This document shows, piece after piece, positions 1 to 64,000 of a stretch of 64,000 nucleotides of DNA. Both the position numbers and the translations under genes were made by a program. The notes below the pieces were generated by a model, which saw only the letters and a list, made by a program, of their open reading frames with translations, did not search any database and was not told the DNA's origin. The number at the start of each line of letters is the position of its first letter. Position 1 is the stretch's first letter. The DNA is from Alphaproteobacteria bacterium. Its GTDB lineage: Bacteria > Pseudomonadota > Alphaproteobacteria > Rhizobiales > Xanthobacteraceae. Location of the stretch: the NCBI GenBank assembly GCA_016869215.1, contig VGEP01000020.1:1-64000 (forward strand), given 5' to 3'.

Positions 1-500
1 CCCGGGCTCGGCGCGCGGGCGACCGGCGCGGGCCTGCTCTCGGAGCGTTGCGGCGCAGCGGTCCTCGGCGCGGGCGCGCTTTGCTCGACCCGCTTCGGCT
101 CCGGCGGCCGCTCGGGCTGCTTTTCGGCGGCCTTGGGTTCCTCGCGCGCTGGCCGCTGCGGCTGCGGCAGCGTCACCACCGCAGGAGTTTCGACCTTGGG
201 CAACGGCTCCACCTCCCGCCGCTCGACCGGTTGCGGCGCCGGTTCGGGCACCGCCTGCGATTCGATCATCTCCGGTCCCGGCGCGACATCGGCCTGCGAC
301 TGCGGCGCAGCCGCAAGCGGCGCAAGATCGACGATCACCGCCGGCGCCATCGCCGCGCCCTCGGGCCGCGGCAGCGGCGCCAGAACATAGGCTGCGACCA
401 GCGCCGAATGCGCAGCGACCGCGACCGCGGCCGCGATTGTCCAGCGGCCGAGCTCCGCGCCGGCAGCACCGTCCGCCACCGTCAGCGCCCGCGCCGTCAT
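1..500 (-). CDS. tonB: TonB-like energy transducer, N-terminal part (runs off the window)
   Basis: The reading frame starts at the ATG complementary to 498-500 and stays open to the window edge, so only about 166 N-terminal residues are present. A short cytoplasmic start is followed by a hydrophobic segment at about residues 20-44, then a long Pro/Glu/Ala/Arg-rich stretch with PEPAPQP- and KPPEPK-like runs, the periplasm-spanning linker typical of TonB. The C-terminal receptor-contacting domain is outside the window. Its start overlaps the exbD stop (ATGA), so translation is probably coupled. With ExbB/ExbD it should pass proton-motive energy to outer-membrane receptors for siderophores, haem or vitamins. 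Family assignment rests on layout and composition, since the diagnostic C-terminus cannot be seen. Confidence 0.8.
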   Translation of the reverse strand, partial: MTARALTVADGAAGAELGRWTIAAAVAVAAHSALVAAYVLAPLPRPEGAAMAPAVIVDLAPLAAAPQSQADVAPGPEMIESQAVPEPAPQPVERREVEPLPKVETPAVVTLPQPQRPAREEPKAAEKQPERPPEPKRVEQSAPAPRTAAPQRSESRPAPVARAPSP

Positions 501-922
501 GGTCCGTTCCGGCTCTCCAGCCCGACGAGGGCGACCTTGAGATAACCCGCCTCGCGCAGTGCATTCATCACCGCGATCACCTCGCCGTAGCTCACCGAGC
601 GGTCGGCGCGCAGGAAGATGCGCTCGTCGCGGTTGCCCTTGGTGACGGCAGCGAGCGCCGCGGCCAGCGTTTCGCGCGCGACCGCCTGCTCGCCGATGGC
701 GAGCGTGAGGTCGGCCTTGACCGTCAGATAGACCGGCTTGTCAGGCCGCTGCTGCTGCTGCGCGGTCGAGGCCGGCAGATCGACCGCGATATCGACGGTC
801 GCGAGCGGCGCCGCGATCATGAAAATGATCAGCAGCACGAGGATCACGTCGATGAACGGGGTGACGTTGATCTCGTGGGTCTCGACGAAATCCTCGTCGT
901 CGTGTGCGAGCCGGATCGCCAT
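497..922 (-). CDS. exbD: ExbD biopolymer transport protein
   Basis: 141 residues, normal for ExbD. The N-terminus carries the hallmark EINVTPFIDVILVLLIIFM segment at about residues 17-36: one transmembrane helix with the essential Asp (FIDV) that takes part in proton use. A periplasmic globular domain rich in beta/alpha pattern follows (VYLTVKADLTLAIG, ERIFLRADRSVSYGEV). ExbD with ExbB forms the inner-membrane proton-driven motor that energises TonB. It lies 4 bases after exbB and overlaps tonB by 4 bases, so exbB-exbD-tonB is one operon. A TolR paralogue is the main alternative, but the tonB-like gene downstream argues for ExbD. Confidence 0.93.
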   Translation of the reverse strand: MAIRLAHDDEDFVETHEINVTPFIDVILVLLIIFMIAAPLATVDIAVDLPASTAQQQQRPDKPVYLTVKADLTLAIGEQAVARETLAAALAAVTKGNRDERIFLRADRSVSYGEVIAVMNALREAGYLKVALVGLESRNGP

Positions 923-926
923 CGCC

Positions 927-1748
927 CTACTCCGCCGCGCGCGGCAGCGCCATCGGCGCGCGATCGAGATCGCGGCTGAGCAGCCGCATGGTCAGTGCCG
1001 AGCCGTCGCCGATCAGCGCGCGAAAACCGCCGATCGAGCGCGCAAACGCGTTGTAGATGACGACCGCGGGGATCGCGGCGAACAGGCCGAGCGCGGTTGC
1101 GAGCAAGGCTTCCGCGATGCCAGGCGCGACCACCGCGAGATTGGTGGTCTGCGCGTTGGAGATGCCGATGAAGCTGTTCATGATGCCCCAGACGGTGCCG
1201 AACAGGCCGACGAAGGGCGCGGTCGCGCCGATGGTGGCGAGCGCGCCCATGCCGCGGCCGACGCCGCGCGCGGCCTCGGCCTCGATCCGCTGCAGGAGCC
1301 AGGCGACGCGCTCCTTCACGCCCTCGGGGTCGGCGCCAGGCGATGCGTTCAGCTCCGCGAGCGCCGTATGCAAGAGCCGCGACACCGCTCCGCTGCGCTC
1401 GCCGATCAGCGCGCTCGCCTCCGCGAGCGTGCGCGACTCGTTGAGCGCTGCGAGCGCCGCCCGCGCGTAGCGCTTGGCCAGCCGCAATTCCACAACCTTC
1501 GCGAACCAGATCGTCCAGGTGACGAGCGAGGCGAACACCAGCCCGACCATCACCGCCTTCACCACCGCATCGGCGTTGAGAAACATGCCCCACGGCGACA
1601 GGTCGCGCGGCAGATCGGCGACCGCGAGAGCCGGGGCCGGCGCTACATCCTGTGCGAACGCGCCCCCCGCCAACGTCAGGCCCGCGACGGCCACGGCGGA
1701 TCGAAGAGCGGGCCGCCACACGATTTTCATCCCTTTGCGGCTCATCAC
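927..1748 (-). CDS. exbB: ExbB, tonB-system energizer
   Basis: 273 residues, first gene of exbB-exbD-tonB. It is of the long ExbB type: an N-terminal signal-like helix (about residues 13-33, ending GGAFAQ), a short Pro/Ala linker, then a first membrane helix (KAVMVGLVFASLVTWTIWFAK) and two further helices in the MotA/TolQ/ExbB proton-channel domain (LATIGATAPFVGLFGTVWGIMNSF and AEALLATALGLFAAIPAVVIYN). Those last two motifs are diagnostic. The product forms the pentameric inner-membrane channel around ExbD. Three Met codons (residues 1, 2 and 7) compete as start; the first is used here. A tandem 8-bp repeat lies 33 bases upstream. Confidence 0.93.
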   Translation of the reverse strand: MMSRKGMKIVWRPALRSAVAVAGLTLAGGAFAQDVAPAPALAVADLPRDLSPWGMFLNADAVVKAVMVGLVFASLVTWTIWFAKVVELRLAKRYARAALAALNESRTLAEASALIGERSGAVSRLLHTALAELNASPGADPEGVKERVAWLLQRIEAEAARGVGRGMGALATIGATAPFVGLFGTVWGIMNSFIGISNAQTTNLAVVAPGIAEALLATALGLFAAIPAVVIYNAFARSIGGFRALIGDGSALTMRLLSRDLDRAPMALPRAAE

Positions 1749-1780
1749 GAATTTCCAACGCTAAGGCGGCCCGATGCCAA

Positions 1781-1796
1781 TGTTACATTGTTACAT
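1781..1796. repeat. Tandem direct repeat TGTTACAT x2 upstream of exbB
   Basis: Two perfect, abutting copies of TGTTACAT lie 33 bases upstream of the exbB start in an otherwise GC-rich gap. The position suits an operator or promoter element for the exbB-exbD-tonB operon. The controlling protein is unknown; an iron or haem regulator is a guess from the genes only. Confidence 0.4.
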
Positions 1797-2152
1797 CGAT
1801 CTTGGGCCGCTGGCCAAGCATTGCGCTGGCACCCCGCATCCGGCCGACGGCGGCGCGCGGCACCGATCTCGCCGCCGCATCTGTATTGCCTCACGCGCAC
1901 GGGAAAAAGGCCCGCGCCCTGGAATATGTCGAAACAGACGGAGCGCAGGACGGCTGCAAATGCACAAGGCGGCTCGCCGACCGCGGCGTTGCGCGCGTTC
2001 GAATTGGGCAATACCGCGGCAATGCTGCTCGACCGTTCAATTCCGGAACCGCCACGCAGCCTCTGCGTTGACCCCACGAACGCGGTCGGGTTTCCGATCG
2101 CGCGGCGCCGGGCGGCCTTCCCCCCTCCCCCCGACAGAAGCCGTCCGGCGCA
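1797..2152. other. Gene-poor stretch between exbB and a small hypothetical gene
   Basis: About 356 bases with overlapping frames on both strands that are Arg/Pro/Ala-rich and low in complexity, as GC-rich non-coding DNA gives. I see no credible gene, RNA or repeat here. Confidence 0.4.
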
Positions 2153-2395
2153 TTACACCGCTTCGGGCATCGCGCGCGCCGTACCGCGCCGGACGTGGCT
2201 TCGGGGTGCCGCATCGTCTTGGGAGTCTTCGCAAACCCAAGCCTGCGGCGCGAACCATTCGTGGTCGCCTCCGCAGAGCGCGCATCGCGTACGCGCAAAG
2301 AACACCGGCGCGCGCGCAAACTCGTCGCCGTTCATCTCATAGCCGGTCGGAATCCCGCGCCCGGTCCGCGGGCAGCGGATCATCAAAATGCCCAT
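2153..2395 (-). CDS. Conserved hypothetical protein with Cys motif
   Basis: 80 residues from the ATG at 2395, or 76 from the Met of MIRCPRTG at 2383. The start region MIRCPRTGRGIPTGYEM and the paired cysteines (MIRCP at the start, RCALCGGDHEWFAPQAWVC later) suggest a small zinc-ribbon-like fold. From memory, short proteins with an MIRCP-x-TG start and an HEWFAKDAWVC-like end are common in Bradyrhizobium relatives with no known function. The frame is open upstream to 2467, but the extra residues look non-conserved, so the inner start is preferred. It is monocistronic and followed by a long gap before exbB. Confidence 0.65.
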   Translation of the reverse strand: MGILMIRCPRTGRGIPTGYEMNGDEFARAPVFFARTRCALCGGDHEWFAPQAWVCEDSQDDAAPRSHVRRGTARAMPEAV

Positions 2396-2624
2396 GACAG
2401 CCTCGTTCGGATGACGTCGCTCCAGTTCGCCTTTGTGAGACTCCCGATAGCGCGGCTGTACGAACATAGTTTGACAGCGCGCGGGCCATACTGGGGCAAT
2501 TGCGCCGCATGGAACGCTCCGGCGTCTCCGCAGTTGTTCGGGCAGACTTTCTTTTCATCCAACGACTTGCCGCGACGCCACCGCGCTTGCGGTCGCGGCC
2601 GTTTGCGCGCTCGGCGCGGTCGTC

Positions 2625-2882
2625 ATGCTCGCCTCAGCGTCGGTGCTGGCGCTGGAGCCTAAGGTCGGCGGCGTCTATGCGCGGCTCATCGTCGGCGGCG
2701 CATTCGTTCTGCTCGCAGGGGGCACGCTGCTCATGCTTCACTTGGCGCGCGCGGAGCGCCGCAATGGCGCAGCGTTGAGCGCCGCCCTCAGCACGCGCGC
2801 CGGCGGCGACGAGGCGCTGCGCCGCCAGACGCAATTCGCGCAGATCGCGATGATGGTCGAAGCGGTGATGATCGAATATTGA
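2625..2882 (+). CDS. Small membrane protein, start uncertain
   Basis: 85 residues from the only ATG. One clear membrane helix (ARLIVGGAFVLLAGGTLLML, about residues 20-40) follows an ALEPKVGGVY segment, then a polar tail. The frame is open upstream to 2475, where it encodes another hydrophobic stretch (ALAVAAVCALGAVVML) but has no ATG, GTG or TTG. The real protein therefore may have two helices with an odd start, or the gene has lost its start. After the TGA at 2880-2882 the same frame encodes LLRRSGRR and then a second stop, so the tail may also be shortened. It resembles small phage-holin-like membrane proteins of rhizobia; this is family resemblance only. Confidence 0.45.
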   Translation: MLASASVLALEPKVGGVYARLIVGGAFVLLAGGTLLMLHLARAERRNGAALSAALSTRAGGDEALRRQTQFAQIAMMVEAVMIEY

Positions 2883-2956
2883 CTGTTGCGGCGCTCCGGC
2901 CGCCGCTGAGCGGCCCCGGAATCACCGAACTCTGACGGACAGCCCGGCCGCGGCAA

Positions 2957-3751
2957 TCACGCCATGGCGCGGCGCTGCGGGCTCTGGGCCTTGCGCTCGA
3001 AGAACAGCACCTGGCTGATGACCGCCGACACGGTCGCGGGCTGAAACGGCTTGGCGATCAGGAACGCCGGCTCCGGCCGCTCGCCGGTGAGGAAGCGTTC
3101 GGGATAGGCGGTGATGAAGATCACCGGCACCTCGAAGGAGTCGAGCATCTCGTTGACGGCGTCGAGGCCCGAGCTGCCGTCGGCCAGCTGGATGTCGGCG
3201 AGCACCAACCCCGGCCGCCTGGCCTTGGCGAGCGTGACCGCGGCGGCATGGGTGCGCGCGACGCCGAGCACGCGATGGCCGAGCGACTCCACGAGGCCCT
3301 CCAGATCCATGGCAATGAAGGTCTCGTCCTCGATGATCAGCACGTCGGTCGAGATCTCGGCGGCAAGCTCGCGCCCGGCTTCCTCGACCAGCGTGCGCAG
3401 TTGCGCCACGTCCACCTCCAGGATCGCGGCCGCGTCCTCCTCCGAAAAGCCCTCCAGTGCCACCAGCAGGAAAGCCTGCCGGGGCAGCGGAGTGATGTTG
3501 GCGATGCGCCGCTCGACCTGGAGCTCCGGGCCTGAACCGCCGTTGAGCGCAATCGAGCCCCAGACCTTGGTGAACAAGCGATATAGTGCGACTCGCGGCG
3601 ACGGTGCCTGCTGCAGCAGCCCCGGCTCCGCGATCAGGGCCTCGAGCGCGGCCGCCACATAGGCGTCGCCGGAGCCCTGGCCGCCCGCCAACGCACGGGC
3701 GTAACGGCGCAGAAACGGCAAATGTTGAGCGACGGCTTGCGACGGCGACAT
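2957..3751 (-). CDS. phyR: PhyR, general stress response regulator
   Basis: 264 residues with the defining inverted layout. Residues 1-135 form a sigma-factor-like domain (region 2-like start HLPFLRRYARAL, region 4-like GFSEEDAAAILEVDVAQLRTLV). Residues 136-255 form a receiver with acidic pair E141-D142, phospho-acceptor D186 in LVLADIQLAD, T214 in FITAYPERF and the conserved Lys in IAKPF. When phosphorylated, PhyR binds the anti-sigma factor NepR through its sigma-like domain and releases EcfG. It is divergent from nepR-ecfG, the standard alphaproteobacterial arrangement. No HWE/PhyK histidine kinase gene lies next to it here. Start ATG at 3751 is preceded by a GGGAGGGT ribosome-binding site. 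Confidence 0.96.
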   Translation of the reverse strand: MSPSQAVAQHLPFLRRYARALAGGQGSGDAYVAAALEALIAEPGLLQQAPSPRVALYRLFTKVWGSIALNGGSGPELQVERRIANITPLPRQAFLLVALEGFSEEDAAAILEVDVAQLRTLVEEAGRELAAEISTDVLIIEDETFIAMDLEGLVESLGHRVLGVARTHAAAVTLAKARRPGLVLADIQLADGSSGLDAVNEMLDSFEVPVIFITAYPERFLTGERPEPAFLIAKPFQPATVSAVISQVLFFERKAQSPQRRAMA

Positions 3752-3814
3752 GGAAACCCTCCCGTTTTGGGCAGAATAACCCCAGGTTCGCAGTCAATTC
3801 ACCAGTTCAAAAAA

Positions 3815-3833
3815 GGTTCCCGGCCCGGGAACC
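3815..3833. promoter_or_regulatory. 19-bp perfect palindrome containing two head-to-head EcfG -35 elements
   Basis: GGTTCCCGGCCCGGGAACC is a perfect inverted repeat with 9-base arms around one central C. The right arm supplies the -35 of the nepR-ecfG promoter. The left arm presents the same GGAACC toward phyR, but no CGTT follows at 16-17 bases (AATT/ATTG instead), so a phyR-directed EcfG promoter is only half supported. Confidence 0.6.
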
Positions 3834-3852
3834 CCGGCGCGTTTGGGACGTT
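3828..3852 (+). promoter_or_regulatory. EcfG-type promoter for nepR-ecfG
   Basis: GGAAC at 3828-3832 and CGTT at 3849-3852 are separated by 16 bases, an exact match to the known EcfG consensus GGAAC-N16/17-CGTT. It lies 114 bases before nepR, so the locus should be autoregulated by EcfG. Confidence 0.85.
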
Positions 3853-3965
3853 CAGTACCATCGTAGAGGCGTCCTTAGCCGCCGGTCATCGAGCCTGGGG
3901 CCGATTGGCTCGTCCCAGGCCCGTAGCTTGGCCATCAACCGGAGATATGGGCGCGGGGGTTACCG

Positions 3966-4196
3966 ATGAAAGAGCGAAAACCGCCCGATGGGGCAGATTC
4001 CCAAGAACCGATGCAAGAACAACCACACGCAAGACGGGGCAAGCGGGGCGACGCAGCGCTCGGCCGCGAGATTCAATCGAAGCTCGGCCAGCAGCTGCGC
4101 GCCTACTACGACGGCCTGATCGAGCCCACGCCGGACCGGTTCGCCGATCTCCTGCGCAGGCTCGAAAAGCCTGGCGACAAGGAAACCCCCGAATGA
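3966..4196 (+). CDS. nepR: NepR anti-sigma factor
   Basis: 76 residues, normal for NepR. A charged, disordered N-terminus of about 30 residues precedes the conserved core LGREIQSKLGQQLRAYYDGLIEPTPDRFADLLRRLE, the two helices that hold EcfG. In unstressed cells NepR sequesters EcfG; phosphorylated PhyR takes NepR away. Its TGA overlaps the ecfG ATG (ATGA), so the anti-sigma and sigma factors are translationally coupled. It lies downstream of the EcfG promoter at 3828-3852, giving feedback. Confidence 0.94.
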   Translation: MKERKPPDGADSQEPMQEQPHARRGKRGDAALGREIQSKLGQQLRAYYDGLIEPTPDRFADLLRRLEKPGDKETPE

Positions 4197-4738
4197 GCTT
4201 GGACCCCTCAATCCGCGACGCGATGCTCGCGGCGGTCCCCAGCCTTCGTGCCTTCGCCATATCGCTGTGCGGCAACGTCGACCGCGCGGACGATCTGGTG
4301 CAGGAAACGCTTTTGCGTGCGCTTGCCAACATTCATTCGTTCCAGCCGGGCACCAATATGCCGGCGTGGCTTTTCACCATTCTGCGCAACCTGTTCCGCT
4401 CCGAATACCGCAAGCGCCGCCGCGAGGTTGAGGACGCCGACGGCAGCTACGCCGAAACGCTGAAGTCGCAACCCGAGCAGCCCGGCCACGTGGAGTTCAA
4501 CGAATTCCGCAACGCGCTTGCGAAGCTCCCCGACGACCAGCGCGAAGCTCTGATCCTCGTCGGCGCATCCGGCTTCTCCTACGAGGAAGCGGCCAACATC
4601 TGCGGCTGTGCGGTCGGCACCATCAAGAGCCGCGTCAACCGGGCGCGCACCCGTCTCGCCAAGCTGCTCGGCATCGACAATCCCGGCGACTTCGGCCCCG
4701 ATCTCGCCACGCGCGCCGTGCTCTCCGACGACGCCTGA
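4193..4738 (+). CDS. ecfG: EcfG (RpoE4-type) general stress sigma factor
   Basis: 181 residues from the ATG that overlaps the nepR stop; the frame is open far upstream, but that part has no conservation. Region 2 includes AISLCGNVDRADDLVQETLLRALANIHSF and the -10-contacting MPAWLFTILRNLFRSEYRKRRRE. Region 4 includes LPDDQREALILVGASGFSYEEAANICGCAVGTIKSRVNRARTRL, the helix-turn-helix that reads GGAAC. It directs RNA polymerase to general stress genes. nepR overlap, divergent phyR and the self-type promoter upstream make this the complete core switch. Confidence 0.95.
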   Translation: MSLDPSIRDAMLAAVPSLRAFAISLCGNVDRADDLVQETLLRALANIHSFQPGTNMPAWLFTILRNLFRSEYRKRRREVEDADGSYAETLKSQPEQPGHVEFNEFRNALAKLPDDQREALILVGASGFSYEEAANICGCAVGTIKSRVNRARTRLAKLLGIDNPGDFGPDLATRAVLSDDA

Positions 4739-4801
4739 CGCGGCCTTCCCTGGCGCCGCGGCCATTTGCGACTCGCCGAATTCTCTGCAATCCATTGCGC
4801 C

Positions 4802-5605
4802 ATGACGGCGGCCCCGACGATCCTGGTGTTCGATTCCGGACTCGGAGGCCTCACCGTTTTCCGCGAGACGGTCCGGGCACGGCCGGACGCGCAGTTCGTC
4901 TATGCCGCCGACGACGCGTTCTTTCCTTACGGCAGGCACGGCGAGCCGGAGTTGGTCGCGCGCGTGCTCGCGGTCATGCAGGAACTGATCGACGCGCACC
5001 GGCCCGACCTGGTGGTGATCGCCTGCAACACCGCTTCGACGCTGGTGCTGCCGCAATTGCGGACGCGCTTTGCGGTGCCGTTCGTCGGCACCGTGCCTGC
5101 GATCAAACCGGCCTGCGCGGCGTCGGTCAGCCGGATGGTATCGGTGCTCGGCACCGAGGCGACCGTGCAGCGCGAATACACCCGCGCGCTGATCCGCGAT
5201 TTTGGCGGCGGTTGCGAGGTCACGCTCGTGGGCTCGCCGCGGCTTGCCGAACTGGCCGAGGCTGCGCTCAAGGGAGAGGCAGCCGCGGACGCCGACATCG
5301 CAGCCGAGATCGCGCCTTGTTTTGTCGGGAGCGGCAGCCGCCGCACCGATACCGTGGTGTTGGCCTGCACCCACTTCCCGCTGCTGCTCGACCGCTTCAA
5401 CCGCCTCGCGCCCTGGCCGGTTAATTTCATCGACCCCGCCGCGGCGATCGCGCGCCGGGTGGCGGACCTGCTGCCGCCCCCGGTTGCCGGGGCTTCGACC
5501 CAGCCTGCCCGCCTCGTTTTCACCTCCGGGCGGGCGCCGGAGCCGCCATTGCGGGCTGCGCTGGCGAATTTCGGGATCGCCGAAGGCGCATCCGCCGGCG
5601 TTTGA
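4802..5605 (+). CDS. murI: Glutamate racemase
   Basis: 267 residues from the ATG at 4802; a TTG at 4766 would add 12 unlikely residues. MurI interconverts L- and D-glutamate, giving D-Glu for peptidoglycan. Visible motifs are FDSGLGGLTVF at residues 10-20, catalytic C75 in VVIACNTAST and the second catalytic C189 in VVLACTHFPLL, so both proton-transfer cysteines are intact. Length is normal. It stands between the stress locus and rpsD with 63 bases after ecfG, and could be partly read through from the ecfG transcript. Confidence 0.94.
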   Translation: MTAAPTILVFDSGLGGLTVFRETVRARPDAQFVYAADDAFFPYGRHGEPELVARVLAVMQELIDAHRPDLVVIACNTASTLVLPQLRTRFAVPFVGTVPAIKPACAASVSRMVSVLGTEATVQREYTRALIRDFGGGCEVTLVGSPRLAELAEAALKGEAAADADIAAEIAPCFVGSGSRRTDTVVLACTHFPLLLDRFNRLAPWPVNFIDPAAAIARRVADLLPPPVAGASTQPARLVFTSGRAPEPPLRAALANFGIAEGASAGV

Positions 5606-5776
5606 CACCCCCGGGCTTTGGCCCTAGAAACGCGCCGGCTGACGGGCCGTTTGGGCCCGTTTGACGTTTCGCGACCCGCGGTCCGGCCAGTTTCCGCAAC
5701 GATTTGCGCTTTGGCTGCCGGGCCTGTCGGTTGCTCCCGTCCGGGGGCAACAGAGGAGGGCGCGATCCTCAACCGG

Positions 5777-5823
5777 CGCATGCCCCCGAAAAACGGGTAC
5801 CGGTTTTCGGACAAGGTCATGCG
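5777..5823. repeat. Dispersed palindromic repeat in the rpsD leader
   Basis: An imperfect palindrome of 47 bases with outer arms CGCATG/CATGCG and inner arms CCGAAAA/GGTTTTCGG around an ACCGGT-like centre. A second member of the same family is at 46901-46966. Similar units are very common between genes in Bradyrhizobium relatives (from memory). It lies 30 bases before rpsD and could fold in the mRNA leader. Confidence 0.7.
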
Positions 5824-5852
5824 TCAACAACGACGACCAAAATGAGGACGCG

Positions 5853-6470
5853 ATGACCAAGCGCCACGAGGCGAAGTACAAGATCGACCGCCGCATGGGC
5901 CAGAATGTCTGGGGCCGCCCGAAGAGCCCCGTCAACAAGCGCGAATACGGCCCCGGCCAGCATGGCCAACGCCGCAAGACCAAGCTCTCCGACTACGGCG
6001 TGCAGCTCAAGGCCAAGCAGAAACTGCGCGGCTACTACGGCAACATCTCCGAGCGCCAGTTCCGCGGCATTTACGCCGAGGCGCGCCGCCTCAAGGGCGA
6101 CACCGGCGCGCACATGGTGGGCCTGCTGGAGAGGCGCCTCGACACCGTGGTCTATCGTTCGAAGTTCGTGCCGACTGTGTTTGCGGCGCGCCAGTTCATC
6201 AACCACGGCCACATCAAGGTGAACGGCCGCCGGGTCAACGTGGCAAGCTACCGCCTTAAGGTCGGCGACGTGATCGAGGTCAAGGAAGCCTCGCGCCAGC
6301 TCGCGCTGGTGCTCGAGGCGCGCGCGCTCGCCGAGCGCGACGTGCCGGACTACATCGAAGTCGACGACGGCAAGATGACCGCCAAGCTCACCCGCATTCC
6401 GGGGCACAGCGACGTGCCGTACCCGGTGATGATGGAGCCGCACCTGGTCGTCGAATTCTACTCGCGCTGA
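5853..6470 (+). CDS. rpsD: Small ribosomal subunit protein S4
   Basis: 205 residues, full length. It begins [21 protein letters not shown], has the family core [30 protein letters not shown], and an S4 RNA-binding domain with [53 protein letters not shown]4 binds 16S rRNA early in 30S assembly and can repress ribosomal operons in other bacteria. It is monocistronic here: its own leader with a dispersed repeat, and a strong intrinsic terminator 25 bases after the stop. Start ATG at 5853 follows a GAGGACG ribosome-binding site; the longer frame upstream crosses the repeat and is not expected to be coding. Confidence 0.97.
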
Positions 6471-6495
6471 TCGGCGTTCCACCCCCGATACGACG

Positions 6496-6524
6496 AAAGG
6501 CCGTCTTGCAGACGGCCTTTTTCG
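6496..6524 (+). terminator. Rho-independent terminator of rpsD
   Basis: Perfect 10-base arms AAAGGCCGTC and GACGGCCTTT around a TTGCA loop, ending in a T-run, 25 bases after the rpsD stop. Confidence 0.9.
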
Positions 6525-6723
6525 TTGGCGCGAATCGGCGGGGGTTTTGACGAGGCGGACGGTTTCCCCGCCGTCCGGCCGCCCAAGGATTAGGCATAAG
6601 CCTCTGAAATTGGCCGATATTGTGCGCCTTCTTGAAGACGGGCACCATATTTAGTAGATGGCCGGTGCGATTTGTGAACCTGCGCGTAACAAGACCTTGC
6701 GATCGCGAAAGGGGAAATCGCCC

Positions 6724-6960
6724 ATGAACGCCATACAAACCTTGAAGTCGTGGGTCGGCGCGTTGACGGAACTCGGCCTGATGCTGCTCGCATTGGGCAT
6801 CGTGTGTGCGTTGCTGGTCGGCGGCCAGAACATTCCGTTCTTCGGCAATGTCGCGGCCAACATCATGGCCTTCGTGAAGGACCTGGGCGCGAATGGCCTG
6901 GTCGGCCTGATCGCGTTGGGCCTGATCCTGTGGCTGTTCTCGAACCGCAATCTGTCCTGA
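6724..6960 (+). CDS. Small two-helix membrane protein, paralogue 1
   Basis: 78 residues from the ATG at 6724, which has a GAAAGGGGA ribosome-binding site. A short amphipathic start (MNAIQTLKSWVGALTEL) leads to a first helix (LMLLALGIVCALLVGG), a loop with FFGNVAANIMAFVKDLG, and a second helix (LVGLIALGLILWLF). The next gene at 7083 has the same length and layout (ELG...LILG/LLVGG..., VAxNxMxF), so they are tandem paralogues. I do not recognise a named function. A loop flanked by two helices suggests a small oligomeric membrane protein; its role is unknown. Confidence 0.75.
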   Translation: MNAIQTLKSWVGALTELGLMLLALGIVCALLVGGQNIPFFGNVAANIMAFVKDLGANGLVGLIALGLILWLFSNRNLS

Positions 6961-7037
6961 GCGCGTTGACGCCGGCCCGCGCCGCGCGCTGAGCCGCCGC
7001 GGGCCGTTCCTGATTTAAGTCTTCCTGGTTTCAAGCC

Positions 7038-7065
7038 CGGGTGGGGAGTTCGCGCTCCCCACCCG
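7038..7065 (+). other. Strong hairpin just before the second small membrane gene
   Basis: Arms CGGGTGGGGAG and CTCCCCACCCG (11 pairs) around a TTCGCG loop. No T-run follows; instead the AAGGGGGGG ribosome-binding site of the gene at 7083 starts four bases later. It may block or protect the downstream message rather than end transcription. Confidence 0.55.
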
Positions 7066-7082
7066 ACAAGGGGGGGCGAACC

Positions 7083-7319
7083 ATGATGGACCTGCTCGAA
7101 AAGACCCGGCGCTTTCTGTGGCTGTTCGTCGAGCTGGGTTTCCTGACGATCCTGTCGCTGATCCTGATCTACCTGATCCTCGGCGACAATTCCGGCGGCT
7201 TCGTCAAATCGGTCGCCGACAACGTGATGAAGTTCGCAGGCGGCATGCCCACGCCGAGCCTGATCGGCATCGGCGTCATTCTCGCCATCGTCTATCTGGT
7301 GATGCAGCGCCTGCGCTGA
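7083..7319 (+). CDS. Small two-helix membrane protein, paralogue 2
   Basis: 78 residues. Two membrane helices (LWLFVELGFLTILSLILIYLILG and PSLIGIGVILAIVYLVMQRLR) flank a soluble loop GGFVKSVADNVMKFAGGMP. It aligns end to end with the gene at 6724: ELG before helix one, an N-x-M-x-F loop motif and helix two near the C-terminus. The Arg ending (QRLR) suggests a cytoplasmic C-terminus. Start could be the first or second of two adjacent ATGs, both after an AAGGGGGGG ribosome-binding site. It ends 18 bases from the convergent grxD stop. Function unknown. Confidence 0.75.
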   Translation: MMDLLEKTRRFLWLFVELGFLTILSLILIYLILGDNSGGFVKSVADNVMKFAGGMPTPSLIGIGVILAIVYLVMQRLR

Positions 7320-7337
7320 CGTTCGCGCGAGCGAAGC

Positions 7338-7676
7338 TTACGCCGGCGCCTGGTCCTTCACCGCGACGCCCTTTTCCTTGAGCAGCGAGTGCAACTCGCC
7401 GGCCTGGAACATCTCGCGCACGATGTCGCAGCCACCGACGAACTCGCCCTTCACGTAGAGCTGCGGAATAGTCGGCCAGTTGGAGTAGGACTTGATGCCC
7501 TGGCGCAGGTCGTCGGACTCAAGGACGTTCAGCCCTTTGTAGGACACGCCGAGGTAGTCGAGAATCTGCACGACCTGCCCCGAGAAACCGCACATCGGGA
7601 ACTGCGGGGTGCCCTTCATGAACAGCACCACCTCGTTGCCCTTGACCTCGTTGTCGATGAACCGGTCGATCGCCAT
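7338..7676 (-). CDS. grxD: Monothiol glutaredoxin, Grx4/GrxD type
   Basis: 112 residues with the monothiol active site CGFS at C29 ([11 protein letters not shown]), the cis-Pro region [20 protein letters not shown] and the glutathione-binding lysine near FMKGTPQ. CGFS glutaredoxins bind a [2Fe-2S] cluster with glutathione and hand it to iron-sulfur targets, often with BolA-type partners. bolA lies directly upstream in the same direction (140-base gap), which supports a joint role in iron-sulfur trafficking or iron sensing. It is the last gene of the purL-bolA-grxD run. Confidence 0.95.
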
Positions 7677-7816
7677 GGAAGTTTCCTTGGATTTGCCCTT
7701 GGAATTACCGTTCGGCGCAAGCGCGCCCGTAGCCCCTATCTAGCGTAGGAGTCGGGCCTTCCCAAGGGCCGCATCCGGCCGTTCGGCGGATTATTTGAGG
7801 TCCGGCGGCTATGCCA

Positions 7817-8053
7817 TCAGCGTTCCGGCGTGCCGGTCTGCAGCGCCAGCGCGTGCAGCGCCCCGCCCATCTGGCCCTTGAGGGCGTTGTAGACCAGCTG
7901 ATGCTGCTGCACCCGTGACTTGCCGCGGAAACTCTCCGCGATCACGGTCGCCGCATAGTGATCGCCGTCGCCGGCCAGATCGCGAATGGTGACTTCGGCG
8001 TCGGGAATTCCGGCCTTGATCAGACGCTCGATCTCGTTCGCATTCATCGGCAT
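7817..8053 (-). CDS. bolA: BolA/IbaG family protein
   Basis: 78 residues, the short BolA form. The BolA fold is visible: helix MNANEIERLIKAGIPDAEVTIRDLAG, strand residues HYAATVIAESFRGKSRVQQHQLVYNALKGQMGGALHALALQT, with the invariant His in VQQHQLVY and the final ALHALALQT. BolA proteins pair with CGFS glutaredoxins around a shared [2Fe-2S] cluster, and grxD follows directly. The gene starts 33 bases after purL, so it is read as part of the purine run. Start could be Met1 or Met3. Confidence 0.93.
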   Translation of the reverse strand: MPMNANEIERLIKAGIPDAEVTIRDLAGDGDHYAATVIAESFRGKSRVQQHQLVYNALKGQMGGALHALALQTGTPER

Positions 8054-8085
8054 GTGGCGCGGCCTCCTGTGCCGCCCGGAACCGA

Positions 8086-10299
8086 TCAGTTCGGCCCGCC
8101 CGCCATGTAGTTCGGCAGCCAGCCTTCGAACCGTTCAGCCAGTGCCTTTACCAGAATCGCCCGCTCACCGGGAAGTGCAATTGCCGCGCCGCCGGTCGTG
8201 CCGATCCGCGCCGCCAGGACACCTGCCGTGCGCGCGATGGCGATGACCGCTTCGGCGTCCGCGGCCGGCACCGTCACGAGGTAACGCGCCTGATCCTCGC
8301 CGAACCAGTACGCATGCGCAGGCGTATCGGAAGGCGGCGCATCGAGCGCCGCCCCGATGCCCGATGCCATCGCCATCTCGGCAAGCGCCACCAGCAGCCC
8401 GCCGTCGGACAGGTCGTGCACCGCAGTGACCCGACCGCCTGCGATCAGCGCGCGAACCGCGTCGCCGTTCTCGCGCTCCTCGACCAGATCGACCGGCGGC
8501 GGCGCGCCCTCTTCGCGCCCGCAGATTTCGCGCAGATAGAGCGACTGGCCGAGCCAGCCCTGCGTCTCGCCGAGCAGCAGGATCGCCTCGCCCTCGGCCT
8601 TGAACGCGAGCGATGCCGACCTGGTGTAGTCGTCCAGCAAACCCACGCCGCCGATCGAAGGCGTCGGCAGGATCGCGCGGCCTTGCGTCTCGTTGTAGAG
8701 CGAGACGTTGCCGGACACGACCGGGAAGTCCAGCGCCTTGCAGGCCTCGGCGATGCCGCGCACGCAGCCGACGAACTGGCCCATGATCTCCGGCTTTTCC
8801 GGATTTCCGAAGTTGAGATTGTCGGTGAGCGCGAGCGGACGCGCGCCGACGGCGACGAGATTGCGCCAGGCCTCCGCCACCGCCTGCTTGCCGCCTTCGA
8901 ACGGATCGGCCTCGCAGTAGCGCGGCGTGACGTCGACGGTGAGCGCGAGCCCCTTCGGGCCCTCCTCGACCCGCACCACCGCGGCGTCGCCGCCCGGCCG
9001 CTGCACGGTGTTGCCGAGAATGACGTGGTCGTACTGCTCCCACACCCATCGCTTGGAGCAGAGATCCGGCGAAGCGATCAGTTTCTCAAGCGCGTCGGCG
9101 GTGGACATCGGCGGCTTGACGCTTTCCGCCTTGATTGCCGGCTGCTTCGGCGTCTCGACGAACGGCCGGTTATAGACCGGCGCCTCGTCGCCGAGTTCCT
9201 TGATCGGCAGGTCGGCCATCACGTCGCCGCCGTGCTTGACGATGAAGCGTTTGCTCGGCGTGGTGCGGCCCACGATAGCGAAGTCGAGGCCCCATTTGCG
9301 GAAGATCGCCTCGGCCTCCTTCTCCTTCTCCGGCTTGAGCACCATCAGCATGCGCTCCTGGCTTTCGGAGAGCATCATCTCGTAGGCGCTCATGCCGGTC
9401 TCGCGGCACGGCACGCTGTCGAGTTCGAGATCGACGCCGAGGTCGCCCTTGGCGCCCATCTCCACCGCCGAGCAGGTGAGCCCCGCCGCGCCCATGTCCT
9501 GGATCGCGATGACGCAATCCTTCGCCATGATTTCGAGGCAGGCTTCGAGCAGCAGCTTTTCCGAAAACGGATCGCCAACCTGCACGGTCGGCCGCTTCTC
9601 CTCCGCGCCCTCGCCGAACTCGGCCGACGCCATGCTGGCGCCGTGAATGCCGTCGCGGCCGGTCTTGGAGCCGAGATAGACGATCGGCATGCCAACGCCC
9701 GAGGCGGCGGCGTAGAATATTCCGTCGGTGCGCGCGAGCCCGACCGCCATGGCGTTGACGAGATTGTTGCCGTCGTAGCGGGTATGGAAGCGCACCTGTC
9801 CGCCGACCGTCGGCACGCCGAAGGAATTGCCGTAGCCGCCGATTCCGGCCACCACGCCCGACACCAGATGCCGGGTCTTGGGGTGCTTCGGATCGCCGAA
9901 CGACAGCGCGTTCAGGCAGGCGATCGGCCGCGCGCCCATGGTGAACACGTCGCGCAGGATGCCACCCACGCCGGTCGCAGCCCCCTGGTAGGGCTCGATG
10001 TAGCTCGGATGGTTGTGGCTCTCCATCTTGAACACGACGGCAAGCCCGTCGCCGATGTCGATGACGCCGGCGTTTTCGCCCGGCCCCTGGATCACCCAGG
10101 GCGCCTTGGTCGGCAATCCGCGCAGGTGGACCTTGGACGACTTATAGGAGCAATGCTCGTTCCACATCGCCGAGAAGATGCCGAGCTCGGTGAAGCTCGG
10201 CTCGCGGCCGATCAGGTCGAGAATGCGCCGGTACTCGTCCGGCTTGAGGCCGTGTTCGGCGACCAGCTCGGGCGTGATGGGGGGCTCGTTTCGGATCAC
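8086..10299 (-). CDS. purL: Phosphoribosylformylglycinamidine synthase subunit II
   Basis: 737 residues, the small form that needs PurQ (glutaminase) and PurS. It makes FGAM from FGAR with ATP and ammonia in purine synthesis. Visible: N-terminal [18 protein letters not shown], the ATP-grip-like metal site in [54 protein letters not shown], and the second AIRS-like half with [22 protein letters not shown] and [10 protein letters not shown]. All three FGAM synthase genes are present in this window (purS 12008, purQ 11290, purL here), so the complex is complete. A membrane-anchored hypothetical lies between purQ and purL. Confidence 0.97.
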
Positions 10300-10388
10300 G
10301 CCCGTTATCTAGCGTGCGCGGCCGGCGATTTCACCCGCCCGCGGCGGGCTTCCACGCCTAATTGTTGGCGCCGCCGGACTTCGCGCCT

Positions 10389-11225
10389 TCAGCGGTCCCG
10401 GCCCATGAAGAACATGCTGACGAACAGCTTGCAGCGCGGGCTTTCGTCGAGTTGCGCAACCGCCCGGTACAGGCGGTCCACCATCACGCAGGGCTTGCCG
10501 GGGCCGTCGCCCTCCTTGTTGAGGAACTCCCCGGAGCGAATCTCGTTCAGCGTCAGGCCTGCCTTCGCAAGAACGGCTTCGAAGGCCTTCAGTTCCTCGG
10601 CCGACAATGCGTCGACCGTCACCATGCGCGAGCGGCCCTCCACGATGGCCTCAAAGCGATGAAGCGTTGCAAGCCGCATCAGCCGGCGGATGTCGTCGGG
10701 CGGGACCACGGGGCCCTGGTTCTCCGAACGGCCCAGCACCGCAAGACAATAGTCCGACCCCGCCGCTCCGAGTGCCGCGAACAGCCGGATTTCGTTGGCC
10801 GCCAGCCGGTCGATGGCCGCGGTGCTGGCGCCGACCGCAAATTTCAGGTTGGCGCGCAGGATGGACTGGAATTTGGTGAAGGTTTCCCGGCCGACGTCGG
10901 CGTCGGAGGCGCCCTCGTTTCGAGTTTGCACGGCGGCCGCTATCAAATCCCGGTACTCGTCGGGGAACGCGCGCTTGAGCAGCGCCTGCAACTCGGCGTG
11001 GTCCGACTTGGCGATTTCGGCTTCGACGCTCTCCGGCGTTGCGGGCTGCGGCTTGGCCGCGGCGGCCGGTGCGCTGGGTGCGGGGGCGGAAGCCGGTGCG
11101 GGACGCGAGACAGGCGCGAGGCTCTCCGGCGCGCGCGGCGTCAGCGCGAAGTAAAAGCCGCCGCCCGCGAGCAACACGAGCCCTGCGGCAATCGACATTA
11201 TGACGCGGTGGTCCAGCGACTCCAT
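10389..11225 (-). CDS. Membrane-anchored hypothetical protein in the pur cluster
   Basis: 278 residues from the ATG at 11225; an upstream start at 11270 would add 15 Arg/Gly-rich residues and is less likely. One N-terminal membrane helix (HRVIMSIAAGLVLLAGGGFYFAL, about residues 6-28) is followed by an Ala/Pro-rich linker of about 40 residues and a soluble helical domain to the end. No cysteine pair or catalytic motif is recognisable; single cysteines lie in SDYCLAVLG, GKPCVMV and RCKLFVSM. It sits 64 bases after purQ and 89 before purL, so it is probably co-transcribed, but nothing links it to purine chemistry. Function unknown. Confidence 0.75.
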   Translation of the reverse strand: MESLDHRVIMSIAAGLVLLAGGGFYFALTPRAPESLAPVSRPAPASAPAPSAPAAAAKPQPATPESVEAEIAKSDHAELQALLKRAFPDEYRDLIAAAVQTRNEGASDADVGRETFTKFQSILRANLKFAVGASTAAIDRLAANEIRLFAALGAAGSDYCLAVLGRSENQGPVVPPDDIRRLMRLATLHRFEAIVEGRSRMVTVDALSAEELKAFEAVLAKAGLTLNEIRSGEFLNKEGDGPGKPCVMVDRLYRAVAQLDESPRCKLFVSMFFMGRDR

Positions 11226-11289
11226 GACCCGTATCCGCCCGCCGCCGGCGCCGCGCGCCCTAAGCGGCATCGCATCACGCAGCCCCGTA

Positions 11290-11991
11290 TCACGCCGCCT
11301 TGGCGAAGTGCTGCACCAATCCCGCGAACAACCCGCGACCGTCGGTCGGACCGATCGACGACTCCACGTGGTTCTCGGGATGCGGCATCAGGCCCAGCAC
11401 ATTGCCGCGCTCGTTGAGGATGCCGGCAATGGAATTGATCGCGCCATTGACGTTCCAGGCCGGATCGAGGGCGCCGTCTGGCGCACAATAGCGGTAGGCC
11501 ACCCGCCCCCCCGCTTCCAGCGCCGCGACGGTCGCCGCATCGGCGACATAATTGCCTTCGCCGTGCGCGACCGGAACGCGGATCACCTGGCCTGCGTTGT
11601 AGCCGCACGTGAACGGCGTGTCGGAACGCTCGACCCGCAGGTAGACGTCCTTGCAGATGAATTTCAGCGCCGCGTTGCGCATCAGCACGCCGGGCAGAAG
11701 CCCGGTCTCGCAGAGAATCTGGAACCCGTTGCAGACGCCGAGCACGAGGCCGCCGCGTGCGGCGTGCTCCCGCACCGCGTTCATGATCGGCGCGCGCGCG
11801 GCGATCGCGCCGCAGCGCAGGTAGTCGCCGTAGGAGAAGCCGCCGGGGATCACCACAAGATCGGTGCCAGCGGGCAGCGCAGTGTCCGCGTGCCAGACCA
11901 TGGCGGGCTCCTGCCCCGAGATCAGGCGCAGCGTGCGCGCCATGTCGCGCTCGCGATTGATGCCGGGGAAGACGAGGACGGCGGATTTCAT
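11290..11991 (-). CDS. purQ: Phosphoribosylformylglycinamidine synthase subunit I (glutaminase)
   Basis: 233 residues from [19 protein letters not shown]; 11 upstream in-frame residues are not conserved. It is a class I glutamine amidotransferase: oxyanion region [16 protein letters not shown], nucleophile Cys in [11 protein letters not shown], and catalytic His/Glu in [11 protein letters not shown]. It releases ammonia from glutamine for PurL. The gene follows purS by 16 bases, so purS and purQ are one unit. Confidence 0.97.
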
Positions 11992-12007
11992 GACTCGGTC
12001 CGATCCC

Positions 12008-12250
12008 TCAGCCCACGACCTCAATTCGGTAATTCTCGATCACTGTGTTCGCCAGGAGCTTCTCGGCCGCGTCCTTCAGCGCGGCCTCGGCCCTGGCGCG
12101 GTCGGCGCCCTCGACCTCGATGTCGAACACCTTGCCCTGGCGGACGCTGGCCACACCGGACACGCCGAGCGATTTCAGCGCGCCCTCGATGGCCTTGCCC
12201 TGCGGGTCGAGGACACCGGATTTCAGCGTGACGGTGACGCGTGCTTTCAT
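12008..12250 (-). CDS. purS: PurS, bridging subunit of FGAM synthase
   Basis: 80 residues from [29 protein letters not shown], the family start; the open frame upstream is not conserved. It contains [13 protein letters not shown] and ends [16 protein letters not shown], both typical. PurS dimers hold PurQ and PurL together and help channel ammonia. It lies directly before purQ (16 bases). In many Hyphomicrobiales purS follows purC closely; here three unrelated genes separate them. Confidence 0.95.
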
Positions 12251-12386
12251 GCTTGCGAGGCCCGATTCCGGCAACGATCCGGCCCTGCCGTTAGCACCGA
12301 TTGCGGACGGCCTCAATGCGCGGAGCGGACCCGGAATGCCCGGATTTGCGGCTGTCCCCGGCTATCGGCGGCGGAGGGCGCGGCGC

Positions 12387-13079
12387 TCAGGTCCAGAAGC
12401 GGTAGTTCAGACCGAATTTAATGAGATGCAGGCGCTGCGAGAAGGTCGCCACGAAACCGTCCGGCAGCGGCAGGAACGTCACGAGGCCGCTGCGTCCGAA
12501 ATCGACGTAGTTGTATTCGAGCTTGAGCGACCAGCCGGGGCGGAATGCATATTCAACGCCACCGCCGGCCATCCATCCGGTCCGGGTGGATTGCAGCTTG
12601 GTCGGACCGAAACCGGCCTGCTGGACGTATTGGAAGCGCAGTTCCGAATGCGCCCGGGCCGCGCCGCCCTTGCCGTAAATCAGCCACCGGTCCCAGGCGT
12701 ATCCGACGCGGCCGGCCGCGGTTGCGATCCATTTCACATCGGCCTCGAACACATCGCCGGCGAAGCCCGGCTTGTCGTCGACCACGGACTTCGTGATGGC
12801 GGCGCCGGACAGGTCGCCCTCGACGCCGAAGACCCATCGCCCATTCTGGTAGTTGAATCCGGCCTGACCGCCGCCGATCAGGCCGTGCGGTCGGTGCGAC
12901 AAGTACCAGTCGGGAAATGCCGGGTCGTAATATGTGATCGGACTGCTGCCCCAACCCAGATGCACGACGCCGTAGAAACCGGTCCAGCTATATGCCGGCT
13001 GCGCCGATGCCGGTGCAATCGCCGCCAGAAATAGCGCCGCCAATCCAACGACCGACTTCACAACTCGTCCTGGGTGCAT
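12387..13079 (-). CDS. Outer-membrane beta-barrel protein (Omp25/porin-like family)
   Basis: 230 residues. A signal peptide of about 27 residues (VVGLAALFLAAIAPASAQ) precedes a mature protein that starts YSWTGFYGVVHLGWG, very like rhizobial Omp25/Omp31 and heat-resistant-agglutinin-type barrels. Alternating strands follow (AGFNYQNGRWVFGVEGDL, ATAAGRVGYAWDRWLIYGKGG, WMAGGGVEYAFRPGWSLKLEYNYVDFG) and it ends LHLIKFGLNYRFWT with an aromatic C-terminus, as barrels need for assembly. It lies between the racemase gene and purS and is likely an accessory insertion into the purine cluster. Substrate or ligand cannot be read from sequence. Confidence 0.85.
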   Translation of the reverse strand: MHPGRVVKSVVGLAALFLAAIAPASAQPAYSWTGFYGVVHLGWGSSPITYYDPAFPDWYLSHRPHGLIGGGQAGFNYQNGRWVFGVEGDLSGAAITKSVVDDKPGFAGDVFEADVKWIATAAGRVGYAWDRWLIYGKGGAARAHSELRFQYVQQAGFGPTKLQSTRTGWMAGGGVEYAFRPGWSLKLEYNYVDFGRSGLVTFLPLPDGFVATFSQRLHLIKFGLNYRFWT

Positions 13080-13143
13080 CCGACGCTCACAGCACTCAAG
13101 AAGACTATCGCAGCCCGAAATGCCGGGCAGCGCCGAATGCCGC

Positions 13144-13875
13144 TCAATTCACAGGCACCGCTTCGCCCTGCCCCAGCATCCGGCCGTAGCCCGCAAGCTT
13201 GCCGTCGTCGCCGGCAAGCCGGAGCGCCTTCCAGAACGCCGACTGCGTGCTGGTCACCACCGGAATGCCGTAGCGGCTCTCGATCGGATCGGCACAATTG
13301 AGCGTCATCAGCCCGCCGCAGGAAATCAGCACGCCGTCGGCGGCCTTCGCCCCGGCAATGGCTTTGCCGGTGAGGTCGATGATGTCCTGCTCGCTCTGCT
13401 TCTCGGCGTCGCCGAAACCGGTGAGCCCGAACGCCTCCAGCGCCAGAACCTCGAAACCGGAGCGCCTGAGGAAATCGGCGAGCCGGTCGTTGACCACCTT
13501 GGAATAGGCGGTCGCAACCGCGATGCGCCTGGCGCCGACGCTGCGCAGGCCATCGATCACAGCCTCGGTCATGGTCGAGACCGGCAGGCCGGTTTCCTTG
13601 CGCAGCGTTTCGAGCAGCTGCTGATGCGCGTCGTAGCCGCGGTAGAAGGTCAGCGAGGTGCCGATCACCATGATGGCGTCGACGCCGAGCTTTGCGAGTT
13701 CCTTCGCCGCCGGGACGATGCCGTTCCAGGCCGCGTCATAGCCTTCGGGCGTCAACGCACGCACGCCCACGCCGCGCGGGATGAACGTCACCTCCGGATA
13801 CATCTTGAGACCTTCGACCGGAACCTTATCGGTCGCGAACGGCACCACCAGCCCGATCTTGAGTTGCTTTCGCAT
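13144..13875 (-). CDS. Asp/Glu racemase superfamily protein (maleate isomerase / arylmalonate decarboxylase-like)
   Basis: 243 residues from MRKQLKIGLVVPFATDKVP; a start at 13905 would add 10. The fold family is shown by an N-terminal LVVPFATDKVP, VDAIMVIGTSLTFYRGYDAHQQLLE, VSTMTEAVIDGLRSVGARRIAVATAYS and the C-terminal Cys loop DGVLISCGGLMTL. The first catalytic Cys is replaced by Ser/Thr (GTSLTF), as in arylmalonate decarboxylase-like members, while the second Cys is present. It could decarboxylate or isomerise a small dicarboxylate. The tctC gene lies 41 bases upstream in the same direction, suggesting a carboxylate uptake and conversion pair. Confidence 0.8.
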   Translation of the reverse strand: MRKQLKIGLVVPFATDKVPVEGLKMYPEVTFIPRGVGVRALTPEGYDAAWNGIVPAAKELAKLGVDAIMVIGTSLTFYRGYDAHQQLLETLRKETGLPVSTMTEAVIDGLRSVGARRIAVATAYSKVVNDRLADFLRRSGFEVLALEAFGLTGFGDAEKQSEQDIIDLTGKAIAGAKAADGVLISCGGLMTLNCADPIESRYGIPVVTSTQSAFWKALRLAGDDGKLAGYGRMLGQGEAVPVN

Positions 13876-13916
13876 GTCGCGTTCCACTCCGCTTGTCTGC
13901 CGCACCGACTCTAGTT

Positions 13917-14891
13917 TCAGTCGATGCTCAAGCCTATCCCCCGGATGATCTTGGTCCAGCGCTCCGACTCGGCGCGCACGTGTTCGTGCGCCTGCGCCGG
14001 CGTGCCGGTCATCGGCTGCATGCCGAGCCCGGTGAAGTAGCTCTGCGCCTCCGGCGTGCGCATGAACTCGGCAAGCGCGCCGTTCAACCGCTGCACGATC
14101 GGGTCCGGCATACGCGCCGGGCCGACCAGCATCTGCCAGGTGTTGGCCTCATAGCCGGTGACGCCGGCCTCGTGCAGCGTCGGCACATCCGGCAGGTGGC
14201 TCGCACGCCGCGCAGTGGTGACGCCGAGCGCCTTGAGCTTGCCTTCCCGGATCAGCGTCGCGGCCGGTCCTGCGTCGGCGAAATAGATCGGCACGTGGCC
14301 GGCGACCACGTCGTTGAGCGCGGCCCCCCCGCCGCGATAAGGAACGTGACGCATCTTGATGCCGGTCATGTGCATCAGCAGTTCGGCGTAGATGTGATGC
14401 ACTGCGCCGACGCCCGCGGAAGCAAACGCCAGATCGCCGGGCTTGTCCTTGGCGCGCGCGATCAGCTCCTTGACGCTGCTCACGCCGAGCGCCGGATTGA
14501 CGACCAGCACGAACGGCACGGTCGCGAACAGCATCACCTGCGTGAAGTCCTTGGTCGGGTCGTATTGCAGCCGCTTGTAGAGACCGGGCGCCACCGCGAA
14601 CGTCGAGGCGGTGCCTACCATGATGGTGTAACCGTCGGGCGCGGAGCGGGCGACCGCGGTCGCGCCGAGCGTAGTGCCGGCACCGCCGCGGTTCTCGATG
14701 ATGAACGGCTGGCCCAGCCGCTGTTCCAGGCCCTTGGCGACGACGCGCGTCAGCGCATCGGTCCCGCCGCCCGCCGGGAACGGCACGACGATCTTGACCG
14801 GGCGGGTGGGATAGTCCTGGGCTGCAGCCGTCCCGCAGACGACAATGCCGATCCAAAGCAGGCCCGCCACCGCCAATCCGCGTCGCCACAT
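13917..14891 (-). CDS. TctC/Bug-type tricarboxylate-like binding protein
   Basis: 324 residues from MWRRGLAVAGLLWIG. The signal peptide ends CGTAAAQDYP; the mature start YPTRPVKIVVPFPAGGGTDALTRVVAKGLEQRLGQPFIIENRGGAGTTLGA is the standard Bug signature, and KALGVTTARRASHLPDVPTLHEAGVTGYEANTW is the second conserved block. It is a periplasmic binding protein for carboxylates. No TctA or TctB membrane partner is in the window, so it is an orphan receptor or uses a partner elsewhere. It sits between purC and the racemase gene, probably co-transcribed with the racemase. Confidence 0.93.
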   Translation of the reverse strand: MWRRGLAVAGLLWIGIVVCGTAAAQDYPTRPVKIVVPFPAGGGTDALTRVVAKGLEQRLGQPFIIENRGGAGTTLGATAVARSAPDGYTIMVGTASTFAVAPGLYKRLQYDPTKDFTQVMLFATVPFVLVVNPALGVSSVKELIARAKDKPGDLAFASAGVGAVHHIYAELLMHMTGIKMRHVPYRGGGAALNDVVAGHVPIYFADAGPAATLIREGKLKALGVTTARRASHLPDVPTLHEAGVTGYEANTWQMLVGPARMPDPIVQRLNGALAEFMRTPEAQSYFTGLGMQPMTGTPAQAHEHVRAESERWTKIIRGIGLSID

Positions 14892-15087
14892 CTGCGCCTC
14901 CCCGACAAACCCGCGATCCCTGCAAGCGCGCACGTTTCAGACGTGCCTCGCCGCATCGTAAAGGCGCGGTTGGCCGGGCAAAAGGGCATTTGCGGCCGTC
15001 TCGGACGGGCCAAAATGGGCGATCTCTCGCCGGCCTTCGACAGGCCAAGGCCCTGCCGTGCGCCTGCGTCGGGCCGGTGCCGGAACG

Positions 15088-15855
15088 TCAGCCCTTCACC
15101 AGCACCGGACCCGCGCCCTGCGGCCGCTCGTTCTCGCCCAGGATGCCGAGACGGCGGGCCACATCGGTGTAGGCCTCGACCAGCCCGCCCATGTCGCGGC
15201 GGAAGCGGTCTTTGTCGAGCTTGTCGTTGGACTTGATGTCCCACAGCCGGCACGAATCCGGAGAAATCTCGTCGGCGACCACGATCCGCATGAGATCGTT
15301 TTCCCAGAGCCGGCCGCACTCCATCTTGAAGTCGACCAGCCTGATGCCGACGCCGAGGAACAGCCCGCAGAGGAAGTCGTTGACGCGGATGGCGAGCGCC
15401 ATGACGTCGTCGATCTCCTGGGGCGTCGCCCAGCCGAACGCCGTGATGTGCTCCTCCGACACCATCGGATTGCCGAGCTGTTCGTTCTTGTAGTTGAACT
15501 CGATGATCGAGCGCGGCAGCTGCGTGCCCTCCTCGATGCCGAGCCGCTTCGACAGCGACCCGGCCGCGACATTTCGCACCACCACTTCGAGCGGGATCAT
15601 CTCGACTTCGCGGATCAGCTGCTCGCGCATGTTGAGACGGCGGATGAAATGCGTCGGCACGCCGATGTCGTTGAGGCGCTGGAAGAGGCATTCCGAAATG
15701 CGGTTGTTGAGGACGCCCTTGCCCTCGATCACGTCGTGCTTCTTGGCGTTGAAGTCGGTGGCGTCGTCCTTGAAGTGTTGAATCAGCGTGCCAGGCTCCG
15801 GGCCCTCGTAGAGGACCTTCGCCTTACCTTCATAGATGCGGCGACGGCGGCTCAT
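15088..15855 (-). CDS. purC: SAICAR synthetase
   Basis: 255 residues from [22 protein letters not shown], the start usual in this order; upstream in-frame Mets give non-conserved extensions. PurC joins aspartate to CAIR with ATP. Motifs include [53 protein letters not shown] and [14 protein letters not shown]. It heads the purine cluster, but tctC, a racemase gene and an outer-membrane protein gene separate it from purS. It is divergent from the zeta-subunit gene across 295 bases in which I see no further element. Confidence 0.97.
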
Positions 15856-16150
15856 CGGAGTGTACCGTGGTTTGTTGATGTCCATGAATGCCGGGGCTCC
15901 AGTGCGAATACGAGGTCCGCGGCGGCCGAAGCGGAGGGCTCTACGAATACGCAATCGGACGGCCGCACCGTTCACACGCGCAAACTATCCGATCGAATGG
16001 GGCAGTACAATCGACATAGGCCGACTTCCCACCGCGCGCAACGGACAAGTTCCTGCCGCGGTGGATTGCCTTGACGCCCCTGCCCCGGTATGCAAGGCGC
16101 GAAGATCTCGTGACTTCACGGATCGTTTCGCAATATTGCGCGAGGCCCAC

Positions 16151-16474
16151 ATGACGTCATTCGACAATCGTAAAGAAGGCTTCGAGAAGAAGTTCGCACA
16201 CGACGAAGAGCTGCGCTTCAAGGCCGGCGCCCGGCGCAACAAGCTGCTCGGCGCATGGGCGGCCGAGAAGCTCGGGTTGACCGGCGCGGAGGCCGAGGCC
16301 TACGCGAAGGAGGTCGTCATGGCCGACTTCGAGGAGGCCGGTGACGACGACGTGTTCCGCAAGGTGCGCAAGGACTTCGACGCCAAGGGCGTGGCGCAGT
16401 CCGACCATCAGATCCGCCGCACCATGGACGAGCTGTTGGAAATGGCCGTCGCCCAGATCAAGGCCGGCGCCTGA
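16151..16474 (+). CDS. F1-ATPase inhibitor zeta subunit (DUF1476)
   Basis: 107 residues from MTSFDNRKEGFEKKFAHDEELRFKAGARRNKLLG, the conserved inhibitory N-terminus of the alphaproteobacterial zeta subunit. The rest is the four-helix body (AWAAEKLGLTGAEAEAYAKEVVMADFEEAGDDDVFRKVRKDF). In Paracoccus-type enzymes this protein blocks ATP hydrolysis by the F1Fo-ATP synthase. The open frame upstream of 16151 is non-conserved. It lies divergent from purC and 43 bases before the aldolase gene. Confidence 0.92.
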   Translation: MTSFDNRKEGFEKKFAHDEELRFKAGARRNKLLGAWAAEKLGLTGAEAEAYAKEVVMADFEEAGDDDVFRKVRKDFDAKGVAQSDHQIRRTMDELLEMAVAQIKAGA

Positions 16475-16517
16475 CCGGCCGCCGCGGGCCGCCCGAACCA
16501 GCAAGGCAGCGACACCG

Positions 16518-17300
16518 ATGACCGCGCTCCCAGGCTTTTCGCTCGCCGCCCGGCTCGCGGCCGGCGAAACCGTCTACACCGGCTGGTGCACGCTTCCCGC
16601 CCCGGTCGTCGTTGAGACGATCGCGCGCGAGGGCTTCCCTGCGGTCACCATCGACCAGCAGCACGGGCTCTGGGACACCGCGGCCACCGTCACCGGGATC
16701 GCGGCCATCCGGATGGCGGGCGCGGCACCGGTCGTGCGCATTCCGCTGGGCGCCTTCGACACCGCAAGCCGCGCGCTCGACATGGGGGCGGAAGGCATCG
16801 TTGCGCCCATGATCAACACCGTGGCCGACGCCAAGGCCTTCGTGAATGCGGCCAAGTTTCCGCCCATCGGCGAGCGGAGCTGGGGCCCGACACGGGCGAT
16901 GACGCTCGCGGGCGTTCCCGACATGAAGCAGTACCTGCGCGAGGCCAATGCCGCGACCGTCACGCTCGCCATGATCGAGACCCGCACCGCCATGGCCAAC
17001 ATCGACGCCATCGCCGGCACGCCGGGCATCGACGTGCTGTTCGTGGGTCCGTCCGACCTGTCGATCGGGCTCAGCGACGGCGCCGAACTCGACCCGCACT
17101 CTCCCACGGTCGAAGCGGCGCTGGAGAAGATCGTCGCCGCCTGCAAGAAAGCCGGCAAGGTCGCCGGCCTCTATTGCGCCAACGCCGAGCGCGCCACGGC
17201 CTGCGCCAAGCGCGGTTTCCGCTTTCTCGCCGTGGGCTCCGACCTCGGCTTCCTGCGTGCGGGCGCCGCCGCGCAGGTCAGGACGCTGAAGGGTGCCTGA
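16518..17300 (+). CDS. HpcH/HpaI-type class II aldolase
   Basis: 260 residues from MTALPGFSLAARLAAGETVYTGWC. The family TIM-barrel signatures are present: VTIDQQHGLWD, substrate/metal region APVVRIPLG, MGAEGIVAPMINTVADAKAFV with the metal-ligand region, TLAMIETRTAMANIDAI (metal-binding Glu), and DVLFVGPSDLSIGLS (metal-binding Asp). Such enzymes cleave or form 4-hydroxy-2-oxo acids to pyruvate and an aldehyde. The IDQQHG segment replaces the commoner IDxEHG (Glu to Gln), so specificity may differ. It follows the zeta subunit gene by 43 bases, perhaps by read-through; no linked pathway genes are near. Confidence 0.88.
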   Translation: MTALPGFSLAARLAAGETVYTGWCTLPAPVVVETIAREGFPAVTIDQQHGLWDTAATVTGIAAIRMAGAAPVVRIPLGAFDTASRALDMGAEGIVAPMINTVADAKAFVNAAKFPPIGERSWGPTRAMTLAGVPDMKQYLREANAATVTLAMIETRTAMANIDAIAGTPGIDVLFVGPSDLSIGLSDGAELDPHSPTVEAALEKIVAACKKAGKVAGLYCANAERATACAKRGFRFLAVGSDLGFLRAGAAAQVRTLKGA

Positions 17301-17329
17301 TCCCCGCCCGCAGACCCGACACCGATCCA

Positions 17330-17341
17330 TGATCTAAATCA
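17330..17341 (+). promoter_or_regulatory. Weak FNR/FixK-like half-consensus site
   Basis: TGATCTAAATCA matches the inner TGAT-N4-ATCA of the FNR/FixK box, without the outer T and A. It lies 74 bases before the chosen ZIP gene start. Low confidence. Confidence 0.3.
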
Positions 17342-17409
17342 GAACCCGGCCTCCGCCGGTCGTCTATCCACGCCTACACGCGCTTTGCATGGCGCGGCGG
17401 ACGGCGGGA

Positions 17410-18192
17410 ATGGACAGACAAGTCATCCTGATCGGATTTGGCGCGAGCGTCGCCGCGGGCATGGCGACCGGCCTGGGGGCCGCGCTGGTCCTGTTCGTGC
17501 GCCGGATTTCCGACGCCCTCAACGACGGGCTGCTCGGCTTTGCAGCCGGCGTCATGCTGGCCGCGTCGTTCTTTTCCCTGATCATTCCGGGCATGCAGCA
17601 CGCCGAGGCCGGCACCGGCAGCAAGGTGCTGGCGGCGCTGATCGTGATCGTTGCGCTGCTGGCCGGGGCCGCGGCGATCGCGGTCATGAACCGCTACGCG
17701 CCACACGAGCATTTCCTGCTCGGTCCGAAGGGTGTCGACGCGCGGCTGCTGCAGCGCATCTGGCTGTTCGTCATCGCCATCACGCTGCACAACTTTCCCG
17801 AAGGGCTCGCGGTCGGCGTCGGCTTCGGCAGCGGCGACCTTGCGAACGGCACGGCGCTTGCGATCGGGATCGGCCTGCAGAACATCCCCGAAGGGCTGGC
17901 GGTGGCCGTGGCGCTGCTGTCGCTCGGCTACTCCCGGCTCGCTGCGTTCTCGGTCGGCGCGGCAACTGGCCTCGTCGAGCCGGTCGGCGGGCTGCTCGGC
18001 GTCGCCGCCGTCACGGTGTTTCAGCCGCTGCTGCCGTGGGGGCTTGGGTTTGCGGCCGGGGCGATGCTGTTCGTGGTCTCCAACGAAATCGTGCCGGAGA
18101 CGCACCGCCGCGGCCACGAGGGACCGGCGACCTTCGGCCTGATGATCGGACTTGTGCTGATGATGTTTCTCGACGTAGTCCTGACGAAATAG
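17410..18192 (+). CDS. ZIP family divalent metal transporter
   Basis: 260 residues from MDRQVILIGFGAS; an alternative ATG at 17389 adds seven residues. Eight membrane helices can be drawn. The two metal-binding helices carry the ZIP motifs HNFPEGLAVGVGFGSGD and QNIPEGLAVAVALLS, and a third polar helix carries VSNEIVPETHRRGHEG. A His/Glu-rich loop (NRYAPHEHFLLGP) lies between helices three and four. The second motif has Gln for His (QNIPEG), as in the ZIP subfamily with one altered binuclear site. Likely imports zinc or another divalent metal. Monocistronic. Confidence 0.9.
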   Translation: MDRQVILIGFGASVAAGMATGLGAALVLFVRRISDALNDGLLGFAAGVMLAASFFSLIIPGMQHAEAGTGSKVLAALIVIVALLAGAAAIAVMNRYAPHEHFLLGPKGVDARLLQRIWLFVIAITLHNFPEGLAVGVGFGSGDLANGTALAIGIGLQNIPEGLAVAVALLSLGYSRLAAFSVGAATGLVEPVGGLLGVAAVTVFQPLLPWGLGFAAGAMLFVVSNEIVPETHRRGHEGPATFGLMIGLVLMMFLDVVLTK

Positions 18193-18208
18193 GCCGGCCG
18201 CGCGGAAA

Positions 18209-18592
18209 CTACTTCAGCGTCACACGGAAAGCCGCGTTCATCCCGACCTGAAAGCCTTCCGGCTGCTGCCCCTGATGCCGGTTGACGTTGATGTTCAGGT
18301 TTTCGATCCGACACTGGTTGCCGATGGTATCCAGGATGATGTCGCATTCCCGAACGGCAAGTGCATAGACCGCCTTGCGCGCCTGCTCCTGGGCCTGAAT
18401 GCCCGCCTCAGTCAGCCCCGACGGCCCGGGCACAAACATGTTGAGCGACATGTTCACGCGAACTTGCTCGCCCTGCGTCGAAGCGGCGGTGAGCGCCGCT
18501 TTGCGGCCCGCGCTGTCCTGCGCGGCTGCGGGGCCGAGGCTCAGCGCCAGGGCGCTCATCAGGATGGTCATCGAAACCAGGCGGCGCGGCAT
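18209..18592 (-). CDS. Small secreted protein of unknown function
   Basis: 127 residues. The signal peptide (MTILMSALALSLGPAAAQ) predicts export after about residue 25. The mature part contains one pair of cysteines (RECDIILDTIGNQCRIENLNINVNR), which could form a disulfide, and ends in a strand-like VGMNAAFRVTLK. The strand-helix-strand pattern with INVNR is loosely like SIMPL-domain periplasmic proteins, but the match is too weak to name it. It converges on the ZIP gene with a 16-base gap. Confidence 0.7.
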   Translation of the reverse strand: MPRRLVSMTILMSALALSLGPAAAQDSAGRKAALTAASTQGEQVRVNMSLNMFVPGPSGLTEAGIQAQEQARKAVYALAVRECDIILDTIGNQCRIENLNINVNRHQGQQPEGFQVGMNAAFRVTLK

Positions 18593-18678
18593 GTTTGCAC
18601 TCCCGAATGGAAAGCGCCGGATTAGCCTGCAAAGCTTGGGAACGGGTTAGCGATTACGCGCGGTTTGGCGCCGGCCGT

Positions 18679-19896
18679 TTACCGTTTGGAAGCCGTGTCC
18701 TCGGCGAACGAGGCCGCAAGTCCGGTCAGCACCGCACCCGCATCGCTCTCGATCGCGCTCACCGCGATCTCGATCACGCGATAGCCGCGCTCGGCGAGCC
18801 ACGCCTTGCGCGCGGCGCGCGACTGCGCGGCTGTCTCGGTCTCGTCCGGCGGGATGAGTTCCACCACCAGGCGCAGCGGAAACGATACGAGGTCGACGAT
18901 GTGCGGGCCGACCGGCACCTGCCGTTTGAACCCGCGGCCGGCGAAGCGCCGGTCGCGGGTCAGCGCGTCCCAGAACGCGCGCTCGGCGTCGGTCGGATTG
19001 CGGCGCAGGAGCCGCGACAGGCCGCGCACCGGGCCGCGCTCGCCCGGCACCCTGCCCTGGTTGTGCTCGGCTAGCAGCGTGCGCAGCATCTCGGCCTCCG
19101 CGCCGTCGAGAATGCCGCCGCGCGCCGGCCCCTTGCGGCCCTCCACGAGCGTAGCGATCACGCCGTGCAGCGTGCGGACGTCCTGCTGGGTCGGCTGCAT
19201 GCGGGTGAAGATGTTGCGCAGGTTGATCTGCATGGTGTCGCGTTTGTCCGGCGGACGGAAAAACTCGACCTTCTCCAGTTCGCGCTCCAGGAATTCGAAG
19301 AACGCCACCAGTTGCTGCTTGCTGGCGGGCGGCGAGCGCTCGGGCGCGGCGAACGGCAGCGCACCGCCGGTCGCGAGCTTGAACCACTCGTAGGCGACGA
19401 TCACCACGGCCTGCGCCAGATTGAGCGAGGCGAAGGCCGGATTGACCGGCAGCGTCACGATGCGGTCGGCGAGCGCGACCTCGTCGTTTTCAAGCCCCGC
19501 GCGCTCGCGCCCGAACAGAATCGCGACGTTCTCGCCGTTCGCGACGTGCGTCGCCGCGGCCTGCGCAGCCTGGCCCGCGTCCACCACGGGCTTGGCCTGG
19601 TCGTGGGCACGCGCCGTGGTCGCCAGCACCAGCGTGCAGTCGGCAATGGCCGCTTCCAGCGTATCGAACAGCGTAGCGCCGTCGAGCACGCGGTCGGCGC
19701 CGGACGCCATCTTGTGTGCCTGCGGGCTCGGCCACCGAAACTGCGGCTTGACCAGACGGAGGCGACCGAGCCCGAAATTCGCCATGGCGCGCGCCGCCGC
19801 ACCGACGTTTTCGCCAAGCTGCGGCGCGACCAGAACCACAATGGGTCCGGGCTGCTCCACCCACGTCTTGGTCTTGTCGGTTCCGGCGCCTGGCAT
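18679..19896 (-). CDS. trmJ: TrmJ-like tRNA 2'-O-methyltransferase fused to a DUF559 domain
   Basis: 405 residues; TrmJ alone is about 250. Residues 15-180 are a SPOUT methyltransferase: GPIVVLVAPQLGENVGAAARAMANFG, NVAILFGRERAGLENDE and the knot motif VNPAFASLNLAQAVVIVAYEWF. TrmJ methylates the ribose at tRNA position 32. After a helical linker, residues about 288-395 form a DUF559 (very-short-patch-repair-like) domain: SRLLRRNPTDAERAFWDALTRDRRFAGRGFKRQVPVGPHIVDLVSFPLRLVVELI. The catalytic ELDGGQH segment is replaced by ELIPPDE, so nuclease action is doubtful. The frame is continuous with no frameshift. The extension may help bind RNA. Confidence 0.88.
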   Translation of the reverse strand: MPGAGTDKTKTWVEQPGPIVVLVAPQLGENVGAAARAMANFGLGRLRLVKPQFRWPSPQAHKMASGADRVLDGATLFDTLEAAIADCTLVLATTARAHDQAKPVVDAGQAAQAAATHVANGENVAILFGRERAGLENDEVALADRIVTLPVNPAFASLNLAQAVVIVAYEWFKLATGGALPFAAPERSPPASKQQLVAFFEFLERELEKVEFFRPPDKRDTMQINLRNIFTRMQPTQQDVRTLHGVIATLVEGRKGPARGGILDGAEAEMLRTLLAEHNQGRVPGERGPVRGLSRLLRRNPTDAERAFWDALTRDRRFAGRGFKRQVPVGPHIVDLVSFPLRLVVELIPPDETETAAQSRAARKAWLAERGYRVIEIAVSAIESDAGAVLTGLAASFAEDTASKR

Positions 19897-20030
19897 CTGA
19901 CGGCTCTGTAACGCGTGCTGCGCGCACGACCTAACGCATCGGCAGGAGCGAGTCGATCACATGGCGCGGGCCTTCTTGGCCGCTGAACGCAGACCGGTCC
20001 TGGCGCGACCAATGCCGGGAGAATGCGCGC

Positions 20031-20687
20031 ATGACCGCCATGTGGCCCGAGCAAAAGAAACGATTTGAGCCGCGCCGGGAATCGGTCGTGAACCGCGGCC
20101 GGGTGCACGATATCGCCCGCAGCCGGCCGGACGACGCTTTCTCACTCGCCAGGACCATTCCCGACGGCTGGTACCGTTGCCAGGCCATGACCGCCATTGC
20201 GGAGGCTGCACCCGATGGGCTTGCCGACAAGGCCTTCAAGGCGGCGCGCGAGGCGGCCGCCGCGGGCGAGGATGCCTACCAGCAGACCGCCGTCCTTGCC
20301 GTAACGCTACACGCGGCCATCAAGCGCGGACGCGGCAAGCTCGTCCGCGACATCCTCGGCGACATCCTGGCGCGGACGCCCTCGGTCGAGCCGATGGCGT
20401 CGCGGGCGGCGGCATTGGGCTGGCTCTGGGCCGTCGTCAAATCGGCGGGCACCGCGGAGATGCGGAAAACCGTCCTCGCGGCCGTGCAGGCGCATTGCCA
20501 TCCGGACCGGAGCTGGCGCGCAGCGCGGCTTTACCGCGAGATGGCCGAGGACCTTGCGCGCACCGATCCGACGTTCGCAACGCTGTTCGTCCGCGCCATG
20601 CCGGAGGGCAAGGCGCGCGCGAATCTCCTGCGACGGCTGGCGGCGGCCGGGCACCTCCCGAACCTCCCCGCGGGACGGGATTCCTGA
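20031..20687 (+). CDS. Helical hypothetical protein
   Basis: 218 residues from the ATG at 20031 (a second Met at 20040 is possible). It is nearly all alpha-helical and built of repeats like DDAFSLARTIPDGWYRCQAMTAIAEAA and AFKAAREAAAAGEDAYQQTAVLAVTLHAAI, resembling HEAT-like units in which an Ile/Pro-Asp turn is followed by Arg and an Ala-rich helix. Basic residues are common. There is no signal peptide or membrane helix. It is divergent from trmJ. Function unknown. The frame is preferred over overlapping ones because it keeps a regular helix pattern and ordinary residue usage. Confidence 0.6.
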   Translation: MTAMWPEQKKRFEPRRESVVNRGRVHDIARSRPDDAFSLARTIPDGWYRCQAMTAIAEAAPDGLADKAFKAAREAAAAGEDAYQQTAVLAVTLHAAIKRGRGKLVRDILGDILARTPSVEPMASRAAALGWLWAVVKSAGTAEMRKTVLAAVQAHCHPDRSWRAARLYREMAEDLARTDPTFATLFVRAMPEGKARANLLRRLAAAGHLPNLPAGRDS

Positions 20688-23186
<2,499 letters not shown>

Positions 23187-23236
23187 CACGGAGTCGCGCG
23201 ACGGCGGAGGGCATTCGGTTCACAAGAGGTTCTTCA

Positions 23237-24448
23237 ATGGCGAAGATCAGGGTCACGAATCCCATCGTCGACATGGACGGCGACGAGATGACCCGGATCA
23301 TCTGGAAGCTGATCAAGGACAAGCTGATCCATCCGTACCTGGACCTCGATCTGCTCTATTTCGATCTCAGCATCCGGAAGCGCGACGAGACCGGCGACCA
23401 GATCACCGTCGACGCCGCCAACAAGACCAAGGAGGTCGGCGTCGCGGTGAAGTGCGCGACGATTACGCCTGACGAAGGCCGCGTGAAGGAGTTCGGCCTC
23501 AAGGAGATGTGGCGGTCGCCGAACGGCACCATCCGCAACATCCTCGGCGGCACAATCTTCCGCGAGCCGATCATCTGCAAGAACATCCCGCGCATGGTGC
23601 CGGGCTGGACCCAGCCGATCGTGATCGGCCGTCACGCCTATGGCGATCAGTACCGCGCCACCGACTTCAAGTTCCCCGGCCCCGGCACGCTGTCGATCAA
23701 GTTCGTGGGCGACGACGGCAAGACGATCGAGCGCGAGGTGTTCAAGGCGCCGGGATCGGGCGTGACCATGGCGATGTACAACCTCGACGATTCGATCGTC
23801 GATTTCGCGCGGGCGTCGATGAACTATGCGCTCGCGCGCGGCTATCCGCTCTATCTGTCGACCAAGAACACCATCCTGAAGCAGTACGACGGACGCTTCA
23901 TGGAGCTGTTCCAGAAGGTGTTCGACGCGGAGTTCAAGGCCGAGTTCGTCAAGAACAAGCTCACCTACGAGCACCGGCTGATCGACGACATGGTCGCCGC
24001 CACGATGAAGTGGGCCGGCGGCTACGTCTGGGCCTGCAAGAACTACGACGGCGACGTTCAATCCGACACGGTCGCGCAGGGCTTCGGCTCGCTCGGCCTG
24101 ATGACTTCGGTGCTGATGACGCCGGACGGCAAGGTGGTGGAGGCCGAAGCCGCGCACGGCACGGTGACGCGCCACTACCGGCAGCACCAGCAAGGCCAGG
24201 AAACCTCGACCAACTCGATCGCCTCGATCTTCGCCTGGGCCCGCGGGCTGTCGCACCGCGCCAAGCTCGACGACAACCCCGACCTCGCCAGGTTCGCGAG
24301 CACGCTGGAGAAGGTGACCGTCGGCACGGTCGAGGCGGGCTTTATGACCAAGGACCTCGCGGTGCTGGTCGGCCCCGACCAGAAGTGGCTGTCCACCACG
24401 GGCTTCCTCGACAAGATCGACGAGAACCTGACGAAGGCGATGGCGTGA
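23237..24448 (+). CDS. icd: NADP-dependent isocitrate dehydrogenase, dimeric eukaryote-like type
   Basis: 403 residues, subfamily II (as in Sinorhizobium and eukaryotes). Motifs include [46 protein letters not shown] with the isocitrate-binding Ser/Asn/Arg set, [44 protein letters not shown] with the metal-binding aspartates, and the NADP site [31 protein letters not shown]. It follows the monomeric isozyme by 50 bases, so both may be on one message. Same reaction, no homology between the two. Confidence 0.97.
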
Positions 24449-24479
24449 CCTACCTTGTTCCGGGCGCGGCGCAGCGCCA

Positions 24480-24502
24480 ATAGCGCGCCCGCGGCGCGCT
24501 AT
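24480..24502. terminator. Hairpin between convergent icd and antiporter genes
   Basis: Arms ATAGCGCGCC and GGCGCGCTAT (10 pairs) around CGC. It lies between two converging genes; no T-run follows, so a bidirectional terminator is likely but unproven. Confidence 0.5.
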
Positions 24503-24542
24503 GACTGTGCGCTGCAGACCCGGGGCCCCGGTTCGCGCCATG

Positions 24543-26288
24543 TCATTTGTGATCCAGAGCCGCCCCATGCGGTTCCGCCAAGGCCTGCTCGCGCACCGCG
24601 TATTCCGGCATCTCCTCGGCGATGACCGGCGAGAAACCCAGCAGATCGATGGCCTGCTCGGCGGCATCGGAGTACGGCAGCAGCACGCGGTCCGCGCCGG
24701 TCGCCTGCATCCGCCGCGTGTCGCGGGCGTCGTGGCTGCGGACCGCGATGCAGCCGCGATAGCCCGCCTCGCGCAGCGCCTTGATCAGCACGACGCGGTT
24801 GTCCTCGTGCACCACGCCCTGTGCCGCGGGGGTGGTGGCGATGATGACCCAGCGCACGCCGTCGAGCGGCAGGGTCGCGGCGAATTCGGGATCTTCCGCG
24901 TCGCCGTAAATCGCCGGTCGGCGGCGCTTGTGCGAGCGCGCCACCGCTTCCGGATCGAAATCGACGCCGAGTACGCACGCGCCGCGCGCCAGCAGCCGCT
25001 TTTGGATTTCGGCGCCGTAGCGGCCGAGCCCGAACAGGATCACGTCGTACTTTCCGCCGCCGTCGTCGCGCTCCATCGCGATTTCGCGCTGCGGCACCCT
25101 GCGTGCGCTCCAGCCTAGGTATCCTTCAAGCCAGCGGTAGAGATGATGCGAATAGATGATCATGTAGGTCGAGAGCGTGATAGTCACGAGCCCGACCAAG
25201 GTCACAAGCCCCATCGCGTCGCCCTGCACGTGGCCGAGGCTCATGCCCATGACCATGAAAATCAGCGAAAACTCGCTTATCTGCGCCACCGTCAGGCCGG
25301 CCAGGAAGCCGGTGCGCTTGCGGTAACCCATGGCGCCCATGATCGCCATGACGATCAGCGGATTGCCGACCAGCACGAACAGCGACAGCACGATCGCCGA
25401 CGGCACCTGCGCACCGAGTTGGCTCATGTCGAGGCGCGAGCCCAATCCGATGAAGAAGAACAACAGCAGAAAGTCGCGGACGCTGGCGAGCCGCGAGGCA
25501 ATGGCTTCGCGCACCGGAGTGGAAGCGAGCGAAACGCCGGCGAGAAGCCCGCCCAGTTCCTTGCCAAAGCCGATCCAGTCGCCGACAGCGGCGAACAGCA
25601 CGGCCCAGGCGATGGCGAAGGTGACCAGCAGTTCCGGCATGCGCGCAATGCGCCGCATCAGCGGATCGGCGCCGTGGCGTATGAAGGCGGCGACGGATGC
25701 GATCATGATCACGGCGCCGCCCAGCACGCCGGCAACGCCGAGGCCCATGCCGCCGCTCGACGCTCCGACGCCGAATGCCGACAACGCCACCATCGCGACC
25801 ACGACCGCAATATCCTGCACGATTAGGAAGCCGAGCGCGATGCGGCCATGCAGCGAGTCGAGTTCGCGCTTGTCGGACAAGAGCTTGACGATGATGATCG
25901 TGCTGGAGAACGTCAGCGCCACCGCGACGTAGCCGCTCGTCACCATGTTCATGCCGAGCGCGAGGCAGATGAAGAAGCCGACGCCGGCCGTGAACAACAC
26001 TTGGCCGAGGCCTGTCGCCACCGCCACGCGGCCGAGGCTGCGGATGATCTGAATGTCGAGCTTCAGCCCGACCAGGAACAGGAGCGCGGCGATGCCGATC
26101 TCGGCCAGCACGCCGACGTGTTCGGCCGAATGCACGATACCGAGCACGCTGCCGCCCGCCACGATGCCGGTCGCGATGAAGGCCACGATCAGTGGCTGGC
26201 GCAGAAACAACGCCAGCACGCCGAAGCCCGCCGCGAGTCCAAGTAGCGTCGCGATCTCGCTGAATACCGACGTGAACGGATGGGTCAT
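24543..26288 (-). CDS. CPA2 family cation:proton antiporter (KefB/YbaL-like) with TrkA-N domain
   Basis: 581 residues. About 12 membrane helices occupy residues 10-390, with family motifs LAEIGIAALLFLVGLKLD, VALTFSSTIIIVKLLSDK, LGFLIVQDIAVVVAM and LAGVSLASTPVREAIASRLASVRDFLLLFFFIGLGSR. A cytoplasmic TrkA-N nucleotide-binding domain starts near residue 418 with YDVILFGLGRYGAEIQKRLL and an acidic GVDFDPE. It probably exchanges K+ or Na+ for H+, gated by a nucleotide. Unlike E. coli KefB no ancillary quinone reductase (KefG) is adjacent. Monocistronic. Confidence 0.88.
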   Translation of the reverse strand: MTHPFTSVFSEIATLLGLAAGFGVLALFLRQPLIVAFIATGIVAGGSVLGIVHSAEHVGVLAEIGIAALLFLVGLKLDIQIIRSLGRVAVATGLGQVLFTAGVGFFICLALGMNMVTSGYVAVALTFSSTIIIVKLLSDKRELDSLHGRIALGFLIVQDIAVVVAMVALSAFGVGASSGGMGLGVAGVLGGAVIMIASVAAFIRHGADPLMRRIARMPELLVTFAIAWAVLFAAVGDWIGFGKELGGLLAGVSLASTPVREAIASRLASVRDFLLLFFFIGLGSRLDMSQLGAQVPSAIVLSLFVLVGNPLIVMAIMGAMGYRKRTGFLAGLTVAQISEFSLIFMVMGMSLGHVQGDAMGLVTLVGLVTITLSTYMIIYSHHLYRWLEGYLGWSARRVPQREIAMERDDGGGKYDVILFGLGRYGAEIQKRLLARGACVLGVDFDPEAVARSHKRRRPAIYGDAEDPEFAATLPLDGVRWVIIATTPAAQGVVHEDNRVVLIKALREAGYRGCIAVRSHDARDTRRMQATGADRVLLPYSDAAEQAIDLLGFSPVIAEEMPEYAVREQALAEPHGAALDHK

Positions 26289-26397
26289 GGGCCGATTTAG
26301 GCTCCGCCGTGCGATTGGCGCATGCCGCCGCGCCCGGCCTCGGCGGAATTCTTAACGCAATTCGGCGCGGGCCCCAACGACCGCGCCCGCGTCAAGT

Positions 26398-29052
<2,655 letters not shown>

Positions 29053-29277
29053 GGTTGCTTTGGTGCCTTCACGCGCAAAGTCGCCCCGCCCCCAAGGTCC
29101 CGATCCCCGGGTCCGGCCTAAGCATTGGGCCGGCTTGAGGTTTCGGGCCTGTATTTAGCGGCGGGGTCGGCGCGAGTCCAGGAATGGCGCCCATACGAGG
29201 CGCGAGCGGTCCACGCCTTCATCGCGGTCCGGCCATCCGAGCCGCCGATCGCAGCGCCCGGGACAGTGGCCGGCCTC

Positions 29278-29308
29278 AAAAAAAGACCCCCGGGTCAAGC
29301 CCGGGGGT
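29278..29308 (-). terminator. Rho-independent terminator of recA
   Basis: On the minus strand arms ACCCCCGGG and CCCGGGGGT (9 pairs) surround a 5-base loop and are followed by a C and seven T. It is 89 bases after the recA stop. The stem also resembles the CCCGGGxTTGACCCGGG dispersed repeats of this order. The rest of the 344-base gap to alaS shows no gene. Confidence 0.85.
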
Positions 29309-29396
29309 GACGTTCGAATGGTATGGCACGGCCCTGCCCAAACCTGCCAGGCCCGCTGCAAGACCGACCGAGCCCGATCCGGCGAGAGGCGCCGGC

Positions 29397-30485
<1,089 letters not shown>

Positions 30486-30592
30486 CGTCTCGCTCCTTAA
30501 CCGGGATTCGAAAGACCGACAAACGGGGCGCCGTTCCCGGTTAGGGGCACCCCTGTTGCGTTTGAGAATCTCTTGTACACTGTTTGTTCCGT

Positions 30593-30607
30593 GTTCGCAA
30601 TATGTTC
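30593..30607 (-). promoter_or_regulatory. LexA (SOS) box of recA
   Basis: GTTCGCAATATGTTC equals the alphaproteobacterial LexA site GTTC-N7-GTTC (GAAC-N7-GAAC on the recA strand), 108 bases before the recA start. A third GTTC lies at 30586-30589, three bases before the box. Confidence 0.9.
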
Positions 30608-30800
30608 TTGCGAGCGGCAATGGTTTCCTAGAAAGCCGAAACCGATCAATGCGTTGCGTCACGCGTCCGCGCCGCGGCGGCCCTGCCCCGAACGGGACCG
30701 GCCGACACCGTCTCCCGCCGCCCTTCGGTGTCAGCCTCCGCGCACACTGCCCCCGGCAGGCTGCCCGCTGAAATTGAAGCCTTTCCGCCCCGGCTCCTTC

Positions 30801-30818
30801 CTGTGAGAATTCTCACAG
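30801..30818. promoter_or_regulatory. 18-bp perfect palindrome upstream of the Nif11 precursor genes
   Basis: CTGTGAGAATTCTCACAG reads the same on both strands and contains TGTGA-N6-TCACA, the CRP-type consensus. It lies 69 bases before precursor 1 and over 300 bases from recA, so it most likely controls the precursors. The gap 30486-30887 (402 bases) otherwise holds the recA promoter region and no gene. Confidence 0.65.
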
Positions 30819-30887
30819 CCGCAGCCGCGGCAGCACGGCAACTTCCACATAAGATCGGGGATCGGCTTGGGGACCGAGGGCGACGCC

Positions 30888-31259
30888 ATGAGCATCGAAG
30901 CCGCCATGAAATTCGCGGAGCGGATCGCCACGCGGGAGGCGGTGCACGCGCAGGTCCGCAACGCGACCGCCGGCAAGGACGAGCCGTCGGCGCTCGCCGC
31001 GGTCGTCGCGCTCGGCAAGAACGAGGGTTTCGACTTCACCGCGGACGAAGCCGCGCAGGTCCGCAGGACGCTGATGCTGATCGTCAAGCAGCGCACCGGC
31101 GAGGAACTGACCGACGACGAGCTGGAGCGGGTCGCCGGCGGCATGATGACCATCACCGACCCGTTCGCGCAGTTCACGAGCAACGTGCCCAAGCCCGGAC
31201 CGGCCGCCGCGCCCGGCTGGACCAAGCACGTCGACAAGCCGATGTTCACGGGCTGGTAG
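30888..31259 (+). CDS. Nif11-type leader peptide precursor 1 (RiPP-like)
   Basis: 123 residues from MSIEAAMKFAERIA, aligned with the starts of the two paralogues; a Met seven residues earlier is less likely. Residues 1-85 match the Nif11/nitrile-hydratase leader family: LAAVVALGKNEGFDFTADEAAQV, then TDDELERVAGG with a double-Gly cleavage site at 84-85. The 38-residue core is MMTITDPFAQFTSNVPKPGP then AAAPGWTKHVDKPMFTGW, rich in Pro, without Cys, ending FTGW. Such precursors are normally trimmed by a C39-peptidase exporter after enzyme modification, but none is adjacent. Product unknown. It is the most divergent of the three, and 73 bases precede precursor 2. Confidence 0.85.
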   Translation: MSIEAAMKFAERIATREAVHAQVRNATAGKDEPSALAAVVALGKNEGFDFTADEAAQVRRTLMLIVKQRTGEELTDDELERVAGGMMTITDPFAQFTSNVPKPGPAAAPGWTKHVDKPMFTGW

Positions 31260-31332
31260 CGGCCGGAACGCAGTTTCAGTTTGCGGACGCCGCTGGGGTG
31301 GGCCGCGTGGTTCGAGCGAAAGGAAAAGCGAC

Positions 31333-31797
31333 ATGAGTTTGGAATCGGCATTGCAATTCACCGTCAAGATGGTCAAGGCGCCCGAATTGCACGACGAGGT
31401 CATCAAGACCGTCGCCGGCAAGGATCCGAAGGCGGCGAGCACGGCGATCGCGGCGCTGGGCAAGAAGCACGGCTTCGAGTTCACCGCCGAGGAGGCGTTC
31501 GAGGCCCGTTCCGGCGCGCTCCACCTGCTTCGGAAAGAGGGAATGGTGACCGACGAGCTGCCCGCCGCGGACCTGGACAAGGTGTCGGGCGGCATGAAGA
31601 CGCCGGACTTCTTCACGCGCGAGGGCTGGGCGCCGCTGTGGTCCACTTCGTCCTCGGACTGGAAGTGGGCCGGTGACACGCTGGTCAGCAAGGATGCCTG
31701 GAAGGGCACCGGCCAGAGCATGGTCAGCGCCAGCACCTGGAGCAATGTCGGCAACCAAATCTCCAACAAGGCCACCAGCTTCTTCAGCGGCTGGTGA
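31333..31797 (+). CDS. Nif11-type leader peptide precursor 2 (RiPP-like)
   Basis: 154 residues; ATG at 31333 with an AAAGGAA ribosome-binding site. Leader residues 1-87 contain AALGKKHGFEFTAEEAFEARSGALHLL and end LPAADLDKVSGG. The 67-residue core starts MKTPDFFTREGWAPLW, carries seven Trp and many Ser/Thr/Asn, has no Cys, and ends KATSFFSGW. Leader identity with precursor 3 is very high while the cores differ in the middle, the usual pattern for families with a shared maturation machine. A hairpin plus T-rich tract follows. No lanthipeptide, cyclodehydratase or radical-SAM gene is nearby, so any modification is unknown. Confidence 0.88.
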   Translation: MSLESALQFTVKMVKAPELHDEVIKTVAGKDPKAASTAIAALGKKHGFEFTAEEAFEARSGALHLLRKEGMVTDELPAADLDKVSGGMKTPDFFTREGWAPLWSTSSSDWKWAGDTLVSKDAWKGTGQSMVSASTWSNVGNQISNKATSFFSGW

Positions 31798-31832
31798 GCC
31801 CGCCCGGAAACGCCGAGCCGGCACAATCCATG

Positions 31833-31867
31833 GAGGCCGCCGGAAACGGCGGCCTCACACTTTCTTT
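31833..31867 (+). terminator. Terminator-like hairpin after precursor 2
   Basis: Arms GAGGCCGCCG and CGGCGGCCTC (10 pairs) with a GAAA tetraloop, then ACACTTTCTTT. The stem core and loop are the same as after precursor 3. Confidence 0.75.
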
Positions 31868-32016
31868 ATCAGCGCCGGGCTTTTCCGCACCCCGTGTGGC
31901 AATGCCCACAGCGGCCATCCCCGGGATAAATGCAAATGGCGAAGGCCGGGCAGCGAAGACATGCAGCGGCCGGAGAGCCGCAAGCGCAGTTCCATTGAAC
32001 CGTAAAAGGAAATGAC

Positions 32017-32475
32017 ATGAGTCTCGAATCCGCCGTTCAGTTCACCACCAAGATGGTCAAGTCGCCCGCTCTGCACGAGGAGGTAGCCAAGACCGTCGCA
32101 GGCAAGGACCCGAAGGCCGCGAGCGCCGCCGTCGCGGCGCTGGGCAAGAAGCATGGCTTCGAGTTCACCGCCGAGGAGGCCTACCAAGTGCGCGAAGGCG
32201 CGCTGACCATGATGCGGCGCGACGGCATCCTGCCGGACGAACTGGGCGAGAAGGATCTCGACCAGGTGGCGGGAGGGATGAAGAAGCCGGACATCTTTAC
32301 CGCGGCCGGCTGGAAGCCGCTCACCGACAAGAGTGGCTGGACCGAGATCGGAAACGTGTTCACCAGCACCAGCGGCATCAGCGCCTTCGGCAATGCCATG
32401 GTCGATCGCGGCATCTGGTCGTCCATCCCCGGTACGGTGGCGAGCCGCGTGTCAAGCTTCTTCAGCGGCTGGTAA
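32017..32475 (+). CDS. Nif11-type leader peptide precursor 3 (RiPP-like)
   Basis: 152 residues; ATG at 32017 with an AAAAGGAAATG ribosome-binding site like precursor 2. The leader (1-87) shares the GFEFTAEEA segment and ends GEKDLDQVAGG. The 65-residue core starts MKKPDIFTAAGWKPL, has many Gly, Ser and Thr and no Cys, and ends SSFFSGW. The start of the core (MKxPDxFTxxGWxPL) and the FFSGW end are shared with precursor 2. It follows a terminator-like hairpin, so it probably has its own promoter in 31868-32016, though I cannot see a clear one. Confidence 0.88.
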   Translation: MSLESAVQFTTKMVKSPALHEEVAKTVAGKDPKAASAAVAALGKKHGFEFTAEEAYQVREGALTMMRRDGILPDELGEKDLDQVAGGMKKPDIFTAAGWKPLTDKSGWTEIGNVFTSTSGISAFGNAMVDRGIWSSIPGTVASRVSSFFSGW

Positions 32476-32503
32476 GCGCACGCCACGTTGACGCGCCACG
32501 CGC

Positions 32504-32538
32504 GGGGCCGCCGGAAACGGCGGCCCCGTACTTTTCTT
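32504..32538 (+). terminator. Rho-independent terminator after precursor 3
   Basis: Arms GGGGCCGCCG and CGGCGGCCCC (10 pairs) with a GAAA tetraloop, then GTACTTTTCTT. Confidence 0.8.
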
Positions 32539-32631
32539 GGCAACTGCTCACGCCCCGCGCGTCCGGCAAGAATTGAGTTCGCGCGGCGCTGCCGCTACCG
32601 TCGGCACGCAACGAACCAAGCCGGGACACGC

Positions 32632-34239
32632 ATGACCTACGACATCCTGATCAAGGGCGGCACGCTTTACGACGGCGCGGGCGGCAAGGGCGTTCCGGGC
32701 GACCTCGCCGTCGCGGATGGTCGCATCGCGGCCGTGGGTCGCGTCGACGGCACGGCGACGAAGGTCATCGACGCCGCAGGGCTCGCGGTCGCGCCGGGCT
32801 TCATCGACATCAAGACCCACTCCGACTTCACCCTGCCGATCAATCCCAAGGCCGAGAGCAAGGTGCGGCAGGGCGTGACCACCGAGATCATCGGCCATTG
32901 CGGCTTCTCGGTCGCGCCGTGCCTGCCGGGCAAGGTCGAGCTCCTGAAGGACTATCTGTCGCCATCGGCGCCCTGGACGCCGTTCCGAGAACTCACGTTT
33001 CCGCAATACCTCGACACGTTTCCCAAAACCTCGGTGAACGCAGGCATGCTGGTCGGCCACAACACGCTGCGGCTCATGGTGATGGGCATGGCGGATCGCG
33101 CGCCGACCAAGGCCGAGCTCGACGCCATGATCGCGCTCCTCGAAGACGGCTTGCGCGCCGGCGCGCTCGGCATGTCCTCGGGACTTTTCACACCGCCGGG
33201 AAGCTACGCGCAACCGGAAGAAATGCACGCCTTCGGGCGCGTGCTGAAAAAGCACAATGCCGCCTATTTCACCCACCTGCGCGACGAATCGAATCAGGTG
33301 CTCGACGCGGTGCAGGAGGCGATCGACATGGCCGAACAATGCGGCGTGCATGTCGAGATCGTGCACTTCAAATGTTCGGGCATGGACAACTGGGGGAAAG
33401 CGCGCGACGCGCTGAAGATGATTTCCGGCGCGCGCGCCCGCGGCCTCGACGTCGACTGCGACGCCTACCCTTACGCGGCCGGCTCAAACCCGCTGAAGAA
33501 CCTGCTGCCGCAATGGGTGCAGTCGGGCGGCGTCGACGCGATGCTCAAGCGGCTGAAGGAAAACGACACGCGGCGCAAGATCGCGGCCGACATCGAGCGC
33601 GAGGGGCTGAACAACTGGGGCCGCATCCCGGACTGGGACTGCGTGCGGATTTCCATTTCGCCGAACCTGCCGCAGCACGCCGGCCGCACCATCCTGGAAC
33701 TGGCGAAGGAGCGCAGAGCCGACCCGGTCGATACGCTCTGCGACTATCTGGTCAACGACAAGGGCGCGACCCGCGTGCTGGTCACCTCGATCTCCGAAGA
33801 CGACATCGAGCATATCGTTGCGTCGGAGCGCGCGCTGATCGGCTCCGACGGCAATTGCGTCGCGCCCTACGGCGTAGTCGGCAAGGGCATGCCGCACCCG
33901 CGCTTCTACGGCACCTTCCCGCGCATCATCCACCACTACGTGCGCGAGCGCGGCGCACTGCCGCTCGAACATGCCATTCACAAGATGACCGGCGCGACCG
34001 CGCGGGCACTGAAGCTGAAGGACCGCGGGCTGCTCAAGGAAGGCTTCCGCGCGGACGTCGCGGTGTTCGACCCGGAGGATTTCAGGGACCGCGCGACCTA
34101 CGCCGACCCGCATCAGTTTCCGTCGGGCGCGCGCACCTGCGTTATCGTTAACGGCACGATGGTGGTGGAGAACGCCAGGCACACCGAGGCGCTGCCGGGG
34201 GCGGTGTTGCGGCGGGACGCCGGCGGTGCTGTAAGCTAG
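32632..34239 (+). CDS. N-acyl-D-amino-acid deacylase family amidohydrolase
   Basis: 535 residues from MTYDILIKGGTLYDGAGG. It is a metal-dependent amidohydrolase: start strand domain, AVAPGFIDIKTHSDF, VTTEIIGHCGFS with the metal-bridging Cys90, FTHLRDES (His215), VEIVHFKCSG (His245) and a C-terminal ATARALKLKDRGLLKEGFRADVAVFDP. The spacing fits D-aminoacylase, but the first His of the usual HxH is Lys61 (KTH). In the classical enzyme this metal site is the weaker one, so activity may remain (inference). Substrates are typically N-acyl-D-amino acids or dipeptides. It lies 156 bases after precursor 3 and 47 before the Mur ligase gene. Confidence 0.87.
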   Translation: MTYDILIKGGTLYDGAGGKGVPGDLAVADGRIAAVGRVDGTATKVIDAAGLAVAPGFIDIKTHSDFTLPINPKAESKVRQGVTTEIIGHCGFSVAPCLPGKVELLKDYLSPSAPWTPFRELTFPQYLDTFPKTSVNAGMLVGHNTLRLMVMGMADRAPTKAELDAMIALLEDGLRAGALGMSSGLFTPPGSYAQPEEMHAFGRVLKKHNAAYFTHLRDESNQVLDAVQEAIDMAEQCGVHVEIVHFKCSGMDNWGKARDALKMISGARARGLDVDCDAYPYAAGSNPLKNLLPQWVQSGGVDAMLKRLKENDTRRKIAADIEREGLNNWGRIPDWDCVRISISPNLPQHAGRTILELAKERRADPVDTLCDYLVNDKGATRVLVTSISEDDIEHIVASERALIGSDGNCVAPYGVVGKGMPHPRFYGTFPRIIHHYVRERGALPLEHAIHKMTGATARALKLKDRGLLKEGFRADVAVFDPEDFRDRATYADPHQFPSGARTCVIVNGTMVVENARHTEALPGAVLRRDAGGAVS

Positions 34240-34286
34240 ACCGTGGCTACCGGCGTTCGCCGGCGGTAACGGGGCACGCGGGAGCA

Positions 34287-35717
34287 ATGAACTACTCGAA
34301 GGCGCACTTCATCGGCATCGCCGGCAAGGGCATGAGCGCCACCGCGCTGCTCTTGAAGCAGATGGGTGTCGCGATCAGCGGCTCCGACGAGGGCTTCTAT
34401 CCGCCGGTGAGCGACTACCTGCTGAACGCGAACATCGCCTTCGCCAAGGGCTACCGCAAGGAGAACATATTGGCCGACGCCGACGTCGTCATCGTCGGCA
34501 AGAACGCCAGGCTCATAACCGAGACCAACGAGGAGGTGCGGGCCGCGTTCGAGAGCGGCAAGCTCATCCGCTCGTTCGCCGACGTGCTGCACGACATGAC
34601 GGCAGGCTCGGACACCGTCGTAGTGGCGGGCTCCTACGGCAAGTCGACCTGCACCGCGCTGCTGTCGTGGTGCCTGAAAAGCGCCGGGAAAGACCCGAGC
34701 TACTTCATCGGCGAAGTGACGAACGGCTTCGAGCGATACGCCCACCGCGGGCTGGGCGCGACGTTCGTGCTGGAAGGCGACGAATATCCGTCGTCGAACT
34801 GGGACAACACGTCGAAGTTCCTGCATTACAACGCCAGGAACGTGCTGCTGACCTCGGCGACACACGATCACGTCAACGTGTTTCCGACACATGCGGACTA
34901 TCTCGCGCCGTTCCGTGCGCTGCTAACGTCGCTGCCGCGCGACGGCGTGCTGGTCGCGAACTGCGGCGAGCCGCACGCCCGCGCGCTGGTCGGCGAAGTG
35001 GGCCGCGCAGCGGTGTTCTATTCGCTCGACGGCCCGGCGCACTGGCACGCGGAAAACGTCACGCGGAACCCAGCGGCCGAATTCGATCTGATGCGTGGCG
35101 ACGAATTCGTCGCGCGGCTCACGACCCCGCTGCTCGGCGCGCACAACCTTGAGAACGCCGTCGGCGTCAGCGCGATGCTGCTCGAAAAAGGCCTGCTCAC
35201 GCCGGACGAGCTGCGGGCGGGATTAAGCTCGTTCAAGGGCGTCAAGCGGCGCATGGAGCTGCTGACGGAAGCGTCGGCGGTGCCGGTGTTCGAGGGCTTC
35301 GGCTCGTCCTACGAGAAGGCGAAGAGCGCCATCGCCGCGATCCGGCTGCACTACCCCGCGCGGCGCCTGATCGTGGTGTTCGAGCCGCACACCTTCACAT
35401 GGCGCAACCGGCAGGCGATTGCGGCCTACGACGATGTGTTCGACGGCGCGGCGCGGACGCTGATCTACCACCCGGCCGCGCAAGGCGCGGACACGCATTC
35501 GCAACTGACGCAAGAGGAGATCGTTGCCCGCGTGCGGCGCGCGGGCTTCGACGCGGAGGCCATCGTCGAGCCGGACGATGCGTTGCGGCGGCTCGGCGAT
35601 GTGTTGAAGGCCGACGACGTCGTGCTGCTGCTGACGTCCGGGGAGCTGGGCGGGCTGATCAAGAGCATCCCGAAGCTGGCGGAAAGGAAATTTCCGGTGG
35701 CGACGATGGCGTTGTGA
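34287..35717 (+). CDS. mpl: Mur ligase family protein, Mpl/MurC-like
   Basis: 476 residues. N-terminal FIGIAGKGMSATALLLKQMGVAISGSDE is the Rossmann-like UDP-MurNAc domain of the MurC/Mpl type; the ATP loop AGSYGKSTCTALLSW is near residue 117. The middle domain has VLEGDEYPSSNWDNTSKFLHY and TSATHDHVNVFPTHADY; the C-terminal domain has FEGFGSSYEKAKSAIAAIRLHYPARRLIVVFEPHTFTWRN. Mpl re-attaches recycled tripeptide to UDP-MurNAc. Exact substrate is uncertain, and the EGDEYPS segment favours Mpl over MurC. It follows the deacylase gene by 47 bases, likely one unit. Confidence 0.82.
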   Translation: MNYSKAHFIGIAGKGMSATALLLKQMGVAISGSDEGFYPPVSDYLLNANIAFAKGYRKENILADADVVIVGKNARLITETNEEVRAAFESGKLIRSFADVLHDMTAGSDTVVVAGSYGKSTCTALLSWCLKSAGKDPSYFIGEVTNGFERYAHRGLGATFVLEGDEYPSSNWDNTSKFLHYNARNVLLTSATHDHVNVFPTHADYLAPFRALLTSLPRDGVLVANCGEPHARALVGEVGRAAVFYSLDGPAHWHAENVTRNPAAEFDLMRGDEFVARLTTPLLGAHNLENAVGVSAMLLEKGLLTPDELRAGLSSFKGVKRRMELLTEASAVPVFEGFGSSYEKAKSAIAAIRLHYPARRLIVVFEPHTFTWRNRQAIAAYDDVFDGAARTLIYHPAAQGADTHSQLTQEEIVARVRRAGFDAEAIVEPDDALRRLGDVLKADDVVLLLTSGELGGLIKSIPKLAERKFPVATMAL

Positions 35718-35751
35718 TTGAGACGAGGGCGCGCGATCCCGCCGTGTCCCC

Positions 35752-36675
35752 TCACCTCACCTTGAACACCAGCTTCCCCCGAAAGTGCCGCCCCTGGCTG
35801 ATGCGGTGCGTCTCGGCCGCGTCGGAAAGCTTGAACAGCCGCACCTCCGGCGCCTTCACCGCGCCCGAGGCTGCGAGCTGCCCGATCCGCTCCATCGCGG
35901 CGCGCGTGCGCGGCACGCCCGGACGAAGCCCCTGCACGTCGGTGCGCGCGGTCGGCGGCGCCTTGGGGCCCGAGGCGATGAAGGCCGCGCGGCCGCCGGG
36001 CTTCAGCACCTCGTAGGATTTCGTTGCGACCTCGCCGCCCACGGTCTCGAACACCGCATCGCAGACCCGGCCGATCTTCGTGAAATCCTCCTTGGTGTAG
36101 TCGATCACCTGATCCGCCCCAAGCGCGCGCACGTAATCGACATTGGCCGTGCTCGCGGTCGAGATCACGCGCGCGCCGAGGTGCTTGGCAAAGCGAATGG
36201 CGAAACCCGCGACCCCGCCCGCGCCGCCTTGAATGAGGATCGTCTCGCCGGCTTTCAGCTTGAGCGTGTTGTCGACCGCGTCGATCGCGGTCAGCCCCGT
36301 GAGCGCGAGCGCGGCCGCGTCCACGTGCGACACGCCCGCGGGCTTCTTTGCCACGTACTCGGCCTTGATCGCGATCTTCTCGGCGTAGGTGCCCTCCTGG
36401 CCTGCCGGGAGCACCGCGAACACCTCGTCGCCCGGTTTGAAATCCGCGACGCCCTCGCCCACCGCCGCAACCGTGCCTGAGAAGTCGCGGCCGAGCACGT
36501 AAGGGAATTTCAGCGCCGTGCCGTAATCGCCGTTGCGCACCTTCCAGTCGGCGCCGTTGACGGTCGCGGCGACGATGTCGACCACGATCTCGCCGGGCCC
36601 GGCCTTCGGGTCCGGCAGGTCGCCATACTTAAACACGTCGGGTCCGCCGTTCTGCTCGATATACGCCGCCTTCAT
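35752..36675 (-). CDS. NADP-dependent zinc-free oxidoreductase (quinone reductase-like MDR)
   Basis: 307 residues of the medium-chain dehydrogenase/reductase family. N-terminal MKAAYIEQNGGPDVFKYGDLPDP is typical of quinone oxidoreductases, followed by VLGRDFSGTVAAVGEGVADFKPGDEVFAV and a Rossmann fold ETILIQGGAGGVAGFAIRFAKHLGARVISTAS. No zinc ligands are seen. It likely reduces quinones or enones with NADPH. It converges on the Mur ligase gene (34-base gap) and is not obviously linked to neighbours. Confidence 0.9.
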   Translation of the reverse strand: MKAAYIEQNGGPDVFKYGDLPDPKAGPGEIVVDIVAATVNGADWKVRNGDYGTALKFPYVLGRDFSGTVAAVGEGVADFKPGDEVFAVLPAGQEGTYAEKIAIKAEYVAKKPAGVSHVDAAALALTGLTAIDAVDNTLKLKAGETILIQGGAGGVAGFAIRFAKHLGARVISTASTANVDYVRALGADQVIDYTKEDFTKIGRVCDAVFETVGGEVATKSYEVLKPGGRAAFIASGPKAPPTARTDVQGLRPGVPRTRAAMERIGQLAASGAVKAPEVRLFKLSDAAETHRISQGRHFRGKLVFKVR

Positions 36676-36733
36676 CGCGCTCCGCCTTTCCGGTTACGAA
36701 CGGGCGCGAGTGTCGCAGCGGCGGGCGGGAAAT

Positions 36734-37144
36734 TCAACGCGGCCCAGGCGCCGGAACGATGCCGGATTCCGGGGGCGATGGCGTGAGAACGGCGGGTTCC
36801 CCGTCCGGCGCCACGGCCTGCCTTGCAGCCGGAACGCCCGGCGCGGCGCGCTCGCTGGGGACCGGCCGGCAAAGACGCACGCCGATTTCAATTTCATCAC
36901 GCCACGTCACGCGGCAATGCCGTTCGACTGCGCCGTTTGCGGCCAGCAACAATGTGAATTCGTCGGGCAGGTCGGCCACCGATCCGACCATCAACCGCGC
37001 GTCAGTCTCCGACATGTCCACGATCATGCACGGCAACGCGGGCGAGCCGGCGTCGACGGCGATGCGCGCGTAGCGGCGCAGCCGCCGGCTGAAGTTCCTG
37101 CGGCGCGGCTCGCGCATCCGCGTGCTGTCCCAATGCGGCGTCAA
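36734..37144 (-). CDS. PilZ domain protein
   Basis: 136 residues. The N-terminal part shows RREPRRRNFSRRLRRYARIAVD-like basic residues (here REPRRRNFSRRLRRYARIAV) and CMIVDMSETDARLMV, corresponding to the RxxxR and D/NxSxxG c-di-GMP motifs, though the last Gly is Ala (SETDA). The barrel continues LPDEFTLLLAANGAVERHCRVTWRDEIEIGVRL. The C-terminal 40 residues are Pro/Ala-rich. It may bind c-di-GMP weakly or not at all because of the Gly change. It follows the 94-residue hypothetical by 13 bases and lies near an HD-GYP phosphodiesterase gene. Confidence 0.8.
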   Translation of the reverse strand: MTPHWDSTRMREPRRRNFSRRLRRYARIAVDAGSPALPCMIVDMSETDARLMVGSVADLPDEFTLLLAANGAVERHCRVTWRDEIEIGVRLCRPVPSERAAPGVPAARQAVAPDGEPAVLTPSPPESGIVPAPGPR

Positions 37145-37157
37145 GACCGGGAGCGAA

Positions 37158-37442
37158 TCAACCGGGCCGACGATTGAGCTCGTCGAGCAGATTGTCGACC
37201 ATCTGCAAGGCCGCGATCATCTCGTCCGTCAGCGCCGGGCGATGCGCGCCGTCCGGCCCGGTGGCGACGGCCCGCGCGCATTGCTCCAGGTGTCTCTTCA
37301 GAATCCGGACTTGCGCGGCGATCAATTGATTGTGCTCGAACAGATACTCGTTTTTGACGTGCAGAAGCATCTCGGTGTCGCGGTCCGTCCACGGACCGGC
37401 ACCGCCGGAATTTGCCCCGTTATCGCGTGCCAACCCTGTCAT
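37158..37442 (-). CDS. Hypothetical protein, 94 residues
   Basis: 94 residues, soluble and helical, with Asp/Glu/Leu-rich segments DTEMLLHVKNEYLFEHNQLIAAQVRILKRHLEQCARAV and ALTDEMIAALQMVDNLLDELNRRPG. Two amphipathic helices suggest a coiled pair. No recognised domain. It is 13 bases before the PilZ gene, so the two form an operon. Its upstream region is the left copy of the 196-bp direct repeat, so its expression may share signals with the cheW operon. Confidence 0.65.
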   Translation of the reverse strand: MTGLARDNGANSGGAGPWTDRDTEMLLHVKNEYLFEHNQLIAAQVRILKRHLEQCARAVATGPDGAHRPALTDEMIAALQMVDNLLDELNRRPG

Positions 37443-37533
37443 GATCCCCTCATGGCGCAGGCCGCGATTCCACGCGCGGCAAACGTAATTACTTTAGCGC
37501 AACGAAGAAATGCCGCGCGGGTTCCGGACCGCG

Positions 37534-37729
37534 GCGCCTGTCAGACTTTGCCTGACGGATTAACCGGCCGCTAACGATCGGCGTCACACCTCGCCAAGCC
37601 AGCCGCGACCGGACGCGTAACGCACGAGTTCGGCCCGGGTCTTGAGGCCGAGTTTCGCCAATCCGCGCGCCTTGAACGTCTCGACGGTTTTCATCCCCAC
37701 GTCCAAGCGCCGGGCGATCTCCATGTTGG
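37534..37729. repeat. Left copy of a 196-bp direct repeat
   Basis: Aligns without gaps to 42369-42564 (offset 4,835), with roughly 90% identity by eye. It contains the last 46 codons of a LuxR/NarL regulator and the sequence after it. Weaker similarity goes on to about 37495, where TAGCGCAACGAAG occurs in both copies. It brackets the HD-GYP/MCP/CheW block with the right copy. Confidence 0.9.
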
Positions 37730-37740
37730 AAATCCGGGAA
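37584..37740 (-). pseudogene. C-terminal fragment of a NarL-type response regulator
   Basis: The frame encodes [20 protein letters not shown] then [25 protein letters not shown], differing by three residues from the end of the intact regulator at 42419. The receiver domain and most of the linker are missing; similarity stops abruptly near 37729, 24 bases before the HD-GYP stop codon. A Met in the remnant could allow a short product, but the DNA-binding domain has lost its first helices. Best read as a gene remnant made by the duplication that brackets the chemotaxis block. Confidence 0.85.
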
Positions 37741-37752
37741 CACGGAGGCCGA

Positions 37753-38847
37753 TCAGGTTTGCTTGACGCCGAGAGCAACCGGGCGGAACGCACGCATCAG
37801 ATCCCGATCGAGCTTCACACCCATGTCGAGCATGATCTGGTATGCGGCGTCGCCGGACATTGCCGGCTTGTAAGAGCGCCGCTCCATCAGCGCGCCGAAT
37901 ATGTCGGAGATCGTGATAATTCGGACCAGGTCAGAGATTTCGCTGCCCGAGAGTCCGTGCGGATAGCCGGAGCCGTCCAGCAGTTCGTGATGGTGCAGCA
38001 CCATATCCAGCATTTCGGGCGCGAGGCTGCCATTTGCCTGCAATAAGTCAGCGCCCAACTGCGGGTGCGCTTTCATCGCCGTTCGTTCGTCGTCCGTCAG
38101 CGGTCCGGGCTTTTCCAGAATCGCTATCGGAATCCGCGCCTTGCCGATGTCATGCAGCATGCCAGCCAACGACAACCGTTTTCGGTCGGCGCGCGACAAC
38201 CCGATGTGCTGGCCAAATCCGGCAGCTGCACCGGTAACGAGCAGGCAATGTTGATAGGTCTGGCTATGGTGGGTGCGCACTGCATCGATCCACTTCGCCA
38301 GTCCGAGCTCCGCGACGTCATCTATAATCGCTTCGCCTGCCGCAGTGACAACCTCCGGACTGATTGGCGTGCCCGAGCACGCCGATGAAAACATGCTTCT
38401 TAATCCACCGGCCGCCGCTTCCAGACCCGGCGCGGCCCCAGACGCAATTTCCGTGCTGGCCGTTGCAAGCGAAGCAAGTTCGATTGCCGGCGGTGGCACG
38501 TGCCAACCCAACACCTTCGCCAGATCGTGCGCCTCAACCGGGCGAGCGATCACGTCCGTGGCCCCGAGCGCATGGGCACGCGCATGTTGTAGAAGTGAAG
38601 TCGTATCGGCCAAGAATACCACCCGAGCGTCGCGTGGCTTCGCTTTGATCCAATTTTTGATCCTGACGACGAGCGAATCGTCGTTGAGATCGACATCGAA
38701 AAGCGTACGAGGCCCAGGCTTGATGCTTTCAAGCATCTCGAACCGAGTAAACGTAACGTCGAACGTTCCCCCGAGCCGCCCGCCCAATTCATCGGCTCGG
38801 GCTTGCGCGTCGCCGATGACCGAAAGGCCAAGCTGTTGCGGTTTCAT
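37753..38847 (-). CDS. HD-GYP domain phosphodiesterase with degenerate N-terminal receiver-like domain
   Basis: 364 residues. Residues about 5-115 look like a receiver: an acidic DVDLNDD stretch, VVFLADTT, and IARPVE where the conserved Lys is Arg. The HD-GYP domain follows at about residues 175-355: [32 protein letters not shown], then [27 protein letters not shown]. All metal-binding His/Asp and the GYP motif are intact, so it should hydrolyse c-di-GMP. A PilZ protein gene lies just downstream. It ends 13 bases before the regulator fragment. Confidence 0.9.
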
Positions 38848-38902
38848 GATTGATCAAAAATCCACGTGATCGTCACCGGTTCTCGTTCGCTTCGCTCCTG
38901 GA

Positions 38903-39097
38903 TCAAGCAGACGACTTGAACTCCAAAAGCATTGCGTCCATTTCCATCGCCGCCGATCGGAGCAGATTCAGGTTCTGCGTGATCCGGTCACAGTACAGGG
39001 CCACGGCCTCCGGTCCTTCAAGGCGCGACGCCGACTCGGACGCGATGCGATCAGGGCGATGCCCCGCATTGGGTTCTAGAATTTCGATGGCTGTCAT
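38903..39097 (-). CDS. Small hypothetical protein between MCP and HD-GYP genes
   Basis: 64 residues ending in an amphipathic helix (ITQNLNLLRSAAMEMDAMLLEFKSS). No domain is recognised. It lies 94 bases after the chemoreceptor and 55 before the HD-GYP gene, all in one direction, so it is likely co-transcribed. It may be a small chemotaxis-linked adaptor; this is inference from position only. Confidence 0.45.
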   Translation of the reverse strand: MTAIEILEPNAGHRPDRIASESASRLEGPEAVALYCDRITQNLNLLRSAAMEMDAMLLEFKSSA

Positions 39098-39191
39098 TGG
39101 GTACCGTCAATTGGCTGGAAAGGTCGCCTGGAGAATTTGGATCGTCCGGCGGCGGCGGCCACACCGGTAGCCGCCGCCGAATCCGGTCCTC

Positions 39192-41447
39192 CTAGAACTC
39201 TTTCCACTCGTCCTTAATGGCCGTGGCAAGCGACGACTGCATCGCGGCGGCCGGGCCGCGCGCGCCGCCGCGCGGCCTGATCGAGGCGCTTCCATTCGAT
39301 CGGTTGGATGCCGCCATCGGCGATGACTTCGTCGCCGGAGTGGGAAGCCGAGACCTCATCGCTGCGCCAGGGGATGAGTTGACGCGAGGTCCGGCTTCTT
39401 CGGCGCCCGCATGGGCCGACTCATCCAAGCGGAACGCACTGACCCGCTCGCTCATCGCCGCCGAGCTCTGTTCCAGCGTCTTGGCGGTGGCGGCGTTCTC
39501 CTCCACCAGCGCCGAGTTCTGCTGGGTGACCTCGTCCATTTGGGCAAGGGCCTTGTTGACCTGATCGATGCCGCCGGCCTGCTCGGCGCTCGCGGCCGCG
39601 ATCTGCGACACGATCGAGGCCACGCCGTTGATCGATTCGACGATCTTGTGCAGTTGTCCGCCCGCGTCGTTGACGAGACCGACGCCTTCCTTGACCTGTG
39701 CCGTGCTGTGGCCGATCAGGTCTTTGATGTCCTTGGCCGCCTGCGACGAGCGCTGGGCGAGACTCCGGACCTCGGATGCGACGACGGCAAAGCCGCGACC
39801 GGCGTCGCCCGCGCGCGCGGCTTCGACCGCCGCATTGAGCGCGAGCAGGTTGGTCTGGCGCGCGATCTCGTCAATGACGCCGATGATATCGGCAATCTTG
39901 CTCGACGATTCCTCGATCCGCGCCATGGCGCTGACCGCCTGCGACACCACCTCGCCGCCACGATTGGCAATTTCGCGCGTTTCGAGCGCCGATTGATTCG
40001 CGTGCTGCGAATTCTCTGCGTTCTTCTTCACCGTCGCCGAAATCTCCTCCATCGAGGCCGAGGTTTCTTCAAGGCTCGCGGCCTGCTCTTCCGTCCGCTG
40101 CGAGAGGTCTGTGGTGCTGGTGGAGATTTCCGCCGCCGCATTGGAGACCTCCAGTGCAGCCGTCTTTATCTCCGCAATGGTCTGCGCGAGCCGTCGCGCC
40201 GTCGTGTTGGCGCTGTCCTTGAGCGCGCCGAAGGTGCCTTCGTAGTTGGCGTCGATGCGCTTCGATAGATCGCCCTCCGCTAGCGAGCTCAACATCTTGA
40301 CGAGATCGTCCATGACCTGCCCGATGTTGTCGCACATGACGTTCATGGTCTCCGCGAGATTGCGGATCACGCCGTCCTTGCCGTCGAGCGGGACGCGTTG
40401 CGAGAAGTCACCGGCCATCGCCGACTTGGCGATACCGCCGACGGCGGCGTCGAATTCCGCCATGACCTTGGCCAGCGCCGCGTCGCGCGCTGCGGTCGCC
40501 TGGCGATCCTGCTCGGCCTTCTCCTCGGCGGCGATCCGCTCGCGCTCTGCCTTGGCCGCCGCCTCCTTGAGATCGCGGTCGGCCTTCTCCTCGGCCTCGA
40601 GGCGGGCCTTCTCTGCCGACTTGACCTTGAAGGTTTCGACGGCCTGCGCGATATCGCCGATTTCGTCCTTGCGGCCCAGGCCCGGAAGAACGACGCCGAA
40701 GTTGCCGTCTGCAAGTTCAAGCATGCCGCCGGTGAGCAGGCGCATCGGCTTGGCAATCGCGAAGAAGCCAAACACCGCCGAGCCGAGCAGCACGAGGATG
40801 ACAAAGCCGCCCAGGAGTTCGGCTGTCAGTTCGGCCGAAGCCATGTCGGACTGGGCCAACTTGAGCTGGACCGCAGATTGTTCCTTCGCAACATCTACGA
40901 TCTTGTCGGTGATGGATTCGAGTTCCGTGGCGATCAGGCGCATGCGTTCGTTCGCAACCCGCGCGATCTGACCGTTCAGCTCCGCGATCGTGGCCGTTTC
41001 AGACGCGCCCGTTGCAAGCACCTGCCGTTTCAGGGCCGCGATCTCTTTGGCTGCGGCGGAGTACTGGTCCATCAGTTCCTTCGCCCTGACGGCACGCTGC
41101 CGGTTTTCCGGCAACACCATCAGGGCGATCAGTTCGTCCGCATCCTTGATGGCAACGAGCCTTCGCGCCTCTGTATATGCCGCGGCCCGCTCCAGTTCCT
41201 CCACATTTTGCGCAAGGCGTTCGTCGCGGATGCCGATCCGCATGCCGCGAATCGCCGACTTCGCGTCGGTTGCCAACCGCTGAATGTCGAGCTGCCGCAG
41301 GGCGCTCTCGTACTCGCGCTTGACTTCCGAATTCCCCATCAATTGGCTGGCCAGCATCGCGCCGACGAGCAATACACCGAGGGCTGACGTGATCGCCAAT
41401 TTGGTTCCGATTCGCAGGTTTCCGATCATTCTGGATATTCCGGACAT
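39192..41447 (-). CDS. Methyl-accepting chemotaxis protein with C-terminal docking pentapeptide
   Basis: 751 residues from [18 protein letters not shown] (an upstream Met adds 23 unlikely residues). Helix one is at about 14-36, a periplasmic helical sensor at 37-208, helix two at 209-232, then HAMP and a long charged coiled coil ([21 protein letters not shown]). The signalling hairpin tip is [43 protein letters not shown]. The last five residues, EWKEF, fit the xWxxF tether that binds CheR/CheB. It passes signals to CheA through CheW; cheW is upstream, but cheA, cheR and cheB are not in the window. Confidence 0.95.
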
Positions 41448-41584
41448 TTCGTCTTCCCTTGTTGGATCAGGCAGCGGTTGTTTGCTGGTTGCGAACGCAG
41501 AGGCACGGGGCGGCATTTGCCGCGGCAGCGCCAGTTACGCAGTGTCTTGTTTGGTGAGTGTTCATCGAATCGCGACTTTCCGGG

Positions 41585-42172
41585 CTAGGCGACTGCTAAC
41601 CCTCCGGCAGTTTCGTGGGTCGCGACAAGACGAGGCGCATCGTCGATCGCCCGGCCCGCAACTGACGGCTGGAGCAAATTGTCGAGATCGATCAGCGCGA
41701 TCATCGTCTTGTCGATGGTCACGATGCCCGAGAGGAAATCGAGCCGCGCGCTTTGCGCGATCCTCGGCACTTGTTTGATCTTCGCAAGCTCGGCCGAGAT
41801 GATGTCGGAGACCCGGTCGGCGAGCAGTCCGACGAGCTGCTGGTCGATCTGCACGATGATGATGACGTGCAGCGGCGTCGCTTCGGTCAGGCCCTGGCCG
41901 AACCGGCAGCGCAGGTCGATGATCGGCACGATCACGCCGCGAAGGTTGAGCACACCGCGTACGTAATCGGGCTGCTTGGGCAGGTGGGTGATTTCCGACC
42001 AGCCCTTGATCTCGCGCACTGCCATGATGTCGACGGCGTAATGATCGCCGCCGATGGCGAAGCTGACAAACTGCGTGAGGTCGCCAGCGGCCGATTCGGC
42101 GCCGGTCGCCTCCCAGGATCTGGAAGCGCCTTGGGTCACGCTGGCGCTCGGCGCCGTAGCTTGATCGCTCAC
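41585..42172 (-). CDS. cheW: CheW chemotaxis adaptor
   Basis: 195 residues. After a 30-residue polar N-terminal tail the CheW fold starts FVSFAIGGDHYAVDIMAVREIKGWSEITHLPKQPDYVRGVLNLRGVIVPIIDLRCRFG, followed by HVIIIVQIDQQLVGLLADRVSDIISAELAKIKQVP and a FLSGIVTIDKTMIALIDLDNLL end. It links the chemoreceptor to CheA. It starts the cheW-mcp-small ORF-HD-GYP run, whose promoter should lie in the right repeat copy region 42173-42418. Confidence 0.95.
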   Translation of the reverse strand: MSDQATAPSASVTQGASRSWEATGAESAAGDLTQFVSFAIGGDHYAVDIMAVREIKGWSEITHLPKQPDYVRGVLNLRGVIVPIIDLRCRFGQGLTEATPLHVIIIVQIDQQLVGLLADRVSDIISAELAKIKQVPRIAQSARLDFLSGIVTIDKTMIALIDLDNLLQPSVAGRAIDDAPRLVATHETAGGLAVA

Positions 42173-42368
42173 CTATTGCTCCTCTTACCGATTCACGAGA
42201 GCCGACCGGCCGCACCCGCACGAATCGAGGTCCGTCTCCCGACCGCCGGGGGCGATGCCTCAAAGGTTTGTGGGGGAAGCACACCGGTACGGAGCGCGCC
42301 GCTGTTTTCACGCGCGCTCGACGTAAAATAGCGCAACGAAGCGGCACCGTGACGAGGCGCTAACCACC

Positions 42369-42564
42369 GCGCCTGTCAGACTTTGCCTGACGGATTAACC
42401 GGCCGTTAACGAACGCCGTCACACCTCGCCGAGCCAGCCGCGGGCCGAGGCGTAGCGCACAAGTTCGGCCGGGGTCTTGAGGCCGAGCTTCGCCAATCCG
42501 CGCGACTTGAACGTCTCGACGGTTTTCATCCCCACGTCCAGGCGCCTCGCGATCTCCTTGTTGG
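42369..42564. repeat. Right copy of the 196-bp direct repeat
   Basis: Covers the end of the intact response regulator gene and the 50 bases after it, and matches 37534-37729. Same orientation as the left copy. Confidence 0.9.
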
Positions 42565-43081
42565 TGAAGCCGAGCGACGCGAGCTTGAGCACCTCGGTCT
42601 CGCGCTCGGTCAGGTCCGGCATCGCCGCCGCCGGCCGCCCGCTGCGCGCATGCGTGCCCGGCAGCATCAACCCGACGATGGCCGGATCGACATAGATCCC
42701 GCCCGTCAGCACAGCGCGCACCGCCGGAACGAGATTCTCCGCGGCGGAGCGCTTCAGGACATAGCCCCGCGCGCCGGCATCGAGCGCCTGCTTGAGGTAG
42801 GCGCGATCCTCGTGAAACGTCAGCACCATGACTTTGGTCGCCGGCAGTTCCTCCGTCAGACGGCGCGTGACGACAATTCCGTTGATCTCCGGCATCGAAA
42901 TGTCGATCACGGCCACGTCCGGCTTGCAGTCGCGAATCGTCTTGAGGGCCGCGGAGCCGCTGGTCGCCACGCCGGCGATCTCGAAGTCGGGCTCGTCCAG
43001 AATCAGATTCCGCAGGCCCGCGAGCACGATCGGGTGATCGTCGCAGAGGAAAATTCGCGTTCGATCCGTCACATCAGACAT
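42419..43081 (-). CDS. NarL/FixJ-family response regulator
   Basis: 220 residues. Receiver domain 1-125 has CDDHPIVLAG, phospho-acceptor Asp in DVAVIDISMPEINGI, TFHEDRAYLKQALDAGARGYVLK with the conserved Lys. The LuxR-type DNA-binding domain is [55 protein letters not shown]. It overlaps the histidine kinase gene by 8 bases, so the two form a two-component pair. The last quarter of the gene is duplicated at 37534-37729. Confidence 0.95.
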   Translation of the reverse strand: MSDVTDRTRIFLCDDHPIVLAGLRNLILDEPDFEIAGVATSGSAALKTIRDCKPDVAVIDISMPEINGIVVTRRLTEELPATKVMVLTFHEDRAYLKQALDAGARGYVLKRSAAENLVPAVRAVLTGGIYVDPAIVGLMLPGTHARSGRPAAAMPDLTERETEVLKLASLGFTNKEIARRLDVGMKTVETFKSRGLAKLGLKTPAELVRYASARGWLGEV

Positions 43082-45098
43082 TTGCGGGTTCCAGCGGGAT
43101 ACGGGCGAACAGCGTCGTTCCGAGGTCGACGGCGGACTCGACGATCAGGTTGCCGCCGATCAGCGACAGGCGCTCGCGCATACCGGCGAGACCGAGCCCG
43201 GCGTCGTGGCGCGCGCCAGCTAGCCTGTCGTCGGCGTCGAAGCCACAGCCGTTGTCCTCGACGGTGAGCTGCAGCCCCGTTTCTGCATGCTCGACGATGA
43301 TGCTCACGGCGGTCGCGCCGCGCGCGTGCTTGGCCACGTTGGTCAAGGCCTCCTGCACCACGCGATAGATCGCGGTGCGGATCTCGTCCGACACGCGGTC
43401 GAGACAGCCGCTCCGGCAATGGAAATCGGCCTCGATTCCGGCCGTCCGGCTCCATTCCGCGACGTAGTTCTCGATCGCCGCCGCGAGGCCGAGTTCGTCA
43501 ATCGAGGCGGGCCGCAACTCCCAGGCGATCCGGTGCAGCGATTGTCCCATCAGCTCCAGCTGCTTGCGCAGCGACCGCAACTGGCCGCGGCCGTCGTCGT
43601 CCATGCGCTGCTCGATGCCCTTCAGTTCGAGCATGACCGCGGTCAGGCTCTGCCCGGTCTGATCGTGCAGTTCGTGCGCCAGCCGCAGTCGTTCGGCCTC
43701 GAAGGCCTGCATCAGGCGGCGGCGCAATTCGTCGCGCTCGGCGAGCGCGGCGGACAGCCTTTCCGCCGCGAGCTTGCGGGCGGTCACGTCAACGACCGTC
43801 GCCACCGCGAAATTGCCGTTACGTGTGCCGATCCGGTTCCACCAGATCTCGACCGGGATATCGTCGCCGTTCTTGTGCCGCCCGAACACATCGCGTCGCG
43901 GCGCCAGCGGGCGCACCTCCGGCTCCCGCGGCCCGTCGGACGGGGCGGGCAGCATGGCTTCGATAGGCTTTCCCACCAGTTCCTCGTGCCGGTACCCGAA
44001 CCGCTTCTGCAGCGCGGCGTTGGTCAGCGCAATCCGGCCATCGCCGTTCACCAGCACAACGCCGACCGGAAACGAATCGAACAGCACGGCGAACTCCTCG
44101 CGCGTGGGTTCGCGATCCACACCCATGGCGCCGAGCGACCGCTCGACGCGGCCGCCGATTTGATAGGTCAGCGCCATCGCCAGAGCGAACAGCAATGCGC
44201 CCGCGCCCGCGAACTGCGCCAGCGATGTCTTCAGCGGCCCGCTCAGGACGGTCTCCGGAACGCCGACCGCGACAAACCAGCCGGTTTCGACGGAGCGCCG
44301 GTAGTACCACGTGTTCAAGACCCCGAGCCGGCTGACGGAGGTCCAGACGCCTCCCGCAGCCGACGCGTTCGCAGCAAACTCGGTGGGAATGGCTGTGCCG
44401 CTGTATTCCTCGTGCCGTAACGATCGCGCGACGATGACGTTGTTGCGGTCGACCAGCCCGACGATTGCGCCGCTTTCGACCTGTTCGGCTTCAAGCAGGT
44501 CGGCAAACCTGCGGGTCCGTATGCCCATGGTGAGAAACAGCTCGGCGGCGCCGTTTCTGATGACGGGGGCCACGACGACGACGACATGCTCTTTGCGCGG
44601 TGTCGCGAGGAACACGTTCGAAACCACCGCCTTCTTCATTGCCGCGGCTTCCCGCTCGGCTGCAAGGACGGCAGGGTTTCCGCGCGGGATGGACCGCTGG
44701 CCTGGAAACGACGTGTTGAACACCTGATGGCCGGTGCGCGAATCTCGCAAGACGATCTGGATGCCGATCTGTTGCGAAATCTGCAGCGCCTCGCGCTCGA
44801 ATTCCAGCAGTTCGCCATTCTGGAGGAAGCGCGACGAGGCCAGCACCGTCAGCAGGTTCTTGGCCGCGACAATCTCCCGATCGACCGTATCCCTGACTTC
44901 GCGCGCCTTCTCACGCAACGACGTCACGATCTGCTCGCGGTGGGCCTCCGCGGCGCGCACAACGACGACGCCCGCGGCGGCCAGCGACGGGATAAGGATG
45001 GCGGCGACGAACAGGCACAACCGAAATCGCACCGACCGGCCGCGCATGCGAACCGCAGCCAGATATTCCTTCGGCTTGAGGAGTCGATCGAGGCGCAA
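43074..45098 (-). CDS. Membrane histidine kinase, NarX/HisKA_3 type with Cache-like sensor and PAS
   Basis: 674 residues. Helix one is at about 25-47, a large periplasmic Cache-like sensor at 50-290 with DSRTGHQVFNTSFPGQRSIPRGNP, helix two at about 293-312, a PAS domain near 335-450 (FDSFPVGVVLVNGDGRIALTNAALQKRFGY), the HisKA_3 phospho-His in RLRLAHELHDQTGQSLTAVMLELKG, and an ATPase domain with VQEALTNVAKHARGATAVSI and GLGLAGMRERLSLIGG. It should phosphorylate the overlapping regulator. PAS sequence repeats weakly the HisKA region in order with no truncation. Ligand is unknown; Cache sensors often bind small carboxylates or amines. Confidence 0.92.
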   Translation of the reverse strand: MRLDRLLKPKEYLAAVRMRGRSVRFRLCLFVAAILIPSLAAAGVVVVRAAEAHREQIVTSLREKAREVRDTVDREIVAAKNLLTVLASSRFLQNGELLEFEREALQISQQIGIQIVLRDSRTGHQVFNTSFPGQRSIPRGNPAVLAAEREAAAMKKAVVSNVFLATPRKEHVVVVVAPVIRNGAAELFLTMGIRTRRFADLLEAEQVESGAIVGLVDRNNVIVARSLRHEEYSGTAIPTEFAANASAAGGVWTSVSRLGVLNTWYYRRSVETGWFVAVGVPETVLSGPLKTSLAQFAGAGALLFALAMALTYQIGGRVERSLGAMGVDREPTREEFAVLFDSFPVGVVLVNGDGRIALTNAALQKRFGYRHEELVGKPIEAMLPAPSDGPREPEVRPLAPRRDVFGRHKNGDDIPVEIWWNRIGTRNGNFAVATVVDVTARKLAAERLSAALAERDELRRRLMQAFEAERLRLAHELHDQTGQSLTAVMLELKGIEQRMDDDGRGQLRSLRKQLELMGQSLHRIAWELRPASIDELGLAAAIENYVAEWSRTAGIEADFHCRSGCLDRVSDEIRTAIYRVVQEALTNVAKHARGATAVSIIVEHAETGLQLTVEDNGCGFDADDRLAGARHDAGLGLAGMRERLSLIGGNLIVESAVDLGTTLFARIPLEPANV

Positions 45099-45453
45099 GT
45101 TTCAAACCACAGATCGGACGACAATGAAATCTTTCTGACGTCCCGGACGCCGTCAGACGGGCCAGCGAAACGAACGCAGCCGAATCAACACACCAACTTT
45201 GCTATTATAAGAAGAAGCAGATCGCCGCGGGACACGGCCGGCCATTCGCGCACGGCAAGGAAGGCTTGGCGCATGGCCGAAGCCTTCCCGCAGTGAAGCG
45301 TCGGGGCTCAGACGTTATCCCGACGCCGAACGTTAGACCGCGTTCGATTTCGCAAGTCTGAAATCGTCAGGGAAAACCTTACAGCGGCTCCAGGCATGCG
45401 CGGCGATCGACACGATCCAGTTCTGCCCCGACCGAACGCGCCCGCAACGCCGC
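45099..45453. other. Intergenic region before the histidine kinase gene
   Basis: 355 bases with no credible gene. The part near 45180-45220 is unusually AT-rich and contains TATAAT on the minus strand at 45204-45209, a possible -10 element for the kinase-regulator operon, but no matching -35 is visible. Confidence 0.35.
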
Positions 45454-45960
45454 CTACGCCGCGGCCTCGAACTTGTCGCGCTTGACGGTCGCAAGCTCGA
45501 CGCCCTCGATGCGGATCAGGCGCGTGTCGCCCGTGCGGCGCGGCGAATGCAGGTCGCCCTCGTTGTAAAGGTGTGCCGTGCCGGGCTTCAGGTCGTAGGT
45601 TCGCACCTTCTCGACCTTGCCGGGCTGTCCGCTCTCGGGCTTCTGCACCAGCCGCCAGTCGGTCATCTCGGTGACGCCGGTGACCTGGCAATAGATCGCC
45701 CAGCTCGGCCCGTGGTCGTGCGGCGCACTGCCCTTCGCGCCCTTGTAGAGATGGGCGAAGATGCAGAATTGCAGATCGGGATCGCGGTAGATCAGCTTGC
45801 GCTCGGCATCCAGACTTGGACCGAGATGCTTGGCGACGAATTCCGGATCGGAAGCAGCACGCTCGGTGTAGCGGCGCGCCAGCTCGCGGCCTGCGGGGCC
45901 GGGGTCTTTCGCCAGGGCCGCATGGCAATCGGCGGCGTATTGTTCGAGCGTATAGCCCAT
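45454..45960 (-). CDS. Cupin-type cysteine dioxygenase-like protein
   Basis: 168 residues from MGYTLEQYAADCHAALAKDPGP; the frame continues open upstream across the gene on the other strand, but that part is not coding. The cupin metal motif HDHGPSWAIYCQVTGVTEMTDWR and the later His-containing PGTAHLYNEGDLHSPRR fit the thiol dioxygenase/cysteine dioxygenase family (iron ligands two His in HDH and a third in DLHS). A thiol or related acid is the probable substrate. It is divergent from the cyclase gene at 46114 (153-base gap). Confidence 0.82.
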   Translation of the reverse strand: MGYTLEQYAADCHAALAKDPGPAGRELARRYTERAASDPEFVAKHLGPSLDAERKLIYRDPDLQFCIFAHLYKGAKGSAPHDHGPSWAIYCQVTGVTEMTDWRLVQKPESGQPGKVEKVRTYDLKPGTAHLYNEGDLHSPRRTGDTRLIRIEGVELATVKRDKFEAAA

Positions 45961-46113
45961 GGTGCTATTTCCTCCTGCCCTGCCCCGGAATTTGACGCCG
46001 GACGCGTCGCCGGGGACGATGAGAACAGCATAGCATTCTCCGGCGGGCGATAGGAGGTCGCGTCGTTCGCCGCAGCATTGAAAATTTCGTGTCCCCCAGC
46101 CCCTCCCAAGGAC

Positions 46114-46899
46114 ATGCCGATGAAGCTGCCCAGCCGCATGCTCGACCTGTCCGTGCCGCTCGACAACGACACCGTGCTCGATCCGCCGGTGATGCGGCCG
46201 AAGATCGACTACAAGTCCGGCAAGGAGAACGCCTGGATGCTGCTCGACAGCTTTCCGGGTCTGCGCGCCGAGGATCTGCCCGACGGCGAAGGATGGGCGT
46301 TCGAATTGGTGCAGTTCACCACCCACAACGGCACCCACATGGATGCGCCGTATCATTTCCAGTCGCGGACCGTCCGCGGCGAGCCGATGATGACCATCGA
46401 CCAGGTGCCGCTCGACTGGTTTTTCCGGCCGGGCGTCAAGCTCGACTTCCGCGAGAAGCCGGACGGCCATGTGGTCGGCGCCGACGAGGTCGAGGCGGAA
46501 TTGAAACGCATCGGCCACGAGTTGAAGCCGTTCGACATCGTGCTGGTGAACACCCGCGCGGCAAGCTGTATGGGAACCGACGAATATCTCACCGCCGGCT
46601 GCGGCATGGGCCGGGAGGCGACGCTCTACCTCACCTCGCGCGGCGTGCGGGTCTGCGGCATCGACGCCTGGGGCTGGGATGCGCCGTTCTTCCACACGCG
46701 CAAACGATGGGAACAGACGCGCGATCCCTCGATCATCTGGGAAGGCCACAAGGCGGGCCGCGAGATCCCTTATTGCCACATGGAGAAGCTCTGCAACCTC
46801 GAACGGCTTCCGCCCAGCGGCTTCATCGTCGCCTGCTTCCCGCACAAGGTGAAGGGCGGCTCGGGAGGCTGGACGAGGGCGGTGGCGATGTTCGATTAA
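46114..46899 (+). CDS. Cyclase family protein (kynurenine formamidase-like)
   Basis: 261 residues from the ATG at 46114 with a CCAAGGA ribosome-binding site; the next Met is two codons on. The metal motif HNGTHMDAPYHF (HxGTHxDxPxHF) is the hallmark of the cyclase/KynB family. Other marks are LVNTRAASCMGTDEYLTAGCGMGREATLYLTSRGVRVCGIDAWGWDAP and IPYCHMEKLCNLERLPPSGFIVACFPHKVKGGSGGWTRAVA. Such enzymes hydrolyse formamides or lactone/imide rings. No tryptophan catabolic genes are near. A dispersed repeat starts two bases after its stop. Confidence 0.88.
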   Translation: MPMKLPSRMLDLSVPLDNDTVLDPPVMRPKIDYKSGKENAWMLLDSFPGLRAEDLPDGEGWAFELVQFTTHNGTHMDAPYHFQSRTVRGEPMMTIDQVPLDWFFRPGVKLDFREKPDGHVVGADEVEAELKRIGHELKPFDIVLVNTRAASCMGTDEYLTAGCGMGREATLYLTSRGVRVCGIDAWGWDAPFFHTRKRWEQTRDPSIIWEGHKAGREIPYCHMEKLCNLERLPPSGFIVACFPHKVKGGSGGWTRAVAMFD

Positions 46900-46900
46900 A

Positions 46901-46966
46901 GCATGATCCCGAAAAAGCCTGTCCCGGACTATCCGGGATGGGAACCGGTTTCGGACAAGATCATGC
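46901..46966. repeat. Dispersed palindromic repeat after the cyclase gene
   Basis: Outer arms GCATGATC and GATCATGC, then CCGAAAAAG and GAACCGGTTTCGGAC, with an inner hairpin CCCGGA-CTA-TCCGGG. It is related to 5777-5823 but about 19 bases longer in the centre. It may act as a transcript end for the cyclase gene. Confidence 0.75.
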
Positions 46967-47031
46967 TCAAGCAAGAAACAAGGCAGGATTTCTTTTCTTC
47001 GATAGCAATCCAGCCATAGGCACCGGCGGCG

Positions 47032-48003
47032 CTACTCCGCGACCGCGCCTGCGTCCTTGATGACCTTTGTCCACTTCACCGCTTCGCTCTCGACGAACTT
47101 GCCGAAACCGGCGGGCGTCATCGGCATCGGCTCGATGCCCATGCCCGCAAGCCGCGCGACCACCTTCGGATCGGCCAGCGCCTTGTTGATCGCGGCATTG
47201 ATCCGGCCCGCGATGTCCGCCGGCACGCCCTTGGGCACGCCGAGGCCGTACCAGCCGATCGCTTCGTAGCCCTTCACGGTTTCGGCGACCGTCGGCACGT
47301 CGGGCAGCGAGGCGAGGCGCTTCGCCGTCGTCACGCCGAGCGCGCGCAGCTTGCCGTCGCGAACCAGCGGCAGCGCCTGCGGGATCGGTGCCACGACCAT
47401 CTGGATTTGCCCCGAGATCAGGTCGGGCATGTACGGCCCGCGGTAGGGCACGTGCAGCAGGTCGACGCCGGCCATGGCCTTGAACAGCTCGCCGAAAATG
47501 TGGGTCGCCGAACCCTGCCCGCCGGATCCCATGTTGAGTTTGCCGGGCGTCGCCTTGGCGTGGGCGACGAACTCGGCGACGGACTTGACCGGCAGCGACG
47601 GCGGCACCACCAGCACGAACGGCGCGTTGGCGACGCCCGCGATGTGCGCCATGTCGGTGACGAAGCTGAAGTTGAGGTTGCGGTAGAGCGTGGTGTTGAA
47701 CACGTTGGTCAGCACCGTCATCTGCATCGTGTAGCCGTCCGGCGCCGAGCGGATCACCTCTGCGGTCGCGATGTTGCTCGCGGCGCCGGGCCGGTTCTCC
47801 ACCACGACCGGCTGGCCGAGTCCCTCAGTCAGCGATTGTGCGATCAGGCGCGCCACGATGTCAGGCGCGTTGCCGGCGGGAAAGCCGACCAGCATGCGCA
47901 TCGGCCGCGACGGCCACGCTTGCGAGGAAGCGGATTGAGGAAGCAGAGGCAGCGCAGCGGCGCCGGCTGCAAGGCGAAGCACACTGCGGCGCGACGGCAT
48001 CAT
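47032..48003 (-). CDS. TctC/Bug-type binding protein coupled to a TRAP permease
   Basis: 323 residues. A twin-Arg-like start (MMPSRRSVLRLAAGAAALPLLPQSASSQ) suggests possible Tat export. Mature start WPSRPMRMLVGFPAGNAPDIVARLIAQSLTEGLGQPVVVENRPGAASNIATAEV and KLRALGVTTAKRLASLPDVPTVAETVKGYEAIGWYGL are Bug signatures. Its ATG overlaps the stop of the TRAP permease gene (ATGA), so it is translationally coupled to a transporter of another superfamily. TctC proteins normally pair with TctA/TctB, which are absent. Confidence 0.92.
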   Translation of the reverse strand: MMPSRRSVLRLAAGAAALPLLPQSASSQAWPSRPMRMLVGFPAGNAPDIVARLIAQSLTEGLGQPVVVENRPGAASNIATAEVIRSAPDGYTMQMTVLTNVFNTTLYRNLNFSFVTDMAHIAGVANAPFVLVVPPSLPVKSVAEFVAHAKATPGKLNMGSGGQGSATHIFGELFKAMAGVDLLHVPYRGPYMPDLISGQIQMVVAPIPQALPLVRDGKLRALGVTTAKRLASLPDVPTVAETVKGYEAIGWYGLGVPKGVPADIAGRINAAINKALADPKVVARLAGMGIEPMPMTPAGFGKFVESEAVKWTKVIKDAGAVAE

Positions 48004-49961
48004 GACGCCGCCTCCAATGCTCTCGTTTCGGCAATCCGCTTGCGCCGCATCAACCAGTAGCCCGCCATCGCCAGCACCGGCACGGACAGCATTGCCGCCA
48101 CCGCCTCGCTCGGATGGAACAGCACCACCGCCGATACCGCGGCAAGGCCGATCCGCAACGCAAGATCGGCGTTGCGGTTGTCGCTGAAGTCCGCCTGCAT
48201 GGCGAATATGAAGCCGATGGAGGCTGACAAGATCAGCCCCGCTGCCAGAAACTGCTCGACGCCCGGCTGCACCACCAGCTCCGGCCGCACGAACACTCCG
48301 GCCATCAGCGTGAACAGGCAGACGCAGAGCTGCAGCGCGCGCCACAGCGTTCCCATGAACGAGGCGTCCGCGATCTTTGCCGTCACCGCGGCGACCACCG
48401 AGGTCGGCGGCGTCAACTCGCCCCAGACCGCAAGGAAGAACGCGAAGAAATGCACGGCCCAGGGATCGACGCCGACCTTGATCATGGGCGGGGCGATCAC
48501 CAGCGCGGTGAGGATATAGGTCGGCGCGGGCGGCAGGCCGGTGCCGAGCAGCGCGCCGAACACGAAAGCGACGATCACCATCGCCGCAAGATTGACGCCC
48601 GCGGCCTCGATCAGCAGCGCGCCGATCTTGGTCGGCACGCCGGTGATAACCAGCGCGCCGGTCATGATCGACAGCGTGGCAAGCAGCAGAGTCAGGTCGA
48701 CGGTCATGGACGTGAAGTTGTCGATCAGCCGGCCGATCGGCGGCACCAGCGCCTTCAGGCTGAACTCACCGGCCCGGACGAGTTGCACGATAAAGAACAG
48801 GAACAGGAACGAGCCGACGGCGACAAAGATGTAGAGCGCCGCGATCATGGCGGCGAGATTCATCGCGCCCATCAGCACCATCAGCCCGCCCACCACAGCG
48901 GCGAACGCCAACATGTTGACTGCGTGAGTGGCGTTGAAACTTTCGAGCTTCAATGCGCCCTTGCCGCCGACCTGGTAGCGCACCGCCAGCAGATACACCG
49001 ACAGCGAGACGCAGGCGTAATAAATGATCGCCGGCACGTAGCCGCGCGCCACCACGTCGAAATAGCTGCGGCCGAGGAAGTCCGCCATCAGGAAGGCCGA
49101 AATGCCCATCACCGGCGGCATGAGCTGGCCGCCGAGCGAGGACGCGGTCTCGATCGCGGCCGCGCTCGCGCGCGGCATGCCGGCGCCGATCATGGCGGGG
49201 ATCGTGACCGAGCCGATGGTCGCGGCGTTGGCTGCGCCGCTCCCGCTCACGGTGCCGACCGCCATCGAGCCGAACACCGCCGACTGCGGCAGCGCGTGCG
49301 AGGATTTCGCGGCGACCCGCTTGGCGGTCAGCAGGATCGAGTCCACCGCGCCGAACGCGCGCAGCACGGCCAGCACCAGCAGGAACGAGCCGATCAGGGT
49401 CAGCGCGAGCTGCGGCAGGCGCGAATAGACGCCGGTCGTGGTCTCGACGCTCATGGCGCTCGCGATCCGCTCCCAGGTCAGGCCCGGATGGTTGAACATG
49501 CCGGGCACGATCCAGCCGTAGACCGCATAGAGGATCAGAACGACGTTGAGCACGAACAGCGCGAAATGGCGCTTGCGCGTGTACTCCATCACGAGCAACA
49601 CCATGACCGAGCCCATCACCAGGTCGCTGGTGTTCCAAAACCCGGCCCGTACGGTCCGGATGTCGACGAACTCCCACCAGACGTAGAACCCCGACACCGC
49701 CGCGAGCACGATGTACAGCGCGCCGATTGCGTGGTTGGCCTGCCAGCCGAGCGACGGATAGAACTCGCCATTGCGCAGTTCGTCGAGCACGAACAGCGCG
49801 ACCGTAACCGGCAGCAGGATCACGACCAGGACCGTCGGCCCGCCTTCGCCGGAGACGTAGTAGTTGATCAGATAGACCGTGAAGAACGTGGCGATCGCGT
49901 AGAACAGGTACGTGACGGCAGGCCGCAATTGCAGCGGGGCCGAAGCGGCATTATCGGACAT
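48000..49961 (-). CDS. TRAP transporter permease, fused DctQ-DctM type (TAXI system)
   Basis: 653 residues with about 17 membrane helices. The N-terminal small-subunit part spans about 1-180 (WWEFVDIRTVRAGFWNTSDLVMG) and the large DctM part follows with SGSGAANAATIGSVTIPAMIGAGMPRASAAAIETASSLGGQLMPPVMGISAFLMADFLG and GALLGTGLPPAPTYILTALVIAPPMIKVGVDPWAVHFFAFFLAVWGELTPPTSVVAAV. These are typical of fused TRAP permeases with TAXI receptors. The TAXI binding protein gene lies 89 bases upstream. Probably imports an organic acid using a sodium or proton gradient. Confidence 0.94.
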   Translation of the reverse strand: MSDNAASAPLQLRPAVTYLFYAIATFFTVYLINYYVSGEGGPTVLVVILLPVTVALFVLDELRNGEFYPSLGWQANHAIGALYIVLAAVSGFYVWWEFVDIRTVRAGFWNTSDLVMGSVMVLLVMEYTRKRHFALFVLNVVLILYAVYGWIVPGMFNHPGLTWERIASAMSVETTTGVYSRLPQLALTLIGSFLLVLAVLRAFGAVDSILLTAKRVAAKSSHALPQSAVFGSMAVGTVSGSGAANAATIGSVTIPAMIGAGMPRASAAAIETASSLGGQLMPPVMGISAFLMADFLGRSYFDVVARGYVPAIIYYACVSLSVYLLAVRYQVGGKGALKLESFNATHAVNMLAFAAVVGGLMVLMGAMNLAAMIAALYIFVAVGSFLFLFFIVQLVRAGEFSLKALVPPIGRLIDNFTSMTVDLTLLLATLSIMTGALVITGVPTKIGALLIEAAGVNLAAMVIVAFVFGALLGTGLPPAPTYILTALVIAPPMIKVGVDPWAVHFFAFFLAVWGELTPPTSVVAAVTAKIADASFMGTLWRALQLCVCLFTLMAGVFVRPELVVQPGVEQFLAAGLILSASIGFIFAMQADFSDNRNADLALRIGLAAVSAVVLFHPSEAVAAMLSVPVLAMAGYWLMRRKRIAETRALEAAS

Positions 49962-50050
49962 GGAGGAAGGCCCCGCGCTTCAGGTTGCCTGGCCGGCCGG
50001 AAGGACGCGCGCGATGCTTGCGTCCTTCCGGGGCTCGTCAAGGCGTGGCG

Positions 50051-51079
50051 TCAGTTGGTCGCCGAGGCAACCCGGCTGTCCCACTTGGCGTCCCAGGCGT
50101 TGCGCTCGCGCATGAAGCGAGCCAGCCCCGGGTGGATCGGCACGAGGTCGACCGAGGAGGCGATGCCCTTCTTCTGCATCTCGATCATGCCCTTGCCCTT
50201 GAGCTGCGAGAAGCTGCCGTCGAGCTTGGCGAGTTCGTCGGCATTTTTCTCGACCGCAACGAGCATGCGGTAGACATCGTTGGCCGGGATCTCCAGGCCG
50301 ACGTGGAAGCCGTAGTAGAACGGCAGTTCCACGACCTTGTCGACGTGGACGTTGCGCTTGTAGACGCTGCCCGGCACTTCCGTCACGGCGAAGCCCGCCG
50401 CCTTCAGCTTGGCGATCTCGGCCGCGCTCGGATTGAGCGCCGCCCAGTCGGCTGCCAGCGACGCTTCGGTGATCCATGGCGCGGTGGTGGCTTCGGCGTT
50501 GGTGTAGATGATCATGCCGGCGATACGGCCGGAATCGAGCAGCGAGCCGGTGGTGGAGAGATCGATCTCCTGATACTCGTGCTTCACGCCGAGCGCGGTG
50601 AAGGCGCGTTCAAGATGCGCGCGCACGTCCCACGGCAGCGGGCCGGAGAAGAAGCGCTTGCCGCTCAGATCGCTCCAGGACTTGATCTTGCCCTTCTCGC
50701 GCGAGTGGATCGCCGCGCCGACCTCGACCGTGAAGGTCCAGAACGACTGCACCGGCTGGCGCTTCATCTGCGCCTTGAAGCCCTTGAAGCGCGCGATGTC
50801 CTTGGCGAGTTCGTAGAACGCGATGTCGGCGCCGTAATAGCCGAGGAACTGGCCGGTGGCGTAGCCCTTCACCGTGACGATGGCGCCGGGCGTCGGTTGC
50901 ACCGTGATGCGGTAGTCCTTCATCTCGCGGTTGAGAACCTGGGCGAGATTGACGAGTGCCTTGTGGCCGGCCGAGCCGACCGCCGACGTTCCCCACGGAA
51001 TGTCCTTCTGGGCCATCGACGGCGTCGCGATCGTCGCGAGTGCGCCGGCGGCGAGTGCGGCGAGCAGAATTTTGCGCAT
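50051..51079 (-). CDS. TAXI-family TRAP solute-binding protein
   Basis: 342 residues from MRKILLAALAAGALATIATPSMAQ, a clear signal peptide; upstream in-frame sequence is not conserved. The mature protein starts IPWGTSAVGSAGHKALVNLAQVLNREMKDYRITVQPTPGAIVTVKGYATGQFLGYYGADIAFYEL, matching the TAXI fold. It delivers ligand to the fused permease downstream. The 415 bases upstream (51080-51494, up to the MFS gene) contain no credible gene. Confidence 0.92.
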   Translation of the reverse strand: MRKILLAALAAGALATIATPSMAQKDIPWGTSAVGSAGHKALVNLAQVLNREMKDYRITVQPTPGAIVTVKGYATGQFLGYYGADIAFYELAKDIARFKGFKAQMKRQPVQSFWTFTVEVGAAIHSREKGKIKSWSDLSGKRFFSGPLPWDVRAHLERAFTALGVKHEYQEIDLSTTGSLLDSGRIAGMIIYTNAEATTAPWITEASLAADWAALNPSAAEIAKLKAAGFAVTEVPGSVYKRNVHVDKVVELPFYYGFHVGLEIPANDVYRMLVAVEKNADELAKLDGSFSQLKGKGMIEMQKKGIASSVDLVPIHPGLARFMRERNAWDAKWDSRVASATN

Positions 51080-51494
51080 GAAGTTCCTCCGAGGTCGTTG
51101 TTGATCGTTCGAACAATTGTCGGCATTGCTCCCCGCGATTCGGGCTTGTGCCCGCCCGTGTCGCCGGGTGTCATCCAAGTGTAGGCGCATGGCACTCCCG
51201 GACAAGCGGGTTCTTGCCCGGAGCTTCGGCCGCGCGCCGCGTGCAGCAGAACCCCGCGTTTGCCGTCATCGTCCGGCCTGCGGCGGAGATTTCAGCGCAA
51301 ATGGCGCGTTTCGCGGCTGCTACATGACGCCGCATCCATGCCGCACTGCGCCATCGGCGGGCGGCATCCCAAGCGGCAACCCAGACATTCGGGAACCGGC
51401 GTTGGCAGCGGACACCGCCGCGCTATAAGGCTCACTGCTTTCGTCGTTCCAAGCTCAAGAACACAGACGCGCCCGGCGCCGGCCCCTCAACCGC
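51080..51494. other. Intergenic region between divergent TAXI and MFS genes
   Basis: 415 bases. Frames on both strands are Arg/Pro-rich noise. It must hold both promoters; I see no distinct palindrome or repeat. Confidence 0.4.
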
Positions 51495-52766
51495 ATGCAC
51501 CAACCGCTCCCTCGACCGGCCGGCGTGTCCGGTGTGCCCTGGGTCATCAAACGCAACACGGCGCTGTTCGCGCTGTCGCAGTCCTTCATGGGCGCGGGCA
51601 CCCAGCTCGGCTACGGCGTGGGTCCGCTGATGGTGGTGGCGCTCACGGGCTCCGCGAGCCTCGCGGGGCTCACCGTCGCGCTGTTCGGCATCAGCCGCTT
51701 CATGGTGTCGTACCCGGTCGGCAAGGTCACCGACACCTACGGCCGCAAGCCCGGCATTCAGCTCGGGCTGGTGCTTGCGCTGATCGGGACGCTGACGGTC
51801 GGCCTGTCCATGGCGTTCCACAGCTTCGCCGGGCTGACGCTCGGCATGCTGGTGTTCGGCATGGGCATGAACGCAGCCCAGCAGTTGCGCGTCGGCGCGG
51901 CCGACATGTTCCCGCCGCGGCTGCGCGCCCAGGCGCTCGGCTTCGTCGCGACCGGATCGATGCTGGGCCTCGCGATCAGCCCGTTCCTGATGTGGTTCTC
52001 CGAAGGCATCGCCCCGCGCGTCGGCATCGAACCCATCGCCCTGCCCTGGCTGATGGTGCCGACGCTGATCCTCTTGGGCATGGTGCTGGTGACGTTCGTG
52101 AACCCCGATCCGAAGGAGATCGGGATGAATCTCCAGCGCTACTATCCCGACTACAAGCAGCCGCCCCCTCTCACGCCCGAACAACAGAGCGCGTTCAGCG
52201 CGAAGGAGCTTTGGGCGCACACGCCGAGCCGGCTCGCTATCGTCTCCAATGCCGCGGGCCAGGGCAACATGGCGATCGTGATGGTGCTGACCTCGCTGGT
52301 GCTGCACCACCACGGCCATTCGCTGACCGCGATCGCGTTCTCGCACATGTTCCATTCCGCCGGCATGTTCGCCTTCACCATCCCGCTCGGCCGGCTCGCC
52401 GACCGTTTCGGCCGCGAGCGGGTGATGTATCCGGGCGTCGGAATTTCGCTGCTCGGCGCGCTGTGCGTCACATTCATCGACGGCTACTGGTGGGTCACGC
52501 TCGGCACGTTCCTGGTCGGGCTCGGCTGGTCGGCGGCGTTCGTGGCCTCGACCGCGCTGATCGCCGACCATGCCCGGACCGAGCATCGCGGACGCGCCAT
52601 CGGCGTCAGCGAAAGCGCGGCCGGCGTCATGTCGGTCGTCGCGGCCGGCGTCACCGGCCCGCTGGTCGAATGCACGAGCCTGCCGGCCGCGGGCGCGGTG
52701 GCCGCGCTGATCGCGGCCGTGCCGCTCGCAATGCTGGCGTGGACGCTGGCGACGCGGCGGCGCTGA
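51495..52766 (+). CDS. Major facilitator superfamily transporter
   Basis: 423 residues and about 12 membrane helices. The MFS loop 2-3 motif appears as YPVGKVTDTYGRKPGIQLG (GxxxDxxGRK) and its repeat as IPLGRLADRFGRERVMYPG. A central cytoplasmic loop of about 50 residues (NPDPKEIGMNLQRYYPDYKQPPPLTPEQQSAF) separates the halves. Substrate cannot be read; position beside acid-uptake systems suggests an organic acid or an efflux drug. It converges on the DctP gene with a 32-base gap. Confidence 0.88.
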   Translation: MHQPLPRPAGVSGVPWVIKRNTALFALSQSFMGAGTQLGYGVGPLMVVALTGSASLAGLTVALFGISRFMVSYPVGKVTDTYGRKPGIQLGLVLALIGTLTVGLSMAFHSFAGLTLGMLVFGMGMNAAQQLRVGAADMFPPRLRAQALGFVATGSMLGLAISPFLMWFSEGIAPRVGIEPIALPWLMVPTLILLGMVLVTFVNPDPKEIGMNLQRYYPDYKQPPPLTPEQQSAFSAKELWAHTPSRLAIVSNAAGQGNMAIVMVLTSLVLHHHGHSLTAIAFSHMFHSAGMFAFTIPLGRLADRFGRERVMYPGVGISLLGALCVTFIDGYWWVTLGTFLVGLGWSAAFVASTALIADHARTEHRGRAIGVSESAAGVMSVVAAGVTGPLVECTSLPAAGAVAALIAAVPLAMLAWTLATRRR

Positions 52767-52798
52767 GCGCAACCCTGCACCGGCGCCGCAGCGGCACA

Positions 52799-53836
52799 CT
52801 ACTTTGCGTACTTCTCCACCAGCGCCTGCGCGTCCGCGATCAGCTTCGCGCCGTTGGTGCCGGACTTGTCGATCTCGTCCTTGAACCGCGCATAGACGGG
52901 CTGGACCATCGACTTGAACTTCGCGGTTTCCGCGGCGTTCAAGGTCACGAATTTGTTCTTGGAGCGCGCCTGCATGGCCTTGAGCCCGTCGGCGTCGATC
53001 GTGTCCCAGACCTTGATCGCGAATGGCGCGAGATTGCGGCCGGAATTGTCGTCAATCACCTTCTTCAGGTCCGGCGGCAGGCTCTGGTACTTGGCCTTGT
53101 TCATCAGGAACATGAAGACGGTGGTGCCCATGCGCGGCTGCGGACCGTCGAACGTGGTGAAGTAGTCCACCAGGTCCTGCATCTTGACCGCGGGCGCGAT
53201 TTCGTAGGTCAGCACGGCGCCGCTGACGGTGCCCTTGGTGAGCATCGGGGCCAGTTCGGGCAGTGCGACCTGCAGCGGCGCGCCGCCGGCCGCCTCGACG
53301 ATCCAGGCGCTGGTGCGCGACGGCGTGCGCAGCTTCATGCCCCGGAAATCCTCGACCTTGTTGATCGGATTCTTGGTCATGAACAGCGTGCCGGCGTGGG
53401 CGTGCACCAGCAGCGGGTGATAGGGCGCAAGCTCCTTCTGCATGTGCATCGCCGTGAAGTCCTGCAGCGCCATCACCGTCGACTTGGTGTCGCGGTGCAG
53501 GAACGGCAGCTCAAACGCCTCGTCCTTGACCATGATCCCCGGCGTGAAGCCCGGCAGCGTCCAGATGATGTCGACGACGCCGTCGCGCACCTGGGTCAGG
53601 AGCTGCGCGGGAGTGCCGCCGAGCTGCATCGAGGTATGCACGTTCACCTTGATGCGGCCATTGGAGTCCTTGCCGATCTTTTCCGCCCACGGCAGCAGGA
53701 AATGCCTCGCCGGATTGGCGACCGGAGGCATGAAGGTATGGACGCGCAGCGTCACTTCCTGCGCCAACGACGGCGCGGAGCCGAAGCCCATCGTCCAGGC
53801 AACAGTCGCGATCGCAATGAATGCCGATTTCCTCAT
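52799..53836 (-). CDS. DctP-type TRAP solute-binding protein (orphan)
   Basis: 345 residues from MRKSAFIAIATVAWTMGFGSAPSLAQ (signal peptide). Mature start VTLRVHTFMPPVANPARHFLLPWAEKIGKDSNGRIKVNVHTSMQLGGTPAQLLTQVRDGVVDIIWTLPGFTPG is typical of DctP, and FRGMKLRTPSRTSAWIVEAAGGAPLQVALPELAPMLTKGTVSGAV carries the carboxylate-binding Arg (KLRTP). No DctQ or DctM gene adjoins it, so its membrane partner is elsewhere. It may serve the acid-CoA ligase operon upstream in the same direction. Confidence 0.92.
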   Translation of the reverse strand: MRKSAFIAIATVAWTMGFGSAPSLAQEVTLRVHTFMPPVANPARHFLLPWAEKIGKDSNGRIKVNVHTSMQLGGTPAQLLTQVRDGVVDIIWTLPGFTPGIMVKDEAFELPFLHRDTKSTVMALQDFTAMHMQKELAPYHPLLVHAHAGTLFMTKNPINKVEDFRGMKLRTPSRTSAWIVEAAGGAPLQVALPELAPMLTKGTVSGAVLTYEIAPAVKMQDLVDYFTTFDGPQPRMGTTVFMFLMNKAKYQSLPPDLKKVIDDNSGRNLAPFAIKVWDTIDADGLKAMQARSKNKFVTLNAAETAKFKSMVQPVYARFKDEIDKSGTNGAKLIADAQALVEKYAK

Positions 53837-53932
53837 GGCAATGTCCTCCCAAGGGCACACGCCCACCTCGAAAGACTAGCCGTTTGGACCTGACCGGAAA
53901 ACCGGCTCTTGTGGCATTCGCGAGATGTGGCG

Positions 53933-55516
53933 TCAGCCGCCGGCCGCTGCCGCCCGTTCCAGCGCAAGCCTGGCGACCTGGCTGCGCTGGGTCTTGCCGT
54001 TGGCGTTCTTCGGCAAGGCGTCGAACGTCAGCACGCGATGCGGCAGCTTGAACGGTGCGATTTTGCCGGTCAGGGCCTTGGCCAATGCAGCCTCATCAAT
54101 CGCCTCGGCTCCCGCACGCGGCACCAGCGCCGCCCCAATGCGGTTGCCGATCTCGCGGTCGGGGATCGCGAACACGCAGGCCTCCTCGAACCGGCCGAGA
54201 CCTAAGATCGCGTCCTCCAGTTCGCGCGGCGCGATCAAGACGCCCTTGCTCTTGAAGCAGTCGTCGGCGCGGCCGACGATGAACACGTAGCCGTCGTCGT
54301 CCATGCGCGCGAGGTCGGAGGTGACGAAAAAGCCGCCGCGCATCGCCTTGCTTGTGGCGTCCTCGTCGCCGAGATAGCCGAGGAAGAAGCCCGGATAATC
54401 CAGTCCGAAAGCGAGCGTGCCGGTTTCGCCGGCGGGCAGCGGCTTGAGGTTCGCGTCCACCACCGCGGCGCGCGCCCCCCAGGTCCGCCCGGTCGAGCCC
54501 TCGCGCTTCTCGACGGTCGGCCCGTCGCCGATTACCATTTGTGCCTCGGAGACGCCGTAGTGCTCCCAGATCGGGCAGCCGAAGCGCGCCTGCCATTCCC
54601 TGCGCACCGAATCCTCCAGTGGCTCGCCGGTCGAGTTGCAGCCGCGCAGCGACGATACGTCGAAACGCGTCTCGATGCCCGGCGTGCCGAGGATGCGGCG
54701 GTAGAGCGTCGCGACGCTGTGCAGCAACGTGACGCGATCGCGCTGGATGGTTTCGAGGATGCGTTCCGGCGCGGCGCGGTCCTCCATGATCGAGCCGGTG
54801 GTGCCGTTGCGCAGCGGGAACATGACATTGTGGCCGAGCGCACTGATGAAGCTCCACTCGCCGGTGGCGAGGATGACGTCGCCCTGCTGCGGTGGCACGC
54901 GGGCGCGGTTGGAGTCGCCCAGCGCCTCGAGCCAGCGGTGGGCGTGAACCACGCCCTTGGGCTTGCCGGTGGTTCCGGAGGTGAAAACGACAAAGGCTTC
55001 GGCGTCGCGGCTTGCATCGATTGGCAGCGGCATCCGCTCATTCCCGCGCAAGCGGGAATCCAGTCCTTCCTGCGCTGGGTCCCCGCTTTCGCGGGGACGA
55101 GCGGATGGCGGTGCAATCAATGCTTCGCGCGTGACAATCAATCGTGGCGTTGTCGGCCGAAGCCCCGCCGTCGCGGCGTCGTCGCGCATGGCGTCCGAAA
55201 GCAGGAACAGCAACGGGTCCGACAGGTTGACGATGTGCTCCAATTCGCTGCGGCCGAACTGGGAGTTTTGCAGAACCGGGATCGCGCCGATCCAGATGCA
55301 GGCGAGGACCGCCGCCGCGAACTCCACCGAATTGGTCATCCGCACGATCACGCGCCCGCCGGGCGTGACACCTGCCGCGCGCAGGTCCGCCACCAGTGCG
55401 AACACCATACGCTGAAACTCGGCATTGGACACCGGCCCCTCTGCGGTGAGAAACGCCGGATGGTTTGCGTTCGCAGGCTCGCGTCCGCGCCGGAGCGCGA
55501 TTTCGGCGAGATTCAT
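53933..55516 (-). CDS. AMP-forming acyl/aryl-CoA ligase with an in-frame repeat insertion
   Basis: 527 residues. The AMP-binding signature is FVVFTSGTTGKPKGVVHAHRW at about residue 180; later LRGCNSTGEPL, YGVSEAQMVIGDG and FFVTSDLARMDDDGYVFIVGRADDCFKSKGVLIAPRELEDAIL are standard, and the catalytic Lys lies in NGKTQRSQVAR near the C-terminus. It activates a carboxylic acid, perhaps aromatic (benzoate-CoA ligase-like). Residues about 140-160 (ARPRESGDPAQEGLDSRLRG) are encoded by a dispersed double-hairpin repeat at 55040-55098, in frame. Operon with the enoyl-CoA hydratase gene, 10 bases apart. Confidence 0.9.
   Translation of the reverse strand: MNLAEIALRRGREPANANHPAFLTAEGPVSNAEFQRMVFALVADLRAAGVTPGGRVIVRMTNSVEFAAAVLACIWIGAIPVLQNSQFGRSELEHIVNLSDPLLFLLSDAMRDDAATAGLRPTTPRLIVTREALIAPPSARPRESGDPAQEGLDSRLRGNERMPLPIDASRDAEAFVVFTSGTTGKPKGVVHAHRWLEALGDSNRARVPPQQGDVILATGEWSFISALGHNVMFPLRNGTTGSIMEDRAAPERILETIQRDRVTLLHSVATLYRRILGTPGIETRFDVSSLRGCNSTGEPLEDSVRREWQARFGCPIWEHYGVSEAQMVIGDGPTVEKREGSTGRTWGARAAVVDANLKPLPAGETGTLAFGLDYPGFFLGYLGDEDATSKAMRGGFFVTSDLARMDDDGYVFIVGRADDCFKSKGVLIAPRELEDAILGLGRFEEACVFAIPDREIGNRIGAALVPRAGAEAIDEAALAKALTGKIAPFKLPHRVLTFDALPKNANGKTQRSQVARLALERAAAAGG
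55040..55098. repeat. Double-hairpin dispersed repeat inside a ligase gene
   Basis: Two hairpins: ATTCCCGC-GCAA-GCGGGAAT at 55040-55059 and GTCCCCGC-TTTC-GCGGGGAC at 55079-55098. The translation (PRESGDP...DSRLRGNE) is the familiar reading of a very common bacterial intergenic repeat. Here it lies within an open gene without breaking the frame. Confidence 0.85.
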
Positions 55517-55526
55517 TCGCAGCGCC

Positions 55527-56408
55527 TCAGCCGCCGTAGCCCGGCCCGCGATAGTTCGGCGGGCGCTTGTCGAGGAAGGCGCGGATACCCTCGCGGCAAT
55601 CGGCCGTGCGGGTGATCTCCATCACCGCCTCAAGCTCGGCCTGCGCACCCTCGGCATTCTTGTTATGATCCCAGTAGCGCCGCACCAGCGCCTTGGCATG
55701 GCGCACCGACAGGAACGGCGCGGACGCGATCTTGTCGGCGCGCTTGAACGTCTCTTCGAGCAGCTTGTCGTGCGGGAACACGCGCTCGACCAGGCCGATG
55801 CGCTCGGCCTCGGCGGCGTCGACGATCTCGCCGGTCATGATCATTTCCATCGCGCGGCCGAGGCCGACGAATTTCGGCAGATTGCGCGCGCCGCCCGATT
55901 CCGGGACGAAGCCCGCGGGCACCGCGACCTCGCCGAGCTTGGCCTTGTCGGAGGCGTAGCGGATGTCGCAGGCGGTGGCGAGTTCGAGGCCGATGCCGAC
56001 CGCGGGGCCGTTGATCGCGGCGATGGTCACGCATGGCAGCTCTTCGAGCTTGCGGATCGCGCGCTGGATCACGACATGGCGCAGGTCGTTGAAGAAGTAA
56101 TTGGCGAGTTCCTTGTAGGGACCGAAGTCGCCGAAGTCGTGCTCCTCGTCGAGTGCGCCGAGCGGGGCGGCTTCGCTCCTGAGATCGCCGCCCGCGGAGA
56201 ACCCCCTGCCCTCGCCGGTGACGACCACGACGCGCAGCCGGTCGTCGCGGCGGATCTGGTCGAGCAGCAGGTCAAGTTCGACCCGCATCCGCACGTCGAT
56301 GGCGTTGAGCGCCTCCGGCCGGTTGAGCGTGATCAGCCCGATGCAATTGTCGTCCGGCGCGCTTGCCGGAGCCCGCAGCGACCATTTCAGGGTCTTGAAC
56401 GCGAACAT
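55527..56408 (-). CDS. Enoyl-CoA hydratase/isomerase family protein
   Basis: 293 residues of the crotonase fold: IGLITLNRPEALNAIDVRMRVELDLLL, oxyanion-hole EGRGFSAGGDLRSE, and CVTIAAINGPAVGIGLELATACDIRYASDKAKLGEVAVPAGFVPESGGARNLPKFVGLGRAMEMIMTGEIVDAAEAERIGLVERVFP. The Glu in FVPESGG takes the second catalytic position. A middle insertion (DEEHDFGDFGPYKELANYFFNDLRHVV) is longer than average. It acts on an enoyl- or aryl-CoA made by the ligase encoded 10 bases downstream. Confidence 0.92.
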   Translation of the reverse strand: MFAFKTLKWSLRAPASAPDDNCIGLITLNRPEALNAIDVRMRVELDLLLDQIRRDDRLRVVVVTGEGRGFSAGGDLRSEAAPLGALDEEHDFGDFGPYKELANYFFNDLRHVVIQRAIRKLEELPCVTIAAINGPAVGIGLELATACDIRYASDKAKLGEVAVPAGFVPESGGARNLPKFVGLGRAMEMIMTGEIVDAAEAERIGLVERVFPHDKLLEETFKRADKIASAPFLSVRHAKALVRRYWDHNKNAEGAQAELEAVMEITRTADCREGIRAFLDKRPPNYRGPGYGG

Positions 56409-56511
56409 CGTTGTCTCCCTACGCGCGCGCCACGATCTCGGTCATCCTCCCCCTCCGGGATGGGGGGAGCCGAGCCTGCGGCATTCTCGGAACTCAATCT
56501 ATCGGAAGTCG

Positions 56512-58161
56512 TTACACATCCGCCAACCGGATCGCCGGCGCCGCAACGCTTTCGGTCATGACGTTGACGCATGCAGGCTTGCCGCTGGCGAGCGCCCGCT
56601 CGACGGCGGCGGGCAAATCCTCCGCCCGCTCGACATATTCGCCGTGGCCGCCGAACGCCTCCACCGCCCGGTCGTAGCGCGCCAGCGTCAGTTCGCAGCC
56701 GTGCATACGGTTTGCGCCGTATTCGCGGCGCTGGATTTCGCTCTCCGCGTTCCAGCGCGCGTCGTTGCCGAGGATCGCCACGAACGGCAGGTTACGCCGC
56801 GCGGCGGTCTCGAACTCCGAGATGTGGAAGCCGATGGTGCCGTCGCCCAGCACCGCGAACACCGGCGAGCGCGGCTCGGCCATGCGTGCTGCGAGCGCAA
56901 ACGACAGCGACGCGCCGATCGAACCGGCGACGCCGTTGATCAGGCGGCGGCGCACCGGCAGCATGGCCTGCGCCCATTGCGCGAACTCGCCGCCGTCGCA
57001 AATGAGAACCGTCTCGGGATCGCGCTCGACGAACGGCCGCAAGGCGCGGAACACCTCGGCCGGGTGCAGGCGGCCAGCGGTCTGCGACTTGATCGTGCCC
57101 CAGGCCGCGGGCCGGTTGTCGAGCGCGGCGCGCGCCTCCTTCAACCAGCCGCCGTCGCGCGAAGGCTCGACTTGCGAAGAATTGCCCCGCGCGATCAGCG
57201 TTTGCGCGGCGCTGGCGGCGTCGGCGATGACGCCGCGCAGCAGCGCCTCGCCCTTCTCGCTCCTGGCACGCGCAACCAGCGCCTTGTCCGGATCGATGGC
57301 GATGACCTTGACCGCCGGATCGAACGCCGGTCCCGACGCCCACTTCACGGTGAAATCGAGCGCCTTGCCGAGCAGCACGATCAGGTCGGCGCGGCGGACG
57401 ACATCGGGAAACGCGCCGAGCGTGGCGTCGGCCATGCCGCGCGGGCTTTCGACGATCACGGCGGGCGCGCCCAGCGCAGTTTCGAGCTTTGCCAGCATCG
57501 CGCGTCCTGTCACGGTCGAAAGCTGCGGCCCGGCGACGATCAGCGGACGCGCTGCCTCGGCGACGTCGGCGAGGATCGCGTCCGCGACTGTATCGGCGAG
57601 CGGCATCGCGATCCGAGCCGAGACCTGAGGCCAAGCGATCGAGCCCTCTATGACACGCGTGTCGAGCAGGTCCGACGGCAGGCTCAGGTGAACCGGGCCC
57701 GGCCGTCCGCTGCACGCGAGCCGCATCGCCTCGCCCACGTCGCGCCCGAGCGAGCCCGCATCGCGCGCGGTCCACGACGCCTTCGTCACCGGCGCAGCCA
57801 TGTCGGCCTGCCGGATTTCCTGAAAGCCGCCGCGGCCGAGCTCCCAGGTCGCGGCGTGTCCCGACAGCAGCACCATCGGCGATTCCGCGCCGAGCGCCGT
57901 ATAGAGCGCGCCGACCGCGTTGGCGTGGCCGGGACCGCCGGTCACGAGCGCCACGCCCGGCTCGCCGGTCAGCCGCCCGTGCGCGTCCGCCATATGCACG
58001 GCGGCCGCTTCGTGGCGAACGTGCACGAGGTCGAGGCCCGCATCGAGCGCCGCGTCGAACACCGACATGATGTGGTTTCCGGACAGCGTATAGACGCGCC
58101 GGCAGCCGAGCCGCGACAGCGAGCGGGCGACGATGTCGGCGCCGCGCAGCGTTTCACCCAT
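56512..58161 (-). CDS. ThDP-dependent enzyme, acetolactate synthase/decarboxylase-like
   Basis: 549 residues. N-terminal domain has the catalytic Glu in VRHEAAAVHMADAHGRLTGEPGVALVTGGPGHANAVGALYTALGAESPMVLLSG, the middle domain LVVAGPQLSTVTGRAML-like Rossmann fold, and the C-terminal ThDP motif AVLGDGTIGFHISEFETAARRNLPFVAILGNDARWN (GDG...N). It could be a 2-oxoacid decarboxylase, a carboligase or oxalyl-CoA decarboxylase-like. It is 103 bases upstream of the hydratase gene in the same direction and may feed the CoA-ligase pathway. Exact substrate unknown. Confidence 0.87.
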   Translation of the reverse strand: MGETLRGADIVARSLSRLGCRRVYTLSGNHIMSVFDAALDAGLDLVHVRHEAAAVHMADAHGRLTGEPGVALVTGGPGHANAVGALYTALGAESPMVLLSGHAATWELGRGGFQEIRQADMAAPVTKASWTARDAGSLGRDVGEAMRLACSGRPGPVHLSLPSDLLDTRVIEGSIAWPQVSARIAMPLADTVADAILADVAEAARPLIVAGPQLSTVTGRAMLAKLETALGAPAVIVESPRGMADATLGAFPDVVRRADLIVLLGKALDFTVKWASGPAFDPAVKVIAIDPDKALVARARSEKGEALLRGVIADAASAAQTLIARGNSSQVEPSRDGGWLKEARAALDNRPAAWGTIKSQTAGRLHPAEVFRALRPFVERDPETVLICDGGEFAQWAQAMLPVRRRLINGVAGSIGASLSFALAARMAEPRSPVFAVLGDGTIGFHISEFETAARRNLPFVAILGNDARWNAESEIQRREYGANRMHGCELTLARYDRAVEAFGGHGEYVERAEDLPAAVERALASGKPACVNVMTESVAAPAIRLADV

Positions 58162-58216
58162 GCACCGACTCTCCGGAACTGTCGATCAGGTCGAACGTAG
58201 CGGCTTAACGCGCCGC

Positions 58217-58230
58217 TTGATTGAGATCAA
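58217..58230 (+). promoter_or_regulatory. FNR/FixK box of hemN
   Basis: TTGATTGAGATCAA is a perfect TTGAT-N4-ATCAA box. Its centre is 40.5 bases from the hemN ATG, so low oxygen should switch hemN on. Confidence 0.92.
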
Positions 58231-58263
58231 TGACGCGCGGCGCAAGGCGGCTCTGATGGCGGC

Positions 58264-59592
58264 ATGCTGACCCGTCCGTTCGCGGAAACCAACGTCCCGC
58301 GCTACACATCTTACCCGACCGCGCCGCATTTTTCGGCCGCCGTCGACGCCGCGACCTACGCCGGCTGGCTGGCGAGGCTTCCGGACGACGCCGCGCTCTC
58401 GCTCTATCTGCACGTGCCGTACTGCCGCGAGTTGTGCCTCTATTGCGGCTGCCACACCAAGGCGGTGCGCCAGGCTGCCCCGCTCGACGACTACACCCGG
58501 ACGCTGAGGGCCGAAATCGCGCTCGCCGCCGGACGCACGCGCGCGCGGCGGGTGACGCACATTCATTTCGGCGGCGGCACACCGAGCCTGCTCGGCGCCG
58601 ACAACCTTGTGGCGGTGATGTTCGCGCTGGCCCACGCCTTCCGGATCGGCGGCGAAACCGAGATCGCCATCGAACTCGATCCGCGCTCCGTCGACCGTGC
58701 GATGGCGGCGGCGCTGGCCGGCATGCGGGTCAGCCGCGCGAGCCTCGGCGTCCAGGACCTGTCGCCGGAGGTCCAGCACGCCATCGGGCGCATCCAGCCC
58801 TATGAGACCGTGGTCCGCGCGACCGAGCTGTTGCGCGCGGCAGGCATCGGGCAACTCAATTTCGATCTGATGTACGGGCTGCCGAAACAGACCGCCGAGC
58901 GCGCGGTACGCACCGCGCGGCTCGCCGCGGCCCTTCGCCCGCAGCGGATTTCGCTGTTCGGCTACGCCCACGTGCCGTGGATGAAGGCGCATCAGCGCTG
59001 CATCGAGGAGGCCGACCTGCCCGGCCCCGACGAACGGCTGGTGCAATCCGAAGCCGCCCGCGCGGTGCTGATCGATCACGGCTACGTCCCGATCGGGCTC
59101 GACCATTTCGCGCTGCCGGACGACGGCCTTGCGCTGGCCGCAGGCCGCGCCCGACTGCATCGCAATTTCCAAGGCTACACCACCGACGACGCCGATGCGC
59201 TGATCGGGCTCGGCGCCTCCGCGATCGGCCGCCTGCCGCAGGGCTATGTCCAGAACGCGCCGGACGTAGGCGGCTACGCCCGCGCCGTCCACGCGGGACG
59301 TCTCGCCACCGTGCGCGGCCTCGCCTTGTCGGAGGACGACCGCGTGCGCGGCGGCATCATCGAGCGGCTGATGTGCGGTCTGCGCGTCGACCTGCGCGAC
59401 GTCGGGCGGGATTGGCGGGACTTTCCCGGCGCGCACGAACGGCTTTCGCCGCTCGCGTCCGAGGGACTTGTCCAGATCGACGGTTCATCGCTGACCGTCA
59501 CCGAACGCGGCCGTCCGTTCGTGAGGCTCGCCGCCGCGGCCTTCGACGCCTACCTTCAGCCGGACCGCCAGCGCCATTCGCAGGCGGTCTGA
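58264..59592 (+). CDS. hemN: Oxygen-independent coproporphyrinogen III dehydrogenase
   Basis: 442 residues. N-terminal VPRYTSYPTAPHFS and the radical-SAM cluster motif YLHVPYCRELCLYCGCH (CxxxCxxCxC) are both complete; IHFGGGTPSLL is the SAM-binding GGTP. RLHRNFQGYTTDDADALIGLGASAIGRLPQGYVQN is the HemN-specific C-terminal block. It converts coproporphyrinogen III to protoporphyrinogen IX without oxygen. The FNR/FixK box at 58217 implies microaerobic or anaerobic induction. I use the only ATG with the conserved N-terminus; the leader would be very short. Confidence 0.96.
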   Translation: MLTRPFAETNVPRYTSYPTAPHFSAAVDAATYAGWLARLPDDAALSLYLHVPYCRELCLYCGCHTKAVRQAAPLDDYTRTLRAEIALAAGRTRARRVTHIHFGGGTPSLLGADNLVAVMFALAHAFRIGGETEIAIELDPRSVDRAMAAALAGMRVSRASLGVQDLSPEVQHAIGRIQPYETVVRATELLRAAGIGQLNFDLMYGLPKQTAERAVRTARLAAALRPQRISLFGYAHVPWMKAHQRCIEEADLPGPDERLVQSEAARAVLIDHGYVPIGLDHFALPDDGLALAAGRARLHRNFQGYTTDDADALIGLGASAIGRLPQGYVQNAPDVGGYARAVHAGRLATVRGLALSEDDRVRGGIIERLMCGLRVDLRDVGRDWRDFPGAHERLSPLASEGLVQIDGSSLTVTERGRPFVRLAAAAFDAYLQPDRQRHSQAV

Positions 59593-59620
59593 ACCGGCGC
59601 GGCGGCGCCTCCCCGACTCC

Positions 59621-60610
59621 CTACTTGGGCGCGGCCGGGGGCTGGAAGGTCGCGATCTTCTCGATCACCGGCTTCCACAGCGCCTGTTCGGTGCGGATGT
59701 ATTGCCGCAGCTCGGCCGGCGACATCGGGTTGGTGTAGCTCGCGACGTCCTCGAGCTTCTTCTTCAGCTCCGGCTCACCCAGCACCTTGCGCATATCCTC
59801 GCTGATCTTGCGCGCGATCGGCTCCGGCGTGCCGGGCGTGCCCATCAGCGCAAACCAGCCGAGCGCACGCGGGATCGTCGGCATGGTCTCGGCGATGGTC
59901 GGCACGTTCGGACGGTTCGCGAGCCGCTTGGCCGAGCCGACCGCGATCAGCTTGAGCTGACCCCCGGCGATCTGGCCGGCGAGGCTCGGCAGGCCGTCGA
60001 TGATCGCCTGCATCCTCCCACCCATGACGTCGGCGAGACCTGCAGGCGTGCGCGGATAGTGCACCGACGAATATTCCAGCTTGGCCTCGTTCTTGATCCA
60101 CTCCGAAAGAAGGTGCGGAATGCCGCCGCGGCTCAACACCGCGACGTTGACCTGGCCCGGCCGCGCCCTGGAATAGGCGATGAATTCGCCGAGTGTGTTG
60201 ACGCCGAGCGACGCCGGCACCGCGACCGCCATCGGCTGCTCGACGACGAAGCCGATCGGGACGAAATCGCGTTCCAGATCGTAGGGAAAGCCCTTGGCGA
60301 TCTCCGGCAGCGCGACGAAGCTCGACGACAGCGCGAACAGGAGCGAGTGGCCGTCGGCCGGTGCCGTGCCGGCGACCCGCATGCCGATCGAGCCCGCGGC
60401 GCCCGGATGGTTGGTGACCACCACCTGCTGGTTCCAGAGCTTGGCGAGCCCGTCGGCGAGGATGCGCGCGATCACGTCGGGCGCGGCACCCGCGCCGGTG
60501 GTGACGATCAGCCGGACCGGCTGGTTCGGGTAGTTCTGCGCCCTGGCGTCGGGACCAATCTGGATCGCGGCAACGAACACGGCCATCGCGGCCAGCATGC
60601 GCATCAGCAT
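59621..60610 (-). CDS. TctC/Bug-type binding protein, tandem copy A
   Basis: 329 residues with a signal peptide ending GPDARAQNYP. Mature start YPNQPVRLIVTTGAGAAPDVIARILADGLAKLWNQQVVVTNHPGAAGSIGMRVAG is the VTxGxGAAPDVI variant shared with the next two genes, replacing the usual PFxAGGxxD. Other blocks: YSSVHYPRTPAGLADVMGGRMQAIIDGLPSLAGQIAGGQLKLIAVGSAKRLANRPNVPTIAE. It is convergent with hemN and begins the series of three. Ligand likely an organic acid. Confidence 0.92.
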   Translation of the reverse strand: MLMRMLAAMAVFVAAIQIGPDARAQNYPNQPVRLIVTTGAGAAPDVIARILADGLAKLWNQQVVVTNHPGAAGSIGMRVAGTAPADGHSLLFALSSSFVALPEIAKGFPYDLERDFVPIGFVVEQPMAVAVPASLGVNTLGEFIAYSRARPGQVNVAVLSRGGIPHLLSEWIKNEAKLEYSSVHYPRTPAGLADVMGGRMQAIIDGLPSLAGQIAGGQLKLIAVGSAKRLANRPNVPTIAETMPTIPRALGWFALMGTPGTPEPIARKISEDMRKVLGEPELKKKLEDVASYTNPMSPAELRQYIRTEQALWKPVIEKIATFQPPAAPK

Positions 60611-60672
60611 TGTCGAACTCCGTGTGCTCTACGACTCACATTGTGTGCGGGTTTGGCTCTGCCCGGAAGCGG

Positions 60673-61644
60673 TCACTTGAACGTTTTCGCCGTCTCTGCG
60701 ATCACCGGGCGCCAGATCCTGACCTGCTCCTGGATGAAGGCCACAAGTTCGTCCGGCGTCATGGGCCGTATGAACGAGCCGAGTTCCCGATAGCGCTGCT
60801 GAACCTCCGGCTTCGCCAGCATGGCGCGCAGGTCGGCGCTGAACTTGTCGGCGACCGGCTTGGGCGTGCCGGGCGGCGCCATCAGCGCAAGCCAACCGGT
60901 CGCCTCGAAGCCCGGAATGGTCTCGGCGAACGTCGCCAGGCCGGGATACTGCGGCTGCCGCTCCCGGGTCGCGATCGCGAGCGGCTTGAGCTTGCCGGAA
61001 TCGACCGCGCCGCGCATGGCGGTGAACGAATCGATCATCGCATGCAGCCGGCCGCCGAGCACGTCGGTGATGGTCTGCGCGGAGCCTGCGTAGTGCAGCA
61101 GCGTCACGTCGATGCCCGTGGACTGGCGCAGCCATTCGCCGGTGAAATGCAGCGTGCTGCCGCGATTGCCCGCGCCGATATTGAGCTCGCCCTTGCGCTG
61201 CTTGGCGAGCGCCACCAACTCGGGCAGCGTCTTGACGCCGACGCTTTCGCCCGCCGCGATCACCATCGGATGTCCGCCGACGAAGCCGATCGGCACGAAG
61301 TCGCGCACCACGTCCACGGGGAAGTTCTTCTGCAACTCCGGCAACGCGATGTAGTTCGACGCCAGCGAAAGGTAGACCGTATGCCCGTCGGCCGGCGCGT
61401 CCGCGAGCGAGCGGATCGCGACCGCCCCGGCCCCGCCGGGGCGGTTCATGACGACGACCTGCTGGTTCCAGTGCCGGGTCAGGTGATCGGCGACGATCCG
61501 CGTCAGCACGTCCGGCGCCGCGCCCGGGCCGGTCGATACGACGATCCTGACCGGACCGGTGGGGAAGTTCTGCGCGCTCGCTTCCGGCGCGGCATGGATC
61601 GCGGCAACGGCCAGGACCAAGGCAGCGTGCAGACGCATCGACAT
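60673..61644 (-). CDS. TctC/Bug-type binding protein, tandem copy B
   Basis: 323 residues from MSMRLHAALVLAVAAIHAAPEASAQ. Mature start FPTGPVRIVVSTGPGAAPDVLTRIVADHLTRHWNQQVVVMNRPGGAGAVAIRSLADAPADGH is of the same variant class as copies A and C. It ends RPVIAETAKTFK, nearly the same as copy C. It is 62 bases from copies A and C on each side, all in one direction, so the three are products of tandem duplication and possibly one operon. Confidence 0.92.
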   Translation of the reverse strand: MSMRLHAALVLAVAAIHAAPEASAQNFPTGPVRIVVSTGPGAAPDVLTRIVADHLTRHWNQQVVVMNRPGGAGAVAIRSLADAPADGHTVYLSLASNYIALPELQKNFPVDVVRDFVPIGFVGGHPMVIAAGESVGVKTLPELVALAKQRKGELNIGAGNRGSTLHFTGEWLRQSTGIDVTLLHYAGSAQTITDVLGGRLHAMIDSFTAMRGAVDSGKLKPLAIATRERQPQYPGLATFAETIPGFEATGWLALMAPPGTPKPVADKFSADLRAMLAKPEVQQRYRELGSFIRPMTPDELVAFIQEQVRIWRPVIAETAKTFK

Positions 61645-61706
61645 GCTTTCCCCCTGCTCCGAAACGACGCCGCGGCGTTGGGCGCGCGTCCTTCGCCGAA
61701 TCCGGA

Positions 61707-62702
61707 CTACTTGATCACCTTCGCCGTCTCGGCGATCACCGGACGCCAGATGCGAATCTGCTCCTGGATAAACGCGGTCAGTTCCGCGGGCGTGGTCATA
61801 CGCGGATAATTGCCGAGGTCCTCGCTGCGCTTCTTCAATTCGGGCGCAGCCTGGACCGTGCGGACGTCCTCGCTGATCCGCTGCGCGATCGCAGGCGGCG
61901 TGCCCGGCGGCGCCATCAGAACCAGCCAGCCGAGCGCCTCGTAGCCCGGGAGCGTCTCCGAAACCGCCGGGATGTTCGGAAAATTCGGCAGCCGCGTCTT
62001 GCTTGTGACTGCGAGCGGCCTGACCTGACCGCCGTCGACCGGGCCGCGGATGCTCGGGATCGCGTCGATGATGATCTGCACCCGGCCGCCCAGCACGTCG
62101 GGCAGCGCCTGAGCGCCGCCGAGGTAGTGCAAAACCGTGAACTGCGTATTGGTCGCAATCCGCAGCCACTCGGCAGCGAGGTGGATGATGCTGCCGCGGT
62201 TGCCCGCCGCGATGTTGATCTCGCCGGGCTTGCTCTTGAGCAGCGCGATCAATTCCGGAAGCGTCTTGACGCCGGTCGAGGGGCCTGCGGCGATCATCAG
62301 CGGATGCTCGCCCGCGAACGCGATCGGCACGAAATCGCGCACGACGTCGACCGGAAATCCCTTCTGCAATTCAGGCAGCGCGATGAAGTTCGTTGCAAGA
62401 GCCATATAGAGCGTATGGCCGTCGGGCACCGCGGGCGCGACCGATCGGATCGCGACCGCACCCGCTCCGCCCGGCCGGTTAATCACAACGACCTGCTGGC
62501 CCCACAGCTTCGAAAGATGCTCGGCCAGGAGCCGGCAGATGACGTCCGGCGAAGCGCCCGGGCCGACCGAGTTGACGAGTTGCACCGGGCCCGACGGAAA
62601 GCGCGTCTGGGCGGCAGCCGGCACCGCGAGCGCGGCCGCCGCTCCCGCCAGCACCGCGCGCCGCGTCACCGATGCGCGTGGAAATTGCGTATGACCCGGC
62701 AT
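61707..62702 (-). CDS. TctC/Bug-type binding protein, tandem copy C
   Basis: 331 residues. The N-terminus MPGHTQFPRASVTRRAVLAGAAAALAVPAAAQ contains TRRAVLAG, a twin-Arg-like export signal. Mature region FPSGPVQLVNSVGPGASPDVICRLLAEHLSKLWGQQVVVINRPGGAGAVAIRSVAPAVPDGH and LPDVLGGRVQIIIDAIPSIRGPVDGGQVRPLAVTSKTRLPNFPNIPAVSE. Close to copy B throughout. It starts 16 bases after the alpha/beta hydrolase gene stop, linking uptake with hydrolysis. Confidence 0.92.
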   Translation of the reverse strand: MPGHTQFPRASVTRRAVLAGAAAALAVPAAAQTRFPSGPVQLVNSVGPGASPDVICRLLAEHLSKLWGQQVVVINRPGGAGAVAIRSVAPAVPDGHTLYMALATNFIALPELQKGFPVDVVRDFVPIAFAGEHPLMIAAGPSTGVKTLPELIALLKSKPGEINIAAGNRGSIIHLAAEWLRIATNTQFTVLHYLGGAQALPDVLGGRVQIIIDAIPSIRGPVDGGQVRPLAVTSKTRLPNFPNIPAVSETLPGYEALGWLVLMAPPGTPPAIAQRISEDVRTVQAAPELKKRSEDLGNYPRMTTPAELTAFIQEQIRIWRPVIAETAKVIK

Positions 62703-62718
62703 GGCCCCTCCCCGGAAA

Positions 62719-63618
62719 TCAGACGAGCTTCATCTGCTTGAGCACCGCGTCGCCGATCAGGCTCAGCGGATTGCCGATCATCTCGCACATTTCGAAGTGG
62801 TTGTAGCCCTGGCCCTCGAGCAGCGTGACGGGCTTGCCCGCGGCCTTGACCGCGGCCGCGAATTCACGCGCCTGGCGCTGGAACTCCGGCGTCTCGAAAG
62901 TGCCGTAGCCGACCAGCAGCGGGCAGTTGAGCCGGTCGAGGCGGCGCTGCGAGGACAGCTTCTCCTCCACTTCGTCGGTGAAGGTGACGTATTCGGAACG
63001 CTTGGACATTCGCACCGGCTTCAAGTCGTACATCCCCGAACAGGTCAGCGCGCCCTTGATGAGGTTCTGCGGCACGCCGTAGTCGTGCCAGTCGGTGGTG
63101 ACGACGCAGCCGGTCAGATGCGCACCAGACGAATGGCCGGACACGTAAAGCTTGTCGGGATCGGCGCCGAGGCTCTTGGCGTTCTTGTAGATATAGGCCA
63201 CCGCACGCCGCACCTGATCGGCCATCGGCATCAGGTCGCCCTTGGTCACGTCGACGCCGACGAAATCGAGCAGCGCGATATGTGCGCCGGCGTTCACGAA
63301 CATCTCGGCGAGGAAGGCGTAATCTTTCGCCCAGCGCTGCCGCCATGCGCCGCCGTGGATGAACACGTTGATCGGGGCGTTCGGCTTGTTCGCGGTGAAC
63401 AGGTCGAACTTCTCCACCTCGGTCGGGCCGTAGGCGATGCGCTTGGGCTCACCGAGCCGCGCGCGCACGCGCTCGGAGTTGAACACGTTGCGCTCGTGGA
63501 CCTGGTCGCGGTTCGGCGCATAGACCAATTGGTCGTAGGCATCGTCGAGCGCACGCTGGTCCATGTCGAGCCAGACCAACGGTCCCTGCGCGCGCTGCGC
63601 CGTGGCGGCTTGCTGCAT
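62719..63618 (-). CDS. Alpha/beta hydrolase, esterase/arylformamidase-like
   Basis: 299 residues. The oxyanion motif INVFIHGGAWRQRWAKDY (HGGAW) and nucleophile elbow YVSGHSSGAHLTGCV (GHSSG) are clear; the catalytic His is probably in GYNHFEMCEM and an Asp precedes. There is no signal peptide. HGGxW enzymes act on formamides or short esters. A second, tandem copy lies immediately upstream (63636 onward). The three TctC genes downstream in the same direction suggest import of an acid or ester to be cleaved. Confidence 0.9.
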   Translation of the reverse strand: MQQAATAQRAQGPLVWLDMDQRALDDAYDQLVYAPNRDQVHERNVFNSERVRARLGEPKRIAYGPTEVEKFDLFTANKPNAPINVFIHGGAWRQRWAKDYAFLAEMFVNAGAHIALLDFVGVDVTKGDLMPMADQVRRAVAYIYKNAKSLGADPDKLYVSGHSSGAHLTGCVVTTDWHDYGVPQNLIKGALTCSGMYDLKPVRMSKRSEYVTFTDEVEEKLSSQRRLDRLNCPLLVGYGTFETPEFQRQAREFAAAVKAAGKPVTLLEGQGYNHFEMCEMIGNPLSLIGDAVLKQMKLV

Positions 63619-63635
63619 GTCAGTCTCCCGATCCT

Positions 63636-64000
63636 CTATTTCGCGATCAGCCGCATCTGTTCGAACATCGCCCGGCCCATAAGACCGTACGGGTTCGCGA
63701 GCGTTTCCAGAAGCTCAAAATGGTTGTAGCCGGCGCCGACAAGCAACTCGACGGGCTTGCCGGCGGCCTTCGCCGCAGCCGCGAAGTCGCAGGTCTGGCG
63801 CTGGAACTCCGGCGTCTCGCAGGTGCCGTAGCCGAGGACGAGCGGCGTGTTGAGCCCGTCGAGATAACGGCCGCCGGAAAGCTTCTGCACCATGTCCGGC
63901 GTGAACTTGACATAGGACGAACGCTTGGACAGCGCGACAGGCGCGAGGTCGTACATGCCCGACAGCAGCACCGCGCCCTTGCAGAAATCCGCCGGCAGTC
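63636..64000 (-). CDS. Alpha/beta hydrolase, C-terminal part (runs off the window)
   Basis: About 121 C-terminal residues are visible; the start is beyond the window end. LPADFCKGAVLLSGMYDLAPVALSKRSSYVKF and VLGYGTCETPEFQRQTCDFAAAAKAAGKPVELLVGAGYNHFELLETLANPYGLMGRAM align along their whole length with the gene at 62719 (SGMYDLKPV, ETPEFQRQ, GYNHFE). The catalytic His is present. It is a tandem duplicate 17 bases upstream of that gene, so both are in one operon. Confidence 0.88.
   Translation of the reverse strand, partial: LPADFCKGAVLLSGMYDLAPVALSKRSSYVKFTPDMVQKLSGGRYLDGLNTPLVLGYGTCETPEFQRQTCDFAAAAKAAGKPVELLVGAGYNHFELLETLANPYGLMGRAMFEQMRLIAK

Follow-up and report, generated by a model that had tools for sequence, protein, structure and literature searches.

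Three Nif11-type precursors at the locus

Within the window (the whole stretch of 64,000 nucleotides analysed here) three tandem genes lie on the forward strand: precursor A at 30888..31259 (123 residues, counted from the ATG at 30888), precursor B at 31333..31797 (154 residues) and precursor C at 32017..32475 (152 residues). An earlier reading, made from the sequence alone, had described proteins of these lengths with Gly-Gly leaders at 30888-32475, and the open reading frames confirm it. It had also placed them among Nif11-type precursors and proposed a profile comparison, which bears out the assignment: all three pass the PF07862 (Nif11) gathering score of 23.8 bits (36.1, 25.8 and 36.6 bits for A, B and C), and two pass the TIGR03798 NCBIfam cut-off of 32.3 bits (40.4 and 32.7 bits for A and C, against 28.3 bits for B).

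The leaders comprise 85 residues in A (30888..31142, ending VAGG), 87 in B (31333..31593, ending VSGG) and 87 in C (32017..32277, ending VAGG). Gly-Gly closes the leader in all three, as it does in each of the 18 precursors that we aligned, and is followed by cores of 38, 67 and 65 residues, respectively. The leaders of B and C had been called almost the same, which overstates the case, since 62 of 87 positions (71%) are identical. The cores had been called different, and they do diverge more than the leaders (20 of 59 positions identical between B and C once the last six residues are set aside; both contain Gly and Ser), but they are not wholly different. They end in PMFTGW (A) or SFFSGW (B and C), a common C-terminal Trp tail that the sequence-only reading had overlooked. 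The tail is mapped as DKPMFTGW at 31233..31256 in A, ATSFFSGW at 31771..31794 in B and VSSFFSGW at 32449..32472 in C.

Terminator-like hairpins follow B (31833..31856, forward strand) and C (32502..32529, forward strand) and have a 20-base sequence in common; this mutual likeness is the sole argument for them, because the terminator scan gives three sites where 2.6 are expected in shuffles. The gaps at the three genes measure 73, 219 and 156 nt. Among open reading frames of at least 60 residues reaching into these gaps we found no convincing immunity gene; one of 73 residues, which crosses the hairpin in the 219-nt gap, is unlike a membrane protein. RecA and AlaRS upstream both exceed their NCBIfam cut-offs, so these two of the previously named neighbours stand, while the amidohydrolase and Mur ligase named downstream are resemblances (amidohydrolase-like and MurC/Mpl-like proteins, both under the cut-offs of their best models). 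As had been noted before, no maturation gene is seen beside the three genes.

In the predicted structure of precursor C the leader reaches a pLDDT of about 70-90, and core and tail remain below 50. A profile search of the PDB returned a single strong match, the Nif11-domain protein 9zn4, which extends across the leader (E 6.7e-12).

Paralogs in the same genome

Protein and PF07862 searches of the 5.15-Mb assembly revealed eight paralogs at four loci: the three of the window (contig C20), two on contig C15, two on C5 and one on C11. Judged from sequence, the C15 and C11 paralogs also sit among unrelated genes. The C15 pair scores under the Pfam cut-off (20.6 and 18.2 bits) yet aligns with the other paralogs over the full length. 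The count leaves out a ninth tblastn place on contig C55 (E 0.5) and five PF07862 places with E above 1, one of them inside an NHLP-leader-like gene.

All eight are built alike, with leaders of 85-88 residues and a net charge of -3 to -5, cores of 38-67 residues and a net charge of +1 to +3, and no Cys at all. No 9-mer recurs in three or more of the eight upstream regions, and a pattern scan of genome contigs with the eight paralogs gave 15 pattern matches, none of which was confirmed. A plasmid, phage or viral home also found no support in our searches: three precursors had no match in plasmids, one precursor had none in phages and an alignment of precursors had none in viral contigs. In the two C15 cores (9480-10514) Trp recurs at a 16-residue spacing, resembling a degenerate 16-residue tandem repeat.

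A constant C-terminal tail ending in Trp

The tail is common to all eight paralogs, which close in two hydrophobic residues, two variable positions and Trp (SFFSGW, MFTGW, VFSGW, FFYGW, FFKKW or FFSSW), the Phe at -3 and the last Trp being invariant. Scored as [FLIMV][FLIMVT]xxW at the C-terminus, this pattern is found in 24 of 27 Nif11-type proteins from four genomes, which were chosen for carrying the tail, so that the count is not a population frequency; it occurs in 1 of 429 other open reading frames, and a chance origin is thereby rejected. Of the three proteins that lack it, two are Gly-Gly proteins, one from either of two Nisaea species, and the third comes from a genome outside the class (G1006). 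In the 24 tails Trp is always last, positions -3 and -4 are always large and hydrophobic, and 18 of them have a hydrophobic residue at -7. Taken over the last 11 residues, the helical hydrophobic moment amounts to 0.50; shuffling each tail gives 0.28 (sd 0.03), and none of 2000 shuffles is as high. We also considered an outer-membrane beta-signal and discarded it, the moment being 0.50 at 100 degrees and 0.16 at 170.

We searched for relatives with a profile of the eight paralogs in 61 genomes (2 with a match, the window's own included), 391 genomes of the family (6 with a match) and 385 of the class (7 with a match), and with 18 precursors as query in 398 genomes of the phylum (4 with a match, of which G945 and G1006 were new); these samples overlap. 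Nisaea belongs to the class of the window genome, Alphaproteobacteria, and of 36 genomes searched from its order 34 gave no match. The tail is present on five of the six Gly-Gly Nif11 precursors examined in each Nisaea species, the five in N. nitritireducens ending NFFKKW, NFVKQW, NLLKQW, DLFKKW and RFLRKW. G1006 has five precursors, four of them with the tail (EFFSGW, NFFSGW, DFFSGW and DFFSGW), so the very letters FFSGW of the window recur outside the class.

Other Nif11-type proteins have no such tail. This holds for eleven proteins of seven genomes (G113, G357, G549, G690, G787, G792 and G945, the last with three precursors) and for those examined in Ensifer, Shinella, Azospirillum thermophilum and Mesorhizobium plasmids. 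The plasmid records with ABC1 (see below) number 20, and 12 were taken in, two of these lying outside the precursor scan; loci L030, L034 and L035 show no legible Nif11 protein, and minus-strand matches at L039 (G620) and L045 (G690) fall outside the reading.

Nif11 leader, Gly-Gly site and exporter have been described before. In the one open-access library searched we found no description of a constant Trp tail on variable cores or of a core-less tail protein; the tail letters turned up as FFKKW in a paper on pleurocidin peptides and as FFSGW in unrelated text, and the available excerpt of a paper on a nitrile-hydratase-like small protein of Pseudomonas (PMC7726476) has no bearing on the tail.

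Divergence of leader, core and tail

To compare the three parts we used five pairs of Nisaea orthologs and pairs of paralogs. In Nisaea pairs 1 to 5 the leaders are identical at 74/84, 75/84, 77/84, 53/79 and 84/85 positions, the cores at 31/48, 27/49, 12/32, 7/24 and 31/31, and the last six residues at 6/6, 5/6, 6/6, 3/6 and 6/6. By this measure most cores diverge, whereas leaders are conserved and so, as a rule, are tails.

In a simple Nei-Gojobori count of nine core comparisons, dN equals or exceeds dS in four: B and C of the window (dN 0.83, dS 0.77), the third Nisaea pair (0.62, 0.52), the C5 pair (0.21, 0.12) and a G1006 pair (0.47, 0.28). The leaders of the same four pairs have dN of 0.02-0.21 and dS of 0.13-0.65. 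In three further comparisons, the first (0.28, 1.05) and second (0.30, 0.92) Nisaea pairs and the C15 pair (0.83, 1.70), core dN falls short of dS; the cores of the fifth Nisaea pair are unchanged, and dS is saturated in the fourth. For the last eight residues dN lies between 0 and 0.16 in eight of ten comparisons, the C5 pair (0.44) and the fourth Nisaea pair (0.50) being the two others. As to the selection for core diversity proposed earlier, the counts show cores in relaxed or diversifying evolution, and they stop short of proof of positive selection because the cores are short and hard to align.

Export and modification genes

The three NHLM exporter models TIGR03794, TIGR03796 and TIGR03797 all have matches over cut-off in the genome, on two contigs and none in the window, so that exporter and window precursors are on separate contigs. 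A search for C39-peptidase ABC exporters, also proposed by the sequence-only reading, gave one Peptidase_C39 match, at the N-terminus of an NHLM ABC1 (1026 bits, cut-off 853). This gene adjoins an NHLM HlyD (301 bits, cut-off 156) and NodT-like frames, and it stops at base 410 of contig C77, close to the contig end. An NHLM ABC2 (775 bits, cut-off 709) lies at the very end of contig C5, followed by an NHLP-leader-like gene and, downstream, by the C5 precursor pair, which places two of the eight paralogs next to an exporter gene. We infer that the ends of C77 and C5 belong together, and the order would then resemble that in Nisaea.

Two details of these contigs may be added. The NodT-type outer-membrane factor upstream of HlyD (C77, 3925-5476) is split into two overlapping frames of 203 and 341 residues, each matching one half of TIGR01845, which indicates a frameshift or an assembly error. 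The NHLP-leader-like gene (C5, 11922-12455, minus strand) reaches 33 bits against a TIGR03793 cut-off of 51; another frame is also open at 12053-12175, and its core is thus ambiguous.

Because the genome has a single C39 match, and NHLM HlyD, ABC1 and ABC2 on other contigs, a processing machine acting in trans, as had been suggested, is likely, and by these profile matches the window genes are probably served by the NHLM exporter. The C39 domain of LahT cuts both Nif11 and nitrile-hydratase-type leaders and reads the last 13 leader residues (PMC6363468, in excerpt); by analogy, it is plausible that one exporter could handle all eight precursors.

The same reading had also thought of a modification machine in trans and proposed a search for maturases, and here the result goes the other way. 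LanC gave one match in the genome, under cut-off (E 0.3), YcaO gave none at E <= 1, and the only SPASM protein over cut-off is PqqE, beside PqqC, with two weaker matches. The search consisted of these three families; the LanM dehydratase domain, dehydratases without LanC, non-SPASM radical SAM enzymes and other tailoring enzymes lie outside it. A lanthipeptide of the prochlorosin type is rejected by the lack of Cys in all eight paralogs and of LanC over cut-off, and a TOMM by the lack of YcaO in the genome; a SPASM maturase for the Nif11 peptides is weakened, the one protein over cut-off being PqqE. Since no LanC, YcaO or SPASM protein other than PqqE passes its cut-off and Cys is missing, the eight paralogs are probably secreted unmodified as far as these modifiers are concerned, and the alternative offered earlier, that the peptides act unmodified, fits best.

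A proposed three-part secreted peptide

The reading that we favour, tentatively and at somewhat less than an even chance, is that these genes encode unmodified secreted peptides of three parts, a Nif11 leader, a variable payload and a constant tail. The leader of 85-88 residues would be the handling segment, after whose Gly-Gly the C39 domain of ABC1 would cut. ABC1 and ABC2, with HlyD and an outer-membrane factor, would export the product. The Cys-free, positively charged core would be a fast-changing payload, and the predicted C-terminal amphipathic helix may remain attached after release and serve all the peptides as an anchor or address; class II microcins provide the analogy. Several observations count against this: the core-less tail protein of Nisaea, described below, the tail changes in the C5 and fourth Nisaea pairs, two Cys-bearing Nisaea precursors, the low pLDDT of core and tail in precursor C, and an exporter unlinked to the window precursors.

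A broader version, possible but less probable, is a modular and as yet nameless family of secreted Gly-Gly peptides that spans two or more classes of Pseudomonadota. Its payload would vary between two fixed ends, a Nif11 leader that the exporter recognises and a Trp-ended amphipathic helix that a dedicated partner (a target receptor or the exporter) recognises, and the core-less Nisaea protein would be a built-in regulator or decoy.

Nisaea clusters and a core-less tail protein

In Nisaea nitritireducens DSM 19540, one of the matches in the class sample, the genes for HlyD, ABC1 and ABC2, all over cut-off, are followed by a protein of 93 residues and four tandem precursors, a fifth precursor lying elsewhere; the search of the order showed an identical arrangement in Nisaea denitrificans DSM 18348. 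One Cys is present in two of the ten tailed Gly-Gly precursors of the two species. The 93-residue protein, located between ABC2 and the precursors in both, is leader-like, without Gly-Gly or core, and ends in GFLKQW. No NCBIfam Nif11 model recognises it, its sole weak match being HPr-like and under cut-off. In its predicted structure the tail helix has a pLDDT of about 53, which is uninformative on docking of the tail on the leader.

This protein could be an adaptor, decoy or regulator. It cannot release a peptide at Gly-Gly, so its tail would have a use on a protein that stays uncut or within the producing cell, and a tail acting on released peptides alone would hardly explain it. The tail might therefore be a second export or handling signal, read together with the leader by the NHLM machine or a partner inside the producer, and dispensable for activity. 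The conservation of the 93-residue protein between the species speaks for this (leader part dN 0.12 against dS 0.54; no amino-acid change in the last eight residues). An NHLM ABC2 over cut-off is nonetheless present in six genomes whose examined precursors have no tail (those listed above other than G945), and each Nisaea and G1006 keep a tail-less Gly-Gly Nif11 protein beside tailed relatives. We consider this alternative unlikely, though the strongest competitor of the three-part peptide.

The tail-less Gly-Gly Nif11-like protein in Nisaea is encoded upstream of each exporter (L053 727-1062; L068 4042-4377). It is identical at 101 of 112 positions between the species, whereas the cores of the tailed precursors diverge.

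Maturases and tails in related clusters

Somewhat less probable again is that the products are modified after all, with an unrecognised trans enzyme acting on the Ser-, Thr- and Trp-containing cores and the tail serving as a follower (recognition) segment. Nif11 leaders often go with modification (PMC2887384, in excerpt), and an array on plasmid pAB510a of Azospirillum sp. B510 (L122 1642-8629) lends some support. Seven of its eight NHLP-leader precursors end in Trp, five of the seven with Lys before it, and the array adjoins a JmjC_2 protein and NHLM exporter genes. Haft 2010 (PMC2887384) places a LanM-like gene near this array and, in the excerpt available, aligns the precursors without remark on the tail.

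The results for LanC, YcaO and SPASM and the absence of Cys from the eight paralogs stand against modification. No RiPP maturase was recognised near the exporters of the two Nisaea species and G1006 among the part of the neighbouring open reading frames that was scanned; AraC-type regulators and other genes are found there. In G1006 the nearest candidate is a GNAT protein; HlyD, ABC1 and ABC2 of that genome each exceed their cut-off and adjoin two tailed precursors. Moreover, three clusters with radical SAM enzymes have tail-less precursors: Mesorhizobium (radical SAM epimerase and C-methyltransferase), Shinella (radical SAM) and G945 (B12-binding radical SAM). A PoyD-type epimerase occurs in the G620 cluster. 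This association of tail and maturase is one-sided, because other tail-less clusters, Ensifer for one, are also without an annotated maturase.

Very improbable, finally, is that these are intracellular, unexported Nif11-domain proteins with Gly-Gly as a relic: the window genes are away from the exporter and Nif11 proteins without Gly-Gly exist, but Gly-Gly is invariant in the aligned precursors, and NHLM exporters have related precursors as neighbours in Nisaea, in G1006 and on the genome's own contig C5.

Comparison with known systems

With the Nif11-derived precursors and the NHLM exporter of Haft 2010 (PMC2887384, in excerpt) our genes agree in leader family, Gly-Gly, paralogous expansion and exporter models. 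They differ in that the eight have no Cys, that their cores, variable otherwise, close in a constant tail, and that neither a LanM nor a TOMM enzyme was found. The family is described by a hypervariable core rich in Cys, Ser, Thr and Gly; here the cores do vary, yet they have no Cys and a constant tail. Prochlorosins have Cys-rich lanthipeptide cores and a LanM. They combine many Nif11 precursors with one such enzyme (see also the abstract of PMC10783134), and so resemble our genes in having many precursors and one machine in trans, and differ from them in the points already given, Cys and LanC.

For cores that vary while their end stays constant, the nearest parallel is offered by class II microcins. 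Their leaders are short. According to the excerpt of PMC10233263, they have a Gly-Gly leader and a C39 transporter with an HlyD-type partner (a combination present in this genome), they are unmodified or nearly so, one exporter may serve several of them, and the C-terminus, constant in class IIb, sets uptake while the remainder sets activity. The same source gives the differences: in class IIb the C-terminal part bears a siderophore and is rich in Gly and Ser, and an immunity gene is adjacent. In Synechococcus elongatus the C39 transporter PteB also exports several small Gly-Gly proteins, EbfG1-4; unlike the window peptides these have a known biofilm role, and the excerpt of PMC4997328 does not mention a Nif11 leader. 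The AzoA-type precursors of Azospirillum sp. B510 (PMC6363468 and PMC2887384, both in excerpt) are alike in being tandem Gly-Gly precursors beside NHLM exporter genes, and in our count mostly end in Trp. They are set apart by a nitrile-hydratase-type leader (82 bits), hydrophobic cores, ends that do not fit the tail pattern and a nearby JmjC_2 gene.

Sequence alone does not decide between a microcin-like and a biofilm-type role. Competition of the microcin kind would be the most probable single role, short of an even chance; a function at the surface, in the matrix or in signalling is less probable, and other roles are about level with the latter. The bacteriocin role is marked down because no convincing immunity gene lies beside the window genes.

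Classification of Nif11 and Gly-Gly peptides usually follows the enzymes that modify them. In this subgroup no such enzyme was found, the helix is constant and the middle changes fast, which suggests a different logic, that of a constant address and a variable payload. The short tail motif could find members that cluster-based mining misses, because such genes stand by themselves amid housekeeping genes. What the tail does is testable in Nisaea, since the DSM strains have precursors and exporter in one cluster.

Two further observations concern the surroundings of NHLM exporters. In G357 the same Gly-Gly peptide genes lie on either side of the exporter in inverted orientation (L132, 4778-5372 on the minus strand and 12450-13134 on the plus strand). 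AraC-type or other helix-turn-helix regulators are encoded near NHLM exporters in several genomes (L053 1225-2382, L114 16897-17955, L123 15951-16985, L125 15094-16185 and L126 5909-6952), perhaps reflecting a shared control.
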